Of a stretch of DNA of 64,000 bases, positions 1-64,000 are shown in pieces. How positions within the stretch are numbered: the stretch's first letter is position 1; each line of letters starts with the position of its first letter. The notes under the pieces are model-generated. The model did not search any database. It worked only from the letters and a program-made list of their open reading frames with translations, and had not been told where the DNA came from. The DNA is from Mesorhizobium sp. AR02 (lineage in GTDB: Bacteria > Pseudomonadota > Alphaproteobacteria > Rhizobiales > Rhizobiaceae). Location: assembly GCF_024746835.1 (NCBI RefSeq), contig NZ_CP080531.1, forward strand, positions 5,228,001-5,292,000, read 5' to 3'. The translations under genes were made by a program, and so were the position numbers.

Positions 1-1
1 C

Positions 2-337
2 GGCGACTACAACATCGTGCCCGAGCCGCGCGACATCTATGCCACGCGCTCCTATGACGACAACGCGCTGGTGCAGCCGGAAAGCCGCGCTGCCTTCGCG
101 GCCCTGCTGCAGCAGGGCTGGACGGATGCGCTGCGCAAGGTCCATCCGAAGGAGACGCTCTATACGTTCTGGGATTATCGTCGCAACCGCTGGCCGCGCG
201 ACGCCGGCTTGCGGCTCGACCACATATTGCTGTCGAAGACGCTCGCCAGGCGGCTGAAAGGGGCTGATATCGACCGCGACGTGCGCGGTGAGGACGGCGC
301 CAGCGACCACGCGCCGGTTTGGGTGGAGTTGAGGTGA
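2..337 (+). CDS. xthA: Exodeoxyribonuclease III-type nuclease, C-terminal part
   Basis: This is the last ~110 residues of an endonuclease/exonuclease/phosphatase-fold protein of the exonuclease III type, which trims DNA 3'-5' and cuts at abasic sites in base-excision repair. The window opens inside the gene. The first visible codons read GDYN, the conserved catalytic motif. LDHIL follows, and the end carries SDHAPVWVEL, whose Asp-His pair is catalytic. Family members are about 260-270 residues, so roughly 60% lies upstream of the window. No frame disruption is visible. The family is secure; the exact paralogue (XthA or a close relative) is inferred. Confidence 0.88.
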   Translation, partial: GDYNIVPEPRDIYATRSYDDNALVQPESRAAFAALLQQGWTDALRKVHPKETLYTFWDYRRNRWPRDAGLRLDHILLSKTLARRLKGADIDRDVRGEDGASDHAPVWVELR

Positions 338-445
338 GTTGAGCGTATACCATGGCCACTTTGCCGGAGCAGACCACCGGCGCAACAGCAAGTGTGCTGG
401 CGGTTTCGGTTACCCATGCGGTTGACAGGAAAAGCGGCGCGCCCG

Positions 446-1138
446 TCAACCCTGCCATAACATCAAAGCGGCATGCGCGGTCGAGATCAAGGAGAAGACG
501 ACCCATACTGCAGGCCAGCAGACTCTTGACGGTTTCAGTTTTCGTCGAGGCTTTCCGCTCGTTCGAAGCCACAGGGCAATCCCCAGAAACAGAAGAACTG
601 CCATAAGTGAATAGGTCGTATTGATGGCGAAAGTATCGTAGACGGTTACGTCATCAATATAACCTTTGAGCCATGTCAGTCTGACAAAATCCAATGCAGT
701 GGCATAGAGAAAATTGAGAGGATCGGGCGAGTCGCTATCTGTAAATATGATATTGTTGAAGACTATAGAAATTACTACGAGTATGTCTGTCAATATCCAT
801 GTCACTATCAAGGCTGATGTGCTGGCTGTCACCGAGAATCTGTGGGGATTCTTAAAGATTACCTTGCATGCAAGATTTGTTAACCTTACAGCAACCTGTA
901 TTCCGAGGAACAGTAAGATGGTCTCGATCGCTGTCCATATCGCGGGGAAAAAAAGACTGTTGAAGGTCGACGGCTTGTAGAGCAGCTGCCTGCAGGTCTC
1001 GATCAGATACAAGGCCCAGTAGAAGCGAAGAACTCCGTCCGTGACGATTGGATCGCCGAGATTCAGACCGCGCCACTTCCTGAAGAAAGCCTTGGCGGAC
1101 AGGATGGTCTCGGTAGCCATGACGCGGGTCAATTCCAT
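446..1138 (-). CDS. Four-to-five-helix membrane protein, third gene of the patatin operon
   Basis: I do not recognise this 230-residue protein. It has hydrophobic helices at about 62-84, 104-130, 173-191 and 206-227, possibly one more at 33-53, and a basic loop (GKPRRKLK) before the last helix, so it should sit in the inner membrane. The chosen start overlaps the stop of the upstream secreted-protein gene, suggesting translational coupling; a second ATG six codons in (MATET) is equally possible. The gene is AT-richer than most neighbours. It ends a three-gene minus-strand operon headed by the patatin-like gene, so a shared membrane-lipid role is plausible but inferred. Confidence 0.6.
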   Translation of the reverse strand: MELTRVMATETILSAKAFFRKWRGLNLGDPIVTDGVLRFYWALYLIETCRQLLYKPSTFNSLFFPAIWTAIETILLFLGIQVAVRLTNLACKVIFKNPHRFSVTASTSALIVTWILTDILVVISIVFNNIIFTDSDSPDPLNFLYATALDFVRLTWLKGYIDDVTVYDTFAINTTYSLMAVLLFLGIALWLRTSGKPRRKLKPSRVCWPAVWVVFSLISTAHAALMLWQG

Positions 1139-1899
1139 TCGATGACGGAAGGCCTTGCCTGCAGCTTTGGCCGCGCCAGATCGGAGATTTCGATGCGGGA
1201 CGCCTTCAATGTCTTCCCTTGCGCCGTGCCCCGAACGAGGTTGAATGCGTAACAGGCTCTTTGAGTCCGCTGCTGATGAATTAGAACCGAACTGACGCCA
1301 GCGTATGCTTCGATGGGGCGCTCCTGGGCGCGTGCAACGGCGGTGCTGAGTTCTGTCTCCACGTAACTTGCAGTGACGCCACCATGAATGGCTTCGATAG
1401 GCTTGAGACTGTCTCTCGTATCGCGGCATTCGCCGCGTCCGTTCTGCGACTGCCACCAACTGAAATTCCAGTTCGACAAATCCCTGTTACTTCTGTCCTT
1501 CCTGTTGTTGATGTGATTGTCGTAGTCGGCGATGGACACGTCATAGGCCGTTTTTCCGTCGTCGTCGCCAATGTAGTCTCTGTTGTAATTCTGCTTGCAG
1601 ATCGACTTGATCTTGTTGCGGCTCAGACTCACCTTCCGCTTCGGATAGAGCTCCACGGTCGTGGATGTCACCCTGATGTTGAGCGCGGATTCAGAAATGC
1701 CGGAGGGGTTGCTTCCGACATACAACAGTCTGGCGGACGGATCGAAGACGAGTTTCTGGGTATCCGCCAGCGGACGGACGTCACCGTTCGAGAGGAGAAC
1801 ATAGAGCCCGGGAGTTTTCCCGTTGCAGTCCGTTTCAGCGCTATCGGCCACGCCAACGGCATAGGAGCTGGCCAGCAGAAATGCGATCAATGCTTTCAT
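1129..1899 (-). CDS. Exported protein of unknown function
   Basis: The 256-residue product begins with a clear Sec signal peptide (MKALIAFLLASSYAVGVADSAE), so the mature protein should be periplasmic. I do not recognise a domain. The mature part has four or five cysteines spread along its length (near residues 25, 105, 157 and in the CYAF segment), which could form disulfides. The start is the second of two adjacent candidates (GTG then ATG), because AAAAGGAG lies at good distance from the ATG. It lies between the patatin-like gene and the membrane-protein gene, overlapping the latter, in one transcription unit. Confidence 0.65.
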   Translation of the reverse strand: MKALIAFLLASSYAVGVADSAETDCNGKTPGLYVLLSNGDVRPLADTQKLVFDPSARLLYVGSNPSGISESALNIRVTSTTVELYPKRKVSLSRNKIKSICKQNYNRDYIGDDDGKTAYDVSIADYDNHINNRKDRSNRDLSNWNFSWWQSQNGRGECRDTRDSLKPIEAIHGGVTASYVETELSTAVARAQERPIEAYAGVSSVLIHQQRTQRACYAFNLVRGTAQGKTLKASRIEISDLARPKLQARPSVIEWN

Positions 1900-1926
1900 C
1901 ACGATTCTCCTTTTCTGAGCTCTTTG

Positions 1927-4653
1927 CTAGGTAGTTCCCTGAATTTTTCGATGAACCGGGAAGAACTTGCGGATGCTGACTCTGTTGGCGAGCAGATCTT
2001 GCACGGCGGCCTCACCCAGGCTCAAATAAGCCGACATCTGCGCTTCCGTGAACCATTGATCGGCTGTGCTTTCATTCGGGAAGTCTGTGTGTTCCAGGCC
2101 GTAGGAGATCAGGGCGGTGGAATCCGTATTGCCGAGTCTGGGCTTGACCAGCACGACCGTGCCGGAATGCGTTTGTTGCCCCGAATTGTTGAAATACTGA
2201 ACCGTGCCGATGGCCGAGCCCCTTAGCTTCTTCGTCACGGCGGTGAGTTGAGTGGCATCAAACCGAACGCGTGCGTTGAGGTCCATGGCGGCAATCCGGT
2301 CGGCGACGCCGAGGTCCTCAAGTGTTCCGCCGCCATCGGCGCTTGCATCGACAACCAGGATGAACTTAGCCTGCCTGGCAAGGGCTTCGAACAAGCCCAG
2401 ATTGTCGAAATGACCGCCGTCCGAGAGATGAATGAACGGTCGGTCCGACCGGGCTCTGCCGGTGACCTCGTCCAAGAGAGGTAACAGCGAAAGGCGCGGG
2501 CTTGCCTGCCGGTAGGTCTTTTCTCCCTGTGGGCCGGGATTGCCGAGCCATGCGCCGAGACGAAGGTTGAATAGTGCCAGCAGAAAGCTACGCGCGGCTG
2601 TGGTGTAGTGCCCCATCTGCGAGTCGAACGCGGCGCCGGATAGCGCGACCGCGGTGCCGAGGGTAAGCGAGACCGGTTTCGAGCCGAGGGCCGAGGCTTC
2701 GTTGACATTTTGCGCGTAGATGTCCGCCGCCCGGTAGTAACCGGTGCGTGGTGAAGCCCATGGCTCTTCGACCTCGGGCAGGCTTTTGCTGCCCACGGCG
2801 ATCTGACTGGCGCTGAACGGCAGCGCCTTGCGCTGCTGGACGGCGAGATCGGAGCTGCCTGGGACGTTGAGGGCCATGTTGACGATATGCAGCCAGGGAT
2901 CGACTTTGCCAGGCGCCGATTTCCGGCGCGTCCGAAGCGATGCGAGCTCAAGATTGTCGTTCGGGTCGAAATCGGTGAGAGGATCGGGTTTGCGGTTGAA
3001 GTTCGAAGCCCCAAGGAACGTCCGGACGATTCTGTTGCGATAGATGTCGTGCAACGAGAAACGGTTCGAGTTCGAGAACAGGTCGACCAGCAAGGCTACA
3101 GCCAGGAACGCCAGTGCCAGCATGGCCAAGGTCGGAAACGCCTGATCGCATTCGACGACAAAGCCGACGCTTGCGAGTGGCAGCGCACATTTGTCTTCAA
3201 CTCCAACACTTGAGGATGGCCAGTGCATGAAGCCGGCCAGAAGGTTGAATGCATAAAGCGTGAGCTTGGTCAGCAGGCCAACGGCCAGAAAGGCCACGAG
3301 CGCCGCGAACGGCGTAAGGATGATCGCTTCACCCCTTGCCTTGATGATGCCACGCGTCGCGTCGATGGCGCGCTTTCCGGTGCCGATATAGCCGGCCAGC
3401 GCTGCGATGATGCCCGAAATGCCAAGCGTGGCCGTTTTGCCGATCACCTCCAGCCCCATCAAATAGTCGATAAATCGCGGCGCCTGGAATATGGCCAAGC
3501 AGAAACACAGCCAAGCCAGCGGTAGGGACAGCAGCAATCCGGTGCTTTTTGCCAACCATTCGCGCTCCAGGTCCCCGCTCGGAGGATTGCCGCGCAGAGC
3601 GAAATACGCGACGTTCGAAACAAAGAGACTGCCAACCAACGCCAGCGGCGCTATGGCGACGGATGTCATCGGTTCCAGGACGAGAAACAGTTTTTCGCGC
3701 GCGAGCGCGATCAGTGCGACAAGCAGAACAGCCTGGGCGGCAAACGGGATCATCCATCTGCGCAGCCATCGCAGGAAATCGCGCCTGAGGGTGCGCAGCC
3801 GGCTGGTGCGAACGCCACGCACTTCACTCCAATTATCTTGAATTACGAAAAAGAATAACAGCACGAGCAGGCAGGCAACCAGCAGACCCAGCGCGGTCCA
3901 GTCGCCCGCTGGAAGACCGCCGAAGGTTGAATGCGCCGCGCTGGCGAAAATCAGCGAGCTGATGAGTATCAGAACCGAAAAGAGCAAGAACCGATCGCTG
4001 CCTCGGGCGGCGGCAATGGCTGGCCGCCATCCGGGGCGGCCGTACATCAATTCGCTATAGGTCAGCAGGAAGGCAGAGATGCCTGCACAAAAGATATACA
4101 GGCTCAGGGCTCCTGCGAGGCGAGTTGTCTGGGAATAGAGCGACGCCACAATCAGCACCAGAGTGATCGCCAAGGCGGTATAGGGGATGACAAGCATCCA
4201 GTTGAGCATCAGGTTGCTGAGGTACCGTCCGCCGAGCGCCAAGCTGTCGGACGAGGAAAGGCCCATGCGCGGCGTCAGATAGGAGAGGTATCGGCGCATA
4301 TGGCTAAGCGGCGATTTCGGATCGAGAAATTCGTTGTCGTCGCCGAGCTTGGCCTGGACTTTGTCCATTCCAACTTCATGCGCCCATTTGGTGACGAAGG
4401 CAGCGGCGAAACCTCCGCCCGAAACGCTGCTGACGATGTCGAATTTCGCCAGAAGATTGTTCTTTGCCAGCCCGCGCATGACGCCCAGGCTGAAGATCGC
4501 GCTCCTTATTCCTCCGCCCGAAAGGCAAAGTACGGTCAAGTTCTTGCTGGTTGCGCCTTGCAAGTTGAGTTGAACGCGCCGAGCTCGTATGAGTTCGAGT
4601 TCTGCGCGCCTGACATCCTCGAAAGTCAGCAACGACTTGCTGCCTGCGACCAT
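1927..4653 (-). CDS. Patatin-like phospholipase with an internal multi-helix membrane region
   Basis: This 908-residue protein belongs to the patatin (lipid acyl hydrolase) family. The N-terminal half-site has the oxyanion loop SGGGIRS (45-51) and the nucleophile motif SVSGG with Ser78. The partner catalytic Asp is in SDGGHFDN at about 745. Between them lie roughly ten hydrophobic helices (about 150-172, 180-200, 221-240, 252-272, 303-320, 330-350, 370-392, 405-425, 445-470, 508-525). The catalytic dyad is thus split in sequence by a membrane region. The start is the ATG preceded by GGGGGGACGCT. It heads an operon with a secreted and a membrane protein, so action on membrane lipids is likely. 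Substrate is unknown. Confidence 0.82.
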   Translation of the reverse strand: MVAGSKSLLTFEDVRRAELELIRARRVQLNLQGATSKNLTVLCLSGGGIRSAIFSLGVMRGLAKNNLLAKFDIVSSVSGGGFAAAFVTKWAHEVGMDKVQAKLGDDNEFLDPKSPLSHMRRYLSYLTPRMGLSSSDSLALGGRYLSNLMLNWMLVIPYTALAITLVLIVASLYSQTTRLAGALSLYIFCAGISAFLLTYSELMYGRPGWRPAIAAARGSDRFLLFSVLILISSLIFASAAHSTFGGLPAGDWTALGLLVACLLVLLFFFVIQDNWSEVRGVRTSRLRTLRRDFLRWLRRWMIPFAAQAVLLVALIALAREKLFLVLEPMTSVAIAPLALVGSLFVSNVAYFALRGNPPSGDLEREWLAKSTGLLLSLPLAWLCFCLAIFQAPRFIDYLMGLEVIGKTATLGISGIIAALAGYIGTGKRAIDATRGIIKARGEAIILTPFAALVAFLAVGLLTKLTLYAFNLLAGFMHWPSSSVGVEDKCALPLASVGFVVECDQAFPTLAMLALAFLAVALLVDLFSNSNRFSLHDIYRNRIVRTFLGASNFNRKPDPLTDFDPNDNLELASLRTRRKSAPGKVDPWLHIVNMALNVPGSSDLAVQQRKALPFSASQIAVGSKSLPEVEEPWASPRTGYYRAADIYAQNVNEASALGSKPVSLTLGTAVALSGAAFDSQMGHYTTAARSFLLALFNLRLGAWLGNPGPQGEKTYRQASPRLSLLPLLDEVTGRARSDRPFIHLSDGGHFDNLGLFEALARQAKFILVVDASADGGGTLEDLGVADRIAAMDLNARVRFDATQLTAVTKKLRGSAIGTVQYFNNSGQQTHSGTVVLVKPRLGNTDSTALISYGLEHTDFPNESTADQWFTEAQMSAYLSLGEAAVQDLLANRVSIRKFFPVHRKIQGTT

Positions 4654-5099
4654 AGCGTCCCCCCGAACGCATTTATCGACGCGCCGAAGGTATTTTAGTG
4701 TCAACTAAAAAGCCAGTAAAATGTTTACGGGAAAAGCTTATCGGGAGGTAGTGCATGAAATTGTTATTCGATCCGACAAGATTCCGAGCAGGCGATATTC
4801 AATACCCATCTCGGTGCGCGGCAAACAGCGTGTGGACGTCGTTACTTTTCGTGAGCAAGACGGAGCACGATGTCGAACGGTCACACCCGCACGGGAGAGA
4901 AAGTGCGGACACCACAGTCGTCGGTTCAGGCTCTTCTGCGAGGCTACGGTTCTTAGCCGCAATGGGGAGATCAGACGTTCCCATCGCTTTCGCCAACCTT
5001 AAGGCCGCAAGCGGCCCTTTTCCGCAGGTCATGTCTCGCGTTAGGCTGGTGACGACCATCAAATGGGGGCGGTTCTGATGCAGCGTATTTCCAGCGAGG
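4654..5099 (+). other. Intergenic stretch between divergent genes
   Basis: This separates the patatin operon (leftward) from the SdrD-B-like gene (rightward) and must hold both promoters. Small open frames on both strands lack ribosome sites and protein-like composition, so none is called. No strong palindrome or terminator was found. Confidence 0.4.
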
Positions 5100-6320
5100 A
5101 TGGATCGTTATCGAAGCTCGCCCGCCATGCATGATGTCCACCTCGTCGAAATCCTGCTTGCGGCCGCTGCCATCCTTGTGGTCGCGGCATGCGTCGGCTG
5201 GCTGTTGCGCAAGGCGCGTGTCCGGCGTCGCACCCAACGCCGGGCGGATCCGGCCAACGACTATGCCGCGCGCGGCGATTGGGAGCGCAGCACCGGCACC
5301 GTCAACTACTCGTCCTTCGTCTATTTCGATGTCGACCGCGACGGGACATACGGCATGGGCGACCGGCCTATGGCCGGCATCATGGTGCGGCTGTTCGACG
5401 GAGAGGGCGGCTTCGTCGCTTCAACCAGGACAAACAATGGCGGCTTTGCCAACTTCGCCATGTCGACCTCTTCGGCCAGTGCCGTGATCCGCTCGCCGGG
5501 CAGCTACCGGTTTGCGGTTTCGGTGCCGCCGGGCTGGCGCTCGCCCAGCGCCAACGAGACGCAATCGCAGGATTTCCGGACGGCCTCCGGTTCGCCCGCC
5601 GGGCTGGTGTCGCAGGACCTGCCGCAGCCGGTCGGCCTGGCGCCTATGCGCAGCCTGGCCGGCCGGATGGCGGCAGGCGGCACGGCGACACTGTCGGTGA
5701 AGGCAAATGGGCAGATGCTGGAGAGCATGATGCTGGCGCCGGGTTTATCCTTCCGGCTCGACCTCGCCGGCGGGGCCGACACCGTGGTGATCGCCGGCGG
5801 CGGCCTCGACCGGCAGTTGGCGCTTTCGCCCTATCCGACCGATCTCGGGCTGCTTTCGCCGCAAACGCTGCCGGGCGGAGCCCCGCTGCGGACGATCGGC
5901 TTCGACGACGTCACCGGGCGCGGCTTCCGCAAGATCCCGTGCGGCCATGCCGGGCTGCAATGGCGCAACCTCAACGCCATGGCGCAGGATCACACCAAGG
6001 GTAGCGAAGGCTATGTCAACGGCAATGTTTCGGGCGACCACGTCGCCTATACCAGCAGCGGCTACCCGGCCGAGTTCAGCCGCGAGACCCCGTTCGGTTT
6101 CCACTCGGTGCTGCTGAGCGCCGCGTGGCTGAAATCTGAAGGGGAGATCGCGCTGATCGAGTGTTGGCTGGGCGAGCAACTGATCGCTAGCGACCAGCTT
6201 GGGCTGTCGGCGCTGACACCGCTGCACTACGCGCCGATGCTCAAGGCAGTAACCCGTGTCCGTCTTTCGACGAAACACTATTGGCAAATGGTGCTGGACG
6301 ACTTGACGCTGACGGGCTGA
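5100..6320 (+). CDS. Membrane-anchored SdrD-B-like surface protein
   Basis: The 406-residue product has an N-terminal membrane anchor (about 15-35, followed by RKARVRRRTQRR, a cytoplasm-retained positive stretch). Residues 69-150 resemble an SdrD B-like/Cna-B fold: YFDVDRDGTYGMGDRPMAG, then a TRTNNGGFANF strand pair, typical of rigid adhesin stalks with Ca-binding DxDxDG-like loops. From about 280 to the end a second beta-rich domain (FDDVTGRGFRKIPCG to WQMVLDDLTL) resembles secreted carbohydrate-binding-like beta sandwiches; that part is inference. Start choice between this ATG and one nine codons in is open, as neither has a strong ribosome site. Likely role: extracytoplasmic adhesion or matrix binding. 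Confidence 0.62.
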   Translation: MDRYRSSPAMHDVHLVEILLAAAAILVVAACVGWLLRKARVRRRTQRRADPANDYAARGDWERSTGTVNYSSFVYFDVDRDGTYGMGDRPMAGIMVRLFDGEGGFVASTRTNNGGFANFAMSTSSASAVIRSPGSYRFAVSVPPGWRSPSANETQSQDFRTASGSPAGLVSQDLPQPVGLAPMRSLAGRMAAGGTATLSVKANGQMLESMMLAPGLSFRLDLAGGADTVVIAGGGLDRQLALSPYPTDLGLLSPQTLPGGAPLRTIGFDDVTGRGFRKIPCGHAGLQWRNLNAMAQDHTKGSEGYVNGNVSGDHVAYTSSGYPAEFSRETPFGFHSVLLSAAWLKSEGEIALIECWLGEQLIASDQLGLSALTPLHYAPMLKAVTRVRLSTKHYWQMVLDDLTLTG

Positions 6321-6321
6321 C

Positions 6322-6429
6322 TTATATCAGTACTGGATTCGAGGTCACGACCGGGCCGTTGGTCGCGGCCGTGATCGCCTTCAAATTGCCCTTCTTGACC
6401 AGGATGGGCCGTTCATAAGTCTTCTTCAT
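6322..6429 (-). CDS. Orphan RiPP precursor with lasso-type leader
   Basis: A 35-residue peptide with a strong ribosome site (GGAGAG, eight bases before ATG). Its leader matches the lasso-peptide consensus Y-x2-P-x-L-x3-G-x5-T-x at every position: Tyr5, Pro8, Leu10, Gly14, Thr20. Cleavage after Ala21 would leave the 14-residue core ATNGPVVTSNPVLI. That core has no Asp or Glu at positions 7-9, so the usual macrolactam cannot form; it may be modified otherwise, be degenerate, or rely on distant enzymes. No leader-binding (RRE), transglutaminase-like protease or asparagine-synthetase-like cyclase gene is in the window. It ends one base past the stop of the oppositely oriented SdrD-B-like gene. 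Confidence 0.72.
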   Translation of the reverse strand: MKKTYERPILVKKGNLKAITAATNGPVVTSNPVLI

Positions 6430-6751
6430 GATGCAAGCTCTCCACTATATCCCGTCACGAGTGTGACACATCGTGGTCTTCTGTCAATGTTGCGCTGGGG
6501 ACAGTCGAGATTATCCCAGCCAAAACATCGAAGACTTTGGCCCCGCACTGCCAATTGCTGCGCTGCGGCCAGGAATAAAGCAGGATTATCAAGAGTGGGG
6601 CGATGTGCTTAAGCCATTGTTTCTGCGCATATCCCTGGCCCCGTATCGGAGATATTTCCAATGACATATGTTGGACAAGAGGTGAGGGTGGCGCTTTGCG
6701 GTCAACAACTGGCGCTGCTAACCTCGTCCAAATCCGCGGGCGGAGAGCGCG
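6430..6751 (+). other. Intergenic region upstream of RiPP precursor and WD40 gene
   Basis: This lies between the leftward peptide gene and the rightward WD40 gene and should contain both promoters. Short frames exist in both directions but none has a convincing ribosome site or composition. No further leader-like peptide was found here. Confidence 0.4.
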
Positions 6752-8365
6752 ATGAACAGATTGGTCGACAAGGTGCTGGCGGTTGTCCTGGCCGCGGCTG
6801 CCGTGGCCTGCCTAGCGCGGGTCTATCCGCTCGCCAAAACCTTTGCCTGGCATGGGGCTTCCGGGCTGCTGGCAGATGCGGCCTCCTTGCGGCTTCTGGT
6901 TTTTGCCGTGGCGGCATTTGCCTGCGTAGCCGGCGCCTTGCTGTTTTGGGCGGGACTGTTGCCGGGGCGGCGGGCGCATGCCGCCGGGGCGCCGCTGTTC
7001 GGTCGCGCGGCCGAAGTGCAGGAGACCAGCAGGCCCGGCCTGCGCAAGGTCTTTCTCGCCTTGCCGTTGATTGTGTTGGCGGCACTGGCAGTCGACCGGT
7101 TCGGCCCGTGGCATGAGGGCTGCGGCGAGATTGCCAGCCAGCCCAGGGAGCCCAAGGCGGCCGAACCCAAGGCGGCCGAACCCAAGCCCGATGAACCGAA
7201 ACTTGCCGAACCCAAACCCGCTGAACCGAAGAACCAGGATGTCGCCAGCGCGCCGCCGGCTCCGGAGCCGGCGGCGCCACCAGCTTCGCCGGCACAACCC
7301 GCGCCGCCACCGGTGGCCTCCAACCCGCCGCCGGCACCGGTACAGCCACCGCCGCCCGTGGCCGCGCCAACGCCCGTCGCCCCGTCGCCGCCGGAAGTCG
7401 CGGTCATTCCGCCGCCCACGGTGGCGCCGTTGCCGCCACCGCCGCCGGCGGCGCCAACGCAGCCCGATGGCCATCGCGACGCGGTCGTCTGGCTTTCGGT
7501 GGCGCCCGACGGGCGCTCGATCCTCAGCGCCAGCACCGACCATATGATCAAGCTGTGGGACATTGGCGGCAAGCACCTGATCCGCAATCTCGGCGTCCAC
7601 AAGGACATGGCGCGCACGGCGCTCTATATGCCCGACGGTGTCAGCGCGCTGACGGCCGGCGACGATGGCGAGATCGTGCTGCGCAAACTTGCCGATGGTG
7701 CTGTGCTGCATGTCTTCCAGTCCGACCAGAATGGCGGCGTCAGACAGCTGGCGATCAGCCCGGACGGCAAGCGCGCCGTCAGCGGACATGACACCGGCAA
7801 TGTCATTGTCTGGGACCTCGTCAACAATTCCGTGCTGCATGTGCTGACCGGGCACGACTGGTCGATCAGCGCGGTCGCCGTCTCGCCCGACGGCAAGCAG
7901 GCGCTCAGCGGCAGCATCGACGGCACGCTGAAACTCTGGGACATCGAGAGCGGCAAGCAATTGCGCAGCTGGCACGGCCACGAGCAAGGCACCTACGGCG
8001 CCGTCTTCACCGCCGACGGGCATCATCTGATCACCGGCAGCGGCGACCTGACGATCAAGCTCTGGGATCTCGACAGTGGCCGCGAGGTGAAGCGTTTTGA
8101 GGGCCACGAAGGCACGGTCTATACGCTGGCGCTGTCAGCCGACGGCAAGCGCCTGCTGTCGGGCTCGCTCGATGGCACGGCACGGCTGTGGGACATGGAA
8201 ACCGGCAACCAGATCGCCCTGTTCGACAGCCAGACCGGCCCGATCTACGCCGTGGCCTTCGCTCCCGACGGCACGGTGCTGACCGGCGGCTACGACCGCA
8301 CCATCAGGGATTGGTCGCCGAGCGGCGGCGATGGTGTGGTGCTGTTTGCGGGGGCGCCGGGGTGA
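6752..8365 (+). CDS. Membrane-anchored seven-blade WD40 protein
   Basis: The 537-residue protein has three N-terminal membrane helices (about 7-25, 48-68, 100-114). A low-complexity linker follows, first EPK repeats (about 132-160) and then Pro/Ala-rich to about 238. The rest is seven WD40 repeats to the end. Blades end in signatures such as IKLWDIG, VIVWDLV, LKLWDIE, IKLWDLD, ARLWDME; the second and last are weaker. Such propellers are protein-interaction scaffolds. With one odd membrane crossing number and a Pro-rich spacer, the propeller could sit in the periplasm, but topology is unproven. A GGAGAG ribosome site precedes the ATG. The linker DNA is strongly biased and gives long shadow frames. 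Confidence 0.85.
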   Translation: MNRLVDKVLAVVLAAAAVACLARVYPLAKTFAWHGASGLLADAASLRLLVFAVAAFACVAGALLFWAGLLPGRRAHAAGAPLFGRAAEVQETSRPGLRKVFLALPLIVLAALAVDRFGPWHEGCGEIASQPREPKAAEPKAAEPKPDEPKLAEPKPAEPKNQDVASAPPAPEPAAPPASPAQPAPPPVASNPPPAPVQPPPPVAAPTPVAPSPPEVAVIPPPTVAPLPPPPPAAPTQPDGHRDAVVWLSVAPDGRSILSASTDHMIKLWDIGGKHLIRNLGVHKDMARTALYMPDGVSALTAGDDGEIVLRKLADGAVLHVFQSDQNGGVRQLAISPDGKRAVSGHDTGNVIVWDLVNNSVLHVLTGHDWSISAVAVSPDGKQALSGSIDGTLKLWDIESGKQLRSWHGHEQGTYGAVFTADGHHLITGSGDLTIKLWDLDSGREVKRFEGHEGTVYTLALSADGKRLLSGSLDGTARLWDMETGNQIALFDSQTGPIYAVAFAPDGTVLTGGYDRTIRDWSPSGGDGVVLFAGAPG

Positions 8366-8528
8366 CCATGCTCTATGAAATGCCGTCCGATTTCTGGCAG
8401 GACAAATGACGATTTGTCACTGTGTATACAACGACGGCTTAATTCCGAGATAACGATTGGTCCGATAAGACGCTTGGATGAATTGGTGGATCGGCTTTTG
8501 CTGGATTTCCGGCAGCATCTGCTCTGCA

Positions 8529-8921
8529 ATGCTGGACCATCGCGCACGAAAACTGGCCGGCAAGCGTTGGCTCTCAGAATGGCCATGGCGCCTGGTCACT
8601 TATCTTGCGCTTGGCGGCGTCTGCGCTGCCATAGGATACGCACCATTTTTCCTTTACCAATTCGGCGAGGCGATTGTCGGTGTCTATAACCATCCGCCAA
8701 ATTTGGTGGTGCTTCTTGTTTTGGCGGTAACCGCCACCGTTGCCACTGGAATTCTCGAACTGGCCCGCCGAACACTGCGTGGGATCACCAGTTTGCAGCA
8801 CGGCATGAGATCGATGGCAGCTGTTCGCCGCATTGCTGCAGCGTTGGTGTTGTTTGCCGTCGCCGCAGGCGTTCTTGGTGCGGGGCTCTTTGCCGGTCTC
8901 TATGTTTTGCAGAACCAATGA
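8529..8921 (+). CDS. Small inner-membrane protein of unknown function
   Basis: I do not recognise this ~130-residue protein. It has three hydrophobic segments (VTYLALGGVCAAIGYAPFFL, NLVVLLVLAVTATVATG and ALVLFAVAAGVLGAGLFAGL) separated by basic loops, including the Arg-rich ELARRTLRG turn. No Shine-Dalgarno precedes this ATG or the alternative 17 codons upstream, so the start is uncertain. It stands alone between the WD40 gene and the broken isochorismatase gene, on the same strand as both. Confidence 0.5.
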   Translation: MLDHRARKLAGKRWLSEWPWRLVTYLALGGVCAAIGYAPFFLYQFGEAIVGVYNHPPNLVVLLVLAVTATVATGILELARRTLRGITSLQHGMRSMAAVRRIAAALVLFAVAAGVLGAGLFAGLYVLQNQ

Positions 8922-8996
8922 TCGGGGCCGATAAGATGACAATGAAGACACTCCGAAATCCTTGATCGCCTTGCCCTCCGTGCTATGTAAAAAACC

Positions 8997-9547
8997 ATGT
9001 CAACACCCAGCCTCACTACCAACGCGCCTCTCATCGTCATCGATCTGCAGACCGGCATGTTCGACGGCGTGCACGAGCCGCCGATCCATGATGCGCCCAC
9101 CATTGCAGAGCGCGCTCGCGCGGTGATCGACTGGGCAAGGCGGGGTGGGCGCAAGGTCGCCTTTGTCAGGCATGTGGACCCGAAGGCGATCCATTGGCGC
9201 CGGGTGAACCGGGTTGGCCGGTGTGGCCCGCCCTTGGCCAGGCCGATGATGAACCGACCTTCGCCAAATCCGTGCGCGATGCCTTCAGCAATCCGGCCTT
9301 TGGCGACTGGGTCGCCAGGCAGGGCGCGGGTGCCGTGGTGATCCTCGGCGCGCAGACCGATTTTTGCGTCGCGGCAACCGTCAGGGGCGCGATCGCCAGA
9401 GGGCTCGGCGTCACCGTGGTTTCCGATGCCCACAGCACGCTGGACAACGCCAGCGAGAGCGCTGATCAGATCATCGCCCGGCACAATGGTGAATTCACCG
9501 AGGCCGGCGCGACTGTGGTGACGACGAAGGCGCTGGTCGGCGGCTGA
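8997..9547 (+). pseudogene. Isochorismatase-type cysteine hydrolase, one-base frameshift
   Basis: Read through in two frames this is a complete ~180-residue isochorismatase-family hydrolase. The first frame gives APLIVIDLQTGMF with the catalytic Asp and VRHVDPK; the second gives LAPGEPGWPVWPAL and VILGAQTDFCVAATVRGA with the nucleophile Cys. The frames meet near 9,186, where DPK-G-DPLAPGEPGW would be expected. Restoring one G (GC to GGC) joins them exactly. The rest is undamaged, so this is either a fresh inactivation or a sequencing error. Family members hydrolyse amides such as nicotinamide, or isochorismate; the substrate here is unknown. Confidence 0.8.
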
Positions 9548-9877
9548 AGCTGCAAAAGAATGACGCTGCGGGCTGATCGTCGCTTCGCGCGGCGGCTGCA
9601 TCGTCCGGCCCAAGGCGCCTGCCGTGGTCGACGCGGGCGGGGGGGCGCATTGTTGGGGTGTGCTCGGCGCCCGCGTCAACCAGGGCGGCTCGTACCGCCG
9701 CAATAACACCATTGCATATTGCCGGGCGCTCGAAACTTCCGCGAAAGCGGAATAGGCATGGACTGCGGTGCGGATCCGATATGCCGGTTTGCCAGGGCAA
9801 TTGCGCGAAACAGTTTTTCTCCGCTGCCGCATTGACCCGCGGCGGGCGGGCGGCGAGGACTGGCGCCTTCAACAGGG
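9548..9877 (+). other. Intergenic region without a recognised gene
   Basis: This lies between two rightward genes. The sequence is GC-rich, with open frames only as shadows. No terminator hairpin with a T-tract and no convincing promoter was found. Confidence 0.35.
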
Positions 9878-11131
9878 ATGGCGCCCATGGGCGAGCAGAC
9901 AATTTTGAGCGAACAGACGATTTTCCGCAACGCGAAACTGGCCGATGGGTCGCTGGCGGATTTCTTCGTCACCGGCGGCCGCTTCAGCGCCATCGCGCCG
10001 GCCGGCAGTGCGCCGCCGGCTGATTTCGCCGCCGTCGCCCCTATCACTATCGACCTCGGCGGCCAGCTTGTGGTGCCGGCCTTCGTCGAGGGGCATATCC
10101 ATCTCGACACCTCGTTCCATGGCGACGCTTGGCGCCCGCATATTCCCTGCACCAACGGCTTCGACGTGCGCGAGCGCGTTGCCTTCCAGGCGCAAAACCT
10201 TGCCGCCGCGGCGCCGATGGCCGAACGGGCGAAGAACCAGCTCGAGCTTTGCGTTGGCCATGGCAGCCTGGCCATGCGCAGCCATGTCATGGTCGATGGT
10301 TCGGTCGGGCTCAGCCATGTCGAAACCATCCTGGCCGTGCGCGAAAAATACCGCGACCTCATCGACATCCAGCTCGTCGCCTTCCCGCAAAGCGGTATTC
10401 TGTCGTCCCCCGGCACGGCGGAGCTGCTCGACGAGGCGCTGAAGCTCGGCTGCGACCTGATTGGCGGGCTCGACCCGGCCAGCTTCGACCGCGATGTGAA
10501 GGGCCATCTCGACGTCGTGTTCGGGCTCGCGCAAAAGCATGGCGCGGGCGTCGACATCCACCTGCATGATGGCGGCACGCTCGGCCTGTTCCAGGTCGAG
10601 GAGATCGCGGCGCGGACAAAGGCGCTCGGCATGGAAGGCCATGTCGCCGTCAGCCACGCCTATGGCCTTGGCGACATCCCGGCCGACGCCCTGGCGAAGG
10701 CCGGCGCGATGCTGGCGGCGGCTGGCGTGGCGATCATGACCAACGCGCCCGGCAACCATGCCTTCCCGCCGGTGGCGGCTCTGCGGCAGGCAGGCGTCAC
10801 CGTGTTCAGCGGCTCCGACAACATCCGCGATTCCTGGTGGCCCTATGGCGATGGCGACATGCTGAACCGGGCCAACATGATCGGCTACCGCTCCGGCTTC
10901 TATGAGGACCACGAGCTGGCCGCCGCCTTCGATGTGGTGACCCACGCCGGCGCCAAGGCGTTGGGGCTGGAGGACTACGGCATCGTGGTTGGCGCCAGCG
11001 CCGACTTCGTCGCCATGCGGGCGCAGCACGTGCCCGAGGCGGTGGTAGCGGTGCCGAAGGACCGGACGGTCTATCGGCGGGGCAAGGCGGTGGCGAGCGA
11101 TGGCCGAATGCTGGCTATCATCCTAGCCTGA
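9878..11131 (+). CDS. Cytosine-deaminase-like amidohydrolase
   Basis: This 417-residue protein is a metal-dependent amidohydrolase closest in pattern to cytosine deaminase/isopropylammelide hydrolase enzymes. The metal-binding HxH is in VEGHIHLDTSF (His73, His75). Further ligands appear in DIHLHDGG, in VAVSHAYGLGD and in the FSGSDNIRDSWWPYGDGDML loop, whose Asp is the catalytic base in this family. Length and barrel layout are normal. It should deaminate or hydrolyse a ring or amide nitrogen substrate in the cytoplasm; which one cannot be read. AGGG lies nine bases before a second ATG (MGEQT, three codons in), a likely alternative start. A decayed copy of its 3' part lies 0.9 kb downstream. 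Confidence 0.82.
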   Translation: MAPMGEQTILSEQTIFRNAKLADGSLADFFVTGGRFSAIAPAGSAPPADFAAVAPITIDLGGQLVVPAFVEGHIHLDTSFHGDAWRPHIPCTNGFDVRERVAFQAQNLAAAAPMAERAKNQLELCVGHGSLAMRSHVMVDGSVGLSHVETILAVREKYRDLIDIQLVAFPQSGILSSPGTAELLDEALKLGCDLIGGLDPASFDRDVKGHLDVVFGLAQKHGAGVDIHLHDGGTLGLFQVEEIAARTKALGMEGHVAVSHAYGLGDIPADALAKAGAMLAAAGVAIMTNAPGNHAFPPVAALRQAGVTVFSGSDNIRDSWWPYGDGDMLNRANMIGYRSGFYEDHELAAAFDVVTHAGAKALGLEDYGIVVGASADFVAMRAQHVPEAVVAVPKDRTVYRRGKAVASDGRMLAIILA

Positions 11132-11156
11132 CCCATCCCGATGGACTCGGGATGGG
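11132..11156 (+). terminator. Hairpin after the amidohydrolase gene
   Basis: A perfect 10-bp stem (CCCATCCCGA / TCGGGATGGG) with a five-base loop starts right after the stop codon. It is followed by GTCTTCG, a weak T-tract, so termination is plausible but may be partial. Confidence 0.55.
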
Positions 11157-11183
11157 GTCTTCGCAGGCGATGACCGCCCGATA

Positions 11184-11396
11184 TCAGTAGGCCTTGGCTG
11201 CCGTCTTGTGCTTCTTGGAATGCTTCTTGTGTTTCTTGTGCTTCTTGGCGGCGACCTTTTGAACCGCGGCGGGGGCAGCCGTGTTGGCGGCAGCGGTCAC
11301 GGCTGCGGTGGTGGCAGCCGCGCTGGCTTCGAGAACCGGCATCGAGACGACCAGCGCGAACGCAAGGCCGAGAGCCGCGAGGATGGATTTGTTCAT
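11184..11396 (-). CDS. Small exported Ala/Lys/His-rich protein
   Basis: A 70-residue protein with a signal peptide (MNKSILAALGLAFALVVSMPVLEASA), an Ala/Thr-rich middle and a basic tail of KKHKKHKKHSKKHK repeats. I know no enzymatic domain of this kind; such tails could bind metal, DNA or anionic polymers, which is inference. It is a clear paralogue of the longer protein near 27.8-28.2 kb: both begin MNK-(S/P)-LLxALGLA and share the Ala/Thr linker and basic tail. A GGAAATGAAC stretch precedes the ATG. Confidence 0.72.
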   Translation of the reverse strand: MNKSILAALGLAFALVVSMPVLEASAAATTAAVTAAANTAAPAAVQKVAAKKHKKHKKHSKKHKTAAKAY

Positions 11397-11542
11397 GGGT
11401 TCATTTCCTTTTGGATTACGCCGAATCGGAACGGCGCGTGTCTACGCATGATCCCGAAAAGTAGAAACCGTTTCGGAAAAGATCATGTTCGAACAAGAGG
11501 CTTCGATGGCGCGCGCGGCGCCATCGGGTATTTTTCGGGGTC

Positions 11543-11770
11543 CTACTTCTTCTTGCAGTCGGCGGCTGCTTTCATCGCTGCCGTCGCTTCGGCCTCGGTT
11601 TTGTAGGACGTCTTGCCGACCATCATCACGGTCTTGCCGTCAGGCTTTGTCGTGGCGACGGAACACGTCTTGTCGCTCGCTTTCTGGGCGACGAAATATT
11701 CCGTCGCCGCAAGCGCGGGAGCGGTTGCGAGCGTTACCAGAATCGCTGCGGAAAGAAGTTTCCTGTACAT
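11543..11770 (-). CDS. Small exported protein, YFVAQ/CSVA type
   Basis: The 75-residue product has a signal peptide (MYRKLLSAAILVTLATAPALA) and a ~54-residue mature part with two cysteines (in KTCSV and ADCKKK) and the pattern EYFVAQ..KTCSV..KPDGKTVMMVG..YKTEAEA. I know this as a recurrent small periplasmic protein type in rhizobia, without a defined function. The ATG used has GGAGG eight bases upstream; an overlapping out-of-frame ATG (MKCTG) just before it is a decoy. Confidence 0.72.
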   Translation of the reverse strand: MYRKLLSAAILVTLATAPALAATEYFVAQKASDKTCSVATTKPDGKTVMMVGKTSYKTEAEATAAMKAAADCKKK

Positions 11771-11913
11771 TTCATTTTCCTCCACTTGGCCCATATCGCC
11801 CATGGACACTGTGACGAGACGATCTGTCTGACGTCTTGCGGCAACATTACAGTTTGGTAATGTTGCGGTCGGTCGACATGGAGGGGCGGCAACGCCGGTG
11901 CTTTCGCGCACCT

Positions 11914-12070
11914 ACATGATCGGCTACCGCTTCGGCTCTGCGAGGACCACGAACTCGCCGCCGCCTTCGATGTTGTGACCCATGCCGGCGCCAAGGCGCT
12001 GGAGGACTACGGCATCGTGGTTGGCGCCAGCGCCGACTTCGTCGCCATGCGGCGCAGAACGTGCCCGAGG
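11914..12070 (+). pseudogene. Decayed partial copy of the amidohydrolase gene
   Basis: About 157 bases match 10,875-11,039 of the amidohydrolase gene with roughly 90% identity, from ACATGATCGGCTACCGC to GTGCCCGAGG. Small deletions break the frame, including loss of the segment encoding GLG and a base in GCGGGCGCAG. No start or stop context remains, so it is a dead duplicate fragment. Confidence 0.82.
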
Positions 12071-12135
12071 CTGGGCGACGGCGCGTCTGGGGCGCTCGCC
12101 GCCGCAATCTCCGATGTTTGATGCATGCTGGCCCA

Positions 12136-12342
12136 TCAATCCGACGCCCTCTGGTCGGCCGCCTGGGCTGATCGGGCAGGCACGGAAGACAGAGTGTGTT
12201 GATTGGACGGCTGCTCGCCGAAATAGAACGCGCCACCCAGGACGAGGAACACAATCCCCACTGCCACCAGTCCGACCATCAACACGGCGATCGCCGTACC
12301 CGGGCCGTGGCCTGTTCTGGTGATGATGGACCGATGGTGCAT
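12136..12342 (-). CDS. Small single-span membrane protein
   Basis: A 68-residue product with one hydrophobic span (AIAVLMVGLVAVGIVFLVLGGAFYFG, about 20-45), a short basic N-terminus (MHHRSIITRTGHG) and a polar C-tail. The start is well supported by GGAGGAAGAGCG directly before the ATG. I do not recognise the family; short one-span proteins of this kind are common in rhizobia. It stands alone, pointing away from the DUF535 gene's end. Confidence 0.6.
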   Translation of the reverse strand: MHHRSIITRTGHGPGTAIAVLMVGLVAVGIVFLVLGGAFYFGEQPSNQHTLSSVPARSAQAADQRASD

Positions 12343-12642
12343 CGCTCTTCCTCCGAAATCCAGTCCGGTCCGGAGACCTTGCGGCAAACGAGGGCAGAAG
12401 CGGGATATTCCCGATGAACAGCCGCATCGGCCCTTTGCGTTTCCTTTTGGGACCAAAGTCTTAGGTGGCTGAAGCAAAGGTCCGATGGGTCTCGTTCGGT
12501 TCCGGCAATGTCCATTGGACGTTCCACTATTTTAGCCAATTGATATATAATGCCTTTACCCTCTTGGGGGATAAAAGCGGGCGTCGGGAAGGGCAAAGTG
12601 GCGCCGTCCGACGTCCTGACAGCGATGTGCCAGCCTCCACAT

Positions 12643-13752
12643 TCATTGGGCGAAAGGCCCTCCGCGAGTGAGATCAAGTGGAACCTCGTTCAGTCTGAAC
12701 GGCGAGGCAAACAGGCTCTTGCCAAACTCCAGGAATTCGAACTTGTAGACGTCTCGCCGGCTGAGCGGCGCTGCCATGTCGCGGCTCCGCACCGGCATGG
12801 CAAAGCCGAATTCGCCGCCTTGCTGTCCGCCGCGATCGATCCAGTACTGGTCCATGTCGGCACGCTTGCCGGCGCGTTTTTCGGGCGAGCGGAAGTTGAT
12901 GGTGTGCCTGGCATCGCAGACGCCGAGGACATGATCGGCGCCGCCACCGATCGCGATGCCTTCCATGACCAGCAGTGCCGCATCCTTGGGCCTGAGCCCG
13001 CACAGGTCGCGCGTGGCCTCGATGACGGCGCGCTTGGCCTCTGGCTCCTTGCTGCCCTGGAGCCCGCCAATGGCGACGGTGTAGCGGCTGGCGCCCATGG
13101 GGCCGGCGCCCAAGGGGCTGGCGCCCAGGGGATAGAGGATGAAGCTCAACCTGACCAGGTCGAGCCGGTCGCTCTGCCGCGTCAGCCTGATCGAGAAGGC
13201 GCCTTCGTGGCTGGTGCCGGAATGAACGGACAGGCGCATGGTCAGCGCATAGGCATCGCGCCGTCCGGTCACCTGGCCGATGTCCATCGCCCGCCCGCGC
13301 CAGACCGCCTCCAGCACATGCCGCGGCAGGCCCGCCGCCGCCAGATTGAAATGGTCGACCAGAAGGTCGAAGCCGCGATGGCCAGGCAGCCCAAGGGCGA
13401 AGAATTTGTAGGGCTTCTTGCGCAGCAAATCGTCATGTGGGCAGCCCAGTCCGTGCTTTTGCCGGAAACCTCTGAGGAAGTGGAACCATTTGAAGAAGCT
13501 CACCGGCTTGCAGGCGAAGCGGGTGAGGAAAATCCTGGATTGCCGCAGCCCCAGCCGCCCGCAAAGGCCAAGGATCTGGCTGAAGACGCCGGCGGCTTCC
13601 CGCAGCCAGGCGCGCTCGCTCGTTTCGAAAATCAAGATGCATCCCACACGGCTGTTGTGGGAGAGGGGGTAGCCCGGAGGGATTACGCCGACATTGCGGG
13701 GGGATAAAGCGCTGGTAGTTCTGAAAAGGGGCCGGTAATTTCCAGCCCTCAC
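12643..13752 (-). CDS. VirK/YbjX-like (DUF535) protein
   Basis: The ~369-residue protein fits the VirK/YbjX (DUF535) family: an N-terminal segment with FKWFHFLRG, a middle RLSFILYPL..YTVAIGGLQG block, the LCGLRPKDAALLVMEGIA helix, and the C-terminal YWIDRGGQ..FGFAMPV..KFEFLEFG. Family members affect envelope properties and antimicrobial-peptide resistance in enterobacteria; the biochemical activity is unknown. The GTG start overlaps the stop of the upstream acidic-protein gene (GTGA), which suggests coupled translation; an internal start nearer residue 45 cannot be excluded. Confidence 0.72.
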   Translation of the reverse strand: MRAGNYRPLFRTTSALSPRNVGVIPPGYPLSHNSRVGCILIFETSERAWLREAAGVFSQILGLCGRLGLRQSRIFLTRFACKPVSFFKWFHFLRGFRQKHGLGCPHDDLLRKKPYKFFALGLPGHRGFDLLVDHFNLAAAGLPRHVLEAVWRGRAMDIGQVTGRRDAYALTMRLSVHSGTSHEGAFSIRLTRQSDRLDLVRLSFILYPLGASPLGAGPMGASRYTVAIGGLQGSKEPEAKRAVIEATRDLCGLRPKDAALLVMEGIAIGGGADHVLGVCDARHTINFRSPEKRAGKRADMDQYWIDRGGQQGGEFGFAMPVRSRDMAAPLSRRDVYKFEFLEFGKSLFASPFRLNEVPLDLTRGGPFAQ

Positions 13753-14033
13753 GTCTCGTCGAACCGACCCTCGCGCGTCGGGTGTCGCTTGATCGCGGCT
13801 TCTTCCTCATCGTCGGGCAAGGCGTCGTCGCTGTCCTGGAGTGCGTTGTCGTCGTCTTCCTCGGGCAGGTCGCCCTCTTTTTCGACGCCGTAGTGCATGT
13901 CGCCGTTTTCGGGCACGGAGTCGGGCAGGATCTGGCCGCCCTTGACCGCGTCCCAGTCCAGCTGCTCGATGGTCGGGCCCTCGACCTCGGGGCTGTCGTC
14001 ATCGTCGGTGTGTGGTTTGCTGCGCGGTGCCAT
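13749..14033 (-). CDS. Small acidic protein of unknown function
   Basis: A 94-residue, strongly acidic protein (DDDDSPEVEGP near the start, PEEDDDNALQDSDDALPDDEEE near the end) without signal peptide or membrane span, probably cytoplasmic and partly disordered. GGAGG five bases before this ATG decides against the ATG four codons upstream. Its stop overlaps the GTG of the DUF535 gene, so the two form an operon. I know no function for it. Confidence 0.68.
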   Translation of the reverse strand: MAPRSKPHTDDDDSPEVEGPTIEQLDWDAVKGGQILPDSVPENGDMHYGVEKEGDLPEEDDDNALQDSDDALPDDEEEAAIKRHPTREGRFDET

Positions 14034-14255
14034 GCTGGCCTCCAATCCGTGAAAAGACTGAAGGCGAAACTCGGGGTACAGCGGTTAGTTCCTTAGTCTC
14101 GGCGGCAAAGGTTCGGGCGCGCTTCGGTTGGGGGTGCGGCCGCGGCTACCACCACAGCGCGGCAACCACCACCACCACAGCGGCGACCGCCAGCCCCACC
14201 TGTCCCGGGGGGCTAAGGAGCCAGGGCCGCGATCATGTGGCCGCGACTTCCAGGC

Positions 14256-14372
14256 CTACCAGCCCATCCATTCGCGGCTGCGCCAGGCAAGGCCGGCAAA
14301 AGGCGCCATCAGCGCGATCACGACAAACATCAGCGTGAAGGGATGCCTGGTCACGGAGGGTCGGGGAGCCAT
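14256..14372 (-). CDS. Very small membrane peptide (tentative)
   Basis: A 38-residue frame with one hydrophobic span (HPFTLMFVVIALMAPFAGLAW) and a basic end (RSREWMGW). AAGGATG sits at plausible ribosome-site distance. It resembles orphan small membrane proteins but no homologue is recalled, so it is listed as possible only. Confidence 0.4.
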   Translation of the reverse strand: MAPRPSVTRHPFTLMFVVIALMAPFAGLAWRSREWMGW

Positions 14373-14923
14373 GTCGCAATCATCCTTGCTGGAGATTTCA
14401 TGCCGGGAAACGCCGGAAACAACGTCGTCATGGCGACATGGTTGCATCTGATTCAGGCCCGCCATTCGGTGGCTGGAACCGGACGCCGACACTGGCGTTT
14501 TCCTGATGTGACCGGTGAGGCTGCCACCTCCGCCGGAACCGTTTGAGGCTCGCTCTGCTCCCGGCAGGGTGGGCCTTTTTCGTGCGCTGGACGAAGCATC
14601 CGGGAACGACACGGCGCGCTACGTTGGCTGTTGCTCAGGGATGACGGATCGACTTCACCTTTCGGAAAGAGGCATCCAGATGCACCTCTCCGAAGCAAGT
14701 GAGTTTTGCGGACATTCCTAGGCGATTTTTGTATTCCAGAAAATTAATTACAAAATTTTCAAAGAACTATCTGGCTGATCTAACTTTTTTCATAAAAAAC
14801 CAGAATCAGATTTATCGATCAGGCTGCATATTTATTGCGTCAATTGAAATGGAACCTCGCGGCTGTGGCCGAGTTTTCCCTGCAGGCGGAATACGGAATC
14901 AAGACCGCCAAATGGAGGTTACT
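14373..14923 (+). other. Long intergenic region with an AT-rich half
   Basis: The first 330 bases are GC-rich with only shadow frames. From about 14,705 to 14,860 the DNA becomes strikingly AT-rich (runs such as AAAATTAATTACAAAATTTTC and TTTTTTCATAAAAAA). That is unlike the rest of the window and probably holds the promoter of the following DUF1236-like gene. Confidence 0.45.
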
Positions 14924-15250
14924 ATGAAATATTATCTTTCGAGTGCGGCAGCCGTACTCATCCTGATGGGCGGCATTGGTGCGGCGATGGCCGAAGACGT
15001 CATCGTCGTCCAGCCGGCGCAGCGGGTCGTGGTTCAACCGGAGCAGGAGACGGTCGTTCGCCAATACGTCAAGAAGCAGCCGCTGGCATCGGTCAATCTT
15101 CTGGGCGTCGAACTCAAGCTCGGCTCGCCGGTGCCGGATACCGTCGAACTGCGTGAGGTGCCTGATGTCAAATACCGCGTCGCGGTGATCAACGACCAGA
15201 CCGTGCTCGTCGACCCCGAGACCCGTCAGGTCGTCGAGGTTCTGCACTGA
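14924..15250 (+). CDS. Exported DUF1236-like protein
   Basis: The 108-residue protein has a signal peptide (MKYYLSSAAAVLILMGGIGAAMA) and a mature part of VVVQPEQETVVRQYV followed by the DUF1236-type core (GVELKLGSPVPDTVELREVPDV..YRVAVINDQTVLVDPETRQVVEVL). Such proteins are periplasmic and of unknown function, common in Rhizobiales. ATGGAGGTTACT gives the ribosome site for this ATG and excludes longer upstream starts. A strong terminator follows. Confidence 0.78.
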   Translation: MKYYLSSAAAVLILMGGIGAAMAEDVIVVQPAQRVVVQPEQETVVRQYVKKQPLASVNLLGVELKLGSPVPDTVELREVPDVKYRVAVINDQTVLVDPETRQVVEVLH

Positions 15251-15273
15251 ACCAGTGCGGCAAACCCGTCATG

Positions 15274-15312
15274 AAAAACCCGCCACCGATTTCGCATCGG
15301 TGACGGGTTTTT
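15274..15312 (+). terminator. Bidirectional intrinsic terminator
   Basis: AAAAACCCG-C-CACCGAT, a TTCGC loop, then ATCGGTG-A-CGGGTTTTT: a 16-bp stem with one mismatch, flanked by A5 and T5. It lies between the convergent DUF1236-like and yghU-type genes and can serve both. Confidence 0.9.
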
Positions 15313-15336
15313 CATTGGAGCCGGCTTTGGCTTTGC

Positions 15337-16209
15337 CTATTCGGCTGCGGTCGCCAGCTTGTCCTGCGTCCTGGTGTCGAAATCGCTGGCGTCGTGGCGC
15401 TCGTGCAGCTGCAGCGCCGGCTCGCCGAAGGCGCGATTGACCATGCGGCCGCGCTTGACCGCCGGCCGCTCGTCGATCGCTTTCGCCCAGCGCTGAACGT
15501 GGCTGTACTCCTGCACCGACAGGAAGTCGGCGGAATCATTGTACATGCGGCCGAGCGCCAGCCCGCCATACCAGGGCCAGACCGCCATATCGGCGATCGA
15601 GTAATCCTTGCCGCCGAGATATTCTGATACCGCCAGCCGGCGGTCGAGCACGTCCATCTGCCGCTTGGTTTCCATGGCGAAGCGGTCGATGGCATATTCG
15701 AATTTCTGCGGCGCATAGGCGTAGAAATGGCCGAAGCCGCCGCCCAGATACGGCGCCGAGCCCATCTGCCAGAACAGCCAGGACAGCACTTCGGCGCGCG
15801 CCGGCTGTTCGGTGGGCAGGAACTCGCCGAACTTCTCGGCGAGATAGACCAGGATCGAGCCGGACTCGAAGATACGCACCGGCGTGGCGCCGCTGCGATC
15901 CATCAAAGCCGGGATCTTGGAGTTGGGGTTGACCTCGACAAAGCCGCTCCCGAACTGGTCGCCATCATTGATGCGGATGATCCAGGCATCGTATTCGGCG
16001 CCCTTGTAGCCGCGCGCCAGAAGCTCCTCCAGCATGACCGTCACCTTGACGCCGTTCGGCGTCGCCAGCGAATAGAGCTGCAGCGGATGCTTGCCGACGG
16101 GCAATTCCTTGTCATGCGTCGGCCCGGCGATCGGCCGGTTGATGCTGGCAAAGGCGCCGCCATTTGCCTTGTTCCAGGTCCATACTTTCGGCGGGGTGTA
16201 GTCTGTCAT
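15337..16209 (-). CDS. yghU: Glutathione-dependent disulfide-bond oxidoreductase, YghU type
   Basis: The 290-residue protein is a GST-fold enzyme of the YghU/nu class. It has the long N-terminal extension (TPPKVWTWNKANGGAFASINRPIAGPTHDKELPVGKHPLQLYSLATPNGVK, given here by its features) that precedes the thioredoxin-like domain. That domain reads VEVNPNSKIPALMDRSG and FESGSILVYLAEK (glutathione gamma-Glu contact). The all-helical C-domain has DYSIADMAVWPW. Members use two glutathione molecules to reduce disulfides and organic peroxides in the cytosol. Length is normal. The gene is monocistronic. Confidence 0.88.
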   Translation of the reverse strand: MTDYTPPKVWTWNKANGGAFASINRPIAGPTHDKELPVGKHPLQLYSLATPNGVKVTVMLEELLARGYKGAEYDAWIIRINDGDQFGSGFVEVNPNSKIPALMDRSGATPVRIFESGSILVYLAEKFGEFLPTEQPARAEVLSWLFWQMGSAPYLGGGFGHFYAYAPQKFEYAIDRFAMETKRQMDVLDRRLAVSEYLGGKDYSIADMAVWPWYGGLALGRMYNDSADFLSVQEYSHVQRWAKAIDERPAVKRGRMVNRAFGEPALQLHERHDASDFDTRTQDKLATAAE

Positions 16210-16377
16210 ATCTGGCCTCGAATGGTGGGGAAGGAAGAAACGGGATTGAGCGGATCCATCTACAGCTAGGGCTGCGGAGGGGGAAGTTCAACTTGCGTTG
16301 AACTATTGTCAATGTTGGTGCGTCGGTGCGGGCATTTAAGCCGGCCCTTCGCAGGCTCAGGGCGTTCGAAACTCGAA

Positions 16378-16395
16378 AAGCCAAGCAATTGGCTT
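16378..16395. repeat. 18-bp palindromic interspersed motif, copy 1
   Basis: AAGCCAAGCAATTGGCTT occurs here and, in reverse orientation, at 53,464-53,481, both times inside non-coding GC-rich DNA. The arms pair as a hairpin. The surrounding 286 bases (16,210-16,495) hold no gene and should contain the promoters of the yghU-type and protease-like genes. Confidence 0.6.
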
Positions 16396-16495
16396 CTCGT
16401 GGCCTGCGGCCACCGTTTCTCACCCCTTGCACCAAGTTCCCCAAGGCATACCTATAGAAGAAGCCGCCAGGGCAATTGCATCGCAGGACAAAATC

Positions 16496-17401
16496 ATGGC
16501 CATCAATCCCAATCCGCGCTCCGTCGTTGCCGTGCGGGCGACCGTCCCAGAGGATGCTTTTACGGCCGGCGCGCTGGGCACGCTCAGGGAGGGCAGCGGC
16601 GTCGTCATCCGCGACGACGGGCTGGTGCTGACCATCGGCTATCTCATCACCGAGGCCGAGGAGGTCTGGCTGACCGCGCATGACGGCCGCGTCATCCCGG
16701 CGCACGCGCTGGCCTATGACCAGGAATCGGGCTTCGGCCTGGTCCAGGCGCTGGCGCCGACCGGGCTGCCGGCCGTGGCGCTGGGTGATGCCGGCAAGGC
16801 TCGTATCGGCGACGCGGTGGTGCTTGCCGACGGCATCGGCCGGGCGGTCGAGGCCAAGATCGTCACCAAGCAGGAATTCGCCGGCTATTGGGAGTATCTG
16901 CTCGACGAGGCGATCTTCATCGCGCCCGCGCATCCATCCTGGGGCGGAGCGCCGCTGTTCAGCGCCGATGGCGCGCTGCTCGGCATCGGCTCGCTGCGCC
17001 TGCAGATGAGCCGCGCCGGCGAGGTCGCCGATATCAACATGGTGGTGCCGATTGATCTGTTGCCGCCCATCCTCGACGATCTCCTGACACGCGGCCAGGT
17101 GGCCAGGCCGCCGCGTCCGTGGCTCGGCGCCCTGTCGGCCGAAAGCGACGGCAAGGTGGTGGTGATGAGCGTGACCGAGGGCGGTCCGGCCGCCAAGGCC
17201 GGCCTGCGCCAGGGCGATGTCATCTCCGAGGTCCGCGACGGCGCGGTCGACGGGCTCGCCGATTTCTATCGCAAGCTGTGGGACAGCGGCTCGGCCGGTG
17301 CCGAGATCCCGATGCGTGTGGTGCGCGACGGCCGCGAGACCTGGCTGCGCGTCAAGTCCGCCGACCGCGGCAGCTTTTTGAAGAAGCCGCAGTTGCAATA
17401 G
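16496..17401 (+). CDS. HtrA/DegP-like trypsin fold plus PDZ protein, catalytic residues lost
   Basis: The 301-residue protein has the S1C (HtrA) layout: a chymotrypsin-like domain (about 10-190) and one PDZ domain (about 205-290; RPWLGALS, GGPAAKAGLRQGDVISEV). All three catalytic positions look changed. The region that should read TNxHVV is TIGYLITE (His to Tyr), the DLAVL segment is SGFGLVQ, and GNSGGPL is SWGGAPL, with Trp where Ser belongs. It probably binds peptides or acts as a scaffold rather than cutting. There is no signal peptide from this ATG, which has CAGGA upstream; a TTG start 23 codons earlier is less likely. The LysR gene follows 20 bp downstream. Confidence 0.75.
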   Translation: MAINPNPRSVVAVRATVPEDAFTAGALGTLREGSGVVIRDDGLVLTIGYLITEAEEVWLTAHDGRVIPAHALAYDQESGFGLVQALAPTGLPAVALGDAGKARIGDAVVLADGIGRAVEAKIVTKQEFAGYWEYLLDEAIFIAPAHPSWGGAPLFSADGALLGIGSLRLQMSRAGEVADINMVVPIDLLPPILDDLLTRGQVARPPRPWLGALSAESDGKVVVMSVTEGGPAAKAGLRQGDVISEVRDGAVDGLADFYRKLWDSGSAGAEIPMRVVRDGRETWLRVKSADRGSFLKKPQLQ

Positions 17402-17420
17402 GCCTGATGTCGGCCAGGCG

Positions 17421-18374
17421 ATGCATCCAAGACTGCTCAGGACCTTTCTCGCGGTGGCACGCTGCCGCAACATCACCCGCGCCGCCGAGGCGGTCCATCT
17501 CGCACAGTCGAGTGTCAGCGACCAGATCCAGACCCTCGAGGCGGAGTTGGGTGCCGCTTTGTTCACACGCACGAAGGCCGGCCTGGAGCTGACGCCGGCG
17601 GGGCTGGCGCTGAAGCCGATCGCCGAAGATTTGTTGCGGCTCGACGGCGAGGCGCGCGCGGCGGTGCTGCTGGCTGCCGGGCAGACAAGCGGGGCGCTGA
17701 CCATCGGCGCGCTGGAAACGATCGCCTCGGCCCGGCTGGCGCCCTGGCTGCCGGGATTTCAAGCCAGCCATCCCGACATCATTGTGCGGATGAAGGTGGC
17801 CGACAGCGGCACGCTGCTGCGCCTGCTCAGGGATGGCGACATCGACGTCGCCTTCTGCTTCGAGCGTCGTGACGGTGCGAAGGACGCCGATGAACGCCTG
17901 GCCAGGCGCACCATAGGCGCCGAACCGCTGGTGCTGGTCGCGGCTCCGGCACAAGGCATCGCGCCGCGCGACCTGGCAGGACTTGCCGCGCAGCGCTTCG
18001 TGGCGACGGAGCCTGGATGCATCTACCGGCATATGTTCGACACCGCTTTTGCCGAGGCGGGCATGGCAGCGCCAAAACTTGCCGCTGAAGTCGGTAGCAT
18101 CGGCGCCATTGCCCGGCTGGTGGCGGCGGGTGCTGGGCTGGGCCTCGTTCCACGCCTTGCGGTCAGTGACGCGCTAGAGCGTGGCGATCTTGTCGAACTG
18201 CCATGGCCCGGCCGAGCACAGGCGGCACCGCTGACGATGATCTGGCGACGCCGGCGCGTCCAGCCGCTGGCGCTGCGGCAATTGCTCGCCGCCGCGCGCG
18301 ACACGCTGGCGCAGGAGCCCTCTCAAACCAGTTCAGAACCTGAATCGACAAGCCGCCCCAAGGTCCTGCTTTGA
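17421..18374 (+). CDS. LysR-family transcriptional regulator
   Basis: A 317-residue LysR protein with an N-terminal winged helix (LLRTFLAVARCRNITRAAEAVHLAQSSVSDQIQTLEAELGAALF) and a periplasmic-binding-like effector domain (from GALTIGALETIASARLAPWL). The recognition helix carries SSVSDQI. It lies 20 bp after the protease-like gene and is likely cotranscribed with it; the convergent SDR gene follows. The effector is unknown. Confidence 0.9.
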   Translation: MHPRLLRTFLAVARCRNITRAAEAVHLAQSSVSDQIQTLEAELGAALFTRTKAGLELTPAGLALKPIAEDLLRLDGEARAAVLLAAGQTSGALTIGALETIASARLAPWLPGFQASHPDIIVRMKVADSGTLLRLLRDGDIDVAFCFERRDGAKDADERLARRTIGAEPLVLVAAPAQGIAPRDLAGLAAQRFVATEPGCIYRHMFDTAFAEAGMAAPKLAAEVGSIGAIARLVAAGAGLGLVPRLAVSDALERGDLVELPWPGRAQAAPLTMIWRRRRVQPLALRQLLAAARDTLAQEPSQTSSEPESTSRPKVLL

Positions 18375-18399
18375 AAGCAGTTTCCGATGCCGGTCCAGT

Positions 18400-19128
18400 T
18401 CAGACAAGCCGGTGTCCACCCTCGACATGGAGCGTCGTTCCGGTGGTAAAACCATTGCCGATCAGGAAGAAAATGGCGTCGGCGATATCTGCGGGCTGGC
18501 CGACCCTGCCGACCGGCAGCCGCTCGGCCATCGCGGCAAGCATTTCGGCCTTGCGGTCGCCGGCGACCTGCGCCCAGATCTCGGTGTCGACCCAGCCGGG
18601 CGAAACGGCGTTGACGCGGATCGGCGCGAGTTCGACGGCCAGCGCCCGAACCAGCCCTTCGAGCGCGGCATTGACGGCGGCGACGACCGAGCCGCGGGCG
18701 GCCGGCCGGTAGGCGGCGATGCCGGAGACGAAGGTCATCGAACCGCTCACTGCCAGCTGTCGGGCGCCGTGCTTGGCAAGCAGCAGCGGGCCGAAGAGCT
18801 TGCTGTCGACCGCGCGTTGCGCAGCCTTGAGGTCAAGCTCCGGCAGCAGCCTGTAGGCGCCTTCGATGTCGGCCGCCGTGCTGACGATATGGTCGAGGGC
18901 GCCGATGCGCGCGAACAACGCCGCAACCTGGTCTTCCCGGGCGATGTCGACGACGGCCATGTCCAAGCCGGCGGGATTGCCCAGCGCCTCGCGGGCCTCT
19001 CTCAGCCTCTGCTCACCGCGCCCGGCGATGATGATTTCAGCACCGGCCTCGACACAACGCCTGGCCAGCGCCAGGCCCATGCCGGAGCCGCCGCCGACGA
19101 TCAGGATTTTCTGGTTTGAAATGCTCAT
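18400..19128 (-). CDS. SDR-family protein with non-canonical active site
   Basis: The 242-residue protein has the Rossmann fold of short-chain dehydrogenases, with cofactor motif VGGGSGMG and the GRG turn expected for NADP(H). The canonical YxxxK does not appear: where family members read YxASKAAL this one reads VVAAVNAAL, losing both Tyr and Lys, although the preceding Ser (FVSGIAAY) and the C-terminal SPGWVDTE are kept. It may catalyse by other residues or only bind nucleotide. AAAGGCAG precedes the ATG. It ends 125 bp from the MarR gene on the same strand and may be cotranscribed. Confidence 0.8.
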   Translation of the reverse strand: MSISNQKILIVGGGSGMGLALARRCVEAGAEIIIAGRGEQRLREAREALGNPAGLDMAVVDIAREDQVAALFARIGALDHIVSTAADIEGAYRLLPELDLKAAQRAVDSKLFGPLLLAKHGARQLAVSGSMTFVSGIAAYRPAARGSVVAAVNAALEGLVRALAVELAPIRVNAVSPGWVDTEIWAQVAGDRKAEMLAAMAERLPVGRVGQPADIADAIFFLIGNGFTTGTTLHVEGGHRLV

Positions 19129-19253
19129 TTCGCTCTGCCTTTGCTGGATTGGACAAGGGCAGGGATTGGCAGGTCGGTGTGCCGAGGGGAAACGGAAGAA
19201 ACCGATAGCGCCATCGGAAATGCCGATGATGCCGCGCACGAACGCGGTTTCGG

Positions 19254-19709
19254 TCAGCGCACCAGCGGGCTGTCCCAGACGACGAACAGCAGCGCTTTCA
19301 ATTGGTCGAAGCGCTCCGGCCCGAGCTCGCTGCGCCACTCCTCCTCGATGTCGCGCAATATGTCGACCATCTTCCAGAAAGCGGCGTGGCCGCGTTCGGT
19401 GGCGTGCACCACGCGTGCGCTGCCTTCGCCGTCGGAGCGGACGATATAGCCATACCCTTCGAGGCTGCTGAGCAGCTGGTTGATCGCTTGTTTGCTCATG
19501 CCGGCACGTTCGGCGATGGTACCAGGGCGTGCGCCGTCCGGGCCGGGAAACTGCAGCACCGCCATATGCGGCAGGCGCAATTCGCCGAAACCGGCGGCGT
19601 TGAGCTCCTTGATCAGCCGGCGCTGGATGGCCTGCGCCGGCACGCGCAGCAGGGCGCCGATCAAAAGGTCCTCGGTCTTGGTCTGCAGAACTTCGCTGGA
19701 GGTGGCCAT
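19254..19709 (-). CDS. MarR-family transcriptional regulator
   Basis: A 151-residue MarR protein: helices for dimerisation at both ends, a winged helix with GTIAERAGMSKQAINQLLSSLEGYGYIVRSDGEGSARVVHATERG, and a C-terminal LRDIEEEWRSELG helix. It is divergent from the cupin gene, and two matching palindromes lie in the 64-bp gap, so autoregulation together with the cupin gene is likely. The downstream SDR gene may belong to the same unit. Confidence 0.9.
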   Translation of the reverse strand: MATSSEVLQTKTEDLLIGALLRVPAQAIQRRLIKELNAAGFGELRLPHMAVLQFPGPDGARPGTIAERAGMSKQAINQLLSSLEGYGYIVRSDGEGSARVVHATERGHAAFWKMVDILRDIEEEWRSELGPERFDQLKALLFVVWDSPLVR

Positions 19710-19719
19710 TGACGATCCG

Positions 19720-19734
19720 GTAAATTGAGTTTAC
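19720..19734. promoter_or_regulatory. Operator palindrome 1 for the MarR regulator
   Basis: GTAAATTGAGTTTAC, an inverted repeat of GTAAA-N5-TTTAC form, eleven bases before the marR start. Size and symmetry suit a MarR dimer. Confidence 0.7.
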
Positions 19735-19743
19735 TGACTGCTA

Positions 19744-19758
19744 GTAAATGTAATTTAC
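19744..19758. promoter_or_regulatory. Operator palindrome 2 for the MarR regulator
   Basis: GTAAATGTAATTTAC, the same GTAAA-N5-TTTAC pattern. Its centre is 24 bp from that of site 1, close to two helical turns, and it lies 15 bp before the cupin start. Confidence 0.7.
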
Positions 19759-19773
19759 CAGAGGGGTTGCGCA

Positions 19774-20247
19774 ATGTCAGCCATGGATCTTCAGGTCAAC
19801 CCATCCAATGAAACCATCGGCACCAAGGGGCTGTCGGTCCGTTTCCTGGTATCGGGCGAAAATTCGAACGGCAGTGTCGCCGCTTTCGAGCTGATGGTGC
19901 CGGGCGCACAGCGCTTGCCAGCGCCGGCGCACAGCCACGATCACTACGAGGAAACCATCTACGGCATTGATGGGGTGTTGACCTGGACCGTGGACGGCAA
20001 GCCGATCGAGGTTGGGCCGGGGGAGGCGCTGTGCATTCCACGCGGCGCCGTCCACCGCTTCGACAACAATGGCACCAAGGATGCCAAGGCACTCTGCGTC
20101 ATCACGCCGGCGGCGATTGGTCCGGACTATTTCCGGGAGGCATTCGGCTTGCTCAACGCAGCTGCCGGTGGGCCGCCGGACAAAGCCAAGATGATGGAGA
20201 TCATGCGCCGCCACGGGCTGACGCCGGCAGCCCCGCCACCGGTCTGA
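19774..20247 (+). CDS. Cupin-domain protein under MarR control
   Basis: A 157-residue single-cupin protein. The metal-binding first motif is visible as PAPAHSHDHYEETIYGIDG and the second as CIPRGAVHRFDN, together giving the His/Glu ligand set. Cupins range from sugar isomerases and dioxygenases to storage or sensing domains; nothing here fixes the reaction. It is divergent from the marR gene and shares its two operators, so it is probably induced by the MarR ligand. The start has GGGG shortly upstream. Confidence 0.82.
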   Translation: MSAMDLQVNPSNETIGTKGLSVRFLVSGENSNGSVAAFELMVPGAQRLPAPAHSHDHYEETIYGIDGVLTWTVDGKPIEVGPGEALCIPRGAVHRFDNNGTKDAKALCVITPAAIGPDYFREAFGLLNAAAGGPPDKAKMMEIMRRHGLTPAAPPPV

Positions 20248-20275
20248 CGCCGGCCGCAGGGGCAGGGCGCGTCCC

Positions 20276-20886
20276 TTATTCCTGGCAAGCGGTGAAGGCG
20301 TCGCCCGAGTTCCAGTCCCGGAATGCGATGGTCTGGCCTTCAGCCGACATGGTCTTGTGCTTGGTACTGCCGTCCGGCTGCTGCTTCGAGCTGGTGCCCT
20401 TGCCGGTCAGCACATTGTAGTCACAGGCGCTGGCGGCATTCTCCTGCAGATAATCATCGGAATCGAGGCGAAGCCGGCAACGATGAAGGCGCCGTTGCGG
20501 TAGGCGATGGTCAGTGTCTGGTTGGTGCGCTCGCTGCCGATCTCCGGCGCCGGCAGATAGAATTTGATCGAGCCGTTGGGCAGCATCGTCAGCTCCGGCT
20601 CGGTGTCGGAGTTCTCATAGCCCGGCCGGTCGTAACCGTTCCACTCGCCACCGATCTGTTCGTGTACGATTTCGACGGGCTTGAGGTAATTGTGCTCGAT
20701 ATCCCTGAGGAAGAAATGGATGTCCATCGGGTCGGTCGGCCCGGTCTCGACCACCATGGCAAGGTCGGGAGCGCCGTCGCCGTTGAAATCGCCGGTCAGC
20801 GCGGTGATGATCTTGCGGGTTTCGATCGGTTCGGCCAGCGCCACGCCCGGCAGCAGCAAGGCAAGGCCGAAGAGCAGAAATCTCAT
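20276..20886 (-). pseudogene. Exported FG-GAP-like protein, one-base frameshift
   Basis: The first frame gives a signal peptide (MRFLLFGLALLLPGVALA) and a mature domain with the Ca-binding FG-GAP/VCBS loop TGDFNGDGAPDLAMV, up to IVAGFA. The reading then continues in the next frame as DSDDYLQENAASACDYNVLTG and ends with FRDWNSGDAFTACQE and TAA. The join is near 20,460; one T restored (GCCTC to GCCTTC) gives GFAFDSDDY and a ~203-residue protein. The second half contains two cysteines and keeps good protein character, so damage is recent or the base call is wrong. Function unknown, periplasmic. Confidence 0.72.
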
Positions 20887-21135
20887 GGTGACGTATCCCC
20901 CAGCGTGGCAGTTGTGGTCCTATAGCACGGTGGGGAAATGTCGCGCTCCTCCATCGGGCGGTTACACTCTTGCGGCAACGCGGCGATGGTGGTGTGTTCC
21001 CCACTTCACTGCAGCGTGCCCCACTGCTGACGAAAACTGACGGTGGACCATGCCACGATGGCGGGAATCGAATGATGCAGGAGGCAAGATGACCGCGACG
21101 CCAGCGACAACAATTCTGAACCGGCAGGCCCACTG

Positions 21136-21735
21136 ATGGCGCCGGTCAAGGTCGATCCCGACAAGGTTCGGGAATTCCCCGACGCGGCGAGTTTTTATGC
21201 CTGGCTCGGCCAGCACCACGCCACGGAAACCGAAGTGTGGATCAAGGTGCACAAGGTCGGGTCGGGGCTGAAGTCGATCACGCCGAAGGAGGCCATCGAC
21301 GTCGTGCTGTGCTTCGGCTGGATCGACGCGGTGCGCAAGGGGCTGGACGAGAACAGTTTTCTCCAGCGCTACACGCCGCGCGGCAAGAAGAGCATCTGGA
21401 GCAAGATCAACATCGACAATGTCGCGCGGCTGGTGGAGGAGGGCCGCATGACCGGGCATGGGCTGAGCCAGGTCGAGGCCGCCAAGGCCGACGGACGCTG
21501 GGCGCGCGCCTATGGTAGCGGCAAGGAAATGAAAATCCCTGACGATCTGCAGGCAGCCATCGATGCCGAACCAGCGGCGAAGGCGATGCTGGAAAAGCTC
21601 AGCGCGCAGAACCGCTTCTCGCTCGCCTTCCGCACCCACAACATGAAGACCGAGGCCGGCCGCAAGAAGAAGATCGAGACCTTCGTGGCGATGCTGAAAC
21701 GCGGCGAGACGATCTATCCGCAGGGCAAGAAGTAG
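21136..21735 (+). CDS. YdeI/OmpD-associated family protein
   Basis: The 199-residue protein fits the YdeI/OmpD-associated family. The N-terminal part has FYAWLGQHHATETEVWIKVHKVGSG, the middle AIDVVLCFGWIDAVRKGLDENSFLQRYTPRGKKSIWSKIN is the family hallmark (described by its key words CFGWIDA, RYTPR, SIWSKIN), and the C-terminus has a LAFRTHNMKTEAGRKKKIE helix. Members have been linked to envelope stress and peptide resistance, but the activity is unknown. The 3' end overlaps the end of the opposing LysR gene by 22 bp. Confidence 0.8.
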   Translation: MAPVKVDPDKVREFPDAASFYAWLGQHHATETEVWIKVHKVGSGLKSITPKEAIDVVLCFGWIDAVRKGLDENSFLQRYTPRGKKSIWSKINIDNVARLVEEGRMTGHGLSQVEAAKADGRWARAYGSGKEMKIPDDLQAAIDAEPAAKAMLEKLSAQNRFSLAFRTHNMKTEAGRKKKIETFVAMLKRGETIYPQGKK

Positions 21736-22688
21736 GGCGCGTCCGGCGCCGGAGCTTGGGTCGATGCCATAGGGATGGTCGGCGAGGGCGCCGCCGACGA
21801 CATCAGGATGTCGTCGCGCACGGCCTGGACAAGAAAGTCGAGGACCGTCGTCACACGCAGCGGTATATTCCGGCGGGATGGGTAGACGACATTGATCGGC
21901 AGGCGTGTCGGTGGAAAATCCGGCATCAGCTTGACCAGCCTGCCTGCTTCGATGTCCGGTCTGGCCAGAATGTGGGAGAGCACCGCAAGCCCGGCTCCTG
22001 CCAATGCCGCGCGATGGACGGCCATTGAATTGTTGGCGACAAGGCGGGGCTCGATCCGCAGAACAACTTCATCCGCTCCACTGGAGAACGACCATGACCG
22101 GCCGTCGCCGCCACGGCTGTAGCAAATGCAGGAATGATCCCTGATGTCTTGCGGCGCTCGCGGTGTGTCGCGTCCCTTGAGATAGGCTGGCGAGGCCACG
22201 AGAAAGGCTGTTGTCCAGCCGATCCGGCGGCACATCAGGCTGCTGTCACCGACCGGCCCGAGACGTACCTCGAGATCGATTGCGCTCGCGACCAGGTCCG
22301 ACGGCTCGTCGCGAAGGAGCAGATCGACTTGAAGTGCCGGATGGCGCTCCAGCAGCCTTGCCAGGCGGTCGCTGATGAAGAAGCCGAGCGGCGTTGGCAG
22401 GCTGAGCCGCACCTTCCCCGATACGGCCGCTTCGGCACAGCCGGCCTGGCCGAGCGCTTCGACCGCTTCGATGACGCGCAGCGCCATCGGCAGCATCTGT
22501 TCACCCTCCGCCGTCAAGGCGAGCGCGCTCGTCGTACGGTGCAGAAGGCGCGTCTTGAGATGCGATTCCAGCGCGGAGACCTGCCGGGATACAGCCGGCT
22601 GCGTCAGATCAAGGTCGATGGCAGCCGCAGAGAAGGATTTTGTCTGCGCCACGCGCAGGAACGTTCGCAACGCCGATACGACGTCCAT
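21714..22688 (-). CDS. LysR-family regulator, divergent from the CMD operon
   Basis: A 324-residue LysR protein. Its helix-turn-helix is SALRTFLRVAQTKSFSAAAIDLDLTQPAVSRQVSALESHLKTRL, with effector domain from VRLSLPTPLGFFISDRL to the end; the class with DLEVRLGPVGDSSL and RSWSFS patterns is common near stress and detoxification genes. GAGGGCGAGG precedes this ATG; two further ATGs lie 12 and 24 bases upstream. It is divergent from the carboxymuconolactone-decarboxylase-like operon, which it may control alongside the Rrf2 site found there. Confidence 0.85.
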   Translation of the reverse strand: MDVVSALRTFLRVAQTKSFSAAAIDLDLTQPAVSRQVSALESHLKTRLLHRTTSALALTAEGEQMLPMALRVIEAVEALGQAGCAEAAVSGKVRLSLPTPLGFFISDRLARLLERHPALQVDLLLRDEPSDLVASAIDLEVRLGPVGDSSLMCRRIGWTTAFLVASPAYLKGRDTPRAPQDIRDHSCICYSRGGDGRSWSFSSGADEVVLRIEPRLVANNSMAVHRAALAGAGLAVLSHILARPDIEAGRLVKLMPDFPPTRLPINVVYPSRRNIPLRVTTVLDFLVQAVRDDILMSSAAPSPTIPMASTQAPAPDAPYFLPCG

Positions 22689-22774
22689 CCTCGCCCTCAT
22701 ACTTTTCGACATAAGCCTTATGTCCGCATTCTAGGCGGGTGGCGCTTTACTGTCCAGCTATTATGGATATTAAT

Positions 22775-22788
22775 TGTCCTTAAGGACA
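22775..22788. promoter_or_regulatory. Perfect 14-bp palindrome inside a longer dyad
   Basis: TGTCCTTAAGGACA is a perfect palindrome. It is nested in a larger dyad with arms GGATAT (22,765-22,770) and ATATCC (22,793-22,798) of the same centre. This is a good candidate site for the divergent LysR regulator or a second Rrf2 dimer. Confidence 0.6.
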
Positions 22789-22798
22789 TAAGATATCC
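22780..22798. promoter_or_regulatory. Candidate Rrf2 operator, copy 1
   Basis: TTAAGGACATAAGATATCC matches 16 of 19 positions of the site before the rrf2-type gene at 25,207-25,225. It ends 17 bases before the first gene of the CMD-NmrA-cupin operon, where a bound repressor would block transcription. Confidence 0.7.
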
Positions 22799-22815
22799 GC
22801 AAACAGGGAAAAGCC

Positions 22816-23295
22816 ATGACACAGCGCCTCAACGCCGCGCAGCAATCGCCTGAATTGTTCAAGAAGCTCATCGATCTCAGCATGGCCGAGACACATGGCG
22901 CCATCGAAGAGAAGATCCGCGATCTGGTCCACATCAGGGCATCCCAGATCAATGGCTGCGCCTTCTGCCTCGACATGCATGTCAAGGAAGCCAAGATCCA
23001 CGGCGAGAGCGAGCTGCGGCTCCATCATGTCGCCGTCTGGCGGGAATCGACCCTTTTCATTCCCCGTGAACGTGCCGCCCTTGCCTGGACCGAAGCCGTC
23101 ACCAAACTCCCCGAAGGCGGTATCCCGGACGAACTCTACGAGCGCGTGCGCGGGCAGCTTTCGGAAAAGGAAATCTCCGACCTCACCTTCTCGATCATGG
23201 CCATCAATGCCTGGAACCGCGTCAACGTCGCCTTCAAGACCGTGCCCGGCTCTGCGGACAAGCTCTACGGCCTCGACAAGGCCGGCCTGAACTAA
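22816..23295 (+). CDS. Carboxymuconolactone decarboxylase/AhpD-like peroxidase-type protein
   Basis: A 159-residue all-helical protein of the CMD/AhpD superfamily. The catalytic CxxC with its following His is in NGCAFCLDMHVKEAK (the CxxCxxxH proton-relay motif of alkylhydroperoxidases), and the C-terminal part has SEKEISDLTFSIMAINAWNRVN. A thiol-dependent peroxidase role is therefore likely. It is the first gene of an operon with an NmrA-like NAD(P)-binding protein and an exported cupin. It sits under a site shared with the rrf2-type gene, consistent with redox-responsive expression. Confidence 0.85.
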   Translation: MTQRLNAAQQSPELFKKLIDLSMAETHGAIEEKIRDLVHIRASQINGCAFCLDMHVKEAKIHGESELRLHHVAVWRESTLFIPRERAALAWTEAVTKLPEGGIPDELYERVRGQLSEKEISDLTFSIMAINAWNRVNVAFKTVPGSADKLYGLDKAGLN

Positions 23296-23355
23296 ACCTT
23301 TCCTCGGCCCATCAATCGATGCGGCGCAACAGTGCGGCCGCAAACGGAGACTGTT

Positions 23356-24108
23356 ATGAAAATCGTCATCATCGGGGGCACCGGGCTCATCGGTTCCAAG
23401 ACCACCGAACGCCTGCGCAGGCAGGGTAACGAGGTGATCGCAGCCGCGCCGAATACCGGCGTCAACACCATAACCGGCGAAGGCCTGCAGGAAGCGCTCG
23501 AAGGCGCGGAAGTCGTGATCGACCTCGCCAACTCACCCTCTTTCGAGGACAAGGCAGCGATGGACTTCTTCGAGACGTCGGGCCGCAACCTGCTCGCTGC
23601 GGACAAGGCCGCCGGCGTCAGGCACCATATCGCGCTCTCGGTAGTCGGCACCGAACGCCTGCAGGATTGCGGCTATTTCCGCGCCAAGCTCGCCCAGGAG
23701 AATCTGATCAAGGCTTCCGGCATTCCCTACACCATCGTTCATTCCACGCAGTTCATGGAATTCCTGGCCGGGATCGCCAAATCGGGCACTGTTGGCGAGG
23801 CGGTGCATCTGTCGCCGGCCTATGTGCAGCCCATCGCATCCGACGACGTCGCCGACGTCATGGCCGGGGTCGCGCTCGCCGCGCCGATCAACGGCATGAT
23901 CGAGATTTCGGGTCCGCAGCGTGTGCGCATGAGCGAACTCGTCGCCCGCTACCTCAAGGCTGTCGGCGATCCCCGCGAGGTGGTGGCCGATCCGGAGGCG
24001 CTCTACTTCGGCGCGCGGCTGAACGACACTTCGCTCGTCTCCGACAACAATCCCCGCCTCGGCCACATCACCTTCGAGCAGTGGTTTCCCACCTCGGCGC
24101 GGAAGTGA
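23356..24108 (+). CDS. NmrA-like NAD(P)-binding protein
   Basis: The 250-residue product is an atypical short-chain dehydrogenase of the NmrA/HSCARG kind. It has Rossmann motif MKIVIIGGTGLIGSKTTERL and a VIDLANSPSFED segment. It lacks the YxxxK of true dehydrogenases in the usual place, as is normal in this class. Such proteins either reduce quinones or sense the NADPH/NADP ratio. CGGAGA five bases before the ATG fixes the start. It is the second gene of the CMD operon, 60 bp after the first. Confidence 0.82.
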   Translation: MKIVIIGGTGLIGSKTTERLRRQGNEVIAAAPNTGVNTITGEGLQEALEGAEVVIDLANSPSFEDKAAMDFFETSGRNLLAADKAAGVRHHIALSVVGTERLQDCGYFRAKLAQENLIKASGIPYTIVHSTQFMEFLAGIAKSGTVGEAVHLSPAYVQPIASDDVADVMAGVALAAPINGMIEISGPQRVRMSELVARYLKAVGDPREVVADPEALYFGARLNDTSLVSDNNPRLGHITFEQWFPTSARK

Positions 24109-24168
24109 CCGCCAGGATGCGCCGTGGCTCAGGCGCGGCACATCGCTCAACACAAAAGGAGTTTCGAA

Positions 24169-24588
24169 ATGATCAAGTCAATCGCCGCCGCCCTCGTCGT
24201 GACGGCAGCCCTGGTGGGTACGGCCGGAGCCCATGACGCCGGCGAAAGGGCCGCCAAAGTCACCCTCGTCTATGAGCATGAACTGCCGAATGTTCCGGGC
24301 AAGAGCATCAAGGGCATCCTCGTCGAATATGGCCCGGGCGGCACCTCGCCGGCGCACACCCATCCGACCTCTGCCTTCATCTATGCGACGGTTCTGGAAG
24401 GCTCCATCCGCAGTCAGGTCAACGACGACCCGGTCAAGGTCTACAAGGCCGGCGAGAGCTTTTCGGAGATGCCGGGCGATCGCCACAGTGTGAGCGAAAA
24501 CGGCAGCGAGACGGAGCCCGCGAAGCTGCTGGCGGTGTTCGTGGTCGATACCGCTCAGAAAGAACTGACCTATCCGGCCAAGAAGTAG
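24169..24588 (+). CDS. Exported cupin protein
   Basis: A 139-residue protein with a signal peptide (MIKSIAAALVVTAALVGTAGA) and one cupin domain: GPGGTSPAHTHPTSAFIYATVLEG (metal-binding His pair) and GESFSEMPGDRHSVSEN. It should act in the periplasm, perhaps as a small dioxygenase, isomerase or binding protein. AAAAGGAG precedes the ATG. It is the last gene of the CMD-NmrA-cupin operon and is followed by a hairpin. Confidence 0.83.
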   Translation: MIKSIAAALVVTAALVGTAGAHDAGERAAKVTLVYEHELPNVPGKSIKGILVEYGPGGTSPAHTHPTSAFIYATVLEGSIRSQVNDDPVKVYKAGESFSEMPGDRHSVSENGSETEPAKLLAVFVVDTAQKELTYPAKK

Positions 24589-24596
24589 GCCGAAAG

Positions 24597-24624
24597 GGCC
24601 GGGCACCTTTCCTGGTGTCCGGCC
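24597..24624 (+). terminator. Hairpin at the end of the CMD operon
   Basis: GGCCGGGCACC, loop TTTCCT, GGTGTCCGGCC: an 11-bp stem with one G-T wobble and no T-tract. It could terminate weakly or protect the mRNA end. Confidence 0.5.
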
Positions 24625-24690
24625 GTGCCTGTGAACTCGGATCATGCCGGGTTCTATCCGCGACGAGAGGCCCGTCGCGACCCGTCAGGG

Positions 24691-25179
24691 TCATCCGGCA
24701 CGCTCCAGCACCCATTCGAAGCTGCTTTTCCAAAGGTCCGCCGGAATGTCGAGGGCCAGTGCCTCGGTGAGGTCGGAAAGCCTGACGGCGCGCAATTTTT
24801 CACGCCAGGCCTCATCGGCTTCCCACATGATGCGCGCCACCGGGCAAGGGCCGCTTTCGCAATAACCCTGAGGACGACACGGATTGTTCTCGCGGATGTT
24901 GTTGCAGACAAACGTCCGCGCCTTGCCCTCAACCGCCTCCACAATGTCGAGGAAGGTCAGCTCGGCCGGTGGCCGCGCCAATCGGTATCCACCTGACGGA
25001 CCCAATGTCGTATGGACCAGACCCGCCTGCGACAGACTTTGCAGTGCCTTGGAAAGATATTCCTTGGGAAGGCCGTGGAATTCGGCGAGCGCTTTTGTGG
25101 AGAGATACCGCCCCTCAGGCAGGCCGGCGAGAATGGCGCAGCAGTGCAGCGCCCATTCGACTTGGCTTTTCAGGATCAT
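24691..25179 (-). CDS. Rrf2-family regulator with a four-cysteine cluster
   Basis: A 162-residue Rrf2 protein: N-terminal winged helix (LSTKALAEFHGLPKEYLSKALQSLSQAGLVHTTLGPSGGYRLARP) and a dimerisation helix. The loop after VEGKARTFVC holds four cysteines (C..PC..YC..PC), more than the usual three of NsrR/IscR, so it could bind an Fe-S cluster or form redox disulfides. A 19-bp near-palindrome upstream of its start recurs before the CMD operon 2.4 kb away, pointing to control of both. The orientation is convergent with that operon's end. Confidence 0.87.
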   Translation of the reverse strand: MILKSQVEWALHCCAILAGLPEGRYLSTKALAEFHGLPKEYLSKALQSLSQAGLVHTTLGPSGGYRLARPPAELTFLDIVEAVEGKARTFVCNNIRENNPCRPQGYCESGPCPVARIMWEADEAWREKLRAVRLSDLTEALALDIPADLWKSSFEWVLERAG

Positions 25180-25206
25180 CCACGGATTCCGGCCGACCGA
25201 ACTCTA

Positions 25207-25225
25207 TTAAGGATATGAAATATCC
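25207..25225. promoter_or_regulatory. Candidate Rrf2 operator, copy 2
   Basis: TTAAGGATATGAAATATCC contains the perfect dyad GGATAT-GAA-ATATCC, 28 bp before the rrf2-type start. It matches the site before the CMD operon at 16 of 19 positions, suggesting autoregulation. Confidence 0.7.
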
Positions 25226-25279
25226 CTATTCTGCCGCAGTGTAAACAGACTGGTTCTGGCGAGTGGGATGAGCCAGTTC

Positions 25280-25908
25280 TCAGGCGCCCGAGTGCGGGTC
25301 GATGCTGTAGGGATGGACCGGATAACCCTGGCCGATGGCGTCGTGCACGCGGCCGGTCCATGCGAGGAATGCCGGGCGGTCCGCAAGAGAGAATCCGCAA
25401 TCCTCGGCGCGGTGGCTGTAGGCATAGATGGCGATGTCGGCGATGGTGAGGTCGGTTCCGGTGAGGAACGGCGTCTCGCCAAGGCTGCGGTTCAGGGCGG
25501 CGAGTGTGCGGGCGCCGGCCTCGCGCTTGCCGGCAACCATGGCCTGGTTGCGCTCCAGCCGCCCGGTCAAGGTCCAGAAGCGCAGCGAGCCGATGACGGG
25601 CTCGACATTGTACTGTTCGAAGAACAGCCATTGCATGATCTTGGCGCGCCGGTAGCGGTCCGCCGGCAGCAACGGCGTGCCTTCGGCGAGGTAGGTGAGG
25701 ATCGCATTGGATTCGGCGATGGCGCTGCCGTCCTCGAGCTGAAGACGGGAACGGCACCGGCCGGGTTCAGTTTGTGGAACGCATCGGTATGGCTTTCGCC
25801 CTCGAAAATCGAGACGATGCGGGTCTCGTAAGGGATTTTCAGCAGGCCGAGCAGGACCCGGACTTTCCAGCCATTTTGCGATGGCAGATAATCGTGAAGC
25901 GTGAGCAT
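25280..25908 (-). pseudogene. Glutathione S-transferase, one-base frameshift
   Basis: Two frames together give a full ~209-residue GST. The first has MLTLHDYLPSQNGWKVRVLLG, IPYETRIV and KLNPAGAVPV. The second has LQLEDGSAIAESNAILTYLAEGTPLLP (glutathione-binding ES pair) and the C-domain TGTDLTIADIAIYAY. They join near 25,745, where one C restored (GTCTTC to GTCCTTC) gives NPAGAVPVLQLEDG. Everything else is intact, so this is a recent lesion or an indel error. GAGGA precedes the ATG. Were it repaired it would be a normal cytosolic GST of detoxification type. Confidence 0.8.
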
Positions 25909-26020
25909 GGCGGGTCCTCGTGATCGGTGAACGATCGCATGGTGCGACGTCTGCCGACACCCGATTCCTGCGGGCATGAGGTTTGGGGCAGGGCAAATTG
26001 CGGAAACCTCGGCGCTTGAA

Positions 26021-26065
26021 CACCCCCTCTGGCCTGCCGGCCATCTCCCCCGCAAGGGGGGAGAT
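26021..26065. repeat. Rhizobial GC-rich palindromic repeat, left copy
   Basis: A 45-bp element with a CACCCCCTCTGGCCTGCCGG half and an internal hairpin (ATCTCCCCC-GCAA-GGGGGGAGAT). It is the reverse complement, with about four mismatches, of the copy 67 bp to the right. This type is dispersed in Mesorhizobium-like genomes between genes. Confidence 0.8.
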
Positions 26066-26132
26066 CGGCAGTTTCGTTACCATCGCTTTTCATTGCGGCG
26101 TTGATGATTGGCGAAGACGGTGGTGACACCCA

Positions 26133-26177
26133 ATCTCCCCCCTTGCGGGGGAGATGTCCGGCAGGACAGAGGGGGTG
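26133..26177. repeat. Rhizobial GC-rich palindromic repeat, right copy (inverted)
   Basis: Inverted partner of the element at 26,021-26,065. RNA across both could fold into a ~45-bp stem with a 67-base loop, in addition to the small hairpin in each copy. It lies between the broken GST gene and the SDR gene. Confidence 0.8.
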
Positions 26178-26310
26178 TGACGGAACGCGACGTCAGACCC
26201 GCTCGATTCAACTCATGCATCAAGTTGAATAATGATTGCGACCTCCGCTGCCTAATAAATCAATTGCGCCTGTGCCATCTTTCCGAGACGACACACAGAG
26301 GTATCCCCAC

Positions 26311-27003
26311 ATGACCACCAACAAAGTCGCCCTCATCACCGGCGCCAATCGCGGCATCGGGCTGGAGACCGGCCGCCAGTTGGCGAAACTCGGCTTCACC
26401 GTGCTGCTCGGCGTGCGCGACCTCGCCAAGGGGGCGGCGGCGGCGAAAGGGCTTGATGGCCATGTCGAGGCCATTGCGCTCGATGTTGCAGCACCTGACG
26501 CCGCAGCCCACGCGGCCGCTGAGGTCGAGCGCCGGTTCGGCCGGCTCGATGTGCTGATCAACAATGCCGCCATCCACTACGATACCGGCTCGCGCGCCTT
26601 GCGGCCGGACTGGACCGTGATCCGCGAGGCGTTCGAGACCAATGTCTTCGGCGCCTGGCGCGCGGCGGCGGCTTTTGCGCCGCTGTTGAAGGCCGGTGGC
26701 CATGGCCGGCTGGTCAACGTCTCCTCCGAAGGCGGTTCGCTGGCCTCGATGGGGGCGGGGGCGCCGGCCTATTCGACCTCGAAGGCGACGCTCAATGCGT
26801 TGACCTGCGTGCTGGCGGCGGAACTGCGCGGCTCCGGCGTGCTGGTCAACGCCATCTGTCCGGGCTGGGTCGCCACCGATATGGGCGGCCCGGGCGGACG
26901 CCCGGTGACGCAAGGGGCGGCCGGCATCGTCTGGGCCGCGACCTTGCCGGATGACGGCCCGACCGGCGGCTTTTTCCGCGATGGCAAAAGACTGCCGTGG
27001 TGA
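26311..27003 (+). CDS. Short-chain dehydrogenase/reductase
   Basis: A 230-residue classical SDR. The cofactor motif is TGANRGIG, LINNAAIH marks the NNAG position, VNVSSEGGS gives the catalytic Ser, and PAYSTSKATL the Tyr-Lys pair. Length and pattern fit carbonyl-reductase-like enzymes acting with NADPH. AGAGG precedes the ATG. The next gene, an F420-type NADP oxidoreductase-like protein, follows 23 bp later on the same strand, so the two are probably cotranscribed. Confidence 0.88.
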   Translation: MTTNKVALITGANRGIGLETGRQLAKLGFTVLLGVRDLAKGAAAAKGLDGHVEAIALDVAAPDAAAHAAAEVERRFGRLDVLINNAAIHYDTGSRALRPDWTVIREAFETNVFGAWRAAAAFAPLLKAGGHGRLVNVSSEGGSLASMGAGAPAYSTSKATLNALTCVLAAELRGSGVLVNAICPGWVATDMGGPGGRPVTQGAAGIVWAATLPDDGPTGGFFRDGKRLPW

Positions 27004-27026
27004 GCGTTGTTGAACAGGAGGCGAGG

Positions 27027-27656
27027 ATGAGAATAGGCATTCTGGGCGCCGGCATGATCGGCGGCACGGTCGGGCGGCTGTGGGCGCAGGCCGGGCATGA
27101 GGTGACCTTCGGTGTCCGGCATCCCGAACGGTTGCGCTCGATGCTTTCCGGACTTGGCGGCAAGGCCACGGCCGGCCCGGTCCTCGATGCCGTTGCCGGG
27201 GCGGATGTCGTGCTGGCCGCCATCCCGTTTCGGGCCTGGCCCGATGTCGCGGCCGAGATCGGGGCAGCACTCGGCGACAAGGTGCTGCTCGACGCCACGG
27301 TGCCCGACCCGCCGCGCGACGGCGCCTTTGGCGACGCAGCGCTTGCCCGCAAGGACGGCGTGGTCTTTTCCGTCACACCGCTCCTGCCGCGCGCGAAACT
27401 CGTTCGCGCCTTCAGCACGGTGATGTGGACGACGCTGCAGTCGCAGGCGCATCGCGCCGGCGACGGGATCGGCATTCCGCTTGCCGGCGATGACGAACAG
27501 GCTGTTGCCCTGGCGGTGCGGCTGGTGGCGGATGCCGGCTTCGATCCGGTCGTGGTCGGACCGCTGTCGCAGGCCCGCCGCTTCGATCCCGGCACGGCCG
27601 TGTTCGACAGCGGTATGAGCGGACGGCAGGTTCGGGCCGCGCTCGGGGTGGCTTGA
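27027..27656 (+). CDS. NADPH:F420 reductase-like dinucleotide-binding protein
   Basis: A 209-residue protein with Rossmann motif MRIGILGAGMIGGTVGRLW and the GVRHPERL turn of NADP-dependent F420 reductase-like proteins, including VVLAAIPF and a C-terminal helical part. In bacteria without F420 such proteins act on other substrates; nothing fixes which. CAGGAGGCGAGG gives a strong ribosome site for this ATG. It is the second gene after the SDR, and a terminator lies 90 bp downstream. Confidence 0.8.
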   Translation: MRIGILGAGMIGGTVGRLWAQAGHEVTFGVRHPERLRSMLSGLGGKATAGPVLDAVAGADVVLAAIPFRAWPDVAAEIGAALGDKVLLDATVPDPPRDGAFGDAALARKDGVVFSVTPLLPRAKLVRAFSTVMWTTLQSQAHRAGDGIGIPLAGDDEQAVALAVRLVADAGFDPVVVGPLSQARRFDPGTAVFDSGMSGRQVRAALGVA

Positions 27657-27745
27657 GGCGGTTCACGATCTGAATCGCGGAATTGCCGTAAGTGCCTGTT
27701 TTTGCAGACGTCCAGCCAGGCTGCCTTGCCTCGATCGCACACAAG

Positions 27746-27784
27746 AAAAAGCCGCCCTCGCATTTTAGCGAGTGGCGGCCTTTT
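27746..27784. terminator. Bidirectional intrinsic terminator
   Basis: AAAAAGCCGCC-CTCGC, loop ATTTTA, GCGAG-T-GGCGGCCTTTT, with A-tract and T-tract on the two sides. It can serve the rightward NADP-binding gene and the leftward His/Lys-rich protein gene. Confidence 0.88.
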
Positions 27785-27815
27785 CCCGGGAGGAAATCAG
27801 AAGGGAGAAACGATA

Positions 27816-28163
27816 TCAAGCGGCCTTGGCGTGCTTGTGGCCGTGCTTCTTGTGGATACGCTTGTGGGTGTGCTTCTTGGCGACGTGCCGGTGGCCATGC
27901 TTCTTGCCCACGTGCCTGTGGCCGTGCTTGCGCACATGCTTGCGATGCTTCTTGTGGTGCTTGTGCGCGGCCGCCTTGACCGGCGTCTTCGCCGCGTCCA
28001 CGGCAGCGGGAGCCGCCGGAGCGGTCGCGGGGGCGGTCGTCGTCGCCGGAGCGGTCGTCGTCGTGGTGGTGGTCGTGGCCGCCGCATTAGCGGTGCCGAC
28101 AACCGGCATTGCCAGACCGAGAGCGATGGCCAGGCCGAGGGCGGAGAGGAGGGGCTTGTTCAT
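27816..28163 (-). CDS. Exported Thr/Ala and His/Lys-rich protein
   Basis: A 115-residue protein with signal peptide (MNKPLLSALGLAIALGLAMPVVGTANA), a low-complexity Thr/Ala/Pro linker, and a tail of KHGHRHVGKKHGHRHVAKKH-type repeats. The tail could bind metal ions or polyanions; that is inference. It is the longer paralogue of the 70-residue protein at 11.2-11.4 kb. The tail DNA is repetitive, and length may vary between strains. A terminator lies just downstream. Confidence 0.75.
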   Translation of the reverse strand: MNKPLLSALGLAIALGLAMPVVGTANAAATTTTTTTTAPATTTAPATAPAAPAAVDAAKTPVKAAAHKHHKKHRKHVRKHGHRHVGKKHGHRHVAKKHTHKRIHKKHGHKHAKAA

Positions 28164-28195
28164 GATAGGCTTCCTTCAGAGGTTGATGGTTGCTG

Positions 28196-28507
28196 TCACT
28201 GGTCGAGGTCGACCGGTGTCACGCCAAGAAGTTTCAGGGCGTTGGCGTAGGTCCGGATGCCTTGCGCCTGCTTGCGTTCGGCACAGAACCGGTTCGCCTT
28301 GTCCTGCAGTGCCGTTGCCTGCGCGATCTGGCTCGCACTGGCACCGGGTTCGGCTTTGGTCCGGATGGCTCCGTCGAGTTGAAGACCGAGCCGGCTGCAA
28401 TATTCGCTCCGGGTAACCGCCGCCTCCGCGCCCGACTGGGCGACCGCAAGCATGGCGAGCGAAATGCCGGTCAGGGCAGCCATCCATCCGGTCGAACGTC
28501 GTTGCAT
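28196..28507 (-). CDS. Small exported protein of unknown function
   Basis: The 103-residue product starts MQRRSTGWMAALTGISLAMLAVAQSGAEA, a signal peptide, and continues with a helical mature domain containing two cysteines (EYCSRLG and RFCAERK) and ending GVTPVDLDQ. I do not recognise the family. AAAGG lies at a rather long distance from this ATG; an alternative start four codons earlier is possible. It follows the His/Lys-rich gene on the same strand at 32 bp, but being upstream of it in transcription could form one unit. Confidence 0.62.
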   Translation of the reverse strand: MQRRSTGWMAALTGISLAMLAVAQSGAEAAVTRSEYCSRLGLQLDGAIRTKAEPGASASQIAQATALQDKANRFCAERKQAQGIRTYANALKLLGVTPVDLDQ

Positions 28508-28744
28508 TGTCGGGACCATCCTTTTGCGTTGTGTGGCGACCGCTGTTTGGTTGCTACGAGGATGGTTATCGCAGACGATCTTTTCGCCAGTTTTTCCCGG
28601 ATGTTGAATCTTGTTTCTGGAGTGTTTCTGGGGGTGGCCCGTTGCCAATCGCAGCGGTCGCGGGGGGCAAAGGCCGGCACGGCCTCGGACAAGGCCGTGC
28701 TTCGGCGAGGCGGTGAGGCAAGCAGGTTTCGCTCTTGCAGAGCC

Positions 28745-29386
28745 TCAGGCGGCGGCGCCCGGCCGTGCCGAGACGGCGCCGTGCCACAGCCGCAATGCGT
28801 CCAATCCCTCGGGGATCGGCATCTTCATCGCGGCTGCGGCGAAATCCAGGGCGACCAGGGCGGTGATATCGGCGGCCGAAAAATAGTCGCCGGCTATGAA
28901 GGCCACGCTTTGCAGCCGCTCGTCGAGGTCGGCATGGAAATGGCCGATGCGCGCCATGGCGCGGTCGACCAGCGCCGGGATTTGCTCATAGTCGTAGGGG
29001 CCGGACAGAGCCCGGCCTTTCAGCCCTTCGGCCTTGTTGCGGATGCCTTCCAGTGCCGGGGCAAGACCGTCCAGTTCGGCGCGTCGCTCCCACATGGCGA
29101 CCAGCCCCTTGTCGATCGAGCCGGAGCCGAGGAGTGGCACGGCCGGGAATTCCTCCTCCAGATAGCGGAAGATCGCGGGCACTTCGGCGATGGTGGTGCC
29201 GTCCACCGCCAATGCCGGCACCTGCTGGCGCGGGTTGATGGCCGTGAACCAGTCCGAGAACTGCTCGCGCTTGCCGAGATCGACCGCGACCGACGGGATG
29301 GAAATGCCCTTCTCGGCGATGAAGATGCGCACCCGCCTGGCATTGGGCGAGCCGGTGGAATGATAGAGCTTGATGTCGTGCGACAT
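28745..29386 (-). CDS. Glutathione S-transferase
   Basis: A 213-residue GST. The thioredoxin-like domain reads IKLYHSTGSPNARRVRIFIAEKGI, AINPRQQVPALAVDG and IAEVPAIFRYLEEEFP (cis-Pro and glutathione contact). The helical domain has AGDYFSAADITALVALDF. It is cytosolic and probably conjugates or reduces electrophiles with glutathione. It is 34 bp downstream of the SDR gene on the same strand, so the LysR regulator beyond likely controls both. Confidence 0.87.
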   Translation of the reverse strand: MSHDIKLYHSTGSPNARRVRIFIAEKGISIPSVAVDLGKREQFSDWFTAINPRQQVPALAVDGTTIAEVPAIFRYLEEEFPAVPLLGSGSIDKGLVAMWERRAELDGLAPALEGIRNKAEGLKGRALSGPYDYEQIPALVDRAMARIGHFHADLDERLQSVAFIAGDYFSAADITALVALDFAAAAMKMPIPEGLDALRLWHGAVSARPGAAA

Positions 29387-29420
29387 GGTCTTTGCTTTCC
29401 ATGAATTGGGTTATGGGCGT

Positions 29421-30167
29421 TCAGGCCGCCCCTTTGCCGCCGTCGACGCCGAGAACCTGGCCGGTGATGAAGGAGGCCTTGCCCGAGGCGAGGAAGAGGA
29501 TGGCGTTGGCGATCTCCTCCGGCCTGCCGCCGCGCTTCATCGGCACGCCGGCGAGCAGGCCGGCCTTGTTTTGCGCATTGCCGGTGAAACGGTTGAGCAT
29601 CTCGGTCTCGATCGGGCCGGGGGCAACGGCGTTGACGCGTACGCCGGACGCGGCTGCTTCCAGCGCGGCCGATCTGGTCAGCCCTTCCACCGCGTGCTTG
29701 CTCGCCGCATAGATGGACGCGCTGGCGCCGCCACGATGGCCGTATGTCGAGGAGATGTTGACGATGGCGCCGTGGCCCTGCGGGATCATCACGCGCAGTT
29801 CGTGCTTGAGGCCAAGCACCGTGCCCAGCACGTTGGTGTCGAAAGTGGCGGCAAGGCTTGCCGCCGTCTGCGCGGTCAGCGGGCCTGGCTGGCCCTCGGT
29901 ACCGGCATTGTTGACGGCGACGTCGAGGCGGCCGAAGCGAGCGACGGTCCGGTCGACGAGGGCCGCGACCTGATCGTCTTCGCGGACATCGGCCTTGATG
30001 AACTCGGCCTCGGCGCCAAGGCTCCGCAACTCCTCGACAAGGGCCGCACCCGCTTCCTCGCGGCGGCCGGAAACGACAAGCCGCGCACCGTCCTTGGCAA
30101 AGGCCAGCGCGGTGGCGCGGCCAATGCCTGTCAGCGCGCCGGTGATCAAGACAATTTTGGTATCCAT
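29421..30167 (-). CDS. Short-chain dehydrogenase/reductase, LysR-linked
   Basis: A 248-residue classical SDR: TGALTGIG cofactor motif, VNNAGTEG, NISSTYG with the catalytic Ser, SIYAASKHAVEG with Tyr and Lys, and APGPIETEM. AAGGAGAACGAAG gives a strong ribosome site. It is first in an SDR-GST operon divergent from a LysR gene, the usual layout of a regulator with its target. A 31-bp palindrome lies in the gap. Confidence 0.9.
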   Translation of the reverse strand: MDTKIVLITGALTGIGRATALAFAKDGARLVVSGRREEAGAALVEELRSLGAEAEFIKADVREDDQVAALVDRTVARFGRLDVAVNNAGTEGQPGPLTAQTAASLAATFDTNVLGTVLGLKHELRVMIPQGHGAIVNISSTYGHRGGASASIYAASKHAVEGLTRSAALEAAASGVRVNAVAPGPIETEMLNRFTGNAQNKAGLLAGVPMKRGGRPEEIANAILFLASGKASFITGQVLGVDGGKGAA

Positions 30168-30256
30168 CTTCGTTCTCCTTGAAAGGCTGTGCGAACTGCA
30201 CCGCCGATGGATGTGAAGATGGGGAGGGGATGACTTGGCGACCAAGACTTTGTATG

Positions 30257-30287
30257 CTTCAGCCATACTTTCAAAGCATGGCTGAAG
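30257..30287. promoter_or_regulatory. LysR operator palindrome
   Basis: CTTCAGCCAT, 11 bases, ATGGCTGAAG: perfect 10-bp arms. A nested ATGCTT/AAGCAT dyad overlaps it. It ends three bases before the lysR ATG, so binding there would repress the regulator itself and could activate the divergent SDR-GST operon. Confidence 0.72.
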
Positions 30288-30290
30288 ATC

Positions 30291-31190
30291 ATGGAACTGC
30301 GCCATCTCCGCTACTTCATCGCCGTCGCGGAAGAGGGCAGTCTGACGCTCGCGGCGGAAAAGCGGCTGCACACCGCGCAGCCTTCGCTGAGCCGGCAGAT
30401 GCGCGACCTGGAGCTGGAGGTCGGCGCCAGGCTTCTTGTGCGCGGCGCGCGCGGCATCGAACTGACGGCGGCTGGCCGGACATTTCTCGACCATGCCAGG
30501 CTGGTGCTGATGCAGGTGGAGGCGGCAGGCATTGCCGCGCGCCGCGCCGCGCAGCCTGCCAAGGCCGCCTTCGCGCTGGGCTTCCTGACCGGGCAAGAGG
30601 TGACGTGGTTGCCCCAGGCGTTGCGCATCCTGGGCAGCGAGTTGCCCAATCTCGAGGTGACGGTGTCCAGCCAGTCCTCTCCGGAACTGGCTGGCGGGCT
30701 GTTGCGCGGCGCGATCGACGTTGCGTTCCTTCGCCGCGAGGACTGGGTATCGGGCCTCGCGTTCAAGCTTTTGGCGCGCGAGCCGCTGGTCGCGATCCTG
30801 CCGACGAGCCATCCGCTGGCAGCGCTCGATGCCGTGCGCATCGAGGATCTGGCTGCCGAGACCTTCATCATGCCGACCAGGGCAGCACCGGCGCTGAAGA
30901 TCGTCATCGACGATTATGCGCGACGGGTCGGCGTCACGCTGCGGCCTGCATATGAAGCCGAGAACCTGTCGATGGCGATCTCGCTGGTAACGTCGACAGG
31001 CGGCGTCAGCCTGCTGCCGGTCTATGCCGAACATCTTTTGCCGCGCTCGGTGGTGAGCCGGCCGCTGGCCGGACCGGTGCCGACCATCGACCTCGTGCTC
31101 GGCTACGCCAAGTCCAACACCTCGCCACTGCTGAAACTGTTTCTGGCGCGGCTGGACGGCCTTGCCGCCGACACCGGCCAGGCATCCTGA
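30291..31190 (+). CDS. LysR-family regulator of the SDR-GST operon
   Basis: A 299-residue LysR protein: MELRHLRYFIAVAEEGSLTLAAEKRLHTAQPSLSRQMRDLE is the winged helix (recognition residues TAQPSLSRQ) and the effector domain runs from about 90 to the end. The pattern is of the CatR/BenM-like branch that often controls aromatic or detoxification genes. It is divergent from the SDR-GST pair with a perfect palindrome in between. The operator lies within the 5' leader, so no good ribosome site precedes the ATG. Confidence 0.9.
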   Translation: MELRHLRYFIAVAEEGSLTLAAEKRLHTAQPSLSRQMRDLELEVGARLLVRGARGIELTAAGRTFLDHARLVLMQVEAAGIAARRAAQPAKAAFALGFLTGQEVTWLPQALRILGSELPNLEVTVSSQSSPELAGGLLRGAIDVAFLRREDWVSGLAFKLLAREPLVAILPTSHPLAALDAVRIEDLAAETFIMPTRAAPALKIVIDDYARRVGVTLRPAYEAENLSMAISLVTSTGGVSLLPVYAEHLLPRSVVSRPLAGPVPTIDLVLGYAKSNTSPLLKLFLARLDGLAADTGQAS

Positions 31191-31315
31191 GCCGCCTCGC
31201 GTCGAGTTCAGGGCGGGCTTTGGTGCGCCGGACAATTTGCGCGCTTCCACCGGAGCGGCCGATCGCGTAAAGGCCCGGGAAATTCCTTCAATTTCCAGGC
31301 GTCCCTCGGAACATC

Positions 31316-32938
<1,623 letters not shown>

Positions 32939-32989
32939 CAGATCCTCGGCGAACTTTTGTCCCGCCTGTGCTAGGCTTTGGCCACACCT

Positions 32990-34489
32990 TTATGTCTCGC
33001 GCCAAATGGCGTGTTGTGCCTGCCACTTAATAAATTGCTGAGGATCAGGTCCTTGGCTACGAGTTCTGAGACGCGCCGCCAGTTGCTGGTACTTGTCTCC
33101 AGCCTGAGCTTTGATCAAGTCAAACTGGCCTTCGTGAGCGATGGCGTTCCTGATGGCGTAAACAGCGCGGACCATATCCCATAGAGAGATAACCTCGGTC
33201 GCCAAGCCTGCTGATATATTGCTGGAGTCTCCGACGTGTACTGTCTTTTGTATTCCATATTCAACATAGTGGCCGGTAGATTCGTAGACTCCGCTGGCCA
33301 GAATATATGCATATACTTTCCCATGTTTGCTACTTGTTGTTTCTGGTTTTCCTTTCGGATTTAGGATTGCAGACCCATCCGGATGAAGTACTGGTATACC
33401 AGCCGAGATTTTGTGCTCTGAAACCAGTTCGAGCACCGACCAAAAGCGTAGCAATGCGAATCCATACTCCGGCTCGGCGGTCGCGTCGCTGTAGGTACTC
33501 ACGATTAGCCGTGAAAATGGATTCGCTTCCAGACGCGGTAGTAACCGTTCGATACTATTAGCGGTCTCAACCGGATTAAAATCAGACAACAGATTGCCTC
33601 GGTAGCCTGGAAAATCGAACCGATGCCACCACTGTGTAGTGTTGTGCTGTGTTGCGACGTAAGCAAATGCGCGGGGCTTCTGTCCCCGGTCGATGCCAAG
33701 AACGCTAAAGACGCGATCGGCATGCTGACGGCAATATTCTAGGGCGGCTTCATGACCAGTCGCGACAACCATAGGGTACTCAATGGCGAAGACCGGGGTC
33801 GATTCGACGAACGCCCGCTCTGTTGCATCGATAAAAGGCAAAGGTTCAAACCCCGCTCTGTTTAGGAACTGGCTTACAATCTCCGACATGTTGCGGTGAG
33901 AAAGGCCTCGACCGAGCGGAAGGATGACGAAACCCTCAAGCTGTTGTGGTTGATGGAGAAGGCAGCCGACGCCAAACACAAAACCAAGGAAACGCGATCC
34001 TTGGTGCATCGCCGTTAGAGGACTGACGATATGTGGCTTGCTTGCCAAAAGTGCACGATTTGTAGAAATAGCTGCGACTTGCTTTTCGATCTCTTTGGGT
34101 GAAGCTGGCAGGCCAATAGCAGTTCGCACCTGAAAAATGACAGGCAAAAAGTCCACGCGGACGTCGTCGGTGGGAGCTTGTGGAGATTTTCCGACTTCGC
34201 CGAAGGGCTCAATTGTGAGGATGGCTGTTCCTATTCCATAGAGACCAGGTTCCATGCTGGCTGGAAGGTCTTGTTCTACTTCGAGCATCCCAGAGACGAT
34301 ATGAGGAGTTGTACCAAAACCAAACGCGAATTCGTTGCGTATCCGATCAATTCGAAAGAAGTCTAAGCTTACATTCCTTACGCGATCCATCTGGACATCA
34401 GAGGAAATCGTCATCTGGCAGATAATGCGTTCACCGGCGATATAGGAATGCATGTTTAATTTCAGAGAATTAATGAGAACCGGTGCCAT
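32990..34489 (-). CDS. HEPN-type (RNxxxH) protein, candidate defence RNase
   Basis: I do not recognise the 499-residue protein as a whole. Its C-terminal part (about 380-460) looks like a HEPN domain: a first helix GFALLRFWSVLELVSEHKI, and a last helix with AIRNAIAHEG at 446-454, which fits the RNxxxH ribonuclease motif of HEPN toxins and of ApeA-like antiphage proteins. The N-terminal ~350 residues are beta-rich in appearance and unknown, perhaps the sensor. Base composition is visibly AT-richer than the neighbours. The start has GGGG upstream; other ATGs lie 5-13 codons earlier. It sits alone between two copies of the ABC-F 3' end, pointing against them, as a one-gene cargo would. Confidence 0.68.
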   Translation of the reverse strand: MAPVLINSLKLNMHSYIAGERIICQMTISSDVQMDRVRNVSLDFFRIDRIRNEFAFGFGTTPHIVSGMLEVEQDLPASMEPGLYGIGTAILTIEPFGEVGKSPQAPTDDVRVDFLPVIFQVRTAIGLPASPKEIEKQVAAISTNRALLASKPHIVSPLTAMHQGSRFLGFVFGVGCLLHQPQQLEGFVILPLGRGLSHRNMSEIVSQFLNRAGFEPLPFIDATERAFVESTPVFAIEYPMVVATGHEAALEYCRQHADRVFSVLGIDRGQKPRAFAYVATQHNTTQWWHRFDFPGYRGNLLSDFNPVETANSIERLLPRLEANPFSRLIVSTYSDATAEPEYGFALLRFWSVLELVSEHKISAGIPVLHPDGSAILNPKGKPETTSSKHGKVYAYILASGVYESTGHYVEYGIQKTVHVGDSSNISAGLATEVISLWDMVRAVYAIRNAIAHEGQFDLIKAQAGDKYQQLAARLRTRSQGPDPQQFIKWQAQHAIWRET

Positions 34490-34583
34490 TGAATTACCCC
34501 ACATCATCCGTGACCCAGCAACCATCAAGTCACATATTGTAGCGATTGCGCAATAGTCAGGTCCTCAGATCTGGTTCGGTAAA

Positions 34584-34769
34584 ATGCTGATATCAGAGCT
34601 GTCGCAGTATGAGGGCACCATGCTGTTCGTCTCGCACGACCGGCATTTTCTCGCCGCGCTGTCGAACCGCGTGCTGGAGCTGACGCCGGAAGGCATCCAC
34701 ACCTATGGCGGCGGCTATACGGAATATGTCGAGAGGACGGGCCAGGAGGCGCCGGGACTGAGGAGCTAG
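34584..34769 (+). pseudogene. Second copy of the ABC-F 3' end
   Basis: It encodes 61 residues, from MLISELSQYEGTMLFVSHDRHF to QEAPGLRS and TAG, nearly identical to the ABC-F C-terminus (which ends GLRG). It has no ribosome site of its own. It is either the displaced original end of the gene, with the inserted DNA carrying the end now in use, or the reverse. Upstream of residue 4 the sequences diverge. Confidence 0.88.
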
Positions 34770-34811
34770 GCCGTAAGAGACGCGCCCTCCGTCATCGTCG
34801 TCGTGTTGCGC

Positions 34812-35249
34812 TCAGCGGAGTTCCTGGGCAAGTCCGATGAGAAGGCCTCCAGGCCCGCGGATATAGCAGAGCCGATAAACGTCCTTGTACTGGACGACTT
34901 CGCCTGCGAGCCGTGCGCCGCGATTGCGGAGCCTTTCCAGCGTGTCGTCGATGTCGTCCACGGTGAACATGACGCGGAGGTAGCCCAGAGCGTTAACCGG
35001 GGCGTTGCGGTGATCCGCGACGACAGGCGGCGTGAGGAAGCGGGATAACTCGAGCCGGCTGTGGCCGTCCGGCGTGCGCATCATGGCAATCTCGACGCGC
35101 TGATCGCCCAGTCCGGTGACACGTCCGGCCCATTCTCCTTCGATCGTCGCCCGCCCTTCGAGCTCAAGGCCGAGCTCGCGAAAGAAATCAATCGTCTCTT
35201 CGAGGTCATCGACGACGATTCCTATATTGTCCATCCGTTTGAGCGTCAT
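34812..35249 (-). CDS. VOC (glyoxalase-like) family protein
   Basis: A 145-residue protein of the vicinal-oxygen-chelate fold with two beta-alpha-beta-beta-beta modules: RMDNIGIVVDDLEETIDFFRELGLELEGR and LGYLRVMFTVDDIDDTLERLRNRGARL, ending GPGGLLIGLAQEL. Metal ligands fit loosely (Glu in RVEIAMM and LIGLAQE). Members include glyoxalases, dioxygenases and antibiotic-binding proteins; the reaction is not readable. It is a single gene, with its end close to the duplicated ABC-F fragment. Confidence 0.83.
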   Translation of the reverse strand: MTLKRMDNIGIVVDDLEETIDFFRELGLELEGRATIEGEWAGRVTGLGDQRVEIAMMRTPDGHSRLELSRFLTPPVVADHRNAPVNALGYLRVMFTVDDIDDTLERLRNRGARLAGEVVQYKDVYRLCYIRGPGGLLIGLAQELR

Positions 35250-35373
35250 GTGCCAACCTACAAAGTGTCACCCAGACCGTAAACGCATGAACTGCTTGCC
35301 AGCGCCGACAATTTCCTCGCCGCTATCAAGCTCTTCGCTGCTGGATCAAAAGCCTATGAGTCTGCAGCCTGGG

Positions 35374-35403
35374 AAAAAGGCGGCTGTCGAGCCGACGCCG
35401 CCT
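35374..35403 (-). terminator. Intrinsic terminator of the exported protein gene
   Basis: On the minus strand, a GGCGGC / GCCGCC stem is followed directly by TTTTT. It lies about 50 bp beyond the stop of the exported protein gene. Confidence 0.82.
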
Positions 35404-35455
35404 CTGGACTTTTCCGTCCGACCGCTTGCCCGTCGAAGGAACGGGGTGCGGGCCC

Positions 35456-35896
35456 TTACTTCAGCGAGATCGCCATGCCGCTGAGATCGGCGTTGACCTG
35501 CAGGCCGACCTGCTTGCCGGTGAGTTCGAGCTGGGCACCCTTGTCGTTGGTCATGAGGATAACCTGGGCGCCTTTGCCAATCGTGCCACCGCCGCCCGCC
35601 GCGCCGTAGACACCCGTCACGTCCCGGGCGCGCCTGATGTGGCGCACGGTGCCGTGGAAATAGGTCTTCGATACGCCGAAGGCGAGGCCGCCGGACACGG
35701 CGCCGACCGAGATCGGATAGCTCTTGCCATGGAAGGTGAACGTGCCTTCGCCGCCGGAGCCGCCGATGAAGAAGGCTGCCTTGTAGACGGCGAAGCGGAT
35801 CGTGCCGCTGTCGGCATGCGCGGCGCTGGCAAAGCCAATGCCCGCAGTGGCGATGGCGGCAACCGCGACTGAACGAAAACTGGACGAAATCTTCAT
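35456..35896 (-). CDS. Exported DUF1134/EipA-like protein
   Basis: The 146-residue protein has a signal peptide (MKISSSFRSVAVAAIATAGIGFASAAHA) and a Gly-rich beta domain: FFIGGSGGEGTFTFHGKSYPISVGAVSGG, the VYGAAGGGGTIGKGAQVI segment and a KQVGLQVNADLSGMAI end. The order resembles the DUF1134/EipA envelope-integrity proteins of alphaproteobacteria, but it is short, so the match is tentative. GAGGAGTTCTCAT precedes this ATG. It should be periplasmic. A strong terminator follows. Confidence 0.68.
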   Translation of the reverse strand: MKISSSFRSVAVAAIATAGIGFASAAHADSGTIRFAVYKAAFFIGGSGGEGTFTFHGKSYPISVGAVSGGLAFGVSKTYFHGTVRHIRRARDVTGVYGAAGGGGTIGKGAQVILMTNDKGAQLELTGKQVGLQVNADLSGMAISLK

Positions 35897-36060
35897 ATGA
35901 GAACTCCTCAAGGTCGCCGCTTGCCCAACCGGCTGGGCGTGTCAGCGCTGTGTCAAAGTTACAACTGAACAGTCTCGCCTGTCATTTGGTTCCAGGCACG
36001 CAGCCCGAATCTGACCGCGGGAAGATCGACATGAAGCGAGGCCTATGGCAAGCGCAAGGG

Positions 36061-36100
36061 CCAGACATCGCGTATACGTGCCAGACATCGCGTATACGTG
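36061..36100. repeat. Perfect 20-bp tandem duplication
   Basis: CCAGACATCGCGTATACGTG occurs twice head to tail; each unit contains the palindrome CGTATACG. It lies in the 317-bp gap (35,897-36,213) before the lipoprotein gene, where no other gene was found, and could be a regulatory duplication or slippage product. Confidence 0.85.
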
Positions 36101-36213
36101 ATTGGCGCGGCCGGCACGTCGGCCGAGCCTGCAGAGAGAGGGACGGCATCAGCGGGGAAGCCTACGCGCGTGCGGAATTCAAGATGATGCGATTCACGGG
36201 AAGGGGCCTGGGG

Positions 36214-36576
36214 ATGAGAATTGCAATGGGAATTGCAATGTCCGCATTGGCCGCGACGGTGGCTGGATGCGCGACCTCTCCGGTCGACTATGGGACGTCG
36301 CTTTCGCCGCAGGACCCGAAATGGGTGTCGCCGGAATGCCAGCAGGCCCGAGCGGCGGCTTCGGACTACGAGGCCCGCGAAAAACAGCATCCGGGTTGGG
36401 AATTCGCGGCACTTGGCCCATATGGGCTGGGGATCATCGCGGCCACCAAGGAGGCCGAGCAGAAGCAGCGGAAGCTTTACGCCCGCAACGTGCACCTGCA
36501 ATGCTCGAGCCTGCCTTTGCCGAAAGAACTGCAGGGCGATCTGGGCCCGGCGGTCGCAAAGGCGAAATATCCGTAG
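36214..36576 (+). CDS. Small lipoprotein of unknown function
   Basis: A 120-residue lipoprotein: MRIAMGIAMSALAATVAGC ends in a lipobox with the acylated Cys at 19. The mature part contains two more cysteines (SPECQQAR and LQCSSLP) and a hydrophobic stretch FAALGPYGLGIIAA. AAGGGGCCTGGGG lies before the ATG. Longer in-frame starts upstream would bury the lipobox and are rejected. It should be membrane-anchored in the periplasm. Function unknown. Confidence 0.68.
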   Translation: MRIAMGIAMSALAATVAGCATSPVDYGTSLSPQDPKWVSPECQQARAAASDYEAREKQHPGWEFAALGPYGLGIIAATKEAEQKQRKLYARNVHLQCSSLPLPKELQGDLGPAVAKAKYP

Positions 36577-36709
36577 CCACAAAGAGCCCAGAGCCTGCCT
36601 GACCCACGCATACCTGGCTCTTGCAGCGCGTGCCGACGCCGACATCGATCAGCATACTCGTCGCGTCTGACCCGTTGCCGACATCCGGTCAACCTGCGAT
36701 CCTATCGTC

Positions 36710-37666
36710 ATGGAAAAACCTGCCGCGCCATGGCCTTTGCTGCAACTCGCGATCGAGGCGAAGTCGAGAGCCGATGAGGGGAAGCTGCGTATCGTCCTGT
36801 CGAGGCTGGCGGACGAGGATCCCTGCTTCCACGTCAAATGGGACGAGGAATCCGGTCAGACGATCATCGCCGCCATGGGCGAACTTGAACTCGACATCAT
36901 CATCGACCGCGTGCGCCGCGAGTTCAATCTTGCGGTGAATGTCGGCGCCCCGCAGGTTGCCTATCGCGAGACGATCACCCGCAGCCATCAGCAGGACCAC
37001 ACCCACAAGAAGCTGCAGGTGGCCTATCGCGAGACGAGCACCGGCAGCCATCAGCAGGACTACACCCACAAGAGGCTGTTCGCCGGCACGGGTCAGTTCG
37101 CCCGCGTCAAGATCATGTTCGAGCCGAACGCGCACAATCCGGACTTGGTGTTTGCGTCGAGGATCGTCGGCGGTGCGATCCCGAACGAATATGTGGCGGG
37201 GGTCGAAAATGGGCTGCGCAGCGCCCTGTCGGCTGGGCCGTTCGCCGGTTTTCCGATGATCGGTGTCAGGGCGACGCTGGTGGACGCGGCCTGGCACGAG
37301 ACCGACTCCTCGGCCCTGGCTTTCGAAATTGCGGGCCGCGCCTGCTTTCGCGAAGCCGCGCCGCATCTCGGCGTGCAACTGCTCGAGCCGATCATGAAGG
37401 TCGAGGTGGTGACGCCGGCAGACTATGCCGGCGGCATCGTCAGCGAGTTGAAGGGCCGCCGTGGCCGGGTCCGAGACCAGGAAAGCCGCGAAAGCGCAGT
37501 CGTCATCAACGCGATGGTGCCGCTCGCCACAATGTTCAAACTGGAGTCGACACTCTGGTCGCGTTCGAACGGGCAGGCGCGCTTGAGCGCCAGCTACGCC
37601 GCATACGCTCCCGTTCCGACTGCTGTCGACCCCGACCCACCGCCCGCTGCGGCCGCCTTCGCCTGA
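36710..37666 (+). CDS. EF-G domains III-V without the GTPase, with tandem duplication
   Basis: The 318-residue protein matches the C-terminal half of elongation factor G. Domain III appears as LLQLAIEAKSRADEGKLRIVLSRLADEDPCF and ESGQTIIAAMGELELDIIIDRVRREF. Domain IV follows from QVAYRET to VVTPADYAGGIVSELKGRRG, with domain V beyond. Domains I-II, with the GTP site, are absent and do not lie upstream. Two 63-bp copies (36,953-37,078) repeat QVAYRET..SHQQD.THK. The end is Pro/Ala-rich. It may be a remnant still open, or a ribosome-binding regulator as some EF-G-like paralogues are. No strong ribosome site is seen. Confidence 0.78.
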   Translation: MEKPAAPWPLLQLAIEAKSRADEGKLRIVLSRLADEDPCFHVKWDEESGQTIIAAMGELELDIIIDRVRREFNLAVNVGAPQVAYRETITRSHQQDHTHKKLQVAYRETSTGSHQQDYTHKRLFAGTGQFARVKIMFEPNAHNPDLVFASRIVGGAIPNEYVAGVENGLRSALSAGPFAGFPMIGVRATLVDAAWHETDSSALAFEIAGRACFREAAPHLGVQLLEPIMKVEVVTPADYAGGIVSELKGRRGRVRDQESRESAVVINAMVPLATMFKLESTLWSRSNGQARLSASYAAYAPVPTAVDPDPPPAAAAFA

Positions 37667-37724
37667 CGTCCGCTCGCGGCCGCTGTGATCGCGCCGAAGC
37701 GCTCAAGTTGCTGTCGGCTCAGCC

Positions 37725-38366
37725 TTATGATGGGGCGTTGATGGCGAATTGCGCGGCGAAAGCCCTGGCATAAGCGGGCCGTGCTTCCCCGCGCGCCACA
37801 TAGGCAGCCAGGTTTTGATATTCGTCCAGAATGCCTGACATTCTCAGGCGCAGCAGCACCGATACCATCAACAGATCGCCCGCGCTGAATGCACCATCGA
37901 GCCATTCTGCGGCGCCCAGATAGGCCGAGAGCTTGTCCAGCACTGCCCGAACACGGTCTTTCACCAGCGGCAGGCGCTCCTCGGCCCAGGACCTGTCGGC
38001 TTCGAATATCCTGGCCGTCGTCAAATCGAGGACCGGCGGCTCGACGGTGTTGAGCGCGGCAAACATCCAGGTGATCGCGCGGGCGCGGGCATGGCGTTCC
38101 CGGGGCAGCAGGCCCGCATGCTGCTCGGCAAGATGAAAGATGATCGAGCCGGTCTCGAACAGGCATAGAGATCCTTCTTCATAGGTGGGGATCTGGCCGA
38201 AGGGTTGGATGGCCAGATGGCCAGGCGCCTTCATCCCGGCGAAGGAAACGAGACGAACCTCATAGGGCTGCCCCACTTCTTCGAGCGCCCAGCGAACGCG
38301 CGTATCGCGCGCCAGTCCCTTGCCGCCATCGGGCGACCGTTCAAAGGCTGTGATGGTGGGGATCAT
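37725..38366 (-). CDS. Glutathione S-transferase
   Basis: A 213-residue GST. The N-domain begins MIPTITAFERSPDGGKGLARDTRVRWALEEVG, then IQPFGQIPTYEEG (cis-Pro) and LFETGSIIFHLAE (ET in place of ES). The C-domain has FSAGDLLMVSVLLRLR. An insertion after the first strand (SPDGGKG) is unusual. GGAGCCTCCC precedes the ATG. It is a single gene, next to a repeat-rich gap. Confidence 0.85.
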   Translation of the reverse strand: MIPTITAFERSPDGGKGLARDTRVRWALEEVGQPYEVRLVSFAGMKAPGHLAIQPFGQIPTYEEGSLCLFETGSIIFHLAEQHAGLLPRERHARARAITWMFAALNTVEPPVLDLTTARIFEADRSWAEERLPLVKDRVRAVLDKLSAYLGAAEWLDGAFSAGDLLMVSVLLRLRMSGILDEYQNLAAYVARGEARPAYARAFAAQFAINAPS

Positions 38367-38497
38367 GGGAGGCTCCGGGTGGTTGGTTCGGCGTCCGGTT
38401 CTTGGTTGCACCCAAAGGACGAACGGCCGAGGTACTTCCCGACACCCTACCTCGTTTTTCAGCCATGGAAGGGTAGGGGCGGCACCGAAGCTGCCGA

Positions 38498-38530
38498 TCT
38501 CCCCCCTCGTGGGCAGGGCAATCGCATATG
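38498..38530. repeat. GC-rich palindromic repeat with a relic ISAs1 end
   Basis: GATCTCCCCCCTCGTGGG, the same sequence that flanks the ISAs1 element at 52.2 kb, is followed by CAGGGCAATCGCATATG. The latter matches the first 17 bases of that IS (CAGGGCTATCGCATATG) at 16 positions. It then stops, so this appears to be a solo IS end or excision scar in the same type of target. Confidence 0.6.
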
Positions 38531-38662
38531 GCGGCGCCAGCCCCCACTCCGGCCGCTTCGAGGCCACCTCTCCCCCATGTATCCGGTTCAAACTGTTACC
38601 CATCTATCCGGTTCGGACAGGCGTCTTTCCTCTCCCTCCGGAGGGACCCACGAGGGAGGAGA

Positions 38663-40201
38663 TCACAGCGTCGCCGCCTCGCCAAACCACCGTGACGCGG
38701 CCTTTGCAGCCTCCTCAACGTCAGGCTCAGCATCAGCAGCCCAGGCGACAAAGCCATCCGGGCGCACGAGCATGGCGCTGAGGCCCAGCCGCCCCCTGGC
38801 GTCCGCAGCAACATAGGTGATCCGCCCATTCCAGCGGCTGGCCAGCGCCCGAAGGGCAGGGCTGATGTCGAAGTCCAGAAGCAGGCCTTGCCCGGTCCTT
38901 AAGCGTTCGCCGAGTCTCGTCCCGTCGGCCAGTTCGAAATCGGGCGCGCTGCGGCCCACCAGTGGGTGGCTGCCGCCAAGGTCGTAGCGCAGCGAAACGC
39001 CCCAGACGCGCTCGGCGAAATAGGTCGCGCCGTCGCGCGTGTCGATGAGATCGCGGATGATGGCTTCGAGCGCGCGCGAACTGCGGCTTGGCCGCATCAG
39101 CGCGACCTGGGCGCGCGACCAGTCGAGAACCTGTGCGCCCACCGGATGCCGTTCATCGAAATAGCTGTCGAGCAGGCCGGCCGGCGGGTCGCCGCGTATG
39201 GTGGCGGCAAGCTTCCAGCCAAGGTTCATCGCATCGCCGAGCCCGAGGTTGAGCCCCTGGCCGCCCAGCGGCGAATGGATGTGCGCGGCGTCGCCGGCAA
39301 GCAGCACCCGGCCGTTGCGGTAGGCGGCCGCCTGGTAGGCGCGATCGGTCCAGGTCGTGGCGAGGCGCAACGCCGTCAGGGTGACGTCCGTGCCGGACAC
39401 GCGGCGCAACACCGCCTGCACATGTTCTGGTGTGATCGGGTCTGTCCGGTGGAAAGCGGCTCCGTCGAACTCGACCATCGCGATGGTGCCGGGCCGGGAG
39501 TAGGTATACATGCCCGTCGGCGTATAGTGGCGGCCGAGGCTGAGTATGTCGGGATCGGCCAGCTCGACTTCAACGGAATAGCCGGTGAACTCGGCATCGG
39601 TGCCGGTGAACGCAAAGCCGCCGAGCTTGCGAACCGTGCTGCGGCCGCCATCGCAACCGACGAGCCAGCTTGCGTGAAAAGTCTCGCCACCGGCGCGGAT
39701 GGCCACGCCTTCGTCCGACTGGGTGAAGCCGTCGACGCCGAGGCCACGCCTGATCTCGACGCCCATCGCGCCTGCGCGCGCGGCAAGCACGATTTCGAGA
39801 TGCTCCATCTCGACCGCCATGCTGGTGCCGGCCGGGTCCGGCAGGCGATACGGCCATTTCGAGCTGTCGACGGCATCGAGGTGGAACTGGATGCCGGCGA
39901 AATGGCCACCGGGGCGGCGCGGCTGCTGCATCCAGTGCGCGGCAGCCAATTTGCCGCCGCCCGGGCCATCGTTCGCCGGCGGCGCAATGTCGTCCAGCAG
40001 GCCGCGACGGTGGAAGGCCTCGATGGTGGGCACGTTAAGGCCGCGCATGCCGAAGGGGAGCCGCTTCAACGGCGAGCTGGGGCTCTCGGCCTGCTCCAGC
40101 ACCAGCACGGAGAGGCCTGCCAGACGCAGCTCGCAGGCGAGAAACAGGCCGACAGGACCGGCACCGGCAATTACGACATCATAGGGAATCGGGTTGTGCA
40201 T
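38663..40201 (-). CDS. FAD-dependent aromatic-type monooxygenase
   Basis: The 512-residue protein is a class A flavin monooxygenase (PheA/TfdB, rifampicin-monooxygenase-like). It has the FAD dinucleotide fold VVIAGAGPVGLFLA (GxGxxG at 13-18), the DG motif VGCDGGRSTVRK, the second FAD motif VLLAGDAAHIHSPLGGQGLNLGLGDA, and the C-terminal thioredoxin-like domain (LLLDFDISPALRALASRW) of the phenol-hydroxylase branch. Such enzymes use NAD(P)H and O2 to hydroxylate aromatic rings, including antibiotics. The substrate is unknown and no pathway genes are adjacent. Confidence 0.88.
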   Translation of the reverse strand: MHNPIPYDVVIAGAGPVGLFLACELRLAGLSVLVLEQAESPSSPLKRLPFGMRGLNVPTIEAFHRRGLLDDIAPPANDGPGGGKLAAAHWMQQPRRPGGHFAGIQFHLDAVDSSKWPYRLPDPAGTSMAVEMEHLEIVLAARAGAMGVEIRRGLGVDGFTQSDEGVAIRAGGETFHASWLVGCDGGRSTVRKLGGFAFTGTDAEFTGYSVEVELADPDILSLGRHYTPTGMYTYSRPGTIAMVEFDGAAFHRTDPITPEHVQAVLRRVSGTDVTLTALRLATTWTDRAYQAAAYRNGRVLLAGDAAHIHSPLGGQGLNLGLGDAMNLGWKLAATIRGDPPAGLLDSYFDERHPVGAQVLDWSRAQVALMRPSRSSRALEAIIRDLIDTRDGATYFAERVWGVSLRYDLGGSHPLVGRSAPDFELADGTRLGERLRTGQGLLLDFDISPALRALASRWNGRITYVAADARGRLGLSAMLVRPDGFVAWAADAEPDVEEAAKAASRWFGEAATL

Positions 40202-40452
40202 GAACTACTCCTTGGTCGATGTGTTCGACCGGAGCGTTCCTCGAGTTTGAGAGCCACACGGACGAACGATTGGGCGCTCAAACAGCGTCCGATGTTCGTC
40301 GTGGGGATCTCGTGCACGAAGCCAAAGACCAGAGCTTTCCCTGGCGAAAGGATTTCGCCTGCGGAAGGAGTTGGGCTTACCAAACCAACTCTGCCTTTTC
40401 CGACAGCGGCTATATAAGGTTATGACGGCTGATCCGCAACAGGGTGAACGTC

Positions 40453-41127
40453 ATGGTTTTCTGGACAGCGAGCGTGGCTGGACTGGCGATCGCTTATCTC
40501 TTTGGCTCCGTCCCCACGGGCTATCTGGCGGGGAGACTGCTGAGGGGTATCGATATCCGGCAGCATGGCTCCAGATCCACCGGCGCAACCAACGTCTTGC
40601 GGACCCTAGGCAAAGGGCCTGCCTTGGCGGTGCTGCTGGTCGATGTGTTGAAAGGCGTGGCGGCGATCGTCTTTGCCCGCTGGCTCTATGCGTTGCCGTT
40701 CCTCACGCCGCCGGCAGGGCTTGACCCGCAAAGCTTTGTGCCGTGGGCCGTCTGCATGGCCGGACTTGCCGTGTTGCTGGGGCATGGCCGTTCGGTCTGG
40801 TTGAATTTCACCGGTGGCAAATCCGCCGCGCCAGGGCTCGGCGTGCTCCTGGCGCTGTCCTGGCCGATCGGTCTGGGTGCCGCGGCGGTTTTCTGCGCCG
40901 TGCTGGCACTTTCCAGGATTGTTTCCCTGAGCTCGATGCTGGCGGCGTTGACGGCGATTGCTCTCGTCTGCGGCCTGGATCAGCCTTTGCCCTACCGGCT
41001 GCTGGTGATTGCCGGCGGCCTCTATGTGCTCGCGCGCCACCGCGCCAACATCCGGCGGCTGCTGGCCGGCACGGAGCCGCGCCTGGGGCAAGGTAGCCCG
41101 GAATCGAAAACGGAACCGCAGATCTAG
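40453..41127 (+). CDS. plsY: PlsY-like acyl-phosphate:glycerol-3-phosphate acyltransferase
   Basis: The ~224-residue membrane protein has the PlsY pattern: FGSVPTGYLAGRLL (motif 1), GSRSTGATNVLRTLGK (motif 2, the glycerol-3-phosphate site) and LGHGRSVWLNFTGGKSAAPGLG (motif 3), with five to six membrane helices. PlsY starts phospholipid synthesis at the inner membrane. Motif 3 normally reads FxGGKGVATxxG; here GGKSAAPG is a clear deviation, so this may be a second, specialised copy. AGGGTGA is at good distance from this ATG; a GTG three codons earlier is the alternative. Confidence 0.85.
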   Translation: MVFWTASVAGLAIAYLFGSVPTGYLAGRLLRGIDIRQHGSRSTGATNVLRTLGKGPALAVLLVDVLKGVAAIVFARWLYALPFLTPPAGLDPQSFVPWAVCMAGLAVLLGHGRSVWLNFTGGKSAAPGLGVLLALSWPIGLGAAAVFCAVLALSRIVSLSSMLAALTAIALVCGLDQPLPYRLLVIAGGLYVLARHRANIRRLLAGTEPRLGQGSPESKTEPQI

Positions 41128-41136
41128 AGTGTCGGC

Positions 41137-41517
41137 TCACACAAACACGATAGGGTTTGTCTCGCGCCGTGCGATGCCGATCAATTCCGCTAGTCCATCC
41201 GCAAATTCCCGAACCCATGCGTCGGTGCTGGATTCGATGAGCCCCAAGTCGCGTTCGAGCTCGCCGAAGCTCGGCTCCTCGATCGTGTCTCCCATATGGC
41301 CACCGGAATAGAGCACAAGCCGTTCCAGAGCCGACCCTTCGCCGATATGGCCGGCGATCCACTCCCGAAGGTGGCCGACAAGCGAGATGTTTCCGATTCG
41401 CCACGCAATAGCCACGACCGCGTCGGGCGCAAGATTCACGCCCTCGGGATGAATCACCTCGCATTCGCCCGTTACTGGTTCCCGCTGAAAGCGATAGTCG
41501 GGGAATTCCTGCTCCAT
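41137..41517 (-). CDS. Small soluble protein of unknown function
   Basis: A 126-residue protein without signal peptide or membrane span (MEQEFPDYRFQREPVTGECEVIHPEG near the start, AWRIGNISLVGHLREWIAGHIGEG in the middle). I do not recognise the family. The start is uncertain, because no good ribosome site precedes it and the frame is open further, into the opposing exported-protein gene. It ends ten bases from the plsY-like stop in convergent orientation. Confidence 0.5.
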   Translation of the reverse strand: MEQEFPDYRFQREPVTGECEVIHPEGVNLAPDAVVAIAWRIGNISLVGHLREWIAGHIGEGSALERLVLYSGGHMGDTIEEPSFGELERDLGLIESSTDAWVREFADGLAELIGIARRETNPIVFV

Positions 41518-41657
41518 AGTTGAAGCACTTTTGAAAACTGCTGCATCAAGACCCATGCCGATCCCCCACGCCGCGCCGGAAGCCATCCATATATTCGACA
41601 CCGTCAGGTGGTCAAATCTGGCAGAAGCCGACCCTGAAATCGTGGGAGAGGATGGGG

Positions 41658-42218
41658 ATGCGTGTCTTCTGGTTTGCAGCACTAAACTTCGTGACGATGT
41701 TGTTGGCGATGCCTTCCGTTGCCTGCGTCATGCAAGCCGAGCGGGATCTGCATGACATCAAATATGCCGACGTTGTCGTCGTTGGCCGGATTGTCAATTA
41801 TCAGATTGTTCGCGACCCGATCGCCCGGCAACGATATCGCGACATGCTCGCCCGTTCCCCCAAGTTGCGAGAGGTCATGCCGAAGGAGCCTCGCGGCTTC
41901 ATGACGGACTATGCGCGCTTTGACATAGTGGTCGACGAGGTTCTGCGCGGCAAGGCGCCGGACAGGCTGGCTGCAACCTGGGACAATTCCACATTCGGCG
42001 AGGTCGAGGATATGGGGCCGGATATGTTTCTGATTGCGCTGCGTGACCCGAAATCTCCGATACCACCGCTGCGCGGTCCAAGCGCCACGGTTGCGTCCAA
42101 CCCGGCTCCTGCGACGCTGACGGTGCTTCAGGCGCCTTGCGCAAGTCCGTTCATATTCGAGAGTTCGAGCAAGGAAGCGGCCGAGCTACGCCGGATTCTC
42201 GGCCAGAGAGCCGAATAA
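41658..42218 (+). CDS. Exported protein of unknown function
   Basis: The 186-residue product has a signal peptide (MRVFWFAALNFVTMLLAMPSVA) followed by a CVMQAERDL start, and a mature domain with ADVVVVGRIVNYQIVRD and FDIVVDEVLRGK. This resembles the OB-like pattern of exported proteins in which a VGRI..V..VLRG core recurs. Two later cysteines are possible disulfide partners (only CASP is clear). GAGAGG is six bases before this ATG. Function unknown. Confidence 0.65.
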   Translation: MRVFWFAALNFVTMLLAMPSVACVMQAERDLHDIKYADVVVVGRIVNYQIVRDPIARQRYRDMLARSPKLREVMPKEPRGFMTDYARFDIVVDEVLRGKAPDRLAATWDNSTFGEVEDMGPDMFLIALRDPKSPIPPLRGPSATVASNPAPATLTVLQAPCASPFIFESSSKEAAELRRILGQRAE

Positions 42219-42260
42219 CCAACTGCGGCACGTTTCAACTCGGTTCCCTAAGGTCGGGGT

Positions 42261-43811
42261 CTACTCCGGCAGGCCCGCCATCCGCATGGCGTCGGTGACG
42301 TCGCCGATAATCTCCGGCGCCAGCCCCACCGCCGCCGACCACCTGCCGATGGAAAAATGCGGGTCGAGCGCCATCAGCCGCGCTCCCGCCGCCTTTGCTT
42401 CCTCGATCCGACCGAGCCTGGCTAGCGGTGCGGCCAGCCATCCGTGCAGGATGCTGAAGCCGGGGTTCATCTCCACCGCCCGCCGGCCGGCCACTATGGC
42501 CTGCTCATGCCGGCCGTTGAGGAAGTTGCCGAAGCCGATCATGCCTTGCGGCACGCAGTTCATGGCGTCCAGCGGGTTCAGCCGCAACGCTTGTTCGCCC
42601 CAGTCGATGGCGCGTGTCGCGTCACCGCCATAGGCCACCGGCACGCAGCCGAAGGCATAGACGAAGGCACAGGAGGCGCTGAGCGAGAGCGCCTGCGAAA
42701 ACGCCTCGTCGGCGAGCTTGCGGTCATGCTCGACCAGGCCGATGGTGAAGCCGGCCAGAGCCAGAGCCATAGCATCGCCCGAGCCATGCTCGATCGCCGC
42801 ATGGGCATGGCGGGATGCCTTCTCGCTGTGCTCCGCCAGCATGCCGCCGCGGATGAAAAGCGTTTGATGCGCCCAGGCGGCAAAGCCATGGACGAGCGCA
42901 TAGCTCGGCTCGATGGCCAGCGCCTGCTCGAGCAGCGGCAGGCCCTTGGCGGCGCCCTGCGGCATGAAGGTGTAGACGTCGGGCAGCGCGCGCAGAAAGA
43001 GATCGTAGGCGTCGAGACTGTCGGGCCGCTTGCGCTTGACGCGCTCGATCTCGGCCCGGCGCAGATTGGGCTCGATTGCGGCGACCACGCTGATGGTGAT
43101 CTCGTCCTGCAGCGCGAACACGTCGGTCAGCTCGCGGTCGTAGCGTTCGGCCCACAGATGGCTGCCGTCCTCGGCGTCGATGAGCTGGCCGGTGATGCGC
43201 ACGCGGCTCCCCACCTTGCGCACGCTGCCTTCCAGCACATAGCGCACGCCGAGTTCGCGCCCGACCTGCTTCATATCCACCGCGCGGCCTTTGTAGGTGA
43301 AGCTTGAATTCCGCGCGATCACGAACAGCCAGCGGATGCGCGACAGGCCGGTGATGATGTCCTCGACCATGCCGTCGGCGAAGTAGTCCTGATCCGCATC
43401 GCCGCTCAGGTTGACGAAGGGCAGCACGGCGATCGAGGGGCGGGCGGGAATGCCCAGGCCAGGCTTCGCCTGTTCCATAGGCGTTGTCGCCTCGGCGCCG
43501 GCCTCCTCGCGCACGGTGCCGACGAAGCGAAAGCCCCGGCGCAGGATGGTGCGGACAAGGCGCTGCTGCTCGCCATTGTCCTGCAGGGCATTGCGGGCTG
43601 CGTTGACGCGGCTCGCCAGCGTCGCGTCGGAGACGATGCGCCCCTGCCAGACCGCGTCGACCAGATCGTCCTTGCTGACCACCCGCTCGCGGTTGCGGAT
43701 CAGATATTGCAGCAAGTCGAACACCTGCGGCTCGACGGCGATCAGGTCGTTGCCGCGACGCAGTTCGCGCCGGTCGCCGTCCAGGGCGAAATCCTCGAAA
43801 AGATACGGCAA
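42261..43811 (-). CDS. CadC-like wHTH regulator with TPR repeats
   Basis: The 516-residue protein begins with an OmpR/CadC-type winged helix (YLFEDFALDGDRRELRRG, VFDLLQYLIRNRERVVSKDDLVDAVWQ, LRRGFRFVG). A TolB-like/adenylate-cyclase-associated domain follows from SIAVLPFVNLSGDADQDYFADGMVEDI to SHLWAERYDRELTDVFALQDEI. Tetratricopeptide-like helices make up the rest (about 270-510). There is no membrane span, so it is a soluble one-component regulator. It is divergent from the alpha/beta-hydrolase gene, a possible target. The gap of 186 bp contains no clear palindrome. Confidence 0.87.
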   Translation of the reverse strand: MPYLFEDFALDGDRRELRRGNDLIAVEPQVFDLLQYLIRNRERVVSKDDLVDAVWQGRIVSDATLASRVNAARNALQDNGEQQRLVRTILRRGFRFVGTVREEAGAEATTPMEQAKPGLGIPARPSIAVLPFVNLSGDADQDYFADGMVEDIITGLSRIRWLFVIARNSSFTYKGRAVDMKQVGRELGVRYVLEGSVRKVGSRVRITGQLIDAEDGSHLWAERYDRELTDVFALQDEITISVVAAIEPNLRRAEIERVKRKRPDSLDAYDLFLRALPDVYTFMPQGAAKGLPLLEQALAIEPSYALVHGFAAWAHQTLFIRGGMLAEHSEKASRHAHAAIEHGSGDAMALALAGFTIGLVEHDRKLADEAFSQALSLSASCAFVYAFGCVPVAYGGDATRAIDWGEQALRLNPLDAMNCVPQGMIGFGNFLNGRHEQAIVAGRRAVEMNPGFSILHGWLAAPLARLGRIEEAKAAGARLMALDPHFSIGRWSAAVGLAPEIIGDVTDAMRMAGLPE

Positions 43812-43997
43812 ATTGCTGGCTCCAGGCGCGTGGAAGATTGCGACTCGAGCACCTTAGCCGTGTGGTGGCCCCAAAATCAAAGCCATCTCAAGGGAAAATC
43901 AAGAGGTCCTGAAGGTGGCCTCAAAGCAAGCGCGGCGACTGCGGCGCATAGTCCTCCTGCAACCAACGCAAACAACACTTTGAAAAGGAGAACTCAA

Positions 43998-44699
43998 ATG
44001 TCGAACAATGCAGCAAATTCCGTCGTCCTCGTGCATGGCGGCTTTGTCGATGGCTCCGGCTGGGAAGGCGTCTACCACCAGCTCAAGAAAGACGGCTACG
44101 ACGTCACCATCGTCCAGAACCCGACCACCTCGCTCGCCGACGATGTCGCGGTGACCAAGCGCGCCATCGCAGAGGCGAAGGGCGATGTCATCCTGGTCGG
44201 CCATTCCTATGGCGGCGTCGTGGTGTCGGAAGCCGGCACGGATCCCAAGGTGGCTGCTGTCGTCTATATCGCGGCCTTCGCGGCGGATGCCGGCGAGTCG
44301 GTCTCGACCCTGATCGCCAACCCGCCTCCCGGCGCTTCCGTGCCGCCGATCCTGCCGCCCGTCGACGGCTTCCTGATGCTCGACAAGGCTAAGTTCGCCG
44401 CTTCCTTCGCCGCCGATGTCCGTCCCTCGCTCGCTGCCTTCATGGCGGACTCGCAGGTTCCGTGGGGCATTCCGGCGCTCGAAGGCAAGGTCACCAAGCC
44501 GGCCTGGAGGGTGAAGCCGAGCTGGTATCTCGTCGCCACCGACGATCATATGATCCCGCCGCCGGCACAGCGCCAGATGGCGACCCGGGCCGGGGCAACG
44601 ACGGTGGAAGTGCCCGGCAGCCACGCGGTCTACGTTTCCGATCCCTCGGCTGTCGCCAAGATCATCGAACAGGCGGCTGCCGGCGTCGGCAAGAAGTGA
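43998..44699 (+). CDS. Alpha/beta-hydrolase (esterase-like)
   Basis: A 233-residue alpha/beta-hydrolase. VVLVHGGFVDGSGW carries the oxyanion HGG, VILVGHSYGGVV the nucleophile Ser, LVATDDHMIPP the acid Asp and VPGSHAVYVS the catalytic His. It is of the small EstC/hydroxynitrile-lyase-like type, without signal peptide. AAAAGGAG precedes the ATG. It is divergent from the wHTH-TPR regulator gene and followed by a strong terminator, so it is monocistronic. Substrate unknown. Confidence 0.88.
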   Translation: MSNNAANSVVLVHGGFVDGSGWEGVYHQLKKDGYDVTIVQNPTTSLADDVAVTKRAIAEAKGDVILVGHSYGGVVVSEAGTDPKVAAVVYIAAFAADAGESVSTLIANPPPGASVPPILPPVDGFLMLDKAKFAASFAADVRPSLAAFMADSQVPWGIPALEGKVTKPAWRVKPSWYLVATDDHMIPPPAQRQMATRAGATTVEVPGSHAVYVSDPSAVAKIIEQAAAGVGKK

Positions 44700-44720
44700 G
44701 CCTGCATGATCGAAATAAAC

Positions 44721-44751
44721 AGCCCGGGCACTTGGCGCCCGGGCTTTTCTT
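44721..44751 (+). terminator. Intrinsic terminator after the hydrolase gene
   Basis: AGCCCGGGC, loop ACTTGGC, GCCCGGGCT, then TTTCTT: a perfect 9-bp GC-rich stem and a T-rich tail, 22 bases after the stop. Confidence 0.9.
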
Positions 44752-44924
44752 GTTTCACCCGTGCCCGGACGACGGCGTGGCGATCCTGATATCCGAGGTC
44801 TTCGATCTTATCTCCGACATCCAGTGGCCGCTCCTGAAGAGCGTAGGGCCTGGTGGCTGTGCCAAACCATACGCATCGGTGATAACAGGCTCCAGCGCAG
44901 GCGAGGGACGGTTCCGGACACACA

Positions 44925-45905
44925 ATGGCAAGGCGGTTTGCGTTTCTCCTGGTTCGCGATTTCACCCTGTCGCCGCTGTCGCTGTTCATCGACACGCTAC
45001 GTCTGGCGGGCGATGAGGGCGACCGCAGCCGCAGGATCGAGTTCGACTGGGAGATCGTCGGCGAACGCGGCCTGCCGATCCGGGCAAGCTGCGGCGTCGA
45101 ATTGCTCCCTACGAAGGAGATCGGCAATCCCGAAGATTTCGACAATGTGGTGGTGGTCGGCGGCCTGCTCGACACCAACCGTAGCCTGAGTTCCGACAAG
45201 GAAGCGTTCCTGTTGCGCGCCGCCGAGAAGGGGGTGCCGCTGACGGCGCTGTGCACGGGAAGCTTCGTGCTCGCGCGCTACGGCCTGCTCGACGGCTACG
45301 CTGCTGCCGTCAGCTGGTTCCACATCAAGGATTTCCGCGGCCAGTTCCCCGATGTCAACGCCCATGCCGACAGCCTATTTTCCGTCGACCGTGGCCGCTC
45401 GACCTGCGCCGGCGGCACGGGTGCCGCAGACCTCGCCGGCTATTTCGTGTCGCAGTTCATCGGCCAGAAGGCGGCGGAAAAGGCCGCCAAGATCCTGGTG
45501 CTCGACCGGATCAGAAGCAGCCGGGACGTGCAACCCGTCGGCGACCTGTTTCCAGCGGCGTCGAGCCGCGCGGTGAAGCGCGCCTTGCTGTTGATGGAGA
45601 GCAATCTCCAGGAGACGCTGTCGGTCAGCGAGATCGCAAGCCGCCTGAACTGCTCGCGGCGCCAACTCGAGCGTCTCTTCGGCACCGAGCTCGGCATCGG
45701 CCCGATGGCGGCATACCTGGCGCTACGGGTGCATCATGCAAAGTCGCTGCTCGAAGGCAGCGACCTGCAGATCGGCGACATCGCCTATCGCTGCGGCTTC
45801 ACCAATGCCGGCCATTTCAGCCGCGTGTTCCGCCAGCAGACCGGCATCACGCCAACCCATCTCAGGCATCCCAACCGCATGCCCGCCGGCGCGGCGGGAC
45901 AATGA
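44925..45905 (+). CDS. GlxA-type AraC-family regulator
   Basis: A 326-residue protein with an N-terminal DJ-1/PfpI-like amidotransferase domain (about 5-170; VVVVGGLLDTN, LTALCTGSFVLARYGLLDG with the elbow Cys, AVSWFHIKDF). A C-terminal AraC double helix-turn-helix follows (LSVSEIASRLNCSRRQLERLFG and QIGDIAYRCGFTNAGHFSRVFRQQTGITP). GlxA-type regulators control catabolism of quaternary amines and amino acids in proteobacteria. The polyamine-type transporter operon ends next to it, in convergent orientation, and may be a target, though that is inference. Confidence 0.88.
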   Translation: MARRFAFLLVRDFTLSPLSLFIDTLRLAGDEGDRSRRIEFDWEIVGERGLPIRASCGVELLPTKEIGNPEDFDNVVVVGGLLDTNRSLSSDKEAFLLRAAEKGVPLTALCTGSFVLARYGLLDGYAAAVSWFHIKDFRGQFPDVNAHADSLFSVDRGRSTCAGGTGAADLAGYFVSQFIGQKAAEKAAKILVLDRIRSSRDVQPVGDLFPAASSRAVKRALLLMESNLQETLSVSEIASRLNCSRRQLERLFGTELGIGPMAAYLALRVHHAKSLLEGSDLQIGDIAYRCGFTNAGHFSRVFRQQTGITPTHLRHPNRMPAGAAGQ

Positions 45906-45983
45906 AGCCGGCCACCAAGCGCCGCCTCGGCGGCGCCCGAGCCGTGCTGGCTCCTGGGCGACATGGATCACAGGCGACATGGA

Positions 45984-47162
45984 TCACAAAATCCGCTGAC
46001 CGTCTTCGTCGAGCAGAACGCAGCCCTCAGGGTCGAATCCGAGGTCGATCGTCTCGCCTTCGCGAAGGACGCGGCCGGTGATCGGCGCGTTGGCGCGGAT
46101 GCTGGTCTTGCCGCCGATGTCAATCTCGTAGATGGCGCTGCCGCCCAGATACGAGGCCGAGACGACGCGGCCGGACAGAAGGTTGGCGCTCGCCGCCGCG
46201 CCGACCGACAGTTTCTGCGGCCGCACCACGACAGTGACCTTGCTGCCCTGCGCAAGCGGCCTTGGACATGCCACCTCGATCGTCTGACCGGTGGCAAGCA
46301 CCACCGCCGTTCCCTGGCCGGACCTGCTCACAGTCCCGGCAAGCATGTTGGCCTTGCCGAGGAAGTCGGCGACGAAGGCCGTGGCCGGCGTCTCGTAGAC
46401 CTCCTGCGGGGTTCCGATCTGCTCCACCGCGCCTGCGTTCATCACCACGATGCGATCCGACATGGAGAGCGCCTCTTCCTGATCGTGGGTGACGAAGATA
46501 GCGGTGATGCCGGTTTCCTTCTGGATCTTCTTGATCTCGACGCGCATCTCCTCGCGCATGTTCGCGTCCAGCGCCGATAGCGGCTCGTCGAGCAGCAGCA
46601 CCTGTGGCTCGAAGACGATGGCACGGGCGAGCGCGATACGCTGCTGCTGCCCGCCCGACAGCTGCGACGGCAGCTTCTTCTCGCTGCCGGGTAGCCGCAC
46701 CATGTCCAGCGCCTGGCCGACCTTGCGCGCAATCTCGGGCTTCGGCACGTTGCGGTACTTCAGGCCGAAGGCGACATTGTCGAAGACGTTCTTGTGCGGG
46801 AACAGCGCGTAGCTCTGGAAGACCAGCCCGATGTTGCGCTTGTAGATCGGCACGTCGTCGACCCGGCGCCCGTCAATCATGATCTGGCCGCCCGAAATGT
46901 CGACGAGGCCGGCGATGGAGCGCAGGATCGTGGTCTTGCCGCAGCCCGAAGGCCCGAGCAAGGTGATGAAGCTGCCCTTGGCGATGGAGAGCGAGAAATC
47001 GCGCACGGCGACGAACTTGCCATAGGCAATGTCGATGTCGCGGAACTCGACCGCCGGCTGGCTCGTCCCGGCGCCGCCCGGCGCGGACACGCCCACACCG
47101 GCCCTTGCCGCCCCGGCCGCTTCCGGCCGGGGCACCTGTGAAAGGTCTTGGCTGTCAGGCAC
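45984..47162 (-). CDS. Polyamine-type ABC importer, ATP-binding subunit
   Basis: A 392-residue ATPase of the PotA/CUT1 kind: Walker A GPSGCGKTT, Q-loop in FQSYALFPHKNV, signature LSGGQQQRIALARAI, Walker B VLLLDEPLSALD and H-loop FVTHDQEEA. A C-terminal TOBE regulatory domain follows. An extra Pro/Ala N-terminal tail of ~30 residues is present. The GTG start overlaps the binding-protein gene's end by 8 bp. It is the last gene of the permease-permease-binding protein-ATPase operon and energises uptake from the cytoplasmic face. Confidence 0.92.
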   Translation of the reverse strand: MPDSQDLSQVPRPEAAGAARAGVGVSAPGGAGTSQPAVEFRDIDIAYGKFVAVRDFSLSIAKGSFITLLGPSGCGKTTILRSIAGLVDISGGQIMIDGRRVDDVPIYKRNIGLVFQSYALFPHKNVFDNVAFGLKYRNVPKPEIARKVGQALDMVRLPGSEKKLPSQLSGGQQQRIALARAIVFEPQVLLLDEPLSALDANMREEMRVEIKKIQKETGITAIFVTHDQEEALSMSDRIVVMNAGAVEQIGTPQEVYETPATAFVADFLGKANMLAGTVSRSGQGTAVVLATGQTIEVACPRPLAQGSKVTVVVRPQKLSVGAAASANLLSGRVVSASYLGGSAIYEIDIGGKTSIRANAPITGRVLREGETIDLGFDPEGCVLLDEDGQRIL

Positions 47163-48297
47163 CTTTCGAGATCCTGTTCCACTGCTTGGTCCAGGCGTCC
47201 TCGTTGGTCGCCCAGTAGACCGGGTCGGCGAAGGTCAATGCCTTCATCGTGCCGGTCTTGTCGAAGGCCGGCAGCTTCTCGATCTTCTCGGTCAGCTTGA
47301 CCTTTGTCGGGTCGAGCGACGGCGGATAGCTCTGGCCCTCGGCCACCGCGATGGAGGTCGCCGGGTCGAGCATGAAGTTGATCAACTCCTCGCACTCGGC
47401 CATCGGCGAGCCTTTCAGGATCAGCATGTCCTCCATCCAGGCATAGGAGCCAGCCGGATCGAGATAGCCGATCGGATGGCCCTGGTCCTGCAATGCGGCA
47501 ACGCGGCCCGACCATGCGTCTGTCACCACGATCTCGCCCTTGGAAAGCAGGTCCATCAGCTCGGCGCCGGAGCTCCAGAACTTCTTGGCGAGATCGCGCG
47601 TCTCGCGCACCTTGGCCCAGATCGTGTCCATGTCCTTGAGGTTGTTGGGGTCCTGTCCGGTGGCGAGCGCCGCGTACCAGACGCGCGTGGTCATGTCGTC
47701 ATAGCCGCCGACCTTGCCGGCATATTTCTTGTCGAGTAGCAGGGCCGCGCCCTTTTCCTTGGCTTCCTCGGGCGAGATCATCTTGGTGTTGTAGGCGATG
47801 CCTGTCGTGCCGTAGTCGTAAGGCACGGCCGAGAGTTTCGGCGTCAGCTTGCGGAACGGATCGATCATCGGCTGCAGCACATTCGCCATGTTGGGAATGT
47901 TGGCCTCGTTGATCTCCGAGGTCAGGCCGGCATTTACATATTTGATGTAGTAGTTGACGCCGGAGGAATGGATGACCTGGTAGTCACCGGGCTTCGAGGT
48001 CTTGATCTTGGTGATGATCTCGTCCTCGTCGCCGAACGTGCCCTGGACCACCTTGATCTTGGTCTTGGTCGTGTAGGGCTGGAAGGCATATTTGTCGATC
48101 GCGTCCTGCACCGTGCCGCCCCAGCCGTCGAAGCGAACCTCTTCGACCGCGGCGAGCGCCTGCCTCATCCAGGGCATGTCGAGACCCGCCGCGGCCGCCG
48201 CGGCGGCCGTCAGCGTCAGGAAAGTGCGGCGGCTCAGATCGCCGTTGCGATACCTATCGTGCAGCCGTTCAAGCCGCTTGCCGTTGGACAGTTTCAT
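47155..48297 (-). CDS. Polyamine-type ABC importer, Tat-exported binding protein
   Basis: A 380-residue periplasmic binding protein of the PotD/PotF type. The N-terminus has a twin-arginine signal (DLSRRTFLTLTAAAAAAAG), so it is exported folded. The mature part reads VRFDGWGGTVQDAIDKYAF and continues with VPYDYGTTGIAYNTK and WSGRVAALQDQG, typical spermidine/putrescine-binding-protein blocks. The ligand may be a polyamine, but opine- and amino-acid-like relatives exist. It overlaps both neighbours by a few bases, so translation is coupled. Confidence 0.9.
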   Translation of the reverse strand: MKLSNGKRLERLHDRYRNGDLSRRTFLTLTAAAAAAAGLDMPWMRQALAAVEEVRFDGWGGTVQDAIDKYAFQPYTTKTKIKVVQGTFGDEDEIITKIKTSKPGDYQVIHSSGVNYYIKYVNAGLTSEINEANIPNMANVLQPMIDPFRKLTPKLSAVPYDYGTTGIAYNTKMISPEEAKEKGAALLLDKKYAGKVGGYDDMTTRVWYAALATGQDPNNLKDMDTIWAKVRETRDLAKKFWSSGAELMDLLSKGEIVVTDAWSGRVAALQDQGHPIGYLDPAGSYAWMEDMLILKGSPMAECEELINFMLDPATSIAVAEGQSYPPSLDPTKVKLTEKIEKLPAFDKTGTMKALTFADPVYWATNEDAWTKQWNRISKGA

Positions 48298-49154
48298 CGT
48301 GCTTCCTCCTTTGGTTGGCCGCGTCGTTTCAATCTGGTCAGGCTCTGCAGGATCAGGCCGCCGAGCAGCGGGATGCCGACGGTCACCAGGATCATCACGG
48401 TGCCGAGCGCGTTGATCTCCGGGCTGATCGAGATCTTGAGCATCGAAAGGATCTGGGTGGGCATGGTCTCGACGCCTGCCGGCCGCCAGAACAGGCTGGC
48501 CGACGTGTTGTCGAACGAGATGGTGAAGGCGAGCAGCGCGCCGCCGACGACGGCAGGGATGAGCAGCGGCAGCGTGATCTCGCGGAAGGACGAAAAGCGC
48601 GAGGCGCCGAGCGAGAGTGCCGCCTCCTCATAGACGCGCCGGATGCCGACCATGCGCGCCTGGGTAATCAGCACAACGTAAGGCACCGCGAGCAGGATAT
48701 GGCCGAGCACCAGCAAAAGCATGGTCCTCGGCTGGTCGATCGCCTTGATCAGCACCAGAAGGCCGACGCCGAGGATGGTCTCCGGCACCAGCGCCGGCAG
48801 GATCACCAGCGTGCTCAGCGCCTGCTTGCCGCGAAATTCGAAGCGCACCAGCGCAAACGCCGTGACGACACCTATTGCCGTGGTGACAGCGGCGGTGACC
48901 AGCGCGATCCACAGCGACGTGCGGAAGGCGGCCAGCACCTGCTCATTGGCCATCAGCTTGCCGTACCATTGCAGGCTGAAGCCGGTCATCGGGAAGCCGC
49001 CGAACATCGAGGCGTTGAACGACAGGATCACTGTCGCCACGATCGGCGCGAACATGAAGATGTAGACGCAGACCGTGACAAAGCCGGTCAGCCGCCAGGC
49101 CCATCTGCCTTCCTCTTTTCGCCGCGCCTTCATCCGCCCAATCCCGTCATCCAC
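48294..49154 (-). CDS. Polyamine-type ABC importer, permease (PotC-like)
   Basis: A 286-residue inner-membrane permease with about six helices. The cytoplasmic EAA loop, which contacts the ATPase, is EEAALSLGASRFSSFREITLPLLIPAVV. The stop overlaps the binding-protein start by 4 bp (ATGA), and the GTG start overlaps the upstream permease gene by 8 bp. An internal ATG seven codons in (MKARRKEEG) is an alternative start. It forms a heterodimer with the other permease. Confidence 0.9.
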   Translation of the reverse strand: MDDGIGRMKARRKEEGRWAWRLTGFVTVCVYIFMFAPIVATVILSFNASMFGGFPMTGFSLQWYGKLMANEQVLAAFRTSLWIALVTAAVTTAIGVVTAFALVRFEFRGKQALSTLVILPALVPETILGVGLLVLIKAIDQPRTMLLLVLGHILLAVPYVVLITQARMVGIRRVYEEAALSLGASRFSSFREITLPLLIPAVVGGALLAFTISFDNTSASLFWRPAGVETMPTQILSMLKISISPEINALGTVMILVTVGIPLLGGLILQSLTRLKRRGQPKEEAR

Positions 49155-50025
49155 CCAGTCCTTTGACGATCTGCGACATGCCCATGTAGCGTGTGTAGAT
49201 GGCGGCGAAGAAGCCGAGCACGACGAACAGCACGATGGAAAGCGTGGCGCCCATCGGCCAGTTCAGCTCGCCCATGATGGTGTCGTAGATCAAATTGCCG
49301 AACAGCGCGTCGCGGCCGGAGCCGAGCAGCTGCGGCGTGACATAGCTGCCGGCGGCCAGCACGAAGCAGAGCAGCAGGCCCGCCGCCAGGCCGGGCAGCG
49401 AAAGCGGAAGCGTGACCTCGCGGAACGCTTGCGCGCTCGTGCAGCCCATCGAGCGAGCGGCCGAAATCAGCGTGCGGTCGATGCCCTCGAGGCTGACATA
49501 GACATTGAGGATCATGTAGGGCAGCAGGAAGTGCAGCATGCCCAGGATGACCGCGCCCTCATTGTAGAGCATCGGCAACGGCTCGTTGATGATGCCCAGT
49601 TTCAGCAGCGCAACGTTGATGACGCCCTGTTCGCCCAGGATGTTGATCCACGAGAAGGTGCGGATGGTGAAGCTGATCCAGAACGGCACGATGAGCAAAA
49701 GCAAGAGCAGCCACTTGTGCTTGAAGGTCGTCGCCCAGATGAAATAGGCGGGAAAATAGCCCAGCACGCCGCAGAGCACCGCCGTCATCGCGCCGACCCT
49801 CAGCGTCTTCAAAAGGAAGCCGGAATAATAGCTGTCGGTGAGGAATTCGTGCCAGTTCGCCGTCGTCAGCGCGCTGGTTTCCACACCGGCGGTGACGAAG
49901 GTGAAGAAGGTGTAGGCCGCCATCACGGCGATCGGCAGCACCAGGAAGAAGATCAGCAGCAAGAGCACCGGCGCGACCAGCATCCAGGCCAGCCGCGGAT
50001 CATACAATGTCCATCGTCGTTTCAT
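49147..50025 (-). CDS. Polyamine-type ABC importer, permease (PotB-like)
   Basis: A 292-residue permease with about six helices. The EAA loop reads SAARSMGCTSAQAFREVTLPLSLPGLAAG. The N-terminus MKRRWTLYDPRLAWMLVAPVLLLLIFF is typical of PotB. A GTG two codons upstream is possible, but the ATG is preferred. It is the first gene of the four-gene importer operon; the promoter should lie in the 130-bp gap before htpG's end. Confidence 0.9.
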   Translation of the reverse strand: MKRRWTLYDPRLAWMLVAPVLLLLIFFLVLPIAVMAAYTFFTFVTAGVETSALTTANWHEFLTDSYYSGFLLKTLRVGAMTAVLCGVLGYFPAYFIWATTFKHKWLLLLLLIVPFWISFTIRTFSWINILGEQGVINVALLKLGIINEPLPMLYNEGAVILGMLHFLLPYMILNVYVSLEGIDRTLISAARSMGCTSAQAFREVTLPLSLPGLAAGLLLCFVLAAGSYVTPQLLGSGRDALFGNLIYDTIMGELNWPMGATLSIVLFVVLGFFAAIYTRYMGMSQIVKGLGG

Positions 50026-50154
50026 GAGCACCCGGACGTCCGCGCCTTCTTTGAAGCGCTTATTGTGTTCCCGGGGCCAAGATTGGGTGATTGGAGGCGC
50101 GATGTCTACAGTCGGCGATTGAGCCAGTGTCGAGGACGGTTGGCGGGCGCTGCC

Positions 50155-52041
50155 TCAGCCCTTCGAGATACCGCGCGCGATCAGCCGGGCCAGACGCTGC
50201 GAAAACGCCCTGGCGTCCGCCGGCTTGTCGCCGTCGAGCACGCGCGCCTCGTCGTAGAGGAGGTGGGCGGCGTCATCCTTGAAGGCTTGGTCCTCTTCGC
50301 CAAGGCCGGCCAGCGCCAGCACGCGTTCGTGGCGCGGGTTGATTTCGAGGATCGGCTTCGCTGCCTTGTCGAGGCGGCCGGCGGCATTCATCAGCCGCTC
50401 GAACTGCCGGTCGGGACCATGCTCGGGTGCGACCAGGCAGACGGCACTTTCGGTCAGGCGGTCGGAGGCCTTCACGTCCGAGACGGCGTCCCCGAGTGCG
50501 GCCTTGACGAAAGCCAGGAAACCGTCGACCTCAGGCGTCGCCACCGTCTCCGGCTTCTTGGCGTCGTCGAGCAGCGGGATGTCAGACAGTTCGGCCACGC
50601 CTTGCGTGACCGATTTGAACGGCTTGCCGTCGAAGTCCGGCGCCATTGTCACCCAGAAACTGTCGACCGGGTCGGTCAAGAGCAGTACCTCGATGCCGCG
50701 CGCCTTGAAACCTTCGAGCTGCGGCGAGGCTTCGAGCCGGGCGCGGTCGTCGCCGGCCATGAAGAAGATCGCCTTCTGGCCCTCCTTCATCGCGGCGACA
50801 TAGTCGGCGAGGCCGCGCCAGCCTTCACCTGATGTGGTCGAGTGGAAGCGGGCGAGCTTCAGCAATTGCTCGCGCCGCTCATGGTCCTCGTAGAGCCCTT
50901 CCTTGAGGACGACGCCGAAATTGCCCCAGATATTCGCATAGGCCTCGGCATCGCTTTCCGCCAGCTTGACGAGGTCGCCAAGCACGCGGTTGGTCAGGCC
51001 CTTGCGGATCGAGGCCAGCAGCGGGCTTTCCTGGATCATTTCGCGCGAGACGTTGAGCGGCAGGTCGGCGGAATCGACCAGCCCGCGCACGAAGCGCAAA
51101 TAGCGCGGCAGAAGGTCGGCCTCGTCGGTGATGAAGACTCGGCGCACATAGAGCTTCATGCGGCCCTTGCGGTCCTGGTCGAACAGATCGAACGGACGTG
51201 AGCCGGGCACGAAGGCAAGCACGGAGTATTCCTGCCGGCCCTCGGCGCGGAAATGGATGGTGGCGGCGGGTTCATCATACTGGCCGGCGACGCTACGGTA
51301 GAAGTCGGTGTATTCCTCGGGCTTGATCTCGCTCTTCGGCCGGACCCAAAGTGCCGTGCCGTCGGCAATGTCGCGCGCCTCGGCGCCGGGTTTTTCGATG
51401 AGCGTGATCGGCACCGGCACATGGCCCGACTGCGACTTGGCCAGTTGCTCGAGCCGGTAGGATCCGGTGTAGGAGACGGCGTCGTCCATGAGATGCAGCA
51501 CGACGCGGGTGCCGCGCCGCGGTGCGGCTTCGAGCGGGGCGGGCGCGATCTCGTAGGAACCCTTGCCGTCGGAGGACCAGCGCCAGGCCTCTTCGCTTCC
51601 GGCCAGGCGGCTGATGACGTCAACCCTGTCGGCGACCATGAAGGCGGAGTAGAAGCCGACGCCGAACTGGCCGATGAGCTGCGTGTCTTCTGTGCCTGCA
51701 CCGGCGCGCTCGATGAAGGCGCGCGTGCCCGAACGGGCGATCGTGCCCAGCGCCTCGGCCATGTCGTCGCGGCTCATGCCGATGCCGTTGTCCTCGACGA
51801 TGATCTCTTTGTTGTCCGCATCAGCCGAAATCGAGATGCGCGGCTTGGGGTCGTCGCCCAGCAATTCGGGATGGCTGACGGCCTCGAAGCGCAGCTTTTC
51901 GCAAGCATCGGCGGCGTTGGAAATCAGCTCGCGCAGGAAGACGTCCTTGTCGGAATAGACCGAATGCACCATCATGTGCAGCAGCCGCGAAACATCCGCC
52001 TCGAACGCCCTGGTTTCCGTCGCTTTCGTATCCGTCGTCAT
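50155..52041 (-). CDS. htpG: Chaperone HtpG (Hsp90)
   Basis: The 628-residue protein is a full-length bacterial Hsp90. The N-terminal GHKL ATPase has FLRELISNAADACEKLRFEA (catalytic Glu, Mg-binding Asn), VEDNGIGM and GQFGVGFYSAF. The middle domain has LYVRRVFITDEADLLPRYLRFVRGLVDS with the RVFI/LNVSREM patterns. The C-terminal dimerisation domain runs to ARLIARGIS. It is cytosolic and helps fold client proteins under stress. Monocistronic. Confidence 0.97.
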   Translation of the reverse strand: MTTDTKATETRAFEADVSRLLHMMVHSVYSDKDVFLRELISNAADACEKLRFEAVSHPELLGDDPKPRISISADADNKEIIVEDNGIGMSRDDMAEALGTIARSGTRAFIERAGAGTEDTQLIGQFGVGFYSAFMVADRVDVISRLAGSEEAWRWSSDGKGSYEIAPAPLEAAPRRGTRVVLHLMDDAVSYTGSYRLEQLAKSQSGHVPVPITLIEKPGAEARDIADGTALWVRPKSEIKPEEYTDFYRSVAGQYDEPAATIHFRAEGRQEYSVLAFVPGSRPFDLFDQDRKGRMKLYVRRVFITDEADLLPRYLRFVRGLVDSADLPLNVSREMIQESPLLASIRKGLTNRVLGDLVKLAESDAEAYANIWGNFGVVLKEGLYEDHERREQLLKLARFHSTTSGEGWRGLADYVAAMKEGQKAIFFMAGDDRARLEASPQLEGFKARGIEVLLLTDPVDSFWVTMAPDFDGKPFKSVTQGVAELSDIPLLDDAKKPETVATPEVDGFLAFVKAALGDAVSDVKASDRLTESAVCLVAPEHGPDRQFERLMNAAGRLDKAAKPILEINPRHERVLALAGLGEEDQAFKDDAAHLLYDEARVLDGDKPADARAFSQRLARLIARGISKG

Positions 52042-52221
52042 TCAGATTTTCCCACGCTGTTCATCCGCCCGCCGCGCCAAGGCGCGTTCAGGACTTCCTT
52101 TCAACCATTTTTGGCGGCGCTGGCAACTGTGTTCGACAGGGGTCGGCGCGACCGATGATATTGGGATGGGATGCGAAGGCGACAAGGGGCGGGAATGCCG
52201 GCGATGAAACTGCCGATCTCC

Positions 52222-52231
52222 CCCCTCGTGG
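52222..52231. repeat. Target-site duplication, left
   Basis: CCCCTCGTGG directly before the left end of the ISAs1 element, identical to the ten bases after its right end. It lies within a GC-rich palindromic repeat (GATCTCCCCCCTCGTGG). Confidence 0.9.
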
Positions 52232-53422
52232 CAGGGCTATCGCATATGAGTAAAGAGGTCATAGAAGAAGTCTTTGCTCCAGTTTGCCCTGCGCATCTTG
52301 CTGGCGATTGGCTTGTCGAGTGGATGGGCAGCCAAGATGTTTTGAGCGAGCCTTCGGATGACAGCCAGGTTTTGTGGAGCGTTATCCTTTCGGGTGCGAG
52401 CGTCGTCTTCGCGGAAGACGACATCAAGGCTCCAGTGCAACTGGTTCTCGATCGTCCAGTGGGCGCGAACCGTCTCAGCCAGATGCTTGGGCGTCAGCAC
52501 CTTGGAAAGCGCGACGTATCGGACCGAGGCAGCCGTCTTGCCGTCGGTGGTGCGCAGAGCCTCGATACGGCCGATGGCCTTGAGGCCGGGGAACACGGGC
52601 AGGTCCTTGAGTTTGGCAAGCGGCAGCACGCTGGCTCGTCGCACTTCCGTGCGACCATGAGCCGTATCGCGCGTTTCGAAACTGGCGATCTCGCCCGCCA
52701 CGGCGAAGCTTTTCTCAGCTGCGGCAAACAGACGGCCCCGGTTGGCCTTCAGCCCAAGGGCATAATGCGCCTTCTGCGCAATCAGCGCCTCGGCCGTGTC
52801 GGGGCGGCAATGCAGGGCGTCGGCGGTGACCGTGCAGCCCTTGAGGTCCAAGCTCTTCAGCAACGCCAGCGTCGCCCCAACCTCGTCGGAGGCCAGCGCC
52901 CGCGTTGCTGCAATCGCCAGCCTGGTCTCGGCATCCCAGGCATTGACCATCAGCGGTGGCATGAAGGCACGGCCCTTCTCATAACCGCGCCTGAGCGCCT
53001 TGCCGTCGATGGCCACCACGCCACGCGGCGAGCCAAGTCCAAGCTCACGCCGCAATGCCACCATGAAGGCGCTCAGTGCATCCGACAGCGCCTGCGGATC
53101 AAGAAGCCGAAACACCCGGCTGAAGGTGTCGTGGCTCGGACACCCATGCTTCAGCTCGACGATCGCTTTCAGTTCGTCTTCCCGGCCCTCCACGAATTCA
53201 GCAATGTCCACACAGCTTTTGGCCCCACACAGCGTCGCTGCAAGTGCCACAAACAGAAGTTCAGCAAGATTATGCCGCGCGTTGATGTCGCGCGGATCGC
53301 GAACTTCTTGCAGGATCGACAAAACCAGCCGCACTCGGACCTCCTCTGCAACGAGAAAGCCTCTCAAGAATCCCTCTTGTCCTGCTTGGCAAGAGCCAAT
53401 CAACTTATCTGCGATTCCCCTG
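52232..53422 (-). mobile_element. ISAs1-family insertion sequence
   Basis: The 1,191-bp element is bounded by imperfect inverted repeats starting CAGGG (left CAGGGCTATCGCATATGAGT, right complement CAGGGGAATCGCAGATAAGT) and by perfect 10-bp target duplications CCCCTCGTGG. It carries one intact transposase gene. It interrupts a rhizobial GC-rich palindromic repeat, not a gene. Intact ends, duplications and frame suggest recent arrival. Confidence 0.92.
52237..53334 (-). CDS. ISAs1-family transposase
   Basis: The 365-residue protein matches ISAs1 transposases: the N-terminal LSILQEVRDPRDINARHNLAELLFVAL, the CPSHDTFSRVFRLLDP block, then the DDE core with GVVAIDGKALRRG (first Asp), VTADALHCRPD (second Asp) and AHWTIENQLHWSLDVVFREDDAR (Glu). 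The GTG start is chosen because AGAGGAGG lies five bases upstream and family homology begins here; the frame is open further, through the IS end, but that part is not protein-like. The stop codon lies in the left inverted repeat. Confidence 0.92.
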   Translation of the reverse strand: MRLVLSILQEVRDPRDINARHNLAELLFVALAATLCGAKSCVDIAEFVEGREDELKAIVELKHGCPSHDTFSRVFRLLDPQALSDALSAFMVALRRELGLGSPRGVVAIDGKALRRGYEKGRAFMPPLMVNAWDAETRLAIAATRALASDEVGATLALLKSLDLKGCTVTADALHCRPDTAEALIAQKAHYALGLKANRGRLFAAAEKSFAVAGEIASFETRDTAHGRTEVRRASVLPLAKLKDLPVFPGLKAIGRIEALRTTDGKTAASVRYVALSKVLTPKHLAETVRAHWTIENQLHWSLDVVFREDDARTRKDNAPQNLAVIRRLAQNILAAHPLDKPIASKMRRANWSKDFFYDLFTHMR

Positions 53423-53432
53423 CCCCTCGTGG
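53423..53432. repeat. Target-site duplication, right
   Basis: CCCCTCGTGG directly after the right end of the ISAs1 element, identical to the left copy. Confidence 0.9.
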
Positions 53433-53463
53433 GGGTTGAGGAGCGGTCCGCGCAGCGGACGGG

Positions 53464-53481
53464 AAGCCAATTGCTTGGCTT
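53464..53481. repeat. 18-bp palindromic interspersed motif, copy 2
   Basis: AAGCCAATTGCTTGGCTT is the exact reverse complement of the motif at 16,378-16,395. It sits in the GC-rich repeat split by the ISAs1 element. Confidence 0.6.
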
Positions 53482-53539
53482 TCCGGGCGACGAAGGCCGG
53501 CAGGGCAGAGGGGGGCGCTGTCCCGCCGGCATCTCAAGA

Positions 53540-55050
53540 CTTGGGTTCCTCGCCCCCGCAAAGCGGCTACGGAATGCACACATCTAGGAGTGGGGTGCGG
53601 CGGATTGACTCTCGGCTTGAGGAGGGCTGGCGGTCTCGGCTTTCGGCGTGATTCTGTGTCAGGCACTTTGCTTGATTCGAGGTGTCGCATGCTTGTTGAG
53701 CAACCGTCGCTGGGCCGTTTCGGGGATTTGCGCCTCGACAAAAGGGGGCGATGCTGCTCGACCGCATGGTTGCGCGCCAAGATATCTGCCTGCGCCGGCT
53801 TGGCGAGGGCCGGCGGGCGCAGGAGGTCGGGTTCCATCGCCTGCTGGCCAATGACAAGGTGACGATCGAGCGGTTGATCCAAGGCTGGAGCGAACAGACG
53901 GTGTCTGCAGCCGCCGAGCGGCATGTGCTGGCGATCCAGGACACCAGCGAGATCACCTTTGCCACCACGCCCGAGCGGCGACGCGGCCTGGTGCATGCGA
54001 TGGTGGCCATCGATGCGGTGAGCGGCGGTTGTCTGGGGCTGGTGGCCGGCAGCGTCTACACGCGCAAGGGCCGGGTCGAGACACCGCACGCCAAGCGCTC
54101 GCTCAAGGACAAGGAATCGCGCCGCTGGATCGACACGGCCCTTCAGGCCAGAAGCGTGCTGGCCAAAGCCGCCACTGTTACGATCGTGGCCGACCGCGAG
54201 AGCGACATCTATGCCGAATGGGCGACACTGCCCGGCGGCAATGTCCACCTTTTGACGCGTGTGATGCACGATCGTGCCGTAGCGGGCGGCGGTACTTTGT
54301 CGAGCGTGACGGCAGCGCTGCCGTTCGTGGCCGCGCGCAGGCTTGAGTTGTTGGCCACGCACAAGCGGGCGGCACGCAGCACCCAGGTGAGCCTGCGCTT
54401 CAGCAAGGTCGAGGTGTGCCGTCCCGACAATCCCGGCGCCAGGGATTTGCCGAAGACCGTGACGCTGAACCTTGTCGAAGTCGTCGAACTTGGTCCTCCA
54501 GCCGCGGCCGAGCCAGTGCACTGGCGTCTGCTCACCACCCATGAGATCAGCGACGTCGCCGCCGCCTGGCAGATCGTCGACTGGTACAGGCGGCGCTGGA
54601 CCATCGAGCAGTTGTTCCGTCTGATGAAGACGCATGGCCTGCGCCTCGAGGACAGCCAACTCGCCAGCGCCGAGGTGTTGGTCAAGCTCGCCGCCATCGC
54701 CACCAAGGCTGCGGCGGTTATCCTGCAACTCGTCCAGGCCCGCGAAGGCATTGGTGGCGAACACGCCGCCAATGCCTTCAGCACTTCCGACATCGCCGTG
54801 CTCGACAGCCTCGATGCCAGCTATCAAGGTCGCACTGCCTTGCAAAACAACCCGCACCCAAGGCACAGTCTCGCATGGGCCGCCTGGATCATTGCCCGCC
54901 TTGGCGGCTGGAATGGCTATCCCTCCTCCAAACCACCTGGTCCCATCACCTTCCGACACGGCCTCGAATACTTCCGTGCCATCGCAAAAGGCTGGGAACT
55001 CAGAGATGTGTGCATTCCGTAGCCACTTTCGTGGGGGCGAGGAACCCAAG
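53540..55050 (+). mobile_element. IS4-family insertion sequence with ~46-bp inverted repeats
   Basis: The ends are 46-47-bp inverted repeats with about five differences: CTTGGGTTCCTCGCCCC... through GGCTACGGAATGCACACATCT on both sides (53,540-53,585 and 55,004-55,050). The 1.5-kb element carries one transposase in two overlapping frames. No matching target duplication was found next to the ends, so it may be old or have been rearranged against the neighbouring IS. Confidence 0.88.
53689..55022 (+). CDS. IS4-family transposase, expressed across a -1 frame change
   Basis: The long frame from 53,751 encodes 423 residues of an IS4 transposase: VLAIQDTSEI (first Asp), TIVADRESDIY (second Asp) and the YREK-like block WYRRRWTIEQLFRLMKTHG (Glu). 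Family members start with a FGDxRLDxR segment, which here lies in the preceding frame (MLVEQPSLGRFGDLRLDKRG). The two meet at GACAAAAGGGGGCG (53,737-53,750). A -1 slip on AAAAGGGGG would join them as DKRG-AMLLDRM, either by programmed frameshifting or through loss of one G. The stop is inside the right inverted repeat. Confidence 0.82.
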
Positions 55051-55060
55051 CTGGATTGCC

Positions 55061-55945
55061 CTACTTCCCCGCCATGTGATCCGCCAGCGTCTGCGCTTGA
55101 GCCAGCAGCGCGGGGAAGGCCGCATCCGCCGGCAGGCTCTTGCCCAGGCAGGCGCGGAAGTCGTTGTCGCCTTTCGTCCAGGCGGCGTTGGCGGCATCGG
55201 ATGTGTTTTCGTCGCTGTCGTCGGTGGCCTGCTTGGCCAGTTTCTGGGCGGCGGCGTCGGCGGCGGTCCACACGGCGTCGCAGGCGGCGATCTTCGGGAT
55301 GGCCGGTGCCGCGGGCGCTTCGGCGATCAGGACGCTGATGCCCTTGACGACCGTGACGACGACCTTCTGGTCGTAGTTCGGCCCGACATCCTGCGCCCAG
55401 CCGCCGAGCCGGGCGATCGCCATGTCGGCGCCGTCAGGCTTCTTCAGCGCAAAATCGAGCGTACTGGTGAAGGCGGCGTCGCTGCCGATGGCCTGGGTGT
55501 AGAAGGCATCGAGCTTCAGCGCCGCGTCGACGCTGGTGGGCAGTTTGAGATCGGCGTCCGTCTCGGCGGCGCGCGACTTGAGCCAGCGCTCGACCAGACC
55601 GCGCGTCGATGCCACGATGCTGGGGCCATCCTCGGTGCCGTGGCGCAGTCCGTCCAGCATGCCGAAGCCGACATCGGAGGAACTGAGGCTTTCGATATTG
55701 ATCGTGCCGGCCGCCGGAAAATCCTTGACGGTGAAGGGGCCAAGTAGGGTGGTGAGACGCTTTTCGAGATCGGCGCGCGCCTTTTCATTGGCCGCATCGA
55801 GCGTTTCCACCGGAGTGTTCGCACTCTCCATCGCCGCGATGGCCGCAATCGCCTTGTCGCGCGCGGCGATGTAATCGTCCTCGGGTGTGGCGGCAAAAGC
55901 CGCACTGCTCGCGAGTGCAAACATGACCGTCCAGACCAACCGCAT
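55061..55945 (-). CDS. Exported protein of unknown function
   Basis: A 294-residue periplasmic protein with signal peptide MRLVWTVMFALASSAAFA. The mature part is mostly helical and Ala-rich (YIAARDKAIAAIAAMESAN, NEKARADLEKRLTTLLG), has a VGPNYDQKVVVTVVKGISVLIAEAP core and two C-terminal cysteines (IAACDAVW, FRACLGKS). I do not recognise a named family. Its end is ten bases from the right end of the IS4 element, so the IS probably landed in the 3' flank without damage to the frame. Confidence 0.68.
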   Translation of the reverse strand: MRLVWTVMFALASSAAFAATPEDDYIAARDKAIAAIAAMESANTPVETLDAANEKARADLEKRLTTLLGPFTVKDFPAAGTINIESLSSSDVGFGMLDGLRHGTEDGPSIVASTRGLVERWLKSRAAETDADLKLPTSVDAALKLDAFYTQAIGSDAAFTSTLDFALKKPDGADMAIARLGGWAQDVGPNYDQKVVVTVVKGISVLIAEAPAAPAIPKIAACDAVWTAADAAAQKLAKQATDDSDENTSDAANAAWTKGDNDFRACLGKSLPADAAFPALLAQAQTLADHMAGK

Positions 55946-56290
55946 GACAGAACCTTTCTTCGTGGCGGATCAACAGGTCAGGCAGCCATCGGGCAGCTTT
56001 GCGGCTATTGCGCGGCAGGAAACGTCGAGGCGAAACATCCTGATCGGGGAGGGACAGCAAGCGCCGCCATTAACCATCAGTTAACTATCCGATCGCCTTT
56101 GACTCAAATTTGATGGATACTGTTTCTGGGCCAAACGAGGCTGCTCGAGCGGCTGGAGAAGACAGCAATTATAAGCCTGGCGCGCAGCATTCGTTGGTGT
56201 GCTGCAGTCCGGATTAAAGAAAGAAGCGACGGACCACCGTCGCCTTGCGGGAGGCGTCAGCATCACTCTTTGATGAGGATCGCCAGAATA

Positions 56291-56572
56291 ATGAAGATCG
56301 AAGATGCGGTTACTGCTGTAACAGCCGAGGCCAGCGCTCTGTTGTCGTGTCTCGGCCAGCCCGTCGTCGCCTATCACGTCACGGCAATCATGCGAGAGGC
56401 CGACCTGGAACACGCCCGGCAGATGCAGCTCGCCCTGATGCGGCGAAGCATCGAGGCGCTCGTCGATGACGGCCTGGAGGACGTGGCCGCTGAGCGGTTT
56501 GCGTCGCAGTTCGATGGGCGAGTTGGATCGACGTGGAGACTGCTGCACGCTTCGGATGGCGTGGCGCACTGA
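56291..56572 (+). CDS. Small helical orphan protein, duplicated locus
   Basis: A 93-residue protein (MKIEDAVTAVTAEASALLSC to WRLLHASDGVAH), probably cytoplasmic and helical, with HARQMQLALMRRSIEALVDDGLEDVAAERF in its middle. I know no function. The 3' two-thirds and ~50 bp beyond are repeated at 58,345-58,549. Another ATG lies seven codons upstream (MMRIARI). It begins the accessory stretch that leads to the retron. Confidence 0.58.
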   Translation: MKIEDAVTAVTAEASALLSCLGQPVVAYHVTAIMREADLEHARQMQLALMRRSIEALVDDGLEDVAAERFASQFDGRVGSTWRLLHASDGVAH

Positions 56573-56624
56573 CCTCGGCCAGACGGGCCTCGATCGAGCT
56601 CTGATTGTCCGTGTTGCCAATGGC
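56415..56624. repeat. ~205-bp direct repeat, left copy
   Basis: From GGCAGATGCAGCTCGCCCTG to GTGTTGCCAATGGC, about 85% identical to 58,345-58,549. The pair brackets ~1.7 kb with three small orphan genes, ending 135 bp before the retron RNA. Confidence 0.85.
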
Positions 56625-57077
56625 GGATCAATCAAGTCGGCTCCCGCCGGCTGCGTGCGAGAAGCCGTTTCAGGAAATATGAAAATCCCAAGGCAAGTCG
56701 CGGACGCCTGGCGCCCCCTATCAGCGCCCTGAGGAGGGCGTGTCTTGCCAAAGTCCGAAAGGGAGGCCTGCTCAACGTTCCATAGCGAGCGCATGAAATC
56801 CAAGGAGCAGAAGGGCGGAAAGTGCGTCGCTGGCTAGGTCGGTCACGGTTTTGATAGATTGAGCTGGGAACCGTCCCGATTTGACATCCTCTTTCAGCAA
56901 CCCGTGGCCATCTGTCCCTCCCATGAAATCGCTGAATCGTATTGCTCTCGGCCGCCTTTGAAACCCTGTCGGCGATATCGTCGGCGATTATAGGATCGTC
57001 GCAAAAATGATGTCTCGTGACACCCGACGCCAAAAATAGAGCATGGTCTGTGCGGCCTCTGGCCTTTGGGAGGTTCA
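56573..57077 (+). other. Intergenic stretch without a convincing gene
   Basis: Only the tail of the direct repeat (to 56,624) is recognisable. Open frames on the minus strand are long but Arg/Ser-rich, without ribosome sites, and look like shadows or decayed DNA. Confidence 0.4.
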
Positions 57078-57383
57078 TCACCATCTCTCGCGATACGGTT
57101 TCTGTCGTTCGGATGAGTGCAATTTTCGGTGGGCCGTTACGGTGTCGATCTCGACGATGACTCGAGCGCTAATCTTGACAGTTATCTTACCGGCCTCATC
57201 ATCGATGCGCGTTACGTGCCCCGTTATCGCCACCTTGTCGCCAGGCTTCGCTTTCCGCGGAGGCTCAATGGCAAATGGGAGGCTGTGGCTTGGAATGCTC
57301 ACGCACGCTCGGCCACTCCGACGAACCATCAGGATAGTCGCCGTCAGTGCCACCTCATCGCCGATATCTATGCTCCGTCCCAT
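57078..57383 (-). CDS. Small OB-fold-like orphan protein
   Basis: A 101-residue protein with beta-rich pattern: MGRSIDIGDEVALTATILMVRR, then SLPFAIEPPRKAKPGDKVAITGHVTRIDDEAGKITVKI. Two similar halves (IGDEVALTATIL and PGDKVAITGHVT) suggest an OB-like or SH3-like barrel, which is inference. GGAA lies eleven bases before the ATG. It is an orphan gene in the segment bracketed by the direct repeats. Confidence 0.58.
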   Translation of the reverse strand: MGRSIDIGDEVALTATILMVRRSGRACVSIPSHSLPFAIEPPRKAKPGDKVAITGHVTRIDDEAGKITVKISARVIVEIDTVTAHRKLHSSERQKPYRERW

Positions 57384-57494
57384 GCTTAGATTCCGGCGCT
57401 GATGATGAGTTAATCAATCACTGAACCCCGTTCTGCGTCAGGCGGGCGGGCGTCGAGAGGCGTCGGAGACCAAATACATTCCGATGGCAGACCG

Positions 57495-57812
57495 CTATAT
57501 CCATCTGCTTATACGAGTGCCCGCCTGCTGGAGGAACCGACCGAGCTCCCTGGCTCTTAATGCATCTGCTATTTGGCTGATCTTTCTGATCGCCTTATGG
57601 TCGTTAGATGCTGTCCGCGCCAACGGCGGACAGCGCAGCCCTAGGCGCATGCGTTGTGTGTTCGCGAAGGCAATCGCATCGCGCTCACGCCTAAATTGGT
57701 GGAAAGTTTCCTGGTCGTTCTCGCATACGCGGACAAACCAACCACCAAAACCCTCCGACAGCTCCACGGAGGTTTCGGGGCAATCGCTATCATACTGAGG
57801 GTGAACAGGCAT
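57495..57812 (-). CDS. Small orphan protein of unknown function
   Basis: A 105-residue protein: MPVHPQYDSDCPETSVELSEGF at the start, WFVRVCENDQETFHQFRRERDAIAFANTQRMRLG in the middle. The FxxERDAxxFAxxQRxRLG pattern resembles small rhizobial proteins with a single alpha/beta unit, but I know no function. AGGAAGCGCC gives the ribosome site. A second orphan gene on the same strand follows 111 bp on. Confidence 0.6.
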   Translation of the reverse strand: MPVHPQYDSDCPETSVELSEGFGGWFVRVCENDQETFHQFRRERDAIAFANTQRMRLGLRCPPLARTASNDHKAIRKISQIADALRARELGRFLQQAGTRISRWI

Positions 57813-58076
57813 GGCGCTTCCTGCATCGCAGCCGAAACGACGTCCCATCAAAAATAACCGTCAACAATGAATATGCTGTGACAGGCACAACGGATAATGC
57901 GCGAACGGGCTCTGGATCCACGTCCAGGCCCACGCTTGGACGGCACTGAGGGCGAAGCGACCGGCTACGCGAAGGGTCAACGGGGGATTTTCACCCAGGC
58001 GAAATTTCAACCTAAGCCAGCTTGTATGTGTCGAAAAGTTGCACGATTGTCGGTTGTTCGATGATGTGGGTATCCG

Positions 58077-58274
58077 ATGAAGCGTAAGGACAGGGCACGG
58101 CCTTTCGTGCCAACTGAGATCCACGTTAGCACCGTCGAGGATGACAGGGGTACGCTCGGTATCCTCTCGATCCAGACGACCGAGGGCATGGTTGAGATCG
58201 CGATTGATCGCCAAGCCGCCGACGCGATCGTGAATGCCATCGGCGCAATCCGGACGAAGCTGGACCAGAGCTAA
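58077..58274 (+). CDS. Small orphan protein upstream of the retron
   Basis: A 65-residue protein (MKRKDRARPFVPTEIHVST through AADAIVNAIGAIRTKLDQS): basic head, two or three strands (GTLGILSIQTTEGMVEIAI) and a C-terminal helix. No signal or membrane segment. Codon use is protein-like; no function is known to me. It points toward the retron, which starts 410 bp downstream, but the repeat copy lies between them. Confidence 0.5.
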   Translation: MKRKDRARPFVPTEIHVSTVEDDRGTLGILSIQTTEGMVEIAIDRQAADAIVNAIGAIRTKLDQS

Positions 58275-58344
58275 GAAAGCAGGCGGGGCCAAGAGGTAGC
58301 GGGAACATATCGAAAGAAATCGCACCGTCCTGTGTTCTGCCAAC

Positions 58345-58503
58345 CCGCGGCAGATGCAACTCGCCCTGATGCGGCGAAGCATCGAGGCGCTTGTCGATGA
58401 CGGGCTGGAGGATGTGGCCGCGGAGCATTTCGCCTCGCAGTTCCATGGTCGTCTCGGCTCGGCCTGGAGGCTACTGCACGCATCCGACGGAGTGGCGCAC
58501 TGA
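58345..58503 (+). pseudogene. Truncated copy of the 93-residue orphan gene
   Basis: An in-frame remnant from MQLALMRRSIEALVDDGLEDVAAEHF to LHASDGVAH and TGA, matching the last ~50 residues of the gene at 56,291-56,572. The N-terminal third is missing. Similarity continues to 58,549, past the stop, so this is a DNA-level duplication. Confidence 0.82.
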
Positions 58504-58684
58504 TCTCGGCCAAACCGTCGTCGATCGAGTTGTCCGTGTTGCCAATGGCATGCCGTCTTGCGGACAACATGTTCACCGCAATTGAATACATTCTGGCTAG
58601 TCGATTCGTCGACTGGTAGCAAACGCCTGTTGATAAGCAGGGATCTACCCTTGCATCAGAAATCCCGGTTTGCTCAATCAGTAT

Positions 58685-58829
58685 TGGCTTGCGGATAGAT
58701 TTTTCTGTGGGGGTTCTTCACAGGTGAAACCAACACGGCCTTAGTGCTGCCCGAAGAGCGACGACGAGAAGCAGCATTATAACGGTATAATGGCAATACG
58801 CGAAATCGCGTAGGAGTATCCGCAAGCCA
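58685..58829 (+). ncRNA. Retron msr-msd RNA
   Basis: A 145-nt element bounded by perfect 13-bp inverted repeats: a1 TGGCTTGCGGATA (58,685-58,697) and a2 TATCCGCAAGCCA (58,817-58,829). The G right after a1 (58,698) fits the branching guanosine. The msr part holds the hairpin CTGTG-N9-CACAG (58,705-58,723). The msd part holds a long stem (TGCTGC 58,745-58,750 with GCAGCA 58,771-58,776, extendable by three pairs) and TACGCG-AAAT-CGCGTA (58,797-58,812). It ends four bases before the RT start codon. This layout is that of known retrons, where the RNA primes and templates msDNA. Confidence 0.88.
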
Positions 58830-58833
58830 CCCA

Positions 58834-60597
58834 ATGAACATCGTATCGCTGAAGCTTGAGCAATACCGAAAGGCAACCAGCCTAATTGATATCGCTAATA
58901 TTCTGGCGTTGGAGCCGGCGCATATCTCTTTCGCGCTGTACAAGCTCGACAAGCCCGGCTTTGCGGCGAAATATACCGAGTTCAATGTCGCCAAGAAGGC
59001 TGGTGGGGTACGCACTATTAAGGCGCCCCACAAAGCCCTGAAGGCAGTCCAGAAACGGCTGGCTCAAGATCTATTGATGATAGAGGAACAGCTCGAAACG
59101 ACGCGGGTCAAAAAATCCGACTGCATCCTCGCGCACGGCTTCAAGAAAAAGCTTTCCATCATGACCAATGGTGAGAACCATCGCCATCGCCGGTACGTCT
59201 TCAATATCGATCTGAAGGACTTCTTCCCAACGATTAATTTTGGCCGAGTACGCGGCTTCTTCATGAAGCATGAGGCTTTCGAATTGCATAAATCTGTCGC
59301 AACCCTCCTCGCGCAGATTGCTTGCCACAACAACCAACTGCCTCAGGGTAGTCCCTGCTCGCCGGTAATCTCCAATCTCATTGCAAGCGTTCTCGATATC
59401 AGGCTCAACGAATTGGCCCATCGATACAATTGCACTTACACGCGGTACGCCGACGACATCACGTTCTCGACCAGCGAACGGAATTTCCCCACCGTGATAG
59501 GTCGGCGCGATGTCGAGAGCATCAACCTGTGGGAGGCAGGACCGAGGCTGCTGAAGGCCATTCAGCGTGCGGGATTCGAACTGAACCCGACTAAGACACG
59601 TATGCAGCACAGCTATTCCCGACAGGAAGTGACCGGGGTAGTCGTCAACCAGAAGGTGAATATCGCTGCGGACTACTACGCCGAAGTCGCCGCCATGTGT
59701 CATCACCTCTTCATGGATGGCGAGTGCTTTACCAAGATATCAGGCGTGAAGCAGCCTTTTCCCATCAAGAAGCTGCGGGGGCGGCTGGCCTACATCTATC
59801 AAGTCCGCGGTAAGGGCCCAAAAATCGCACAAAATGGCGAGGACGGCGAGGCGAAAGGTGCCCAGAGATTTTGGGCCAGCTTCAATCTGTTCGAGCGTTT
59901 CCTGAACTACGCCGATCTGTACGCGGTCGACCGTCCTCTCATCCTGTGCGAGGGCGTTACGGACAATATCTACATCAAGTCAGCGATTCAGGCTCTCGCC
60001 ACTGCTTATCCTACCCTCACCAACCCGGCCGGGGATCTTAAGGTCAAGCTATTCAAGTACACCAAAACCTCGACGGCGGTGCAGCAGTTGGGCGGAGGTA
60101 GCGGGGAACTCCTCAAGCTCATCACGAAATACCATCTGCGCACGAAGAAATTTAAAGCGGGCGGCAAGCATCCCCTTGTCGTAATCGTGGATTTCGACGA
60201 AGGGTCGAAAACCATCTTCAAGGAGGTCGAGAAAAAGACCGGCAAGAAGATTGGCACCCAGCCGTGGTTTCACTGGGACAAAAATCTCTACATCGTCCCG
60301 ATTCCGAAAGTAGGCGGGGTCGATACGCCGATTGAACGCCTATTCCCCCAAGCACTTCTCGACGAGCCTTTCGACGGAAAGACCTTCGATATAACAAACT
60401 CCGAAAAGGATGGGTCTAAGTTCTTTGGGAAGAAGGTTTTTGCAACAAAAGTTGTCGCTGCCAACAAAGGTACGATCAACTTCAATGGTTTCGACCCTCT
60501 CCTGGCCGCCGTTGTTGAAGTGATTGAACATCACAAGACGAAAATGGGATTGCCCCCCAGAGCAGCCGTTGGGCCAGTGGCTGCTGCTGCCCCTTAG
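58834..60597 (+). CDS. Retron reverse transcriptase fused to a TOPRIM domain
   Basis: The 587-residue protein has a retron RT (about 1-335): NIDLKDFFPTI with catalytic Asp126, NNQLPQGSPCSPVISNLI, the YADD site at 205-208, and the retron-specific VTG at 266-268. A C-terminal TOPRIM domain (about 365-560) follows: LILCEGVTDNIYI with Glu373 and VIVDFDEGS with Asp453/Asp455, as in OLD-type nucleases. The fusion resembles Ec67-type retrons, in which the TOPRIM part is the toxic effector held by msDNA and released on phage attack. The stop codon is formed by an IS630 insertion; without it the stop would be TAA in the same place, so the protein is complete. Confidence 0.92.
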   Translation: MNIVSLKLEQYRKATSLIDIANILALEPAHISFALYKLDKPGFAAKYTEFNVAKKAGGVRTIKAPHKALKAVQKRLAQDLLMIEEQLETTRVKKSDCILAHGFKKKLSIMTNGENHRHRRYVFNIDLKDFFPTINFGRVRGFFMKHEAFELHKSVATLLAQIACHNNQLPQGSPCSPVISNLIASVLDIRLNELAHRYNCTYTRYADDITFSTSERNFPTVIGRRDVESINLWEAGPRLLKAIQRAGFELNPTKTRMQHSYSRQEVTGVVVNQKVNIAADYYAEVAAMCHHLFMDGECFTKISGVKQPFPIKKLRGRLAYIYQVRGKGPKIAQNGEDGEAKGAQRFWASFNLFERFLNYADLYAVDRPLILCEGVTDNIYIKSAIQALATAYPTLTNPAGDLKVKLFKYTKTSTAVQQLGGGSGELLKLITKYHLRTKKFKAGGKHPLVVIVDFDEGSKTIFKEVEKKTGKKIGTQPWFHWDKNLYIVPIPKVGGVDTPIERLFPQALLDEPFDGKTFDITNSEKDGSKFFGKKVFATKVVAANKGTINFNGFDPLLAAVVEVIEHHKTKMGLPPRAAVGPVAAAAP

Positions 60598-61639
60598 AGC
60601 GGTTCGCGTTTTATCTGAATCGGGATTCCCAAGATTGAGCAAATCAGATTCGATGTTCTGACCGTTGGAGGTCGGGACAGATGGCGAAGCCTTATTCGAT
60701 GGATCTGCGAGAGCGGGCACTGGCTCGCCTTGAGGAAGGCGAGACGAGTCGCGAGGTGGCTGCGGCGCTGAAGGTGGCAGTGTCGAGCGTGATCAAGTGG
60801 GCGGCGCGCAAGCGTCGGTTGGGCAGTGCGGCCCCTGGCAAGATGGGCGGTCATCGGCCCTATCTGATCGATGGGGAGCACCGTGCTTTCGTCCTGAGCG
60901 AGGTCGAGCGAGATGCCAACATAACGCTTCATCAATTGACGGCGGCATTGGCGGAACGGGGTCTCATCATCCACCCTGCGAGCGTCGGTCGCTTCCTGCA
61001 TCGTGAGGGCAAGAGTTTTAAAAAAAACCATTCTGCCGGCCGAGCAGCTCAAGCCAAAGCTGATGCGCCGGCGGGCGCAATGGATGCGCTACCAGACCCG
61101 CATTGACCCTACTCGCCTGGTCTTCCTGGATGAAACATGGGTCAAGACCAACATGGCGCCATTGCGCGGCTGGGGTGTGCGCGGCAAGCGGCTGATGGCC
61201 CACGCGCCATATGGTCATTGGAAGACGATGACCTTCATCGCCGCGCTGCGGCATGATCGGGTGGAGGCGCCTTGGGTCATTGACGGACCCATCAATGCGC
61301 AGGCCTTCCGCGCCTATGTCGAAACCGAACTCATCAAAACACTGAAGCCGGGTGACATCGTCATTCTCGACAATCTCGGTTCTCACAAGGGCCAAGCCGT
61401 CCGCGATATCGTCAGGGCCGCTGGCGCAAGGCTCTTCTTCCTGCCGCCCTATAGCCCAGACCTCAATCCAATCGAGAAGCTGTTCGCCAAGCTCAAGCAC
61501 TGCATGCGGCGTGCCGCCAAACGAAGCATCCAGGCCGTACACAACGCCATCGCCAACACCCTTGACGACGTTACCCCAAACGAATGTAACAACTACATCG
61601 AAAGCGCAGGCTATAAGTCAACCTAAATGCGAACCGCTC
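60597..61639 (+). mobile_element. IS630-family insertion sequence in the retron stop codon
   Basis: The element has terminal inverted repeats GAGCGGTTCGC on both ends and is flanked by TA on each side (60,595-60,596 and 61,640-61,641), the TA target duplication of IS630/Tc1-mariner elements. Its first G completes the TAG that ends the retron RT gene. Length is ~1.04 kb with one transposase in two frames. Confidence 0.92.
60681..61626 (+). CDS. IS630-family transposase across a frame change at A8
   Basis: The first frame encodes the helix-turn-helix half (MAKPYSMDLRERALARLEEGETSREVAAAL to LHREGKSFKK). The second encodes the DDE half: TRLVFLDETWVKTNM (Asp), GDIVILDNLGSHKG (Asp) and YSPDLNPIEKLFAKLK (Glu). 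They meet at eight A's (61,020-61,027). One fewer A, or slippage in transcription, joins them as SFKKTILPAEQ. Overlapping frames joined by slippage at A runs are common in this family, so the IS may be active. The stop lies close to the right inverted repeat. Confidence 0.9.
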
Positions 61640-61761
61640 TAATATGTGGAATTGGCAGCGAGAGATTTGATGTCTCGAATAAGAGGTACGACGGAGTAGC
61701 TGGCAATCTCGACGTTGAAGGACTTCTCCGGCGACTCCTGGCCATGACAAGCCGCCGCCAA

Positions 61762-62736
61762 TCACCCCTTCTGCCTGGTCAACCGCTCCAGCGCATCCAC
61801 GATCAGGTCACAGAACTTGCGATGGTCGAGCTTCATCGCCACGGTGTGGCGGAAGTCGGTCTGCTCGCTCGCGGTGCCGCCGAAATGGTGCATGCCGCCC
61901 ATCTCTGCGAAATTGCAGACCGTCATGCCCTTGGTCCAGCGGCCGGCAATTTCGACGCGGATATCGGCCTTCTCGGTGGTGAAGACGCTTCCGTCGATCA
62001 TGGCCGCGACGCAGCAGGCGTCATGGATGGCAGGATACTCGATCTGCAGCAGGCCGCCATGCGTGGTCGCTATGAACTCCCAGATATCGAGGATGAACTT
62101 GGCCATCGGGCCGCCGACGGCGCGCACCCTGTCCTGTAGCTCCGGGGTGGCCAGCGCCTGGTGGGTGAGGTCGAGACCCACCATGGTGACGTCCCAATTC
62201 GCCCGGAACACCACGTCGGCGGCCTCCGGGTCGGCATAGACGTTGAACTCCGCCGCGGGCGTGATGTTGCCCCGCGTAAAACTTCCGCCCATGGCGACGA
62301 CCCGCTTCACCCGCTCGACGATGCATGGCTCCTTGCGCATGGCGAGGGCGATGTTGGTGTAGGGACCGACCGGAACCAGCGTGATCGTCTTCGGCTCATG
62401 CGCCATGACGGTGTCGATGATGAAATCGACGGCATGCCGCTTGTCGAGCTCGAACGAGGCGGGCGGCAGCACGGGGCCGTCGAGCCCGGTATCGCCGTGG
62501 ATCTCGACGGCCAGCACCTGATCGATGATGAGCGGGCCGGGAGAGCCCTTCGCCACTGGCACCTTGATGCCATAGGCAGTGCATACGGAAAGCGCATTGC
62601 GCGTGGTGTTCTCGACATTGTGGTTGCCCGAAACCGTGGTGATGCCGAGGAGGTCGATCTTCGGGTTGCCTGCCGCCAGCAGGATGGCGATCGCGTCGTC
62701 GTGTCCTGGGTCGCAGTCCAGGATGATCTTTTCCAT
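61762..62736 (-). CDS. Ribonucleoside hydrolase (IunH/Rih type)
   Basis: The 324-residue protein is an inosine-uridine-preferring-type nucleoside hydrolase. MEKIILDCDPGHDDAIAI has the Ca-binding Asp cluster (Asp8, Asp13, Asp14 region), TLVPVGPYTNIALA and the PAAEFNVYADPEAADVV block bind the ribose, and IHDACCVAAMI carries the late Asp-His pair. It cleaves nucleosides to base and ribose in salvage. AGGGAGGTGCCCACC precedes the ATG. No transport genes are adjacent. It is convergent with the IS630 element. Confidence 0.9.
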   Translation of the reverse strand: MEKIILDCDPGHDDAIAILLAAGNPKIDLLGITTVSGNHNVENTTRNALSVCTAYGIKVPVAKGSPGPLIIDQVLAVEIHGDTGLDGPVLPPASFELDKRHAVDFIIDTVMAHEPKTITLVPVGPYTNIALAMRKEPCIVERVKRVVAMGGSFTRGNITPAAEFNVYADPEAADVVFRANWDVTMVGLDLTHQALATPELQDRVRAVGGPMAKFILDIWEFIATTHGGLLQIEYPAIHDACCVAAMIDGSVFTTEKADIRVEIAGRWTKGMTVCNFAEMGGMHHFGGTASEQTDFRHTVAMKLDHRKFCDLIVDALERLTRQKG

Positions 62737-63154
62737 GGTGGGCACCTCCCTTGTCGGCCGAACCTGTGGGCACAAGAGGCTGGCGCGCCCGAGCCGTCAA
62801 GGTTTTGGTGCTCGGCCGATCCAGGCCGCACCGCTGCCGGCGTAAGTCTGGTCGCGCGCCCGCCGGAGCATGCTCAGCGCCGCTGATTGGAACAGAGCCG
62901 TCTTACGGGCACTGGGCAGCGGAAAAGTTTCGTTCGTTCGAATGACAACAAGCAGGGAAATAGAAGATAGCGTCTGGGTGACGCGGCATCCGGCGCCGTG
63001 GCTCAAATAAAGTGGAGAATACGATCGCGGTGAGGGTCGCGCCAGGTGAGGTCAAGTGATGAATCATTTGCAAGGTACCACGTCAAAATATCCACGCTGT
63101 GACTTCACCTTTACTAAACGACGGCCTTTGATTTTACTTCACGGGATACGTGGC
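62737..63154 (+). other. Intergenic region between divergent genes
   Basis: This lies between the leftward nucleoside hydrolase and the rightward coiled-coil gene. No gene-like frame is seen. AT content rises toward the right end (about 63,060-63,130), likely the promoter of the coiled-coil gene; no clear operator palindrome was found. Confidence 0.4.
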
Positions 63155-64000
63155 ATGGGGTGGAACGCCGTGCTATCCCTCATTTCTTCAATCCTCATGT
63201 TGCTGTTGGCGTCTCCGGCAAACAGTCAGCTGGCACCCGATGCGTCCGCGACTGCCGCAGTCAACGGCCGTTCGCCGGTCGCGGTTTCGGACCCCACGGA
63301 TATCGCGAAAGAAGCGGGCAAGGTGCAACCCGGCGCGGTCGGAACCGACATATTCAATCTGACGCTCAGTGAAGCACAGGCCCTCAAGGGCGCGCAAACG
63401 TTGCCCGGCGAGGATGAGCAGGCCTTGCGCCGCGAATTGGCCGCGGCACGGGCTGAACTGGCCAGGCAAGCGCAGGCCCTGAAAGAGCAGCAGCAAACAG
63501 ACGAAACGCTCACGCTCAATCTGGAGACGGCGCAGCGTGCCATCGAAAATTTCAGGGCGGAAGCCAGTCTCTGGGACAGCAAGAAAGGCGCGATGCCTGA
63601 AGCGCACCCCTCCACGGATGCCTCTCAGGCTGCTGCGAACCAGGCGCTTGATGAGGAGCGCCATAAGGGTGAGCTCCTGGGACAAGAACTCGCCACGGCT
63701 CGTCAAACGATCGATGCTCTCAAGACAGGCGCAAATCTGGCCGTAGCGGAGCAGGCCAAGGGCGTGAAGGACCGGCAAGTGGCCGACGCCGCTGCGAACC
63801 AGGCGCTTGATGAGGAGCGCCATAAGGGTGAGCTCCTGGAACAAGAACTCGCCACCGCTCGTCAAACGATCGATGCTCTCAAGACAGGCGCAAGTATGGC
63901 CGCGATGGAGCAGGCCAAGGCCGTGAAGGACCGGCAAGCGGCCGACGCCGCTGCAACGCAGGCGCTTGATGACGAACGCCATAAGGTTGAGCTCCTGGAA
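63155..64000 (+). CDS. Exported coiled-coil protein with 53-residue tandem repeats, N-terminal part
   Basis: The gene runs off the right edge; 282 residues are visible. A signal-like start (MGWNAVLSLISSILMLLLASPANS) is followed by a short spacer and then coiled coil from about residue 88 (EDEQALRRELAAARAELARQ). From 63,632 a 159-bp unit repeats exactly in phase. Each unit encodes AANQALDEERHKGELLEQEL, then ATARQTIDALKTGA and EQAKxVKDRQ; two full units and the start of a third are seen. It should form a long periplasmic or surface rod. What lies after the repeats is unknown. Confidence 0.78.
   Translation, partial: MGWNAVLSLISSILMLLLASPANSQLAPDASATAAVNGRSPVAVSDPTDIAKEAGKVQPGAVGTDIFNLTLSEAQALKGAQTLPGEDEQALRRELAAARAELARQAQALKEQQQTDETLTLNLETAQRAIENFRAEASLWDSKKGAMPEAHPSTDASQAAANQALDEERHKGELLGQELATARQTIDALKTGANLAVAEQAKGVKDRQVADAAANQALDEERHKGELLEQELATARQTIDALKTGASMAAMEQAKAVKDRQAADAAATQALDDERHKVELLE
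63632..64000. repeat. 159-bp in-frame tandem repeats
   Basis: Units begin at 63,632, 63,791 and 63,950, exactly 159 bp apart, with over 90% identity between the first two. They continue past the window edge. The opposite strand is open through them only because of the repeat composition. Confidence 0.9.

Follow-up and report, generated by a model that had tools for sequence, protein, structure and literature searches.

A complete Ec67-family retron in Mesorhizobium and msd-only pieces that look like inserted fragments of its clade's msDNA

The RT-TOPRIM protein and its retron RNA

The window analyzed here is a stretch of 64,000 nt from Mesorhizobium sp. AR02, whose genome comprises 8.9 Mb in 4 contigs. 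It contains the gene of an RT-TOPRIM fusion protein, the parts of a retron RNA directly before that gene, and an IS630-family element that lies outside the retron (Table 1). A sequence-only reading of this DNA had proposed an Ec67-kind fusion of a retron RT (YADD, VTG) with a TOPRIM domain (Glu373, Asp453, and Asp455), and had assigned such fusions to a TOPRIM-fusion subtype of type I. All of these residues are present in the ORF (YADD at 205-208, VTG at 266-268), and the profile searches bear out both the family and the subtype: the PADLOC profile RT-Toprim_I-C matches the 587-aa ORF with an E-value of 1.6e-207, the NCBIfam model NF038237 (retron_Ec67_fus) gives 646.7 bits against a cut-off of 450, and the solved retron Ec67 chain (PDB 9i2f) matches over residues 6-570 (E 2.3e-102). 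The last 258 residues, taken alone, match the TOPRIM half of the solved Ec67 (9i2f) in sequence at 9.4e-25, and RVT_1 is the sole Pfam family above its cut-off. In the window protein, the retron RT motif NAxxH takes the form NGENH (112-116), whose N112 and H116 do not vary across 29 rows. The catalytic residues are invariant among the aligned homologues, with Y205, D207, D208, E373, G374, D377, D453, D455, and E501 identical in 122 out of 122. Furthermore, F50 (Eco2 F46) is kept in 121/122 and H290 (Eco2 H281) in 81/122 of the homologues. Two Eco2 residues are not conserved in the window protein: the position of S513 is variable among homologues and is P499 here, and the trimer residue R332 falls in a gappy loop, without a conserved counterpart. 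The catalytic K562 of PMC12405507 could not be placed, because residue 562 of the aligned chain is Asp.

Table 1. Features of the retron locus in the window, and msd-only pieces in three other Mesorhizobium genomes.
Feature	Position	Strand	Basis
a1 repeat, 5' arm of the a1/a2 stem	58685..58697	+	Perfect 13-bp complement of a2
Branch G, predicted priming 2'-OH	58698	+	Directly 3' of a1; equivalent of Eco2 rG15
msr stem-loop	58705..58723	+	7 consensus pairs with compensatory changes
msd, template of the predicted ~79-nt msDNA	58737..58815	+	Eco2 numbering and alignment
Hairpin at the msDNA 5' end	58797..58812	+	Present in the 4 nearest RNAs; both bases of one pair changed
a2 repeat	58817..58829	+	Perfect 13-bp complement of a1
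RT-TOPRIM fusion, 587 aa	58834..60597	+	PADLOC, NCBIfam, PDB 9i2f, conserved residues
IS630-family element, outside the retron	60597..61639	+	End sequences; transposase profile NF033545
msd-only piece in genome G447	L157 1501-1558 (C34:388702-388759)		93% to the window msd, E 5.1e-18 for one genome
msd-only piece in genome G407	L190 1501-1561 (C116)		88% over 64 columns to the L012 msd, E 2.6e-14
msd-only piece in genome G396	L191 1501-1529 (C96)		97% over 29 to the L012 msd, E 9.7e-7

The RNA parts named by the sequence-only reading, namely perfect 13-bp a1/a2 repeats, a G in the branching position, an msr hairpin, and an RNA end four bases before the RT start, were all recovered at the expected places. 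A perfect repeat of 13 bp was reached by none of 2000 dinucleotide shuffles of the 230 nt upstream of the gene, in which the longest perfect repeat was 12 bp, seen once; chance is thus excluded for a1/a2. G58698 follows a1 directly, and a gap of four bases separates the end of a2 from the RT-TOPRIM start codon (ATG, 58834). When folded, the 154-nt RNA (58680-58833) has a z-score of -3.7 with 0 out of 200 shuffles as good, and the msDNA strand alone (58731-58815) folds slightly better than its shuffles (z -1.74; 9 out of 200 as good). We deduced the ends of the msDNA by means of Eco2 numbering (rG52 plus a 67-nt msd), checked on the Eco2-like locus L117, together with the RNA alignment; the predicted msDNA would have its 5' T opposite A58815 and its 3' end opposite about 58735-58738. 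Across the 13 nearest RNAs, just 54.5% of cells in the 5'-terminal helix of the msDNA are paired, which confines this hairpin to the near clade. An Rfam scan of 58000-61500 gave no match, and since Rfam is also blank for the Ec67-like locus L117, its blank on the window is uninformative.

Ec67/Eco2 of E. coli (NF038237; RT-Toprim_I-C; PDB 9i2f, 9lm3) shares with the window retron a single RT-TOPRIM gene with the same catalytic residues and, just upstream of the gene, the a1/a2 repeats, a branch G, one msr hairpin, and an msd. However, the two proteins are distant (346 bits by phmmer over 565 residues), a1 ends in GGATA in the window and in GGCA in Ec67/Eco2, and the msd is about 79 nt long with an extra 5' hairpin in the window compared with 67 nt in Eco2.

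Covariation among homologous loci and spread within the genus

At least 5592 of the 7998 scored candidates, among the matches listed, pass E 0.001, and many of them share the RT part only. Several of the nearest relatives are from Mesorhizobium and are already named 'retron Ec67 family' by NCBI. Our genome scan returned 251 relatives, from which 80 loci were kept, and the viral scan returned 41. We screened the upstream sequences with a strict rule (a perfect repeat of at least 8 bp, an A before and a G after, a loop of 90-130 nt, and a place near the gene) and found the same upstream layout in 97 out of 125 homologous loci, compared with 3 out of 1000 for shuffles of the same sequences, the branch G being part of the rule by which the 97 were selected. 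The 125 loci are those with enough upstream sequence and include the window itself and repeated records; L121 (upstream too short) and the own-genome copy L001 were left out of the counts. For the 28 loci that fail the strict rule, a looser rule, which has no shuffle control, gives a candidate in 20 and none in 8.

The 97 positive loci contain 83 different RNAs. The msr hairpin played no part in selecting these RNAs, and each of its 7 pairs is standard in 80-83 of the 83, with many compensatory changes. Pairs of a1/a2 outside the selected core also covary, so that the covariation in homologous loci on which the sequence-only reading had made its claim depend is present for a1/a2, and the hairpin that it had proposed for the msr covaries as well. 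Among the 13 nearest RNAs, 8 out of 25 pairs are changed on both sides, a number that 0 out of 500 shuffles reach, and in the msr hairpin this holds for 4 out of 6 pairs. Judged from its sequence, window 58685-60597 is a complete Ec67-family retron (PADLOC type I-C).

Conservation is higher in a1, a2, and msr than in the msd. At the loci L012, L013, and L014 of the Mesorhizobium clade, the protein (P0001-P0003) is 67-92% identical to that of the window and a1, msr, and a2 are the same, whereas the msds have diverged from the window msd in sequence and length. The msd had been described as unlike any known one: this stands with regard to plasmids and E. coli genomes, in which the window msd has no DNA match, but not with regard to L012, L013, and L014, whose msds can be aligned with it. 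Two exact-pattern scans of viral contigs did not find the window msd either, a comparison with phages gave nothing past a 25-nt match at E 0.7, and the msds of L012, L013, and L014 have no match in plasmids. All four nearest RNAs share the heptamer CGACGAG (window 58760-58766) within an otherwise variable msd.

We placed the window protein in a 55-row tree, where it belongs to a fully supported clade of 12 members from Mesorhizobium, Aliihoeflea, and Paenochrobactrum. Three further Mesorhizobium proteins, L016, L017, and L025, branch outside this clade, which suggests repeated transfer. An RT-TOPRIM match at E <= 1e-50 is found in 8 out of 146 genus genomes, the own genome counted, and one of these (G523) has a partial match only (39%).

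The genomic site

The retron lies in a variable Mesorhizobium site (window 55060-61762) that is near-empty in genomes G412, G413, and G421 and holds other cargo, of about 1-9 kb, in further Mesorhizobium genomes. In G412, the counterparts of window positions 58300 and 61761 lie four bases from each other, meaning that the retron-bearing stretch is absent. A direct repeat of 187 bp (56412-56598 and 58343-58529, 84% identical) covers the end of a 100-aa ORF, and its second copy lies just before the retron. Despite this repeat, we rejected a mobile element carrying the retron, as we found no integrase among the scanned proteins and no matching ends. We also dropped the idea of a defence island. 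PADLOC gave no match for 9 of 10 proteins around the retron and a weak TmtA match for the other (50155-52041), which we take to be HtpG. Of the cargo ORFs at the same site in other Mesorhizobium, 10 out of 43 were scanned, and the three that match models (PycC; mad2; mad3 and others) are presumably a general cyclase, an RNA methyltransferase, and an ABC ATPase. At the right end of the window (63629-64000), an ORF that runs off the window contains in-frame 159-bp tandem repeats.

Genes of the IS4 and ISAs1 families lie upstream of the retron, and the target of the IS630-family element is the TA of the RT-TOPRIM stop codon (TA at 60595-60596 and 61640-61641). Insertion in the stop codon, the other IS elements nearby, and the result of a consensus scan of 58400-58850, which found no promoter, would fit a decaying or silent retron whose msDNA is no longer made. 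However, the stop is kept at the same place: in-silico removal of the IS630 element gives TAA instead of TAG, which leaves the protein unchanged. Moreover, the C-terminus matches those of close relatives, the ORF is intact, the active-site residues are kept, and a1/a2 are perfect. We therefore regard decay or silence of the locus as quite improbable.

Proposed action of the retron

The scheme that we propose for the window retron is carried over from Eco2, which defends against phages. The msDNA of Eco2 is primed at rG15, the nuclease is kept inactive in a trimer of its RT-TOPRIM and msDNA, its TOPRIM part is an RNase dependent on active-site residues, and four phages that escape Eco2 carry a denB mutation (PMC12405507). 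A passage in PMC12956279 credits Pausch et al. (2025) with the finding that the TOPRIM cuts tRNA. By analogy, the RT of the window retron would prime on the 2'-OH of G58698 and copy the msd from A58815 to about G58737, giving an msDNA of about 79 nt, and the complex of msDNA, RNA, and protein would hold the fused TOPRIM nuclease inactive. Damage to the msDNA by a phage function, such as the DenB-like nuclease of the Eco2 case, would then free the TOPRIM, and the freed TOPRIM would cut RNA and stop phage growth at the cost of the cell. We infer all of these activities (msDNA synthesis, restraint, trigger, RNase action, and defence) from the likeness to Eco2. The effector might instead act on DNA, as do the TOPRIM domains of OLD and Gabija, which share the active-site layout (PMC12405507); since the nearest studied relative, Eco2, is an RNase (PMC12405507), action on DNA seems unlikely to us.

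msd-only pieces in genomes of the genus

When we searched the 146 genus genomes with the 145-nt RNA, five matched: the own genome, G441, G475, G395, and G447. The matches in G441, G475, and G395 lie directly before RT-TOPRIM genes of these genomes, and the match in G447 is limited to the part corresponding to window 58738-58796. No solo msr piece was found in this whole-RNA search of the 146 genomes. G447 has no RT-TOPRIM at E <= 0.001, with the same query that matched 8 genus genomes at E <= 1e-50. The G447 flanks match G516 and G515 up to query position 351 and again from 409, with zero bases between the two matches in these genomes, and the piece is missing from 10 out of 10 aligned sites (of 19 fetched sites that match the G447 flanks), with L172 aligning poorly on the right side. 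The uninterrupted flanks and these empty sites indicate that 56-58 bp came into G447. No target duplication is visible at this insertion, which lies about 13 nt before a 310-aa ORF (no Pfam match), and a 219-aa ORF on the other strand runs across the piece. Two genomes (L176 and L181) carry a doubled palindromic repeat of ~120 nt in almost the same intergenic position, immediately to the right of where the piece entered G447.

Genus-wide searches of the 146 genomes with an msd were made for the window and L012 msds only. The L012 msd matched its own genome (G441), G407, and G396. The G407 piece ends at L012 position 3981, the base opposite the deduced dT1 (the msDNA 5' end), and at the opposite end adjoins a truncated istB at GGCCA, which gives it a mixed history; no empty site was found for it, and G407 has no RT-TOPRIM at E <= 1e-50. 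For the G396 piece, a gap of ~30 nt marks an empty site at the matching place on plasmid MesoLj131c2 of Mesorhizobium sp. 131-3-5, a single site that is 74% alike and aligns with eight gap openings. G396 carries an RT-TOPRIM of another clade (46%, one internal stop). The window msd also gave short matches in 6 genus genomes (E 0.004-0.008) and two weak matches among 394 family genomes (E 1.8e-4 and 3.0e-4), and we dropped these 22-34-nt matches as chance because of their length and E-values. All 8 of them lie under an ORF of at least 120 aa, but the G447 piece does too, and overlap with an ORF is thus not discriminating.

The isolated msd-only pieces in three genomes suggest that fragments of the msDNA of this Mesorhizobium clade have occasionally been inserted into genomes, and from their sequence the three pieces look like partial msDNA copies. 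Other origins explain them less well. Decay of complete retrons in situ would mean that each piece has lost its neighbouring msr and RT gene, supposing these were once present. Yet for G447 and G396, relatives have sites from which only the piece is missing, the better conserved a1, a2, and msr are missing beside an msd piece that is 88-97% alike, and in the 10-kb stretches around the three pieces no other part of the 1.9-kb retron of either the window or L012 matches at E <= 0.01. We thus consider decay in place very improbable. Alternatively, the msd could hold a small mobile repeat of which the pieces are further copies: it is partly palindromic, and such elements insert cleanly. Against this, the window msd has one convincing copy besides the retron itself in the 146 genus genomes and no further convincing copy in the 394 family genomes, the extent differs between the pieces, and the G447 insertion shows no target duplication, all of which makes a mobile repeat an improbable source.

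The pieces could also have been captured from the chromosomal msd, that is, from retron DNA and not from msDNA. Relative to the deduced msDNA ends, the six piece ends are placed as follows: one is exact (G407), one is within 1-4 nt (G447, 3' side), four are inside, and none is past. Capture of retron DNA accommodates the four ends inside the msDNA, the msd sequence is identical in both sources, and other retron parts would have escaped a search in which the L012 query was the msd only. The G447 piece, however, came from the whole 145-nt RNA query, with which no solo msr piece appeared, no piece goes past the deduced msDNA end, and one end falls exactly on dT1 (G407) and another 1-4 nt from the deduced 3' end (G447). 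Capture of retron DNA is therefore conceivable but doubtful, and we retain the insertion of msDNA fragments as the better explanation of the pieces.

Discussion

We put at roughly 0.85 the probability that the locus is a complete Ec67 (Eco2)-family retron acting by an Eco2-like scheme, with fragments of msDNA being inserted into genomes on occasion. For the pieces, we lean towards a more specific proposal, namely that type I-C msDNA has repeatedly been built into Mesorhizobium genomes in single insertions of ~30 to 64 nt, probably as end-joining filler, leaving fossils of the true msDNA ends and of past retron carriage in genomes that are now retron-free. The joining of broken ends may be the route by which the pieces entered.

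To our knowledge, Nannocystis is the sole precedent for inserted msDNA copies. Lampson and Rice in 1997, and Lampson and co-workers in 2002, reportedly described repeated or partial copies of msDNA in Nannocystis exedens, msDNA-like sequence that lies away from an RT gene, with retrotransposition as a possible origin. Another natural case of inserted msDNA was not found in the literature searched. According to the review PMC6868368, the repeats of retron Ne160 of the myxobacterium Nannocystis exedens consist of msr and msd. The Nannocystis case, as given there, resembles the stray pieces in that msDNA-like sequence lies away from the RT gene, and it differs from Mesorhizobium, where the pieces are msd-only, occur in three genomes, belong to an RT-TOPRIM clade, and in two instances have an empty site. 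The same review gives msDNA in 10 out of 63 rhizobia isolates, so that retrons in rhizobia have long been known.

The window retron is a rhizobial addition to a family for whose E. coli member structures have been solved, and in our view the stray msd pieces matter more than the retron itself. If our reading of them is true, the pieces would be natural evidence that the msDNA of this clade is made, and they would help to fix the ends of that msDNA. It would also mean that DNA made by a defence system can find its way into genomes, and the natural integration of msDNA would thereby become testable.
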